A DNA stretch of 24,623 nt from Clostridia bacterium (GTDB taxonomy: Bacteria; Bacillota_A; Clostridia; Oscillospirales; Acutalibacteraceae). The translations under genes and the position numbers were made by a program. The DNA is taken from the NCBI GenBank assembly GCA_024699005.1, contig JAILQN010000274.1, forward strand, positions 1 through 24,623, in the 5' to 3' direction. Positions within the stretch are counted from its first letter, which is position 1; every line of letters starts with the position of its first letter. Below, piece after piece: positions 1 to 24,623 of the stretch. The notes below the pieces were generated by a model that saw only the letters and a program-made list of their open reading frames with translations, was not told where the DNA came from and made no database searches.

Positions 1-249
1 CACAAGCGTCCACGGCGCCCACGCCGCGCCGCCGGAGATTATATCCGCCAGCATGCCGCCTATCCCGCCTGCGGCGCACGCGAAGGGCAGGGGCAGAAAA
101 CTCGCCGCGAGATATATCATGGCGTCGCCCAGATGGACGTAGCCTCCCGCCGCGCCGGGAATGGGTATACGGGGGAACATCGTCAGCGCCGCCGTAAGCG
201 CTGCGAACATGGCGGCAAGCACGGTGTTCCTTATGTGCGTTTTATTCAT
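1..249 (-). CDS. ECF transporter S component-like membrane protein (partial)
   Basis: The reading frame starts at ATG 249 and runs off the left edge, so only the first 83 residues are visible. The N-terminus MNKTHIRNTVLAAMFAALTA is followed by a hydrophobic helix, the motif GGYVHLGDAMIYLAA, another helix and a GGIGGMLADI segment. This arrangement (helix, a short loop with HLGD, helix, glycine-rich GG-G-LAD turn) is typical of substrate-binding S components of ECF vitamin or cofactor transporters in Bacillota. The substrate cannot be assigned. I see no convincing Shine-Dalgarno ahead of the ATG. The family call comes from motif recognition only. Confidence 0.75.
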   Translation of the reverse strand, partial: MNKTHIRNTVLAAMFAALTAALTMFPRIPIPGAAGGYVHLGDAMIYLAASFLPLPFACAAGGIGGMLADIISGGAAWAPWTLV

Positions 250-300
250 GTTCAGCAGGTGTAAATGGTGTCGGAGAGTACAGATGAACGAGCCCGGAAT

Positions 301-375
301 GTAGGGGGCGACCCTATGTGGTCGCCCGACCGGGATCCCGATATATTGCGGGCGACCACCCAGGGTCGCCCCTGC
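301..375. repeat. Palindromic intergenic repeat (REP/MITE-like)
   Basis: The left arm at 301-328 and the right arm at 349-375 are imperfect inverted copies; both contain the core GGGGCGACCCT...GGTCGCCCG in opposite orientation. The centre holds a further short palindrome, CGGGATCCCG (331-340). It lies between the stop of the HMA gene (379) and the start of the membrane-protein gene (249). It could act as a transcript-end hairpin for the HMA gene, but there is no U-run. GGGGCGACC-type palindromes of this sort look like dispersed extragenic repeats; copy number in the genome cannot be seen here. Confidence 0.7.
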
Positions 376-378
376 CGT

Positions 379-582
379 TCAGAATTGTACGCTGTATCCT
401 GCATCGGTGACCGCCGCCTCTATAACGGCGTCGTCGACCTCTTTACTGAGAGTCAGAACGGCGTCGGCGTTCTCCGGACTGACCTCCGCGGCTTCCACGC
501 CGTCCAGGGCCTCCAGCGCCTTTTTCACGTGCGCCGCGCAGTTTTTGCACATCATGCCGTCCACTCTGATAGTCTTTGTCAT
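379..582 (-). CDS. Heavy-metal-associated (HMA) domain protein, CopZ-like
   Basis: A 67-residue protein that is essentially one HMA domain. The metal-binding motif GMMCKNCAAH is at residues 9-18, with the two ligand cysteines at C12 and C15, followed by the usual amphipathic helix (VKKALEALDGV) and the AEV...A...L strands. The family binds Cu(I), or other soft metals, and passes it to P-type ATPases in the cytoplasm. I chose ATG 582 because GGTGGAG sits just upstream; a longer open frame to 684 would run through the terminator of the neighbouring small gene. No copper ATPase or CsoR-type regulator is in the window, so the metal partner is unknown. Confidence 0.88.
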   Translation of the reverse strand: MTKTIRVDGMMCKNCAAHVKKALEALDGVEAAEVSPENADAVLTLSKEVDDAVIEAAVTDAGYSVQF

Positions 583-664
583 TTCTTTCTCCACCTTGTT
601 CTGCTCCTTTTCGGGATGCCTCTTTATGATATATCCCACCCGGACAAATGTCAAGATTGCAGGT

Positions 665-697
665 AAAAAGAAATACCGCGCCATCAGTGACGCGGTA
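665..697 (-). terminator. Intrinsic terminator of the 33-codon gene
   Basis: Read on the minus strand, ACCGCG (696-691) pairs with CGCGGT (680-675) around a 10-base loop and is followed by ATTTCTTTTT (674-665). It begins about 17 bases after the stop codon of the small ORF at 713. Confidence 0.85.
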
Positions 698-712
698 AAG
701 CAGTGTTTCGGA

Positions 713-814
713 TCATTTGTTGAACAGTCCCTTGAAGATCTCTACAAGAGTGTTGATGAATTCAAGAAACTTGTCTATAATGCCTTTGATGTTGCCGGTT
801 TCACCTTTATTCAT
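713..814 (-). CDS. Small amphipathic-helix peptide, 33 residues
   Basis: The ORF starts at ATG 814 with a strong AAAGGAG eight bases upstream and ends at TGA 713. After a polar N-terminus (MNKGETGN) residues 9-31 have hydrophobic residues at 9, 12, 13, 16, 17, 19, 20, 23, 24, 26, 27, 30 and 31. This is a continuous i/i+3/i+4 pattern that would make one amphipathic helix, with K, D, E, N and T on the other face. Net charge is close to +1, with no Cys or Trp and no classical signal peptide. It has its own extended -10 promoter and terminator. Phenol-soluble-modulin-like peptides, leaderless bacteriocins and membrane-acting toxin peptides share this build, but I do not recognise the family. Confidence 0.7.
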   Translation of the reverse strand: MNKGETGNIKGIIDKFLEFINTLVEIFKGLFNK

Positions 815-846
815 GATTATGTCTCCTTTTTATAAGATTCAGATGA

Positions 847-855
847 ATTATAACA
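847..855 (-). promoter_or_regulatory. Extended -10 promoter of the small-peptide gene
   Basis: On the minus strand the sequence reads TGTTATAAT: a perfect TATAAT (852-847) with the TGn extension. A recognisable -35 is absent at normal spacing, as is common for extended -10 promoters. Transcription would start near 840, giving a transcript of roughly 175 bases to the terminator at 665. Confidence 0.65.
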
Positions 856-944
856 GTGGTATGTGTTTGTCCTGTTGTGCAAGTGTGAATTAATTGTAAA
901 CTTGCATATTTCGTATATATTTTTCGGTAATTCTCAAAAAAACC

Positions 945-973
945 TTGCAAATTGAAAAACGATGTGCTATTAT
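945..973 (+). promoter_or_regulatory. Promoter of tRNA-Pro
   Basis: TTGCAA (945-950), a 17-base spacer and TATTAT (968-973). The start would be near 980, about 30 bases before the mature tRNA. The leader contains an inverted repeat, TGACA...TGTCA (983-1001). Confidence 0.65.
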
Positions 974-1010
974 ATCTGCCGTTGACAGCCTGCGGGTTGT
1001 CAGACAGCAT

Positions 1011-1086
1011 CCGGGTGTGGCGCAGTTGGGAGCGCGCTTGACTGGGGGTCAAGAGGCCGTGAGTTCAAGTCTCGCCACTCGGACCA
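1011..1086 (+). tRNA. tRNA-Pro (anticodon GGG)
   Basis: A complete 76-base cloverleaf. The acceptor stem CCGGGTG/CACTCGG has 7 pairs including one G-T. The D stem is GCGC/GCGC. The anticodon stem CTTGA/TCAAG encloses the loop CTGGGGG (anticodon GGG), and the T arm GTGAG-TTCAAGT-CTCGC is standard. Discriminator A and an encoded CCA follow. It decodes CCC/CCU proline codons. It is the only plus-strand gene in the first 19 kb. Confidence 0.97.
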
Positions 1087-1125
1087 AATAAATCAGAGGT
1101 GCCAAAGCGCCTCTGATTTATTTGG
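1084..1125 (+). terminator. Hairpin terminator overlapping the tRNA 3' end
   Basis: Perfect 16-bp arms at 1084-1099 and 1110-1125 with a 10-base loop. The left arm includes the CCA end of the tRNA. The descending arm is rich in A-T but lacks a long following U-run, so termination strength is uncertain. It is symmetrical enough to work on either strand. Confidence 0.6.
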
Positions 1126-1135
1126 TATACGTACA

Positions 1136-1261
1136 GTGTGGCGAGACTTGAACAGGGCGTTTTTTGCGAAGCAAAAATGCAGACAGTCCGGTGTGACTGT
1201 CTGCAAGCCCGCGTGCGTGCCGACGGCGGGAGCCGTCGGGCAAGTCTCGCCACTCGGACCA
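1136..1261. repeat. Displaced and inverted copies of the tRNA-Pro 3' end around a structured segment
   Basis: Bases 1241-1261 repeat the last 21 bases of tRNA-Pro (1066-1086) exactly, including CCA. Bases 1138-1153 are a 16-base inverted copy of tRNA positions 1063-1078. The inverted and direct copies can pair with each other (1138-1150 with 1241-1253, 13 bp). They would enclose three internal hairpins: 1161-1167/1171-1177, 1179-1187/1196-1204 (9 bp) and 1220-1226/1233-1239 (7 bp). Possible explanations are an attachment-site scar left by an integrative element at the tRNA 3' end, or a folded RNA. No integrase is present. Confidence 0.7.
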
Positions 1262-1263
1262 TC

Positions 1264-1315
1264 AAAAATGCCGTAACAGACAGGGTTTGGAGCTGTTACG
1301 GCATTTTTCTTTTCT
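1264..1315. terminator. Strong bidirectional intrinsic terminator
   Basis: Perfect 16-bp arms at 1264-1279 and 1293-1308 flanked by A-run and T-run. On plus it follows the displaced tRNA 3' end directly, as if it were the tRNA's former terminator. On minus it lies about 140 bases past the end of the NADAR gene (1452) and is the likely end of that long gene train. Confidence 0.85.
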
Positions 1316-1451
1316 TGGCAAAAACAAAAAAGTGCAACAAAATACTGGCAAATTTTTGCCATCCTCAATTTTCAATGTATTTGTTTCCCCGGGTTCTTAT
1401 GAAATAACTCGCATTTTTGTTGTGTATTGCTTATCATCCTGTCCGCACACC

Positions 1452-2030
1452 TCATTCTGCGGCGGTTTGCACCGCCGCGTTTTCCTGTTCACGGAGCAGG
1501 TCGCGCGTCTCCATCAGAGCAAAGCCGAGAAGATTTTCCCCATCCCAGCGATCCGGGTTCTGCGCTTCCGGATCGTCCATTCCGCGGCGGATCCCCCAGA
1601 TGCCGTCGTAGGGACTGGCCTCCGCAAGGACCTTGTTGCCGGTACCGAGCAGGAACGCCTTTTCCGGTTCGTTCTGCGAGAACTTCGCAAGATTTCCCCG
1701 CAATACGATATCATATTTGTGCTCGTTCCATACGGCGCTGTCAAAATTCCTGACTTTTCTGCCCAGCGCTTTGTACTCTTTCGGCGTATCTGCCGCCATG
1801 ATCTCTTCGCAGGTCTCTCTGTCGGCGAACAGCAGCGCCTTCTGCGCCATCATATACTGTTCCGTTGTGTGGTATTCCACGCCGTCAGCAGTAAAACGGC
1901 AGTCATACCATTGACTGAAACAGGACTTTCTGATCTTTCTGGGCTGCGTCGTATGCCCCCAGAACAGGATGATCTCCGGCATCGTACCGTTATGATACAT
2001 TTCGCGTATGGTCTTTACATCGTATTTCAT
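1452..2030 (-). CDS. NADAR family protein (YbiA-like)
   Basis: A 192-residue protein made of one NADAR domain (formerly DUF1768). Visible family features are EYHTTEQYMMAQKALLF, then TPKEYKALGRKVRNFD, LAKFSQNE, LLGTGNKVLAEASPYDGIWGI and a C-terminal GENLLGFALMETRDLL. Known members are N-glycosidases; YbiA/RibX act on riboflavin-pathway intermediates and others remove ADP-ribose from guanine in DNA. Which activity applies here is not decidable from sequence. Its ATG overlaps the stop of the upstream NMNAT-NADAR gene by 4 bases (2027-2030), so the two are translationally coupled. The C-terminal codons contain a GCGGCGGT/ACCGCCGC inverted repeat. Confidence 0.93.
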   Translation of the reverse strand: MKYDVKTIREMYHNGTMPEIILFWGHTTQPRKIRKSCFSQWYDCRFTADGVEYHTTEQYMMAQKALLFADRETCEEIMAADTPKEYKALGRKVRNFDSAVWNEHKYDIVLRGNLAKFSQNEPEKAFLLGTGNKVLAEASPYDGIWGIRRGMDDPEAQNPDRWDGENLLGFALMETRDLLREQENAAVQTAAE

Positions 2031-3085
2031 TGCAGTTCCTCCCTTTTTTGTTCCCGAAGCTCCATAAGGAGCTGTCCCAGCATGTTTTCTCCGTCGCGGG
2101 TATAACCGTTGACTCCCCAGAAATTATCTTTGTCGGAAAAACAGATCAGCTGCGCCTGCCCGGTGGCGAGCAGTTTTTCCCGCAGATCCGGATCCTGACT
2201 GAATTTCGCCTCAAGTATCCGCCGCATGATCTCCGTTTTCCTGACTTCCCATTCCGCGTCCGGCTTCAGCCTCGAACCCTTTGCTCTCGCCCTGTCACCC
2301 GAATAAGAACGGAATGCGGCGCGCTGATTCGGATCCTTCGTCTTTGACGCATGGAACGCCGCCTCCGCGCAGAGGTATGTTTCCCCGTCAAATGTCACAG
2401 GAGAAGGGAACCGGTTGTCCAGAAACGCATACGAGTCCGTAAACCCCGCGATCTCTTCCGGAAAATCTTCAGCCGATACGTTTCTGATCTGCTCCCATAC
2501 CGCCGGCTCCAGCAGATCCCGGGCATCGCTCCCGTTCAGGATCCTGCGGCGTATCTCAGTCGAGCTGATGCCGGATGCTCCGGCGGGCGTCTGCGGAAAA
2601 AGAAATTCTCCTTTGTGGGCGTACAGCCGCGGGAACATTTCCGGATGTTCGTCCAAAGGTAAACCGTCCCGGCAAAAGATCAGAAGCCCGAACCGTTCCG
2701 GAAAATCTGTCTTTTCAAACACCTTTTCCAGCAAAGCCAGCTTATCCGCGCCTGCGGAATAATACAGCCGTGCCTGCGGATACTCCGGCTGCAGCGCGAC
2801 CAGGAGCCGGTAGAAGCTTGAGACCGGCTGATCCCGGTCCGCTTCGCAAACGGTCATCCGCGGATCTGCTTTGCACATGGCATGCAGCATCTGCAGCCTC
2901 TGTTCATAGGGGAAGAACACCCGCCGCGTATCGTCGTGTTTCAGTTTTCGTTTCAAATATGCGTCGCTCACCGGAACGAACAGTCCGGTCTCAGCTTCGG
3001 CATAGTCCAGAGCCGTCCGCATCAGAAGCATATGAGCGCGTGTCGGCGGATTGAACGATCCGCCCATAACAATGATCCGTTTCAT
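2027..3085 (-). CDS. NMNAT (nicotinate/nicotinamide-nucleotide adenylyltransferase)-NADAR fusion
   Basis: A 352-residue two-domain protein. Residues 3-205 form a cytidylyltransferase-like NMNAT domain, with the nucleotide-binding signature GGSFNPPTRAH (8-18) and the C-terminal ISSTEIRRRI motif (173-182), both intact. NadD-type enzymes join ATP to NaMN or NMN to make the dinucleotide. Residues 215-345 are a second NADAR domain (FPSPVTFDGETYLCAEAAFHASK; KFSQDPDLREKLLATG; FWGVNG; GENMLGQLLMELRE). The fusion links making NAD to hydrolysis of an N-glycosidic bond, so salvage or repair of damaged or ADP-ribosylated molecules is likely. The start is ATG 3085 or GTG 3091; neither has a strong ribosome binding site. 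The end overlaps the next NADAR gene by 4 bases. Confidence 0.9.
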   Translation of the reverse strand: MKRIIVMGGSFNPPTRAHMLLMRTALDYAEAETGLFVPVSDAYLKRKLKHDDTRRVFFPYEQRLQMLHAMCKADPRMTVCEADRDQPVSSFYRLLVALQPEYPQARLYYSAGADKLALLEKVFEKTDFPERFGLLIFCRDGLPLDEHPEMFPRLYAHKGEFLFPQTPAGASGISSTEIRRRILNGSDARDLLEPAVWEQIRNVSAEDFPEEIAGFTDSYAFLDNRFPSPVTFDGETYLCAEAAFHASKTKDPNQRAAFRSYSGDRARAKGSRLKPDAEWEVRKTEIMRRILEAKFSQDPDLREKLLATGQAQLICFSDKDNFWGVNGYTRDGENMLGQLLMELREQKREELQ

Positions 3086-3143
3086 TTTCACAGTATTACT
3101 TCAAAACAAAAGGCCTTGTTGCCGGAATCAGGGGTTAACGTTC

Positions 3144-3650
3144 CTATGCCGTTCTGATCCCGCATTTTTTCAGCAGCTCATTCACGGCACCGGGAGATAC
3201 TTCCCGCACGTTGACACGGTAATAATCATAGTGCGTCACCCATTCGACGGAGTCCTGAGATAATCCGCCCGCCTGATGTTCAACCTCATAACGCTCGTAG
3301 GCGACGCCGCACACCAGGGTTTTCCGGTCGGGAAGCAGCCCCAGCATTTTGGTGAAATATCCGAAATCCTCATATCCGTCGACAACGCTGTCGGGCAGAT
3401 CGGATCTGTGCACACTGATCCATCCCAACGCCGCCGGTTCCGTACGGCCAAGATAGAGCGTCTGCTCCTCGCTCCATCGGATATCCCTTGCAGAAAATTG
3501 CTCCGGGCGCATTTCCGCCGCCCTGACGCGCGATTTCCCGGTTTCAGCCTGTTCTTCGGCCGATTGGAAAGACTTCCTGTTCCGTTTGATAATAAGCAGC
3601 GTAAATATTACTGCAAGAACGATGATGATGTATCCTGCCGGCTGCATCAC
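3144..3650 (-). CDS. Membrane-anchored hypothetical protein
   Basis: A 168-residue protein with one N-terminal transmembrane helix (residues about 7-21, YIIIVLAVIFTLLII), then a basic stretch KRNRK and a soluble domain that would lie in the cytoplasm by the positive-inside rule. The domain contains aromatic and acidic patches (VVDGYEDFGYFTKMLG; WVTHYDYYRVNVREV) but no motif I recognise. GTG 3650 overlaps the stop of the BtpA-like gene (GTGA); ATG 3647 is an alternative. Its position inside the NADAR gene train suggests co-expression, not a known shared function. Confidence 0.75.
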   Translation of the reverse strand: MMQPAGYIIIVLAVIFTLLIIKRNRKSFQSAEEQAETGKSRVRAAEMRPEQFSARDIRWSEEQTLYLGRTEPAALGWISVHRSDLPDSVVDGYEDFGYFTKMLGLLPDRKTLVCGVAYERYEVEHQAGGLSQDSVEWVTHYDYYRVNVREVSPGAVNELLKKCGIRTA

Positions 3651-4414
3651 GTCGATTCTTTCTCTCCGCGGCAGGCCCTCATAAACTTCTTTACCCGCTC
3701 CGCATCCATGCGGTTATTAGCGTTCCCGTCAAATTTGAAGTAGCTGCCTACGATACCTCCGTCCGCGACGGAAAACTGCTCTTCGCAGGTCTCCGCGGTG
3801 ATGCCCGCGCCTGCGATCACGGGAAAATCGGGTAAAAACGAACGGAATACTCTGATTTTTTCAATATCCGTCACCATACCCGTCCCTTCGCCGGTGACGA
3901 CGATCGCGTCGCAGTGACGCCTGCCGATGGCAAGATCTTCCGCTGTTGATCTGCCGGACTGCACAGGCTGGTATTTGAACCGGACGCCGCCCATCAGAAA
4001 AATGCCGGTTTCCGAACGGCAGCGGTCAATGGCGTCGAAATATGCCTGTTCATGCGCGGGAAGCAAATGCCCGCAGATGGAATCCACCTGTACAAAGGCG
4101 GCGCCGTACTGTTTCGCCAGCCGGAACGCGGTTTCAAAATCACCCAGTACGTTGACCCCGTAGACGTGATCGGCGTATTCTTTCTGTAAAAGCGCCAGCA
4201 CGTTTTTCACATCCACGGTATTGCCGAAATAGTTTTCGACCATCACGGCGGATACACCCGCGCCGTACATTATCCCGATCTCCTCCCGGGCAATGCGCAG
4301 CACTTCGTCTTCGGTATACCCCAACAGGTGCAGCATTCCGATCACGGGCTTTTCCGTATGAAATATACTATTCATTTTATCGGTAACGGTTTTGCGCATA
4401 TTCAATTCATTCAT
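3647..4414 (-). CDS. BtpA/SgcQ family TIM-barrel protein
   Basis: A 255-residue protein. The family shows as PVIGMLHLLG near residue 25, an AGVSAVMVENYFGN segment, YGVNVLGDFETAF, AAFVQVDSICGHLLP, CDAIVVTGEGTGM, PVIAGAGITAET and the C-terminal DGGIVGSYFKFDG. These are the repeating beta-alpha units and the glycine-rich phosphate-binding end of a TIM barrel. BtpA was described for photosystem I accumulation in cyanobacteria and SgcQ belongs to an uncharacterised sugar cluster in E. coli; the reaction in non-photosynthetic bacteria is unknown. ATG 4414 follows AAGGAGAG at slightly long spacing. It overlaps the downstream membrane-protein gene by 4 bases. Confidence 0.9.
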   Translation of the reverse strand: MNELNMRKTVTDKMNSIFHTEKPVIGMLHLLGYTEDEVLRIAREEIGIMYGAGVSAVMVENYFGNTVDVKNVLALLQKEYADHVYGVNVLGDFETAFRLAKQYGAAFVQVDSICGHLLPAHEQAYFDAIDRCRSETGIFLMGGVRFKYQPVQSGRSTAEDLAIGRRHCDAIVVTGEGTGMVTDIEKIRVFRSFLPDFPVIAGAGITAETCEEQFSVADGGIVGSYFKFDGNANNRMDAERVKKFMRACRGEKEST

Positions 4415-4472
4415 CTCTGTTTTCTCTCCTTTTTTTATTTTTTGATTCTGAATAATTATTTTTGTTTATTTT

Positions 4473-5399
4473 TTATTCTTTGAACTGCAGCGTGCAGCGA
4501 AGTCCGTCGTATCCGCAGACTGTGCCCGGAAAGATCGCGGAGGCGTTATCCAGGAATTCCTCCGGATCTCCGATCGCCTGGCTGTAGTGCGTGAGCCAGA
4601 GCGTCCCGACGCCCGCGTCTTTTGCCGTCTGCGCCGCCTGCGCAAAGGTCATGTGACCGCGTTCCGCCGCGTCGCCTGCCTGCGCGTCGTCCGCATAGGT
4701 GGCTTCGGTGATCAGCAGATCCGCGTCTGCTGCCGCTTCGGTAAGGGCCGCGCATTGCGCTGTATCGCCGGAGAACACCACCTTCAGACCGCGTCTGGCT
4801 TCTCCCGTCACCTGCCGGGGACCGATCACGGCATCACCCACCCGAACGGACTGTCCTTTCTGCAGAACCCCCCATTGATTTACAGGGACACCCAGCTCCT
4901 TCGCTTTTTGCGGCATGAATTTCCCGGCTCTGTCAAGGGTAAAGCAATACCCCCGGCTGGATACCCTGTGCTCTGTCGGAAACGCGGAAAGCCTTGCCAA
5001 AGCCGGCCAGCCCCGGTCGAGGGAAGACAGATTCAGCCCGCCCCCGGGGATTTCCGTCAGCCGGATCTCGTAAGACGTCCATCCCGTAAGCTTCAGGATG
5101 GGTTCCATCGTCTCCTGCAGCCCCGCAGGACCCGTTATGTAAAGCGGCTGTGTTCTGCCCATGGAGCACATGGTCTGCAGCAGTCCCGGCAAGCCGAAAA
5201 TATGGTCGCCGTGATAATGCGTAAGGGCGATCAGATCCGTTTTCATCAGACTGACCTGCGCCTTCCTTGCCGCCGACTGGGTGCCTTCGCCGCAATCGAA
5301 CAGTATGGAATGTCCGTCGCAAACCAGAAGCGCCGCTGTGAGCGCTCTGTCGGGGAGCGGCAAAAGCGCCGAAGTCCCGAGTAATGTTACTTCTGTCAT
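4473..5399 (-). CDS. rnz: Ribonuclease Z (tRNA 3' endonuclease)
   Basis: A 308-residue metallo-beta-lactamase-fold protein of normal RNase Z length. It opens with VTLLGTSALLPLPDRAL and LFDCGEGTQ, has the zinc motif HYHGDH at residues 61-66 followed by FGLPGLL, a central VVFSGDTA, the HMTFAQAA segment and a late LWLTHYS. RNase Z cuts tRNA precursors lacking an encoded CCA after the discriminator base. The visible tRNA-Pro does encode CCA. A GGAGAG lies about 25 bases before the ATG, too far for a good site, so the start may be weakly translated or coupled. It sits between the NADAR-macro and BtpA-like genes. Confidence 0.93.
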   Translation of the reverse strand: MTEVTLLGTSALLPLPDRALTAALLVCDGHSILFDCGEGTQSAARKAQVSLMKTDLIALTHYHGDHIFGLPGLLQTMCSMGRTQPLYITGPAGLQETMEPILKLTGWTSYEIRLTEIPGGGLNLSSLDRGWPALARLSAFPTEHRVSSRGYCFTLDRAGKFMPQKAKELGVPVNQWGVLQKGQSVRVGDAVIGPRQVTGEARRGLKVVFSGDTAQCAALTEAAADADLLITEATYADDAQAGDAAERGHMTFAQAAQTAKDAGVGTLWLTHYSQAIGDPEEFLDNASAIFPGTVCGYDGLRCTLQFKE

Positions 5400-5458
5400 A
5401 AATCGATCGTTGAAAAACGTTTACTCTCCTTTTCAGCAGACAGGCGATTGAAAAACAA

Positions 5459-6460
5459 TCACGCCTGTAATTTCTCAAGTATAAAATCGTAGATGTTCCG
5501 GTCCGGGCAGACGAATATAACGCGCATATCATGATCCGGATTTTCCGTCAGCCATCCGCGTACCGCGGCGACGGCGACGCGGCTCGCATCTTTCTTTGGA
5601 TATCTGAATTTTCCGGTGGAGATCGCGGGGAACGCGATACTGTGCGCGTCATGCTCTTTTGCAAGCTCCAGGGACCGGCGATAGCAACTCTGCAGCAGCT
5701 CTTCGTGGTTCTCACAGGGATAACGGGGCCCTACGGTATGGATGATATAATCTGCCTTCAGGCGATATCCCTTTGTGATTTTTGCATCACCGGTCTGACA
5801 GCCGCCCAGTGTCCTGCACTCTGCCAGCAGCTCCGGTCCGGCGGCGCGGTGGATCGCTCCGTCCACGCCTCCTCCTCCCAGCAGAGTTTCATTGGCTGCA
5901 TTCACGATACAGTCACAGTCCGAGAGAGTGATATCTCCGTCGTCGACGTATATGCCGCCAAATGGTCCTCTCAGGCCGGAGGCGGGTATGGCGTCCGGCT
6001 CGGGGATCCCGTTCCGGGAGAGATCCTCCCGCAGCGAGGAGAGGATCTCTCCGAGATGGTTTTCCCCTTCTCCGGTACGAAGATCAACGCCCCAGTAGAC
6101 GTCGCCCCAGGTATTCCCCTCAATGAGCGGCTTGCTGCCGGTATCGATCAGCCATTGTGCCAGATGCGGATTCTGCGTAAACTTGGCGTAAACGATCTTC
6201 CGCATGACGTCAAGCCTGATCTCTTCCCAATCAGGGCGCAGAGGGACCGATTTTCCCATCCGCTTCGCCGAATCCGGCGCCAGATCCGCAAACGCGGCGC
6301 GCGCTTTCGGATCTGCCGTCTTCTGCGCCTGGAACGCGGCTTCCGCGTTATGGTAGGTGATCCCTTCAAATATCAGTTTCGTCGGATAAGAATTGCTCAG
6401 GAAGAAGTATTCTTCTCTGAAGTAATCGATCTTATCTTTTTCTTCGGCGTAATACCTCAT
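5459..6460 (-). CDS. NADAR-macrodomain fusion (ADP-ribose processing)
   Basis: A 333-residue protein with two domains. NADAR spans residues about 12-145 ([59 protein letters not shown]). A macrodomain spans about 168-333, with [20 protein letters not shown] (186-205), [13 protein letters not shown] (220-232), IIHTVGPR and [12 protein letters not shown]. The pattern matches the YmdB/MacroD class that hydrolyses O-acetyl-ADP-ribose or removes ADP-ribose from acidic residues. Joined to a NADAR N-glycosidase, the protein probably strips ADP-ribose from two kinds of linkage. ATG 6460 has only a distant GGAAAG upstream. The next gene upstream (VWA) ends 33 bases away. Confidence 0.93.
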
Positions 6461-6493
6461 AATGGTCAGCTTCTTTCCTGTTCTCCCGGTGAT

Positions 6494-7144
6494 TCAGTTC
6501 TTTTTTCTGCTGTTATAGTCTTTGTCAATATCCTGTTTCCAATGATCCGGCATCACTCCCGCAGACCGGACGGCGCTGAACGCGGCGTTCACCGCGCTGA
6601 AATTCTTCTTTGTCCCGATGTTGTCGGCGTGATAATTCGCCGCACGACTGGCGGAAATACCCATTTTTCCCGCCACGCCGATGGCGTCGATATTGGCGCC
6701 CATAAACAGGAATTCCCATCCGAATTCCTTCTGCTGACGTTCGATCAGCGCCTTGATATCGGAGTATTGATATTCCTTGCTGGCGTTTTCCAGGCCGTCT
6801 GTCATAATGACGACCACCGTTTTTGCGGGCACGGCGGATTCCACCGCGTTCTGCTGCCGCGCAGCCACTGTGTTGACCGTTTTGCCGATCGCGTCAAGCA
6901 GTGCCGTCATACCTCTGGCGTAATATACTTTATCTGTCATAGGCTTGGCTTTCCTGATATCGATATTGTCGCAGACGACGTCGTACTTATCGTCAAACAA
7001 CACCGTTGTGACGGCGGCTTCGCCCTCTTCCTGCCGCTGTTTTTCCAGCAGGCTGTTATAGCCGCCGATCGTATCCGACACGAGCGACGCCATAGAGCCG
7101 CTTCTGTCAAGAATGAATACCATTTCTGTCAGATTTTTGTTCAT
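6494..7144 (-). CDS. VWA domain protein
   Basis: A 216-residue protein that is one von Willebrand A domain. The MIDAS metal site is complete: DRSGSM at residues 13-18, a threonine in GMTALLDAIG near residue 79, and MTDGLEN in the middle. Such small cytoplasmic VWA proteins usually act as metal-dependent protein-binding partners of ATPases or stress proteins; no MoxR ATPase is nearby. GGAGG lies just ahead of ATG 7144. Its place between the 171-residue unknown and the NADAR-macro gene suggests one transcript with them. Confidence 0.9.
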   Translation of the reverse strand: MNKNLTEMVFILDRSGSMASLVSDTIGGYNSLLEKQRQEEGEAAVTTVLFDDKYDVVCDNIDIRKAKPMTDKVYYARGMTALLDAIGKTVNTVAARQQNAVESAVPAKTVVVIMTDGLENASKEYQYSDIKALIERQQKEFGWEFLFMGANIDAIGVAGKMGISASRAANYHADNIGTKKNFSAVNAAFSAVRSAGVMPDHWKQDIDKDYNSRKKN

Positions 7145-7186
7145 GATAATACCTCCAGTTTTGTTTTAAAAAATGTGCGGGCTGTC

Positions 7187-7702
7187 TCAGTCATTCAGGA
7201 AACCGGCATCCCGCAGCAGTTTTACGGCTTTCTCGTTTTCCGGCTGAAGGTCACGGTAGATATATGCTTTGGACAGATAATAACCGTTGCTTATATAAAG
7301 CGCGTTCAGCTCGTTACCGGTGCGTTTGATATATGCTTTGTGTATGCTGTCGTACATGGCGTCGCCGGAATCGAAGATCGGTACGTCCTCATAAACGGCA
7401 AGCACTCTTTCGCCGTCTTCCGTGTCACGGAAAAACGAGATACTGTCGTCGATTTCCTTTTCAAAGGAGAGCGGCAGTTCCCTGAAATTCATCTGCTTTC
7501 CCTGTAAAATAAACGTGCCCTCGTTTTTTACCGTCTTCAGATCCAATTCTTCGCGCGAGATGAACCTGCAGCCGTTGATGATCAGCGTCCTCATCCAGAG
7601 CGGCTGTTCCTCCTTCCGGGCGTCATTGCCCGTTTCTGCGGCGGGGATTTCCTGTTGACGTGCGTTTTCATTGCTGTGATCGTTGTTTTGCTGAAAGATC
7701 AT
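7187..7702 (-). CDS. Hypothetical protein, 171 residues
   Basis: I do not recognise the family. The first 35 residues are polar and rich in Q, N and E, likely disordered. A compact domain follows (WMRTLIINGCRFISREEL; ELPLSFEKEIDDSISFF; VLAVYEDVPIFDSGDAMYDS; LYISNGYYLSKAYIYRDL). No transmembrane segment or signal peptide is visible. ATG 7702 was chosen because AAAGGAG sits nine bases ahead; the frame stays open to 7792 but that part has no good start. It ends 42 bases before the VWA gene, so co-transcription is likely. Confidence 0.75.
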   Translation of the reverse strand: MIFQQNNDHSNENARQQEIPAAETGNDARKEEQPLWMRTLIINGCRFISREELDLKTVKNEGTFILQGKQMNFRELPLSFEKEIDDSISFFRDTEDGERVLAVYEDVPIFDSGDAMYDSIHKAYIKRTGNELNALYISNGYYLSKAYIYRDLQPENEKAVKLLRDAGFLND

Positions 7703-7797
7703 ATTTATCGCTCCTTTCTTTTCGCCCGTATCCCGGTCATGTTCCGGCGAATATGGACAGCAGTTCATGTATCCATTCTTCGCAGCCGTCATATTCC

Positions 7798-8331
7798 TTA
7801 CAGGATCATTATCTCACTGATCCTGACCATGTCCTGTTTTTTGCCGAGTTTCTGATTTATCACATCGCAGATGCGGTCGTTGTAAGCCGTCAGCAGGATC
7901 CGGATGATCTGTTCGGTTCTTTCCGGTCCGATCACGGACAGCGCGTCGCCCGTGATTGTATCGGTATCCTGCCCCAGCAATTCCAGTATTTCAAGTACCG
8001 GCTGCAGATCCTGCCGTTCTGCCAGCATTTCTTTAATATCAGGCATCAAAAGCGCTGTGATCTGAGGATAGTCGATGTCTTCGACGGCAATTATGCAGCC
8101 GTCCACTGTGTTTTTATCGACATCGACCAGCAGCTCCAGGCTGTTGAGCGACAGATTGATACCTTTCTTCTGCAGGGCTTTTTTGCCGAACCACCACCCG
8201 GCCTTTTACAGTTTCGGTTTCAGAAAAACTGCGCTTCGTCTGCGCAGTCCCGGAAAAAAGAAATTCAACCCATTCAGCGCACCGGACAGTTCTGTGATAT
8301 CCACAGGCCGGATCATCACTCTGATATTCAT
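7798..8331 (-). pseudogene. Nonsense-interrupted hypothetical gene
   Basis: From ATG 8331, behind GAGGAG, the frame reads 41 residues (MNIRVMIRPVDITELSGALN at the start) and then meets TAA at 8208-8206. The same frame continues without another stop for 135 codons to 7798, through KKALQKKGINLSLNSLELLV, and then an acidic alpha-helical region. The spacing is exactly in frame, so one 177-codon gene broken by a single point change is the simplest reading. A downstream piece could still be made from GTG 8106 (102 residues). I do not recognise the family. It follows the HD-domain gene by 30 bases. Confidence 0.7.
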
Positions 8332-8361
8332 TTCCGTCTCCTCTTCTGTTTTGTCTGTATG

Positions 8362-8982
8362 TCACATGCCGCAGGCCTGCAGTGTGCAGTCGATGGCGTC
8401 CACAACGCTTGTGATATGGTATTTCAGCACGAAAAAGATATCGGCGTCCTCCGGATACTGTTCCTTCGCCTTTTTGAGCAGCGGCAGCACGTACTGCCGC
8501 GTTTCGTCGATATACGATTTCAGTTTTCCGGTGGAAAAGGTCCCCGCCATGCTGGACACGTTATGACAGCGGTCGATCAGCTTGGTCAGCGTCGCGGCGC
8601 GGTTCCCCAGTATCAGATTGTAATATCTTGTTTTTGCCGTCTCCTTGGTCTCGCCGTCCATCACACGGAAGGTCATAAGATCCACCGCGTGCCTGACGTT
8701 GTCGCTGACCGGCAGTTCTTTGATGTTGATGCCGCAGTCCTCGCACACGTCATGCAGCAGGATCGTGGCGATCACGTCGTCGTCCCTGATGCCGAGACTC
8801 AGCGCGTTGCACGCCATTGTGAGCGGATGGACGATATACGGCTCGCCGCTCTTGCGCTTCTGCCCTTCGTGCTTCTTCCGGGCGAACGTCAGAGCGCAGA
8901 GCGTCTGCTTCATCTCCCGCCCTGTGGCGAACCCGCGGATGTAGGTATACATCTTATCGGAGTTGAAGGTCGTTTTCTCCAT
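8362..8982 (-). CDS. HD-domain (p)ppGpp hydrolase-like protein (small alarmone hydrolase type)
   Basis: A 206-residue protein matching the N-terminal hydrolase half of RelA/SpoT and stand-alone MESH1-like enzymes. It has KKHEGQKRKSGEPYIVHP (36-53), the HD pair in ILLHDVCEDCG (74-84) and KLIDRCHNVSSM (134-145), which together give the metal ligands and the ED motif. The enzyme class removes the 3' pyrophosphate of (p)ppGpp using Mn2+. No synthetase or regulatory domain is attached. ATG 8982 follows AAAGGAG; the extension to 9042 has no site. It is the first gene of the train that runs down to 1452. Confidence 0.88.
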   Translation of the reverse strand: MEKTTFNSDKMYTYIRGFATGREMKQTLCALTFARKKHEGQKRKSGEPYIVHPLTMACNALSLGIRDDDVIATILLHDVCEDCGINIKELPVSDNVRHAVDLMTFRVMDGETKETAKTRYYNLILGNRAATLTKLIDRCHNVSSMAGTFSTGKLKSYIDETRQYVLPLLKKAKEQYPEDADIFFVLKYHITSVVDAIDCTLQACGM

Positions 8983-9042
8983 GACAGACACTCCTTTCTT
9001 AATATAATAAATGTTCTTACATAAGCGGCGGTGAATCAGCAC

Positions 9043-9175
9043 TTATAAGGTGAAAAAACGGATTCCATAGCTGCAGCCGCAGCATACGTTGCATACGCAT
9101 GTATGCTTTTGTGCATCGGATGTCTTTTTCTGATTCTTCTGCAATAAACGTAGCAGCGGCTGCAAAAGAACGCAT
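9043..9175. other. Structured non-coding spacer between two gene trains
   Basis: Contains GCATAC-GCAT-GTATGC (9091-9106), a 6-bp hairpin, and an outer 9-base inverted repeat TGCAGCCGC (9072-9080) / GCGGCTGCA (9156-9164). On minus an A/T tract (9053-9058 read as TTTTTT) follows the hairpins. It may end transcription of the accessory island coming from higher coordinates, but stem and U-run are not adjacent, so this is uncertain. Confidence 0.4.
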
Positions 9176-9703
9176 TTATTTGTCTGATACAGAGTTGTTT
9201 ACCCAGCAAAAAAAGTCGGGCGATAAGGCTTCGTAAAACGGCTTGAGAGAATCGGGAATGGTTTTCTTAAAAAGGTCGAACCATTTAATGATAATATTTT
9301 TCTGTTCAGCTGTGCTCACCGGTTCAAACACAAACGGGATCATTTCGTCATAAAAATCGTGTAATTCGGCAATCAGATTCCCTTGTTCAACAGCCGTTTC
9401 TGCGACAGGGACAGACGCGTCCAAAGAAATATCCAGAGGCCATTTTTCTGTATCTGCAAAATCGGAGATCACAACATCTTTATACTCAAGAAGTTCGCAA
9501 GTTTCACTGAATACAGTGACAGACGCAAACGGTCTTGTCAGGGAGTTGGTATTATAATCTCCTAAATTGTACAGAAAAGCGCGTTCAAAGAGATATTCCC
9601 CCGGCTTATAAGGAATAAATTCCGAAATAATCGGTGCACCATGAATAATATCGGAAACAACACTTTGTGTTGCCGATCTTCGGGTAATATAATTCATTTT
9701 CAT
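9176..9703 (-). CDS. Hypothetical protein downstream of cysteine peptidase (possible immunity protein)
   Basis: A 175-residue acidic protein without signal peptide or membrane helix. I recognise no domain. Visible segments are IIHGAPIISEFIPYKPGEYL, VTVFSETCELLEYKDVVISD and a C-terminal helical part, IIIKWFDLFKKTIP. AAGGAGG stands seven bases before ATG 9703 and the gene begins 12 bases after the peptidase stop, so the pair is tightly coupled. A small unrelated gene directly after a predicted toxin-like protease is the usual place of an immunity or inhibitor gene; that role is inference only. It is the last gene of the AT-richer island. Confidence 0.8.
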   Translation of the reverse strand: MKMNYITRRSATQSVVSDIIHGAPIISEFIPYKPGEYLFERAFLYNLGDYNTNSLTRPFASVTVFSETCELLEYKDVVISDFADTEKWPLDISLDASVPVAETAVEQGNLIAELHDFYDEMIPFVFEPVSTAEQKNIIIKWFDLFKKTIPDSLKPFYEALSPDFFCWVNNSVSDK

Positions 9704-9715
9704 TGTGATTCCTCC

Positions 9716-10462
9716 TTATATGGTATTCAGTCTGAGCGGATCAGTCGAATATACGACATCTCCGCCTTCAACATTTATGAATGTGTTAAATTCTTCAGGG
9801 GTCAAGAGTCGCTTGCTGTCGGATTCCAATCCTCTTCCGCTGTCGCAAATGACAATTCCTTTCAGTTCGAAAGTTTCAGGATCCCTTACTGCTTCAACGC
9901 ATGTTATTTCATGATTCGCGGCTCCCGGTCCGACTGCGTTTGCGTTATTCCAAAGGTAACCGGCGTTTCCGCCGCACATTACAGCGTGTCCCTGTTCTAT
10001 CTTTTGTGCAACGAATTCAGCGTCTGCCGTTCCTCCGTTTTCTATTGATAGTTCTGCTTTTGTTTGTACATCATAATGTCTCAGAATGTCCATTTGCATC
10101 TCTGTAGTGGTTCCGCCTCGATCACTTCGGTGCGCAAAGAATCTGTTAGAACAGAAATTATGTTCCATGGCATATTCCGTAACCTCGTTCTCAGTTGTTT
10201 CGATGCCGCATAAATTCAAAAAGTTGGAGATCGAAACGAGACCGCAGTTTCCCGAAGCGCGGAAAGGATTATCGCCCTGATTATAATCCAAACGCTCAGC
10301 TATGGCTTCGGGTGGACGTCCCGCAACCATTACACCCTCACCATTCAGTCCCTCAAGCGAATCGGTATACTCATAAGGAAGCGTCGCTTCCATATTTTCG
10401 AGTGATTCGACCTTGATTTCTTCTGTTTCGGGTGATTCAAGATACTTGTCCAATAAGTTCAT
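9716..10462 (-). CDS. Papain/C39-like cysteine peptidase
   Basis: A 248-residue protein. The first 60 residues are acidic and low in structure. The catalytic cysteine is in ASGNCGLVSISNFLNLCGI (C73), which is the C-helix signature of papain-like and C39-like folds. The histidine is in GAANHEITCVEA (H184) and the third residue probably in GIVICDSGRG (D207). The order Cys-His-Asp and the strand after H fit the bacteriocin-processing C39 or toxin-type papain-like peptidases. There is no ABC transporter or membrane part. AAAGGAGAG precedes ATG 10462. It follows the HerA-like gene after a terminator-like hairpin, so it may have its own expression level. Confidence 0.82.
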   Translation of the reverse strand: MNLLDKYLESPETEEIKVESLENMEATLPYEYTDSLEGLNGEGVMVAGRPPEAIAERLDYNQGDNPFRASGNCGLVSISNFLNLCGIETTENEVTEYAMEHNFCSNRFFAHRSDRGGTTTEMQMDILRHYDVQTKAELSIENGGTADAEFVAQKIEQGHAVMCGGNAGYLWNNANAVGPGAANHEITCVEAVRDPETFELKGIVICDSGRGLESDSKRLLTPEEFNTFINVEGGDVVYSTDPLRLNTI

Positions 10463-10504
10463 GTTATTACTCTCCTTTCAGATAATCAGTGAGTTTATAA
10501 TAAT

Positions 10505-10539
10505 TCAAAAAAATGAAATATTATCTTTGTTTCATTTTT
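10505..10539 (-). terminator. AT-rich terminator-like hairpin between ATPase and peptidase genes
   Basis: Perfect 10-bp arms AAAAATGAAA/TTTCATTTTT (10539-10530 and 10518-10509 read on minus) with an 11-base loop and a run of T directly after. The stem is weak (one G-C pair), so partial read-through is likely, giving lower expression of the peptidase pair from the upstream promoter. Confidence 0.5.
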
Positions 10540-10555
10540 AGACTTTGAACATCCA

Positions 10556-13500
10556 TTATTTGAAACATTTTTCTTTCCATACGGAGTAGAACATGCGGAT
10601 TCTCGGCAAAGAACCTTTTGTTTGCAAAAACAGATTTACCAACTCGTTCATTGTTTCATCATCACAGACAATGTGTTTTCGGAATATATCTTTTGCCTTG
10701 GTGTCAAATATCTCCGGATTATGTCCATTGACCTCGGGAAGCAGAGTATCCCAAACTGCAGGGCCGCCTATGATATCAAGCAATAAATCAGAATAGGGAG
10801 ACAGCTCTCCGCGAGACCGCTTTTTCCCTGTAATAATTGCAGAATGCAGCAACTCGCCGAGTTTGATATCATAATCGTTTCCAGACGCAAGCTGTCGCGC
10901 AGCTGTCCTAAGTGCCGAACGGTCCGGATCCCTGTTTGAGTTTCCGCTGTGCAGCAACAAAAACTCAAAGGCCTTTCCTCTTGCGGTTGTAAGTTCCGAT
11001 TCGCTGACAGCCTCGTCTTGATTTAATGGATCAGGCTCATTTTCAGACGGCAAAACATATGATACGGCTTTATGCTTTGCCAGATCTGCTTTACAAAGCA
11101 CCGCCTCAAGCCAATTCTTTTGATAAATGGCACAAACACCGGTGCGGAGACGTGAAAGCTCAAATATCTGATCTGCAGTTAACCCCATTGATGTGCCTAC
11201 CGCATTACGGTCTGCTTCGTCGGGTAAACAGAGAATGATTTTTGTATTTGTGTTTCTGATAACGGATTTGTCCAACATTCCCGGAGATTGGTCCGCAATA
11301 ATAAATCCCTCTCCGTAAGAACGCATTTCGGCAATTGCCGAAGAAATCATTTCGACAGATTTTCCCAGCATATCAGAGCTTTCAGCCGAGTGTGAATACC
11401 CGACATTCGGCAACAGATTATGTGCTTCCTCAAGCACAGTAACGTGACGCAAGGCCGAATTTGACGCATCTCTTTGCTGATTGAATTCCACAAGTCGATT
11501 CACAAGGATTCCCATGAAAAGAGCCTTGCTTTCCACAGAACCTACCCTGCTCAAGTCGACAATGACATTGCGCTCAAACAATTCTTCATCGGAAATGTTT
11601 TCCTCGCCGAACACATCAGCGTATATACCTGATGAAAGAGCTTCCAAACGAGTGGAGAGCGCGCCGATATAATTGCCTTTGACTTCATTTGAATAAGATG
11701 TGGATTCCATCTTTTTGTTCAGTTCGGCTATGACATCTTCAATAACCGGATAAACGGCAGGAGTCTTGCTGCATCTGGATGTTTTAAGGTTCCATCCGCA
11801 GGAACGATATGCGTTTTCTATGGCTGTGTTCAACACAGATGGCATGGCGTCATACATGGACCAGCACGCCGTAAAAACCGACATAAGGTTGACTATGTGC
11901 TCCTTTATATCCGTGCCTTCGTTAAACCAAAACAGATTCAGTCTGAGCAGCGGCGTCTTTTTCCGATTCGTACCATATACGAAAACATCATCGTCATGGC
12001 CAAAAACATTCTTATATTCACCCTTGGCCGGTTCTATCACAAAAAACGGGATTTTATTCTTTTTTAATTCCTCAAGCAGCTTGAATACAGTATTGGATTT
12101 GCCGGATCCGTTTGTTCCCGCGATAAAAGTGTGGGAAGAAAGACTTTCAAGATTCAAAAGGACCGGCTGTTTGCTCCGAACCTTGCCCATGTGAACGATC
12201 GAACCGATATTAATCTGTCGGTCGGGTTTTTCCTCGGATTTATACGATACCTCCCTTCCGAATGAGGTATAGTTTGAAACGGTAACTCCGAGAACGGATT
12301 TTTTTGGCAGTGCGGCATGGCGCGCGACTTCGATGCTGCTCATCAGCATTCCCGGTGTAAAACTGCTGTTGATATCGGGAATTGCAAATGATGGATGCGA
12401 AAAGTGTCTTAAATATTCAAGCACCGAGTCTGCGTCGTTTGCCCGTGTCCATGTGTTAATAGCACATGGGAGACTCACGTCTCCTTTTCCCTGCATCAGT
12501 GCCTGATATTGACTCGCAACAAGCAGATTGGTGCTTGCGCTTCCGGAAAGGACATATGCGCAGCAGTTAAAAACTCCGCAGTTTTCCCTTTCGTTTATCC
12601 ACTTCAGCAAGTCGTCGATCTGATTGTTCAGTTCTTTTATGCGACGGTTTTTGTAGGTATAAGAAATGGTTTGCCCCTCGGATGTACCGGTTGTTTCGCC
12701 ACCGCCTTCCTGTCTGGTGACCTGTATCTGCATATTGGTACTGTTTGACGTTCCCGAAGAATAGTCTTCGTGATGTGTATCTGTCGGCTGTGGAAAAAGT
12801 GCCGCAATTGGGTTTGCCCTGAATGGGTTTTTGGACATGGCAATCGTTCCGATAAGAGCGCTTTTCATTACGCTGACTCGCTGTTTGCTCCAGCCTGAAC
12901 CGACGGTATGGTTCTGCGTCTCTCCCACACTTTTTCCTATGCTGTTACCCAGACTCTCGGAATAATTGACCGAGATTGAAGAATTTGTCCCGGTCTGAAG
13001 GCTGTAGTTTATCTGTTCAGCCTGAGATAGTTTGGTGCTGAGTTCTTCATACGCCAGTTTGACGTTTTCTACGTCTAAGCGGCTTAACGGATCTGCGATG
13101 ATCAAAAGCGTGAAGTTTTTATTTTCGGATATTTCAAGCAATCTTTCTATACCCGACATGTTGCCTGAAGAGTTTTCTCTTGCGACGCATGAAATTGATG
13201 AAACACATTGAGTGTTGAAATCGTTAAAAAGACAATCATCCAATTTGGATTGTATGACTTTCGTATCGTCGAATTCGGTCAGTTCCGTTCCGGGAAGATT
13301 TCCCTGTATACTGCTTAGCAATACTTCCCGGATCGTATTTCGGTATTGACTGTTTTCATATCGCTGTTTGTTGATAGCGCCGATATACAATTCGTTATGT
13401 TCATTCTCATGCTTTAACATGATCAACGCCGAAGCGCCGCATGCATGAAGAGCTTTGAACACTGATATCAGTTTGTCTTCGTCCTTGTTGTCCGAGTCAA

Positions 13501-13711
13501 ATACAAGCTCGTTTATTTTAAATAAACAAAGGGCCTCAACCGGATTCATCGATGCTATTTCCCTCGACAGTTTGTTCAGACCGAGAACGCTCAACTGTTC
13601 ATAGTGGGTCTGTCTGATTATAAATTCAGCCCAGGATAGTTTATTCAAAAAACTGTCGTTTTCGTCGGTTATCTCATTATTATGTGTTCTGGGTTGCAAA
13701 TCAGTTTTCAT
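10556..13711 (-). CDS. HerA/FtsK-type P-loop ATPase, 1051 residues
   Basis: A large cytoplasmic ATPase. Residues 1-230 are an unrecognised N-terminal region. Residues 235-350 are rich in S, T, N, G and Q with repeated short S-rich motifs, and are probably flexible. A HerA/DUF87-type motor follows: strand LLNLESLSSHTFIAGTNGSG with Walker A GTNGSGKSN (532-540), PFFVIEPAKGEY (555-566), Walker B VTVLEEAH (757-764) and ADQSP (806-810). HerA-type motors form hexameric rings that pump DNA or move protein substrates. AAGGAG stands before ATG 13711; the gene begins 11 bases after the 334-residue gene. Length exceeds simple HerA (about 500-600 residues). Substrate is unknown. Confidence 0.88.
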   Translation of the reverse strand: MKTDLQPRTHNNEITDENDSFLNKLSWAEFIIRQTHYEQLSVLGLNKLSREIASMNPVEALCLFKINELVFDSDNKDEDKLISVFKALHACGASALIMLKHENEHNELYIGAINKQRYENSQYRNTIREVLLSSIQGNLPGTELTEFDDTKVIQSKLDDCLFNDFNTQCVSSISCVARENSSGNMSGIERLLEISENKNFTLLIIADPLSRLDVENVKLAYEELSTKLSQAEQINYSLQTGTNSSISVNYSESLGNSIGKSVGETQNHTVGSGWSKQRVSVMKSALIGTIAMSKNPFRANPIAALFPQPTDTHHEDYSSGTSNSTNMQIQVTRQEGGGETTGTSEGQTISYTYKNRRIKELNNQIDDLLKWINERENCGVFNCCAYVLSGSASTNLLVASQYQALMQGKGDVSLPCAINTWTRANDADSVLEYLRHFSHPSFAIPDINSSFTPGMLMSSIEVARHAALPKKSVLGVTVSNYTSFGREVSYKSEEKPDRQINIGSIVHMGKVRSKQPVLLNLESLSSHTFIAGTNGSGKSNTVFKLLEELKKNKIPFFVIEPAKGEYKNVFGHDDDVFVYGTNRKKTPLLRLNLFWFNEGTDIKEHIVNLMSVFTACWSMYDAMPSVLNTAIENAYRSCGWNLKTSRCSKTPAVYPVIEDVIAELNKKMESTSYSNEVKGNYIGALSTRLEALSSGIYADVFGEENISDEELFERNVIVDLSRVGSVESKALFMGILVNRLVEFNQQRDASNSALRHVTVLEEAHNLLPNVGYSHSAESSDMLGKSVEMISSAIAEMRSYGEGFIIADQSPGMLDKSVIRNTNTKIILCLPDEADRNAVGTSMGLTADQIFELSRLRTGVCAIYQKNWLEAVLCKADLAKHKAVSYVLPSENEPDPLNQDEAVSESELTTARGKAFEFLLLHSGNSNRDPDRSALRTAARQLASGNDYDIKLGELLHSAIITGKKRSRGELSPYSDLLLDIIGGPAVWDTLLPEVNGHNPEIFDTKAKDIFRKHIVCDDETMNELVNLFLQTKGSLPRIRMFYSVWKEKCFK

Positions 13712-13722
13712 AGCTGGTCTCC

Positions 13723-14727
13723 TTAAAAGTCAGTGCTGAAAAAAACCGGAAATTCCTGCATTTTGACATAAAGCCTGGTAAGCATCTGCAGTTGTCTGTC
13801 AAGTCTGATACGTTTCAGCGTTTGTTCTATTGTTGTTGAGTTTTGCAATGTATCAATTTGTTCCTGCAAGTCGTCTTTTGTTGAGAGAGTATTATCCAGA
13901 ATAGAAATAATTCTTTTTATGTACTTGATTTTTTCACGCAATACTGCTGTTTGTATGTATTTGCTTTCTGTTTCAGCGGCATGTATTTCCGCATCACTTA
14001 TAACAATGGATACCTGAGACAACATGCCGCCTTTGGTTTTTGCATAATCCTTAAATAAATCCGCCCGTCCGGTATCAGAGAAAACGCAAAAGACCATTCC
14101 AGGTGCTCTTTGCAGACCGGAATAAAGACTTTCAACTGTTTCAAATCCGGAGAAGGATTCAAATATGTCTCCGTTTATGCGCACGCACGTCCCGATGCTT
14201 TTCTTTGCCGTCGAGAATGATGTCTCATCGTCCGCATTGACAAAACCGTCTGCTTCTTTAAACGCTTTGAGATAATCATTTATTTTGCCGGATTCTTCGT
14301 GAAACAGTTCAGAAAACGATTGTTTGACTTCTTCCCCGGATGTATTTCCGATGGCAAATCGGTATTTTTCGGATATAAAATTACTGATCAGTTCGTACGA
14401 TGAGTCGATTTTGTCTTTATATTCAGAAACCACGTCTTTTGCTTCAAATTTGCAAACAATGTCCCGTTCATTTTTAATTGCGGTTTGAAAATCCTCATAG
14501 TCCGATTCTCTTCCGCGAAAGACTATTTCGCAATAATCACCGCGTCTCAAAGAATTCAGTTCATATGCAAAGCCGTTGACATGATTCAAGCCGTTTATCC
14601 AGCTTTGTATGATCCTTCCGCTGTAAGCATAAAGGAATCCGAACGGATCGTTTCTGTTTGTTTGCTCGCCGTTGATCGTTACATCCAGTTTTGGGAAAAC
14701 AGGATCATATTCAAGTTCTAATTTCAT
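13723..14727 (-). CDS. Hypothetical coiled-coil protein, 334 residues
   Basis: I recognise no family. ATG 14727 is preceded by AGGGAG; the frame extends to 14772 without a better site. The N-terminal half looks like a beta-rich fold (LELEYDPVFPKLDVTINGEQ; GDYCEIVFRGRESDYEDF). The middle has MVFCVFSDTGRADLFKDYAK and QVSIVISDAEIHAAE, alternating strands and helices as in a small Rossmann-like unit. The last 90 residues are helical with heptad patterns (EKIKYIKRIISILDNTL; RIRLDRQLQMLTRLYVKM). No membrane helix is seen. Its position between the Hsp70-like and HerA-like genes makes it a likely adaptor of the two ATPases, which is inference. Confidence 0.82.
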   Translation of the reverse strand: MKLELEYDPVFPKLDVTINGEQTNRNDPFGFLYAYSGRIIQSWINGLNHVNGFAYELNSLRRGDYCEIVFRGRESDYEDFQTAIKNERDIVCKFEAKDVVSEYKDKIDSSYELISNFISEKYRFAIGNTSGEEVKQSFSELFHEESGKINDYLKAFKEADGFVNADDETSFSTAKKSIGTCVRINGDIFESFSGFETVESLYSGLQRAPGMVFCVFSDTGRADLFKDYAKTKGGMLSQVSIVISDAEIHAAETESKYIQTAVLREKIKYIKRIISILDNTLSTKDDLQEQIDTLQNSTTIEQTLKRIRLDRQLQMLTRLYVKMQEFPVFFSTDF

Positions 14728-14791
14728 ATTATTCTCCCTGAAAAGCATCTGCGGCAATTTTGCGCGAAGCAATTGCCGCAGAAAGACCTTT

Positions 14792-16993
14792 TTATCTGCT
14801 TTCGATTGAAAATTTGATGCTGTCGGCGCGCTGTCTTATCTGAGCAGATAAACTTTCAACTATGGATTTTTTGACACTTTCAAAAACTTTGTTATCTTTA
14901 AGAGATAACTCGATTTTTCCTTTGATATCCGCTTCTGTCAGCTTTTTGTTTATTTTGGCGTCCTTAACCATGTTGCGGAGAAAATGCGGAAGATTGTATG
15001 CCTGCAGTTTTTTCTGAAGTTCACGTTTTATATTACTTGTGCCCCTCAGGACGGCTCTTGCCGCGACAATACCTCCAATGGCAATGATAACAATATCTCC
15101 CACGGGCCAGGCAGCAACGAGAATTTCAAGCACGAGTATAAACAGTGTTTCGGATATCAACGGCAATACTATACCCAAAACAGTACCGACAACTATCGGC
15201 GTCAGAATGCCTGCGACAATTCCGGTGACAGCCGCCAACAGGCCGCTGACCACACCGACAATCGTCTCCGTAGGATTCAATGTTACCTTGCCGATATTCA
15301 CATCGTTTATTCTGAATAAGTCCAGATCTGCTATCGACATGTTTTTTACTCCGTATTTTTGGCAGATTTCGCCGAGCTTTCTCTTAAGAGCTTCGCCGAT
15401 ATCGGAGCTGAACCACTGTGATAAAGCCTTTATAAAATCGGCATTGTTCTCAAGAAGTCTGTTTATATTTATTTCCGAACAATCCGCTTCGATGGCGTTG
15501 TTCATGTCGTCAAGTGTAACAAATTTCATATCCCTCCATTGTGAAACACGTGTTTTTACGATGCTCAGGACCTCTGTTTCTATTATGCCGGAAAGACGGC
15601 TGCAAAGAAGAGGGTATTTATCTTTTATCAATTTTGGCAAGTCCTCATTAATAAACTTCCTGATATCTTTCTGGAACTCCTTGGATGTCTCATTCGCGGG
15701 ACCGACAAGCGCAAGCCCTTTTGATATTGTGCGCGCCGGGTCAAAATCATAAAGGATTTCCGCTTGAAAAATATCATTTATCGTATCCTTGACAAAGGAC
15801 ATTTTGGACGCGCTTCCGGTCAGGATGATCTTGCCGATTTTAAGTCCGTGGCTGTCGATTTTCCGTTTCTGTTCTCTGAAAAACTGACTGAAACAGTCCA
15901 GCCAGGATTTTTCTCCGATCATGACAGCTTCGCGTTCGTTCAGATTCGCGGTCTTTTCAACAGCCTTACGGACAGAAGCCGTTTTTATCAAATCCATTAC
16001 TGTATCCTGGTCAAGATCCACGGGCATCAATCCATGAACAAAAATCGATGTCATTCCGCCTGCGGAAAAAATGTCTTCTTTAGCTTTACGGCAATTCAGC
16101 AGCACGCCGTTATCAAAAGTCGGGTTCAATTTCGCCAGCTCCACGTAACCTTGTCTCATGGTCGGATCAAGATTCTGTATAAACCAGTCTTTTATCAGAT
16201 AGTCGATACATCTTGCGCCAAGATAGGTGCTGCCGTCATTATACAGGTGATTGATGCCGTCAGGCGACATGACTGTCAGATCAATAGTAGAAGAACCGAT
16301 GTCTATCAGCAATACCGAGGATCCGTCGGCGGGTACCAGATGATTGTTCTTGTCGTTTTTAACATAGAGAAACGCTGCGCGGGATTCCGCTGCCAATACG
16401 ATTTCGGCAGGCTTATCCTCAAATGTCGAATCACCCAAAACCGACTGAGAAAGAACAGCTCTGTATACAGCAATATCCAGGTCGTTCCACTTTGTAGGAT
16501 GTCCTACGCAGAATGTGACAGACTCACAATCGGATATTTCATCTTTAATTCTGTCGTAAAAATTCGGAGCGCAGAACACGTTGTTGGTAAAAGAAATGAC
16601 AGATTCTGCGAATTGTTCGAAACTCTCGTTATTCAGTTCGGGGAATTCGTCTTTACTGATCTGCATGCCGTTATCCGACATGGATATTATTTTCTGCTTT
16701 CTTTCCTCGGAAATTTCACCTGTCAGGTCTGTTGGCCGACGCTTGAAATTGGCTTGTATGTTTCTGTATTTATCCGGGAACCTGCTTACTTTCGACGCAA
16801 AAACAAAACCTCCGTTATCATCAAAAGCGTAAACCGTCGGAATAGCCACACCGCATTGAGTGGAATCCGGCATGGTAACATTCTTGAACTGAAAAGGTAT
16901 AGCCTGTGTTACCAACTGCTTGTCTATTACAATCAGATCTACGATAGTTTCTCCGTCACCGAGATCATACCCTATGTAAGCTTTTTTTGACAT
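14792..16993 (-). CDS. Hsp70/actin-fold ATPase with C-terminal membrane domain
   Basis: A 733-residue protein. The Hsp70-type nucleotide-binding fold spans about 1-435: phosphate-1 AYIGYDLGDGET (5-16), a connecting AAESRAAFLY (201-210), phosphate-2 VLLIDIGSSTIDLTV (227-241) and adenosine motif IILTGSASKM (389-398). No Hsp70 substrate-binding beta domain follows. Instead there is a helical region (435-570), a glycine-rich hydrophobic stretch at 576-648 able to form three or four membrane helices, and a basic amphipathic helical tail. The build suggests a membrane-tethered ATPase switch rather than a housekeeping DnaK. GGAGG precedes ATG 16993. It follows the coiled-coil gene by 18 bases. Confidence 0.88.
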   Translation of the reverse strand: MSKKAYIGYDLGDGETIVDLIVIDKQLVTQAIPFQFKNVTMPDSTQCGVAIPTVYAFDDNGGFVFASKVSRFPDKYRNIQANFKRRPTDLTGEISEERKQKIISMSDNGMQISKDEFPELNNESFEQFAESVISFTNNVFCAPNFYDRIKDEISDCESVTFCVGHPTKWNDLDIAVYRAVLSQSVLGDSTFEDKPAEIVLAAESRAAFLYVKNDKNNHLVPADGSSVLLIDIGSSTIDLTVMSPDGINHLYNDGSTYLGARCIDYLIKDWFIQNLDPTMRQGYVELAKLNPTFDNGVLLNCRKAKEDIFSAGGMTSIFVHGLMPVDLDQDTVMDLIKTASVRKAVEKTANLNEREAVMIGEKSWLDCFSQFFREQKRKIDSHGLKIGKIILTGSASKMSFVKDTINDIFQAEILYDFDPARTISKGLALVGPANETSKEFQKDIRKFINEDLPKLIKDKYPLLCSRLSGIIETEVLSIVKTRVSQWRDMKFVTLDDMNNAIEADCSEININRLLENNADFIKALSQWFSSDIGEALKRKLGEICQKYGVKNMSIADLDLFRINDVNIGKVTLNPTETIVGVVSGLLAAVTGIVAGILTPIVVGTVLGIVLPLISETLFILVLEILVAAWPVGDIVIIAIGGIVAARAVLRGTSNIKRELQKKLQAYNLPHFLRNMVKDAKINKKLTEADIKGKIELSLKDNKVFESVKKSIVESLSAQIRQRADSIKFSIESR

Positions 16994-17011
16994 TTTATAT
17001 AACCTCCACCG

Positions 17012-17740
17012 TCACTTGATAAATATTGTTCCGCTGCATACAACTCTATCGCCCGACATTATGCACGGTATCTCGTTCTTACTGTCCGGATCGTTTAAAT
17101 GAAGTTCGGCAAACATCTCTTCTTTTGCCAATGGCAGGTCATCGCCGGAGAAAACTGCTGATAAAGACAAATGATAAAGAAGTTGATTTGCGGCATCTTT
17201 TGTTTCATCTGTCGCATCGCTGCTTAAAACTTTCTGTGCCCATATGCCAATGTCCCTTTCGGTTTTCTCGTTTTTGATTATTTCCTGATTCAGACGGTTC
17301 TGAACTTTATCCAGTTCGGAATTCATATCCCGGTTCTGTTCCAATAGTGCGTCAAACTGAGATTTTACTTCGTTTGTCGATGCGGCAAGTATTTCTGCCA
17401 GATCAATAACCGCTGTCTCGAATTCATTGTCATTTAAAGAAATCGGTTTCGTCGACAGATCGATATCGGATCCTTCAACGGCTGATTTTATTTTGGAAAT
17501 AACTTCCTGGATTTTAATGATTTTTCTTCCGCTTAAGCCAAGAACACGATTGATCGGGTTTGCGGAAGAATGACTCAGCTCGTCTGAGATGATCTCTTCA
17601 ATTGCGTTGCTGTCAACATCTACGCTATTCAACAATGAAACGATTCTGTCAGCGATGACTTCGCTGTTTGCCACGGTTTTTTCATTGAATGCGTCCGATA
17701 CGATTGCGGATGCGTTTTGCAAAACTTCATTGTTTTTCAC
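17012..17740 (-). CDS. Coiled-coil protein, possible partner of the Hsp70-like ATPase
   Basis: A 242-residue soluble protein starting at GTG 17740 behind GGAGG at good spacing. Residues 1-120 are helical. Residues about 120-160 show a coiled-coil pattern (VKSQFDALLEQNRDMNSELD; VQNRLNQEIIKNEKTERDIG). A shorter helical part follows, and the end is beta-like (EIPCIMSGDRVVCSGTIFIK). A long coiled coil ahead of a small helical and beta end recalls GrpE, the nucleotide exchange factor of Hsp70. I see no GrpE signature motif, so this is only an analogy supported by the gene's place directly before the Hsp70-like gene. Confidence 0.8.
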   Translation of the reverse strand: MKNNEVLQNASAIVSDAFNEKTVANSEVIADRIVSLLNSVDVDSNAIEEIISDELSHSSANPINRVLGLSGRKIIKIQEVISKIKSAVEGSDIDLSTKPISLNDNEFETAVIDLAEILAASTNEVKSQFDALLEQNRDMNSELDKVQNRLNQEIIKNEKTERDIGIWAQKVLSSDATDETKDAANQLLYHLSLSAVFSGDDLPLAKEEMFAELHLNDPDSKNEIPCIMSGDRVVCSGTIFIK

Positions 17741-17757
17741 TTAAATAACCTCCGGTT

Positions 17758-18015
17758 TTAATTGTCGTATATAACTTCCAACGGCAAACTGTCATCTTCT
17801 GTTTTATAGATTTCCCATAAATCCGATTCTGACAGGTTTTCGTTGTTACTTGAAAATGTTCTGATATGGACAACGTTATCATTATCGATATATGAATCCA
17901 GCACCTCTGCAAATCCGTCAAGCTTGTTCGCCAATTCTTCGGGCAACAGCTGTCGTATTGCTTCCGTGCCCGGTATGATACTGTCAAAAAACTTTTTTGA
18001 AATATGATCTGACAT
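17758..18015 (-). CDS. Small hypothetical acidic protein, 85 residues
   Basis: ATG 18015 lies nine bases after AAGGAG. The protein is acidic, starts with SKKFFDSIIPGTEAIRQLLP and ELANKLDGFAEVLDSY (two helices) and ends with LPLEVIYDN. No family is recognised. The stop is 17 bases before the start of the coiled-coil gene, so it belongs to the same transcript. A small helical protein at the head of an ATPase operon may be an adaptor or sensor, which cannot be shown here. Confidence 0.7.
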   Translation of the reverse strand: MSDHISKKFFDSIIPGTEAIRQLLPEELANKLDGFAEVLDSYIDNDNVVHIRTFSSNNENLSESDLWEIYKTEDDSLPLEVIYDN

Positions 18016-18090
18016 ACGAAAAACTCCTTGAATGACAACAAAATGATACCATTGTTAAAGATAAATACGGCTATTTTTCATTTTTAAGCG

Positions 18091-18840
18091 TCAAACAGAT
18101 ATATTTTGCATATAATCACTAACCGCTTTTGTATATTTTCTGCTTACAGGGATTCTGACACCTTCATTTGTGATGATCTCATGCATGGTTTTGTCATACA
18201 CTGATATGACCGAATAATTGACTGCAAAGCTTTGATGGACTCGGAAGAAATATTTAGAGTACGGTGCAACAATATCGTCCATCTTGCCGAGTTTTTTATA
18301 AACAGTGCCGTCCCTGCTTACGCACATGACATACTTTAAATCGCTTTGGAAATACGCCACAGCGGATATGGAAACCGAATAATCTCCCTTTTTCGTTGAA
18401 ATCTGAATAACGTTATCGCTATTTCTCAGCATGTCAAAACACATAGAACTGTACTTCATGATTCCTGTCTGGTCATCTGAGCCGTCAAGATGTCCCGCAG
18501 GTCGAAGCAGCAAATATTTGCAGATCTCTTCTTTTGGATTTCCTACCGGTATAGACATACACCATGGATTTTTTAAAAAAAGATTCTGCAGATCTGATTG
18601 ATGCGTTTTGAGGAAATCATAAGAAACAAATATCATGTCAAGGGAATCAAAGTTTTTCAGCAGTAAATCAAAATCATCCGGATAATACGCTATATCGATA
18701 TCCCGATTCTCCAATGTATCGTTTTCGGTATCTCCGGATAAGGAAAGATCATGGATTTTTAAAGCAGCCGAAATCAGGGCCTTTGTCAGCTCGTTCTCTT
18801 TGACTGCATCCTTAAGAATCAAACCGCATCTGATTATCAT
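18091..18840 (-). CDS. LytTR-family transcriptional regulator
   Basis: A 249-residue protein. The C-terminal 100 residues are a LytTR DNA-binding domain: VIQISTKKGDYSVSISAVAY, FQSDLKYVMCVSRDGTVYKK, the signature YFFRVHQSFAVNYSVI and VRIPVSRKYTKAV. The N-terminal 120 residues look like a degenerate receiver or sensor (DIDIAYYPDDFDLLLKNFDS; DMIFVSYDFLK; PVGNPKEEICKYLLL). A clear phosphoacceptor Asp site and a Lys in the usual context are not obvious, so phosphorylation is doubtful. ATG 18840 has AGGTGG at correct spacing; the GTG at 18849 would overlap it. No histidine kinase is nearby. It probably controls the following seven genes. Confidence 0.9.
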   Translation of the reverse strand: MIIRCGLILKDAVKENELTKALISAALKIHDLSLSGDTENDTLENRDIDIAYYPDDFDLLLKNFDSLDMIFVSYDFLKTHQSDLQNLFLKNPWCMSIPVGNPKEEICKYLLLRPAGHLDGSDDQTGIMKYSSMCFDMLRNSDNVIQISTKKGDYSVSISAVAYFQSDLKYVMCVSRDGTVYKKLGKMDDIVAPYSKYFFRVHQSFAVNYSVISVYDKTMHEIITNEGVRIPVSRKYTKAVSDYMQNISV

Positions 18841-19258
18841 TGAATCCACCTGTCAATTCCGTAATAATACTGATCAGGATACCTTCGGTAAGACTTGCAG
18901 CCATTCTTTTATCGTTTCATCGTTAAAACGAGCAACAAACCTTCACGAACGTGCAACCTGATCCATATCGGCTTTTTTGTACAAAAATGTATAATAATAC
19001 AAAGTTTATCATAAATATCCGGATGCTTCAAATTATTTTTTTTAAATTAGACGTATCCTGACTTTCGTGCGATCATCTTACGTAAAGCTCTGCCTTCGTC
19101 ATGTTTGTCTACGTGAGATCTGACAGATCCCTCCGTAGAATACCAGGAATGATTATTATACGTTCCGGATCTGTCCCTGCGGCGGAACGGCATGCTTTAC
19201 CTTTCTGTTTGCCCGGTACAAATCAGGTGCAGAACAACATATTGTTGATCTGATCCGA
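18841..19258. other. Non-coding stretch with hairpins upstream of the LytTR operon
   Basis: About 418 bases without a credible gene. It must hold the promoter of the minus-strand operon; the AT-rich stretch 18978-19020 (minus TATTATTATACAT) is the likely place, but no clear -35 is visible. Hairpins are seen at 19109-19138 (CTACG...CGTAG enclosing GAGATCT/AGAT), 19161-19189 (CGTTCCG/CGGAACG) and near 19252-19264 (CTGATC-C-GATCAG), the last overlapping the stop of the TipAS gene. These could be operators or transcript ends. Confidence 0.5.
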
Positions 19259-19660
19259 TCAGCGGTCGTATCCTACTTTGGTTTCTATCGCCCTGCTTAT
19301 GAATCCCGCAGTGCCTTCGCCGTGACGGTCGATGTTCCGTCTGAAGCGTTCGTCGGAGGTATACATCCGGCCGAGGCCGGCAAGGACGGCGTCGGTGCAG
19401 GTGTAGAAGTTCCCGGTAATATACTTCTGCAGTTCCGATACAAGCTCCTGCGCTTCAGGTGAATCCGGCGCGGAGCCGTTTTCAAGACATCCGGCAAACC
19501 GTCCGAATATCTTTTCCATGCCGGCGCTTATATCGCCGAACTTCTCTTCGGAATAATCCCTTGTTTTGGCGGAATACTCGGCGTAAGCCGCCGTGCCGCC
19601 CCACTTTTGTTCCGCTTCCGATCTGTATTTTTCAAATCCGTTGCCGTCAGCTGTTTTCAT
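19259..19660 (-). CDS. Solitary TipAS antibiotic-recognition domain protein
   Basis: A 133-residue protein equal to the effector-binding half of TipA-type MerR regulators. The family shows as FEKYRSEAEQKWGGTAAYAE, KTRDYSEEKF, then helices and the C-terminal FYTCTDAVLAGLGRMYTSDE and FRRNIDRHGEGTAGFI. In TipA this globin-like all-alpha fold binds thiopeptide antibiotics. The N-terminal MerR DNA-binding and dimerisation helices are missing, so this version may bind or sequester a ligand instead of acting on DNA. ATG 19660 has AAAGGAG ahead; ATG 19681 would leave the site inside the gene. It is divergent from the potassium channel gene. Confidence 0.88.
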   Translation of the reverse strand: MKTADGNGFEKYRSEAEQKWGGTAAYAEYSAKTRDYSEEKFGDISAGMEKIFGRFAGCLENGSAPDSPEAQELVSELQKYITGNFYTCTDAVLAGLGRMYTSDERFRRNIDRHGEGTAGFISRAIETKVGYDR

Positions 19661-19971
19661 CGGTTTTCTGGCTCCTTTCATGGTTCGGTAATATATATAA
19701 TCGCTTTGCCTGCCGGCAGGGCGGGCTTCGGCGTGAAATAATGCTGCGTCCGCACGCTCACGCCCGTCAGCAAGGCGGATCCCCCGATACGCATCTTCAT
19801 ATCTGTCGCCCCGCAGAACATATGATACACTATGACTCGGCGTGAGAGTCAGGAGTTTTTTTGTTTTTTTTCGCGGGGGGTAGAATTCGCGCGGAAAAGC
19901 GTGTTATAATCAGTTTGGTATATATCCGGTACGCAAAACTTTGTATGTATCTTTGCATGGAAAGGTCCGAT
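19661..19971. promoter_or_regulatory. Divergent promoter region between TipAS and channel genes
   Basis: About 310 bases. A perfect TATAAT at 19905-19910 on plus, preceded 17 bases earlier by only a weak -35 (AGAATT), fits the channel gene. AT-rich TATATATAAT just upstream of the TipAS gene (19691-19700) may be its minus-strand -10. A GACTC/GAGTC hairpin followed by T-runs lies at 19835-19868 and would stop plus-strand reading before the channel promoter. No small gene is evident. Confidence 0.5.
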
Positions 19972-20730
19972 ATGAGAAAACGATTATTCGAAATAATAGA
20001 AACAGCGAAGGAAGATGACCGGCTGAGCAACGTATACGACGTGTTTATGATGGTCGTTATAATTGCGAGCATGATCCCGCTGGCGTTCAAATCCGAGAAC
20101 ACGGTTTTCTTCTGGATCGATAAAACCGCGGCTGTGATATTTGTTCTGGATTATCTGCTCCGGCTGTCAACGGCGGATATGAAGCTCGGCAAAAAAACGC
20201 TGTCGTTTTTTCTTTACCCTTTTACGCCTATGGCGATAATCGATCTGCTCTGCATACTGCCGTCGCTGCATGTGATCCAGAGCGGTTTCCGGATCCTGAA
20301 GGTGTTCCGGCTGTTCCGGGCGCTGCGGGTGTTCCGGATTTTTAAGGCCGTCCGGTATTCAAGGAGCATACAGCTCATCAAAAACGTATTCATAACGCAA
20401 AAGAAGTCTTTTCTGACCGTAGGGCTGCTGGCGTTCGCATACGTTCTGATCTGCGCGCTTGTCGTTTTCAACGTTGAACCCGATTCCTTTGAGAATTTCT
20501 TTGACGCCATATACTGGGCGATGGTCTCTCTGACCACGATGGGATACGGCGATATTTATCCTGTTACGACGGTAGGCAGGATCGTGACGATGGCGTCGTC
20601 CGTGTTCGGTATCGCGATAATCGCCCTGCCGTCGGGCATCATCACGGCGGGTTTTCTGGAAGGGCTGAACAAAGAAAGATACAGGAAGGAAGAGAAAGAC
20701 AGGAAAGAAGAAAAAGACAAAACCGAATAG
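19972..20730 (+). CDS. Voltage-gated potassium channel (Kv-type, 6TM)
   Basis: A 252-residue membrane protein. Hydrophobic segments S1 (VFMMVVIIASMIPLAF), S2/S3 (TAAVIFVLDYLLRL; PMAIIDLLCILPSL), an arginine-rich S4 (FRILKVFRLFRALRVFRIFK) with basic residues every third position, S5, the pore helix and selectivity filter TTMGYGD, and S6 are all present. The charged tail (KEEKDRKEEKDK) is cytoplasmic. It should form tetramers that pass K+ on depolarisation. I chose ATG 19972 because AAAGG precedes it at correct spacing; earlier in-frame ATGs (19945, 19957) have none. The length is normal for prokaryotic Kv channels without an RCK domain. Confidence 0.93.
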   Translation: MRKRLFEIIETAKEDDRLSNVYDVFMMVVIIASMIPLAFKSENTVFFWIDKTAAVIFVLDYLLRLSTADMKLGKKTLSFFLYPFTPMAIIDLLCILPSLHVIQSGFRILKVFRLFRALRVFRIFKAVRYSRSIQLIKNVFITQKKSFLTVGLLAFAYVLICALVVFNVEPDSFENFFDAIYWAMVSLTTMGYGDIYPVTTVGRIVTMASSVFGIAIIALPSGIITAGFLEGLNKERYRKEEKDRKEEKDKTE

Positions 20731-20800
20731 GCAATATTCTGTCCGTTCGGCGGGAGAGAGTTTCTGCTCCCGGAATACCGCAGGAAGGGAGGTATTCGTC

Positions 20801-22045
20801 ATGGCTTACAGCGAGCTGATAAAAAACTTCGACCGCATCCGCGACTATATGCGGGAATTCTACGTATACGGCTTCAAAAGCCGTGACGAATATACGAAGA
20901 AAAGCGCCCGTTCCTATGACGACGAACGCCGGCGTCTGGAAAGCTGGCTCGGCGATCATATGGGGTTCAGACAGACGCCTGACGGGAAGAACGTGTTTAT
21001 TTCCATAGACAGCCGGGTCTCGCGTCACAACCCGCTGTACAAGGCGTGGAAAACGAAAAGCTTTACCGACGGCGATATTACGCTGCATTTTATGATATTC
21101 GACATCCTGAGTTCGCCAGATACCGTGCTGACGCTGAATGAACTGTCGGAAAGGATAGACGGGTATCTTCTTTCCTTCAGCGGGTACAAAGCATTTGATT
21201 CGTCCACGGTCCGCAAAAAACTCAACGAATATGTTTCCGAAGGGATCATAGTATCGGAAAAACGCGGAAAAACGATGTATTACCGGCGCGCCGGTACGGT
21301 CGGATTTCACGACACCGATATTCTCGATTTCTTTTCGGAGGTCGCTCCCTGCGGCGTGATCGGCTCTTATCTTCTCGATAAGGAGCAGCGGCACGACGGA
21401 CATTTTACTTTCAAGCATCATTATATTACCGGCGCCATGGACAGTGATATAGTATGCCGGCTGTTTGAGGCGATGGGTGAAAAAAGATGCGTCTTGCTTG
21501 AAACCGTGAACCGTTACAGGGACAGCGTCACGGAAAATCAGGTCGTGCCTCTCCGTATAATGATCAGCGCGGTGAGCGGCAGACAGTATCTTATGGCGTA
21601 CGTTCCGCGTTTCAGACGGATCACGTCTTTCAGAACGGACAATATCCTTTCGGTAAAGCCTGAAGATAAATGCGACAGCTTTGACCGGCTGCGTGAGGCG
21701 CTCGACGGAATGACGCCTTATATCTGGGGCGTCAGCACGCAGAGCAGATCCGGAGACCGTACGGAACACGTGGAATTCACGATCGTATACGCGCCGGACG
21801 AAACGCATATCCCCATGCGTCTTGAACGCGAAAAACGCTGCGGTACGGTGGAGATCACTGACGACGGACACGCCCGGTTCAGCGCCGACGTCTTCGATTC
21901 AAGCGAACTTGTCCCGTGGATCAGGACGTTCATCTGCAGGATCACGGACATCAGCTTTTCAAACAGGGAGCTCGAAGCGCAGTTCCGGAGTGATATTGAG
22001 GATATGTACGCGCTTTACGGCGTGAAAGGCGGTGACTCTCCGTGA
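20801..22045 (+). CDS. WYL-domain transcriptional regulator, first of a pair
   Basis: A 414-residue protein. Residues about 15-65 and 100-165 contain helix-turn-helix-like parts (ARSYDDERRRLESWLGDHMG; FDSSTVRKKLNEYVSEGIIV followed by a basic wing). A WYL-type beta domain spans about 230-310 (VVPLRIMISAVSGRQYLMAY; RFRRITSFRTDNILSV) and a WCX-like extension follows to 405. In this family WYL binds a small ligand or nucleic acid and controls DNA binding. A strong AAGGGAGG precedes ATG 20801. The stop overlaps the start of the second WYL-like gene, so they are coupled, perhaps as a heteromer. Confidence 0.85.
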   Translation: MAYSELIKNFDRIRDYMREFYVYGFKSRDEYTKKSARSYDDERRRLESWLGDHMGFRQTPDGKNVFISIDSRVSRHNPLYKAWKTKSFTDGDITLHFMIFDILSSPDTVLTLNELSERIDGYLLSFSGYKAFDSSTVRKKLNEYVSEGIIVSEKRGKTMYYRRAGTVGFHDTDILDFFSEVAPCGVIGSYLLDKEQRHDGHFTFKHHYITGAMDSDIVCRLFEAMGEKRCVLLETVNRYRDSVTENQVVPLRIMISAVSGRQYLMAYVPRFRRITSFRTDNILSVKPEDKCDSFDRLREALDGMTPYIWGVSTQSRSGDRTEHVEFTIVYAPDETHIPMRLEREKRCGTVEITDDGHARFSADVFDSSELVPWIRTFICRITDISFSNRELEAQFRSDIEDMYALYGVKGGDSP

Positions 22046-22953
22046 TGTTCAGCGAACTTTACGGCGCTTATTACAATACTGTCGCCGCCGTGCTGAGAGC
22101 CGCGGTGGAACGTCCTCTCGGGAAGGACGAACTGCATGAGATCATCAGCGAAAACGCGTTCGGCGAAAGCGTTCTGAATATTGAACCCGCGATAACGGGG
22201 GAGAGGTGGCAGCTTATCCGCCGGGACGGCACCACTCCTTTGAAAAACGCCCCCACCATGCCGCTCACGACGCTTGAAAAACGCTGGCTGAAAGCGGTTT
22301 TTTCCGATCCGAGGATCAGGCTTTTTTCTGATGAACTGCCGGAGCTGCCCGGCGTCGAGCCGCTTTTCGGTCCGGATGACTTTTCCGTATTCGATAAATA
22401 TTCGGACGGGGATCCTTACGAAGACGAAGAGTATATCCGGAACTTCCGCCTGATACTCGGCGCGATCCGCAGCAGGACGCCTCTGCATATCGAAATGACC
22501 GGCGGAAAGGGCAGACGCACCCACGTGATAATGATGCCCGATCAGCTGGAGTATTCCGAAAAAGACGATAAATTCAGGCTGATCGGCTCCGGCTGCAGAT
22601 ACGGCGGGACCGTCAACCTCGGAAGGATCGTCAGCTGTGAGCAGTATAAAAAGCCGTTCGTTTTTTATGACTCGAAAACCGCGGGAGACAGGGAACGTAC
22701 GGTGGAATTCGAGCTGTTTGACCGAAGGCGCGCGTTGGAACGGGTGCTTCTCCATTTCGCTCATTTTGAGAAACAGGCGGAAAAGCTGGACGGGGACCGG
22801 TACAGGGTGACGCTCAGATACGACGCGGAGGACGAGACGGAGCTTGTTATAAGGCTGCTGTCTTTCGGGCCGATGGTAAGGGTGACGTCGCCGGAGTCTT
22901 TTGTCGGGCTTATAAAAGAAAGGCTGATAAGCCAGAAAAACTGCGGACTTTAA
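22042..22953 (+). CDS. WYL-family regulator, second of a pair
   Basis: A 303-residue protein lacking an obvious N-terminal winged helix of normal length. After LSPLTTLEKRW-like residues typical of the linker (here MPLTTLEKRWLKAVFSDPRI), residues about 150-215 form a WYL-like domain (LHIEMTGGKGRRTHVIMMPD; FRLIGSGCRYGGTVNLGRIV) and the end is a WCX domain (RALERVLLHFAHFEKQAEKL; RLLSFGPMVRVTSPESFVGL). The start is GTG 22042 or ATG 22045, both behind GGCGGTG and overlapping the previous stop. Having a regulator with and one without a clear HTH side by side suggests that they work as one unit. Confidence 0.82.
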   Translation: MMFSELYGAYYNTVAAVLRAAVERPLGKDELHEIISENAFGESVLNIEPAITGERWQLIRRDGTTPLKNAPTMPLTTLEKRWLKAVFSDPRIRLFSDELPELPGVEPLFGPDDFSVFDKYSDGDPYEDEEYIRNFRLILGAIRSRTPLHIEMTGGKGRRTHVIMMPDQLEYSEKDDKFRLIGSGCRYGGTVNLGRIVSCEQYKKPFVFYDSKTAGDRERTVEFELFDRRRALERVLLHFAHFEKQAEKLDGDRYRVTLRYDAEDETELVIRLLSFGPMVRVTSPESFVGLIKERLISQKNCGL

Positions 22954-23052
22954 AGTAAAGACACCTGATCTTGCGGGGATCTTTATCTTTTGGTCTTTAA
23001 GACCGGGTACAGGAAACTGAAGCGGTGACCGATACGTTGAAGGGAGCGCGTT

Positions 23053-24462
23053 ATGAAAAAATCGGGCGGCACGGATAAAAAAGTGCTTCGGGAAACAAGG
23101 GAGCTCTCGCGGCTGGAGGCAATGCGTTCCAAAAAGCGCTACGCCGGTTATTTCGCGGTGCTTCTCATAATTATCGTTCTTACGGATATCCTGGATAATC
23201 TGGCGACGAATATCGGCGGGAACATTACTTCCAGCTTTATTACCGAATTCTTCGTAAACGGCGCCGTATTCGGCAAAAGTTATGAATACGAGGCAGGGCT
23301 GGCGCTGCACAATACCATCAGCATAGGCGGGTATGCGCTGGCGCTGCTCGCGCCGTTTTACAAATCACTGGCGGATAAGATCGGCCGGAAGCCGCTGTTT
23401 GCGATGTCCGCATCGGGAATGGCGGCCAGTCTGCTCGTGATCTATATATGCAGAAGCTATCCCGTTTTTCTTATAGGCAGCTTTATGCTCTCGTTCTTTA
23501 TCGGCAGCGATATCCAGATCCTTTACGTGCTGGAGGAAGCGCCGAAGGAAAAACGCGCCACGGTATACAGTCTTCTTAAGGGACTCGGCGGTTTGTCCTC
23601 GGTGGCGATCCCCGCCATGCGCGCGACGCTGATGGAAAACGACCCCACCAAGTGGCGCAACGTTTACCTTCTGCCGGGGCTTTTCGGGCTGGCGGTCACG
23701 GTGCTGATCGTGCTGCTCGTAAAAGAGACCCACGTTTTTATGGATAAACGGATCACCGTGCTGCGTTCACGCCGCAGTCCGGAGAATACGGACGCAGCCG
23801 CCGGTCTCTCCGAGCGGAAGACGGAGGTCCGCGCCGGTATCCTGCCGGCGATCAGATATATCCGGAAACATAAAGATCTGCGTACGCTGGTCCTTATCAA
23901 AATGCTTTTTGACGCCGCGATTGTGGCCATGACCAACTACGAATCCATTATGTACCGGGCGGATATGTCCACCGAAGACATCACCACCGCGGAATTCTGT
24001 TATCCGTTCCTGTACTGCGGCGCGGTGATCGTATCCGGTTTCCTTGCGGACAGGATCGGCAGGAAGAAGACGGTATTCATATTCGGTCTGATCTGCGCCG
24101 CGTCCTTCGTTCTGTTTATCGTCAGCGCGAACGGGGCGTGGAATCCGGCTGTCGTGGGCGTGGGCTACGGGCTTTACCTCGGCGGCTACTGGATCGGCAG
24201 GGACTATATGGAGATCATCTCCACAGAAATGGTGCCCACGCACATACGCGCGTCGATAATGGGCGCGGAGGGGCTGCTGGTCTACGTCGGTATGGCAGCG
24301 GGCTTTGCGTTCGTGAATATCGGGATCCTGTTCGCCCCGCTGTGGCTGATCTGCGGACTGTTCGCGCTGCCTTGCATACTGGTTTCCGTGTTCCTGCTGC
24401 GGCGCAAAGTGAACGAGACCATGGGCGTGGATTACGAAGCGATCACGGAGGACGGAGAATGA
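23053..24462 (+). CDS. MFS transporter (sugar-porter-like)
   Basis: A 469-residue polytopic membrane protein with about 12 hydrophobic helices. The major facilitator signature appears in both halves: ADKIGRKPLF after the second helix, and ADRIGRKKTVF after the eighth, with a long charged central loop (about residues 225-265). EAPKEKRATVYSLLKGLGG and MVPTHIRASIMGAEGLLVY are the matching loops before helices 5 and 11, as in sugar and metabolite porters. The first 28 residues are cytoplasmic and basic. GAAGGGAG lies ahead of ATG 23053. Substrate cannot be told. It overlaps the next gene by 4 bases (ATGA). Confidence 0.9.
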   Translation: MKKSGGTDKKVLRETRELSRLEAMRSKKRYAGYFAVLLIIIVLTDILDNLATNIGGNITSSFITEFFVNGAVFGKSYEYEAGLALHNTISIGGYALALLAPFYKSLADKIGRKPLFAMSASGMAASLLVIYICRSYPVFLIGSFMLSFFIGSDIQILYVLEEAPKEKRATVYSLLKGLGGLSSVAIPAMRATLMENDPTKWRNVYLLPGLFGLAVTVLIVLLVKETHVFMDKRITVLRSRRSPENTDAAAGLSERKTEVRAGILPAIRYIRKHKDLRTLVLIKMLFDAAIVAMTNYESIMYRADMSTEDITTAEFCYPFLYCGAVIVSGFLADRIGRKKTVFIFGLICAASFVLFIVSANGAWNPAVVGVGYGLYLGGYWIGRDYMEIISTEMVPTHIRASIMGAEGLLVYVGMAAGFAFVNIGILFAPLWLICGLFALPCILVSVFLLRRKVNETMGVDYEAITEDGE

Positions 24463-24623
24463 AAATCGCTGTAATAGGAGCGGGACTGGGCGGCCTGACC
24501 TTCGGCGTCTGCGCCGCGCGGGACGGACACGAGGTCGTCCTGACAGACAAAAACAAAGAACCCGGAGGCGTTATGGCTCTGACAAAGCAGGACGGTTTCT
24601 CTTTCGAGCAGGGACCGCTGATC
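24459..24623 (+). CDS. FAD/NAD(P)-dependent oxidoreductase, CrtI-like (partial)
   Basis: The first 55 residues before the window ends. MKIAVIGAGLGGLTFGVCAA is the dinucleotide-binding Rossmann signature GxGxxG, followed by the acidic strand end VVLTDKNKEPGGV and then GFSFEQGPLI. This PGG-x-FEQGP arrangement is typical of phytoene desaturase/amine oxidase-type flavoproteins and related FAD-dependent enzymes. GGAGGACGGAGA precedes ATG 24459, and the 4-base overlap with the transporter gene suggests one operon in which the enzyme acts on the transported compound. The rest of the protein is not visible. Confidence 0.85.
   Translation, partial: MKIAVIGAGLGGLTFGVCAARDGHEVVLTDKNKEPGGVMALTKQDGFSFEQGPLI

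Follow-up and report, generated by a model that had tools for sequence, protein, structure and literature searches.

The window (the whole stretch of DNA analysed, 24,623 nucleotides) carries an eight-gene operon that is real and conserved and is, with high probability, a toxin/immunity machine of the HerA family. By appearance it is one variant of a family of ATP-driven bacterial machines, widespread and apparently not yet described, in which a toxin and its matching protector can be swapped. Such machines probably serve in attacks on other bacteria or in the killing of an infected host cell. Sequence comparison supports a papain-fold cysteine peptidase, accompanied by a partner of its own, as the predicted toxin here. 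The initial annotation proposed eight co-directional genes with short gaps; an ORF check found all eight on the minus strand at the coordinates given there. The genes and their main features are as follows, from first to last gene.

18091..18840, minus strand: LytTR-type transcription regulator, 249 residues, first gene (Pfam LytTR, 3.2e-13).
17758..18015, minus strand: small protein of 85 residues with no assigned function (ORF with short gaps).
17012..17740, minus strand: 242-residue protein with coiled-coil-like matches (BLAST cluster 17).
14792..16993, minus strand: Hsp70/actin-fold ATPase, 733 residues (homologues, invariant phosphate loop, weak DnaK/HscA matches).
15038..15271, minus strand: hydrophobic stretches, residues 575-652 of the Hsp70-like protein, predicted membrane insertion (hydropathy scan).
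13723..14727, minus strand: 334-residue adaptor (BLAST cluster 12, 7 of 7 Hsp70-type loci; model pLDDT 86).
14464..14727, minus strand: 'YN' domain, N-terminus of the adaptor (hhalign to the dynamin-like protein of sister systems).
10556..13711, minus strand: HerA/FtsK-superfamily ATPase motor, 1051 residues (DUF87, 2.3e-13).
12092..12121, minus strand: Walker A motif of the HerA-like protein, AGTNGSGKSN (columns invariant or nearly so in 27 homologues).
11420..11446, minus strand: Walker B region of the HerA-like protein, ending in LEEAH (E761, E762, A763 and H764 invariant in 27 homologues).
9716..10462, minus strand: papain/C39-fold cysteine peptidase, 248 residues, toxin slot; leader of low confidence, residues 1-20.
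9842..10246, minus strand: peptidase segment with predicted catalytic Cys73, His184 and Asp207 (invariant in 38 aligned homologues).
9176..9703, minus strand: predicted immunity protein, 175 residues (BLAST cluster 14).

The intergenic gaps are, from first to last gene, 75, 17, 18, 64, 11, 93 and 12 bases. Good individual ribosome binding sites had been claimed for all genes: GGAG/AAGGAG/GGAGG-like sites are seen by eye upstream of seven of the eight starts, but that of the LytTR gene is weak. The more likely starts are ATG 18840 rather than GTG 18849 for the LytTR gene and ATG 14727 for the 334-residue gene. G+C content is 0.38-0.45 per gene, against about 0.49-0.57 in the flanks (1-kb windows). 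The order Hsp70-like, 334-residue, HerA-like, papain/C39-like, 175-residue is kept in all seven of the compared loci that have a full-length Hsp70-like protein, so the operon is more than a chance arrangement. The LytTR protein (BLAST cluster 18) is present in four of these seven loci and also in L058, and would control expression of the operon. The 242-residue protein directly precedes the Hsp70-like gene in 5/7 loci and is possibly a partner of this ATPase. In L008, L009 and L011 the place of the 85-residue ORF is taken by short proteins that carry a comparable WEV/WEI motif close to the C-terminus (by eye).

The LytTR and HerA-like assignments of the initial annotation hold at the Pfam values listed above. 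The Hsp70-like call stands in part: the Pfam match falls below the cut-off (16.2 of 20.6 bits) and covers residues 224-431 only, but 21 aligned homologues show no variation in the actin-fold phosphate-loop columns. The protein does not fit the pattern of a DnaK-type Hsp70 chaperone; its C-terminus is a hydrophobic region at the position of the substrate-binding domain of chaperones. Such a hydrophobic stretch is found in 11 of the 12 proteins grouped as BLAST cluster 11, some of them fragments and two of them distant. The number of homologues reported for the Hsp70-like protein is 475. No relative was found in phage records; viral contigs gave 27 pattern matches and zero true relatives, and plasmids a single distant match. 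An Hsp70-like group of about 640 residues is abundant (58 of 300 genomes at E 1e-20; G005 and G006, which are of the full-length type, are among them). This group was considered as a source of further members and is not counted: no HerA relative was found in the stretches of 6.3 to 19.9 kb covered in six contigs, L101-L106, that of L106 stopping at the Hsp70-like gene and gene calling in L101 having missed the Hsp70-like match.

The HerA-like protein has a variable Ser/Thr-rich insert ahead of the ATPase domain, and its closest PDB sequence match is HerA 4d2i. At least 412 relatives are present in GTDB contigs; a plasmid HerA was found in 1 of 5,426 E. coli genomes. One sister operon, L002, is located on plasmid pB26B of Lactococcus cremoris. 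The comparison set comprises 88 HerA-homologous loci (L089, a fragment of L010, and L094, a fragment of L008, are left out): 86 rows in the HerA tree, from which the distant L006 and L007 are also dropped; 85 proteins in the leader test (L004 also dropped); 80 rows in the machine-type count (six loci without a machine label omitted); 74 rows in the toxin count and 72 of 81 pairs in the coupling test, one-member classes being excluded. The toxin label of L025 is wrong, since its first ORF is a fragment and the immunity gene was mistaken for the toxin; this once-seen class is uncounted.

The initial annotation expected the Hsp70-like and HerA-like genes to be neighbours in other genomes too. They are so in 7/7 of the compared loci whose Hsp70-like protein is full-length. 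Taken the other way round, a majority of the 88 HerA loci carry dynamins or different NTPases in place of the Hsp70-like protein. The adaptor links the two groups: its YN domain matches the sister dynamin-like protein with an hhalign probability of 99.0% (single-comparison E 2.1e-18; 22 controls at most 0.7%). The YN profile was made from the own sequences of 52 of 59 loci, so that homology is tested only by the hhalign comparison and its controls.

Comparison with sister loci supports the last two genes as slots for a toxin and for its immunity protein. In other members of the family the two slots after HerA are filled with WHH, LHH, GH-E, Endonuclea_NS_2, TNT-like and Gln_amidase toxins and their partners, SUKH-type proteins being 4 of the 10 partners examined. 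Toxin and partner classes are coupled (2.27 bits versus a shuffle maximum of 0.94; n=72), and HerA relatives at 91% and 88% identity carry unrelated toxins. On the HerA tree, the 8 recurrent toxin classes require 29 changes versus 7 for machine type. Sequence comparison supports a machine part (NTPase, YN-domain adaptor, HerA motor) that evolves apart from its cargo. The initial annotation expected a conserved core with variable last two genes if the operon is an export machine. This is what the family shows, but inside the Hsp70 lineage the C39 and 175-residue pair is constant (7/7 loci), which counts against the favoured reading, delivery to other cells.

The C39/papain-like call also stands in part: it lies below the Pfam cut-off but is backed by the predicted structure, which has the papain-like fold, combines it with the Cys-His-Asp triad as modelled, and resembles known papain toxin/immunity pairs. 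The 175-residue gene lies immediately downstream of the peptidase in 8/8 loci; further copies of the pair occur in L058 and L153, in other machine types. Taken as that of a predicted toxin/immunity pair, the earlier description, in which the peptidase is cargo or executioner and has a small partner, is well supported.

That the toxin is delivered to other cells rather than released at home is favoured, at about even chances. As in polymorphic toxin systems (Zhang 2012, PMC3482391), in the part of that work used here, the toxin is short, with a variable catalytic domain, sometimes a common leader, an adjacent cognate immunity gene and cargo swapping. Unlike toxins lie behind a common N-terminal leader sometimes in the wider family, a pattern not seen within the Hsp70 lineage, and predicted immunity genes located downstream are exchanged together with the toxins. 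The operon differs from polymorphic toxins in having its own HerA motor and Hsp70 or dynamin NTPase, a route that does not appear in the list of delivery routes given by the portion of PMC3482391 consulted. No trafficking or receptor-binding domain of known type was found in 10 toxins (E up to 0.01), no trafficking domain was found in the eight window genes, and no known secretory route was recognised. This counts against delivery, as do several other results: no universal short leader motif above shuffles; partial inheritance of toxin class with the machine (29 changes versus a shuffle minimum of 33); and no orphan 175-residue partner gene in 300 genomes, 3/3 partner-bearing genomes also having the peptidase.

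The machine would be membrane-associated and ATP-driven. In the producer, the 175-residue protein would prevent the peptidase from acting; a HerA hexamer, together with the YN-domain adaptor, would dock onto the membrane-anchored Hsp70-like ATPase, whose ATP cycling would open or remodel a membrane site, as GTP cycling of dynamins would in sister systems. HerA would then strip the toxin of its partner and drive it outside by its leader, and the expelled toxin would act on neighbouring bacteria lacking the partner. A new class of protein-delivery machine is proposed more tentatively: a HerA motor and YN-domain adaptor sitting on a membrane NTPase that can be exchanged (an Hsp70/actin-fold protein in this operon, a pair of dynamins in others), expelling polymorphic toxins via membrane remodelling with no needle, Hsp70 replacing dynamin.

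A somewhat less probable, still serious reading is a module that acts inside the cell, for suicide or against phage: infection or damage to the membrane would be sensed by the membrane NTPase, the HerA hexamer would free or activate the toxin at home, and the partner would be an antitoxin. No envelope-crossing, adhesin or pilus component is recognised by Pfam among the eight genes, even though relatives are found in Gram-negative bacteria; the lack of an envelope-crossing part favours suicide and counts against delivery. This reading also gains from the defence-island location expected for such a module: at 1e-15, the 106 flank proteins hit 128 PADLOC families versus 8 for 106 controls, a contrast that is overstated because families rather than proteins are counted, with several models per protein. 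Families among the matches listed are MTase, PtuA, AbiLi, AriA, DrmMII and PD-T4-6. No family matches more than two flank proteins (two are WYL regulators, which may belong to the operons), and mad3 matches nine control proteins. Flanks: 106 of 110 sampled proteins, four judged operon parts being removed; controls: 106 of 110, cut to equal size, from contig starts of 16 genomes. The HerA-like protein matches PADLOC HerA models, and sister-locus dynamins weakly match LeoA/LeoBC. A GAP1-N2-type protein, with probable GTPases, is joined to HerA in three loci (L066 by Pfam; L067 and L074 by BLAST cluster), and DO-GTPase/GAP1-N2 conflict systems are held not to secrete effectors in the part of Kaur et al. 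2020 (PMC7159879) drawn on here. Against suicide, cargo domains of polymorphic-toxin type are exchanged with their partners, some behind common leaders, which suicide effectors are not expected to need, and L154 has a C39-like domain at a locus with an FtsK-type ATPase.

The C39 domains of PCAT/ComA transporters are maturation proteases. By analogy, the peptidase could serve the machine as a maturation protease, chaperoned by the 175-residue protein, with the true cargo encoded at another site. This is improbable, as both slots are occupied in sister loci by toxins and their partners, the toxins including nucleases and a TNT-like domain, and in L085, whose Hsp70-like protein is distant, papain fold toxin 1 (Gln_amidase) is found in this position. 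Least probable of all is a DNA-handling system, with HerA feeding DNA to the effector as it does in HerA-nuclease capture systems: the HerA-like protein is homologous to DNA translocases (CedD model, 2.8e-26, 92 of 600 bits) and several sister effectors are nucleases, but DNA would be of no obvious use to effectors of the peptidase, Gln_amidase or TNT-like kinds, and the membrane NTPases and immunity genes are left unexplained.

The initial annotation knew of no named system with this set, and none was returned by PADLOC, NCBIfam or Pfam, nor was a description of one found in the literature searched; its overall reading of the operon is partly supported. Type VII secretion uses an FtsK-type motor, EssC/YueA. 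The operon resembles it in an FtsK/HerA-superfamily ATPase beside toxin/immunity genes (and in the L154 arrangement), but differs in the DUF87-type HerA and the Hsp70/dynamin partners; WXG100/LXG and EssC-type ATPase have no Pfam match in the eight window genes. HerA anti-phage systems combine HerA with SIR2 or DUF4297. They share a HerA-like ATPase and an enzymatic effector with the operon, which differs in having a separate predicted immunity gene and a membrane NTPase; the HerA-like protein scores 42.2 of 800 bits (HerA_antiphage) and 21.3 of 850 bits against curated antiphage models, and no SIR2/DUF4297 partner matches among window genes (PADLOC, NCBIfam, Pfam). The LeoABC (Eleos) dynamins recall the paired bacterial dynamins of the larger sister group, but these match Leo models weakly and the window has no dynamin (no Dynamin_N by Pfam, present in sister loci). 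LeoA is reported to enhance toxin release in the part of Michie et al. 2014 (PMC4159319) used. DO-GTPase/GAP1-N2 systems, as covered by the same portion of PMC7159879, also have an NTPase core and variable effectors, some with Hsp70 and GrpE; the window differs in having no GAP1, FNIII repeats or GTPase.

If the favoured reading is right, probably hundreds of gut-bacterial and plasmid operons would belong to a single family of conflict systems that has a motor of its own, toxin/SUKH pairs with no known delivery route would be accounted for, and a defined family would be available for telling delivery from suicide experimentally. With one adaptor domain combined with either a dynamin or an Hsp70 engine, the family would offer a direct test of the role of bacterial dynamins there. 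Proteins of the family are annotated, in the cases examined, as 'ATP-binding protein', 'dynamin family protein' or 'hypothetical protein'.

The operon at 9176-18840 consists of eight genes, all on the minus strand, separated by short intergenic gaps and lower in G+C than the flanks.

Genes of the operon, in order
Gene 1, minus strand: LytTR regulator
Gene 2, minus strand: 85-aa protein
Gene 3, minus strand: 242-aa protein
Gene 4, minus strand: Hsp70-like ATPase
Gene 5, minus strand: 334-aa protein
Gene 6, minus strand: HerA-like ATPase
Gene 7, minus strand: papain/C39-like peptidase
Gene 8, minus strand: 175-aa protein

Promoter-like matches (25; shuffle mean, 21.5) and terminator-like matches (14; shuffle mean, 10.2) in the window are near chance, so no transcription signals are claimed for the operon. 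Elsewhere in the window, 2027-3091 encodes a NADAR and a cytidylyltransferase-like domain, 5459-6460 a NADAR and a Macro domain, and 1452-2030 resembles, by eye, a third NADAR protein. Tandem regulators with WYL and WCX domains (20801-22953) adjoin an ion-channel gene, outside the operon and on the opposite strand; many sister operons of the dynamin type likewise have a WYL-type regulator beside them.

That the operon encodes a toxin, an immunity protein and a membrane motor of its own is well supported. The two genes that follow HerA (here the peptidase and the 175-aa protein) are predicted to fill a toxin slot and then an immunity slot. This reading was first suggested by plasmid relatives: in Escherichia coli, Lactococcus, Exiguobacterium and Treponema an HNH-type nuclease comes directly behind HerA, and in three of these four a SMI1/KNR4 protein comes next. 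Seven of ten first-slot proteins scanned have a Pfam toxin-type match (WHH with Colicin-DNase, LHH, Endonuclea_NS_2, GH-E, TNT, Gln_amidase, also called papain fold toxin 1, and, marginally below its cut-off, HNH); the other three gave no informative match. Ten second-slot proteins comprise four SUKH/SMI1_KNR4, one DUF6985, one ankyrin and four unrecognised proteins. Classes in the two slots go together (2.27 bits for 72 pairs, against at most 0.94 in 2,000 shuffles). Two loci (L066 and L075) carry a further nuclease/immunity pair downstream. By eye, the 515-aa toxin-slot protein of a Ruminococcus albus plasmid (L004:11817-13364) has Gly/Ala-rich stretches; it is possibly a pore former.

Relatives were compared in 88 loci: the window, seven from plasmids, and 80 kept among at least 412 HerA relatives listed by an alignment scan of GTDB contigs (66 Bacillota, 6 Spirochaetota, 3 Pseudomonadota, 1 Synergistota, 4 unplaced). 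Many of these sequences come from MAGs; genes in unannotated contigs were called by the authors, and clusters come from BLAST.

The cargo appears to be exchanged and the machine (NTPase, adaptor and HerA genes) not. On the HerA tree, machine type needs 7 changes for 8 types, the possible minimum (80 rows; 200 shuffles, 25-31), and toxin class 29 for 8 classes (74 rows; shuffles, 33-40), so that toxin class is still partly inherited. Toxin class differs in 19 of the 40 closest HerA pairs. Toxin and partner are unrelated in two Brachyspira loci with 91% identical HerA (L026/L061), and both differ in L048/L076 (HerA 88%), L079/L081 (71%) and L035/L080 (72%). The toxin's N-terminal part, or leader, is 60% identical over 55 residues in L048/L076, and 37% of 84 leader residues are common to L079/L081; no common leader was found in L035/L080. 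Among 2,850 leader pairs across toxin classes, the top ten scores (175, 134, 109, 109, 95, 77, 75, 75, 75, 67) all exceed 65, the best of 5,700 shuffled pairs; a universal short leader motif was searched for and not found. A common leader, a swapped catalytic end and a partner that is swapped along with it are characteristic of polymorphic toxins.

Upstream of HerA, 86 loci were sorted (authors' labels) into paired dynamins plus a small adaptor in which a hydrophobic segment is usual (49), dynamins of a second type (14), Hsp70-like with 334-type (7), Sel1-repeat proteins (3), GAP1 (3), Exiguobacterium type (2), two that occur once each (L058 and L085) and unlabelled (6). The part unifying these machines is YN, a domain of roughly 90-120 residues at the N-terminus, named from a YNPY motif. 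It stands at the start of the second protein in the dynamin pair, of the 334-aa protein of the window and of single proteins in L004, L042, L058 and L085. In hhalign, dynamin YN against 334-type YN scores 99.0% (E-values refer to single comparisons), the two against the four single proteins 99.5% and 97.1%, respectively, and YN against the Sel1 type 81-87%; against other families encoded in these operons, 22 comparisons gave at most 0.7%. Of the 88 loci, 59 match the YN profile, including the 52 whose sequences it was built from; the 29 without a match comprise 14 with the second type of dynamin, 3 GAP1, 3 Sel1 and 9 others, distant or with few upstream genes called. Since dynamin and 334-type share YN, the window system is assigned to the same family; its Hsp70/actin-fold ATPase, which has a membrane region, stands in the position of the dynamins of other loci.

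Delivery of the toxin to other cells is given an even chance, because of the cargo type, the co-exchanged immunity, the common leaders and the relationship of HerA to ATPases of the FtsK type that export proteins. Release at home, inside the producing cell, as suicide, is a tentative alternative, somewhat below that. It draws on PADLOC families matched by 106 flank proteins (128) versus 106 controls (8), a redundant measure, on resemblance to models of Leo and of anti-phage HerA, and on the constant cargo of the Hsp70 lineage. Also on its side, orphan partner genes were absent from 300 genomes, no envelope-crossing part was seen, and there are links to GAP1-N2 systems, which PMC7159879 holds not to secrete.

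HerA relatives of L066, L067 and L074 lie shortly downstream of GAP1-cluster genes and probable GTPases and precede a protein that looks, by eye, transglutaminase-like; in L074 there is also an Hsp70-like protein whose end is probably a vWA domain. These gene sets tie the HerA family to NTP-dependent conflict systems already described in the literature. A C39-like domain closes a 413-aa protein (L154:9203-10444) in a locus that also encodes an FtsK_SpoIIIE ATPase, ThiF and JAB and may be a mobile system resembling type VII. At L155:3409-11146, another C39-like peptidase, with by eye a calcium-repeat-like N-terminus, is followed by a gene that weakly matches the family of the 175-aa partner (9e-5) and by three genes of the dynamin cluster; HerA was absent from the stretch covered.

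No recognisable description of the Hsp70/HerA toxin-immunity combination was found in searches of the open PMC literature; an earlier description, in a subscription paper or a preprint, is possible. Delivery routes of polymorphic toxins named in the accessible part of PMC3482391 do not include a HerA-Hsp70 machine.

The Hsp70-like protein has at least 475 homologues and the HerA-like protein at least 54. By eye, the longest contig equals in size that of a listed Hsp70-like cluster for 12 of 53 other HerA clusters and 23 of 119 other listed peptidase clusters; one MAG carries Hsp70-like and peptidase genes as locus tags 07585 and 07600. The order Hsp70-like, 334-type, HerA, peptidase, 175-type is found in all seven loci of the Hsp70-type sample, which have the full-length gene (window, L008, L009, L010, L011, L012, L014), with a 242-type gene upstream of Hsp70 in five and LytTR in four. 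The full-length gene is rare: Hsp70-like matches at 1e-20 occur in 2/391, 6/397 and 58/300 genomes of three samples, and only four of these 66 genomes (G001, G002, G005, G006, known beforehand) have the full-length type, the remaining 62 matches being distant or partial. Hsp70-like proteins of about 640 aa form a common group (L102-L106), with matches in 56 of the 300 genomes sampled from one family; beside them lies a 284-314-aa protein, and no HerA was found nearby in these loci. In L011, a second, partial Hsp70-like gene (15045-15815; 256 aa), perhaps a remnant, follows the immunity gene.
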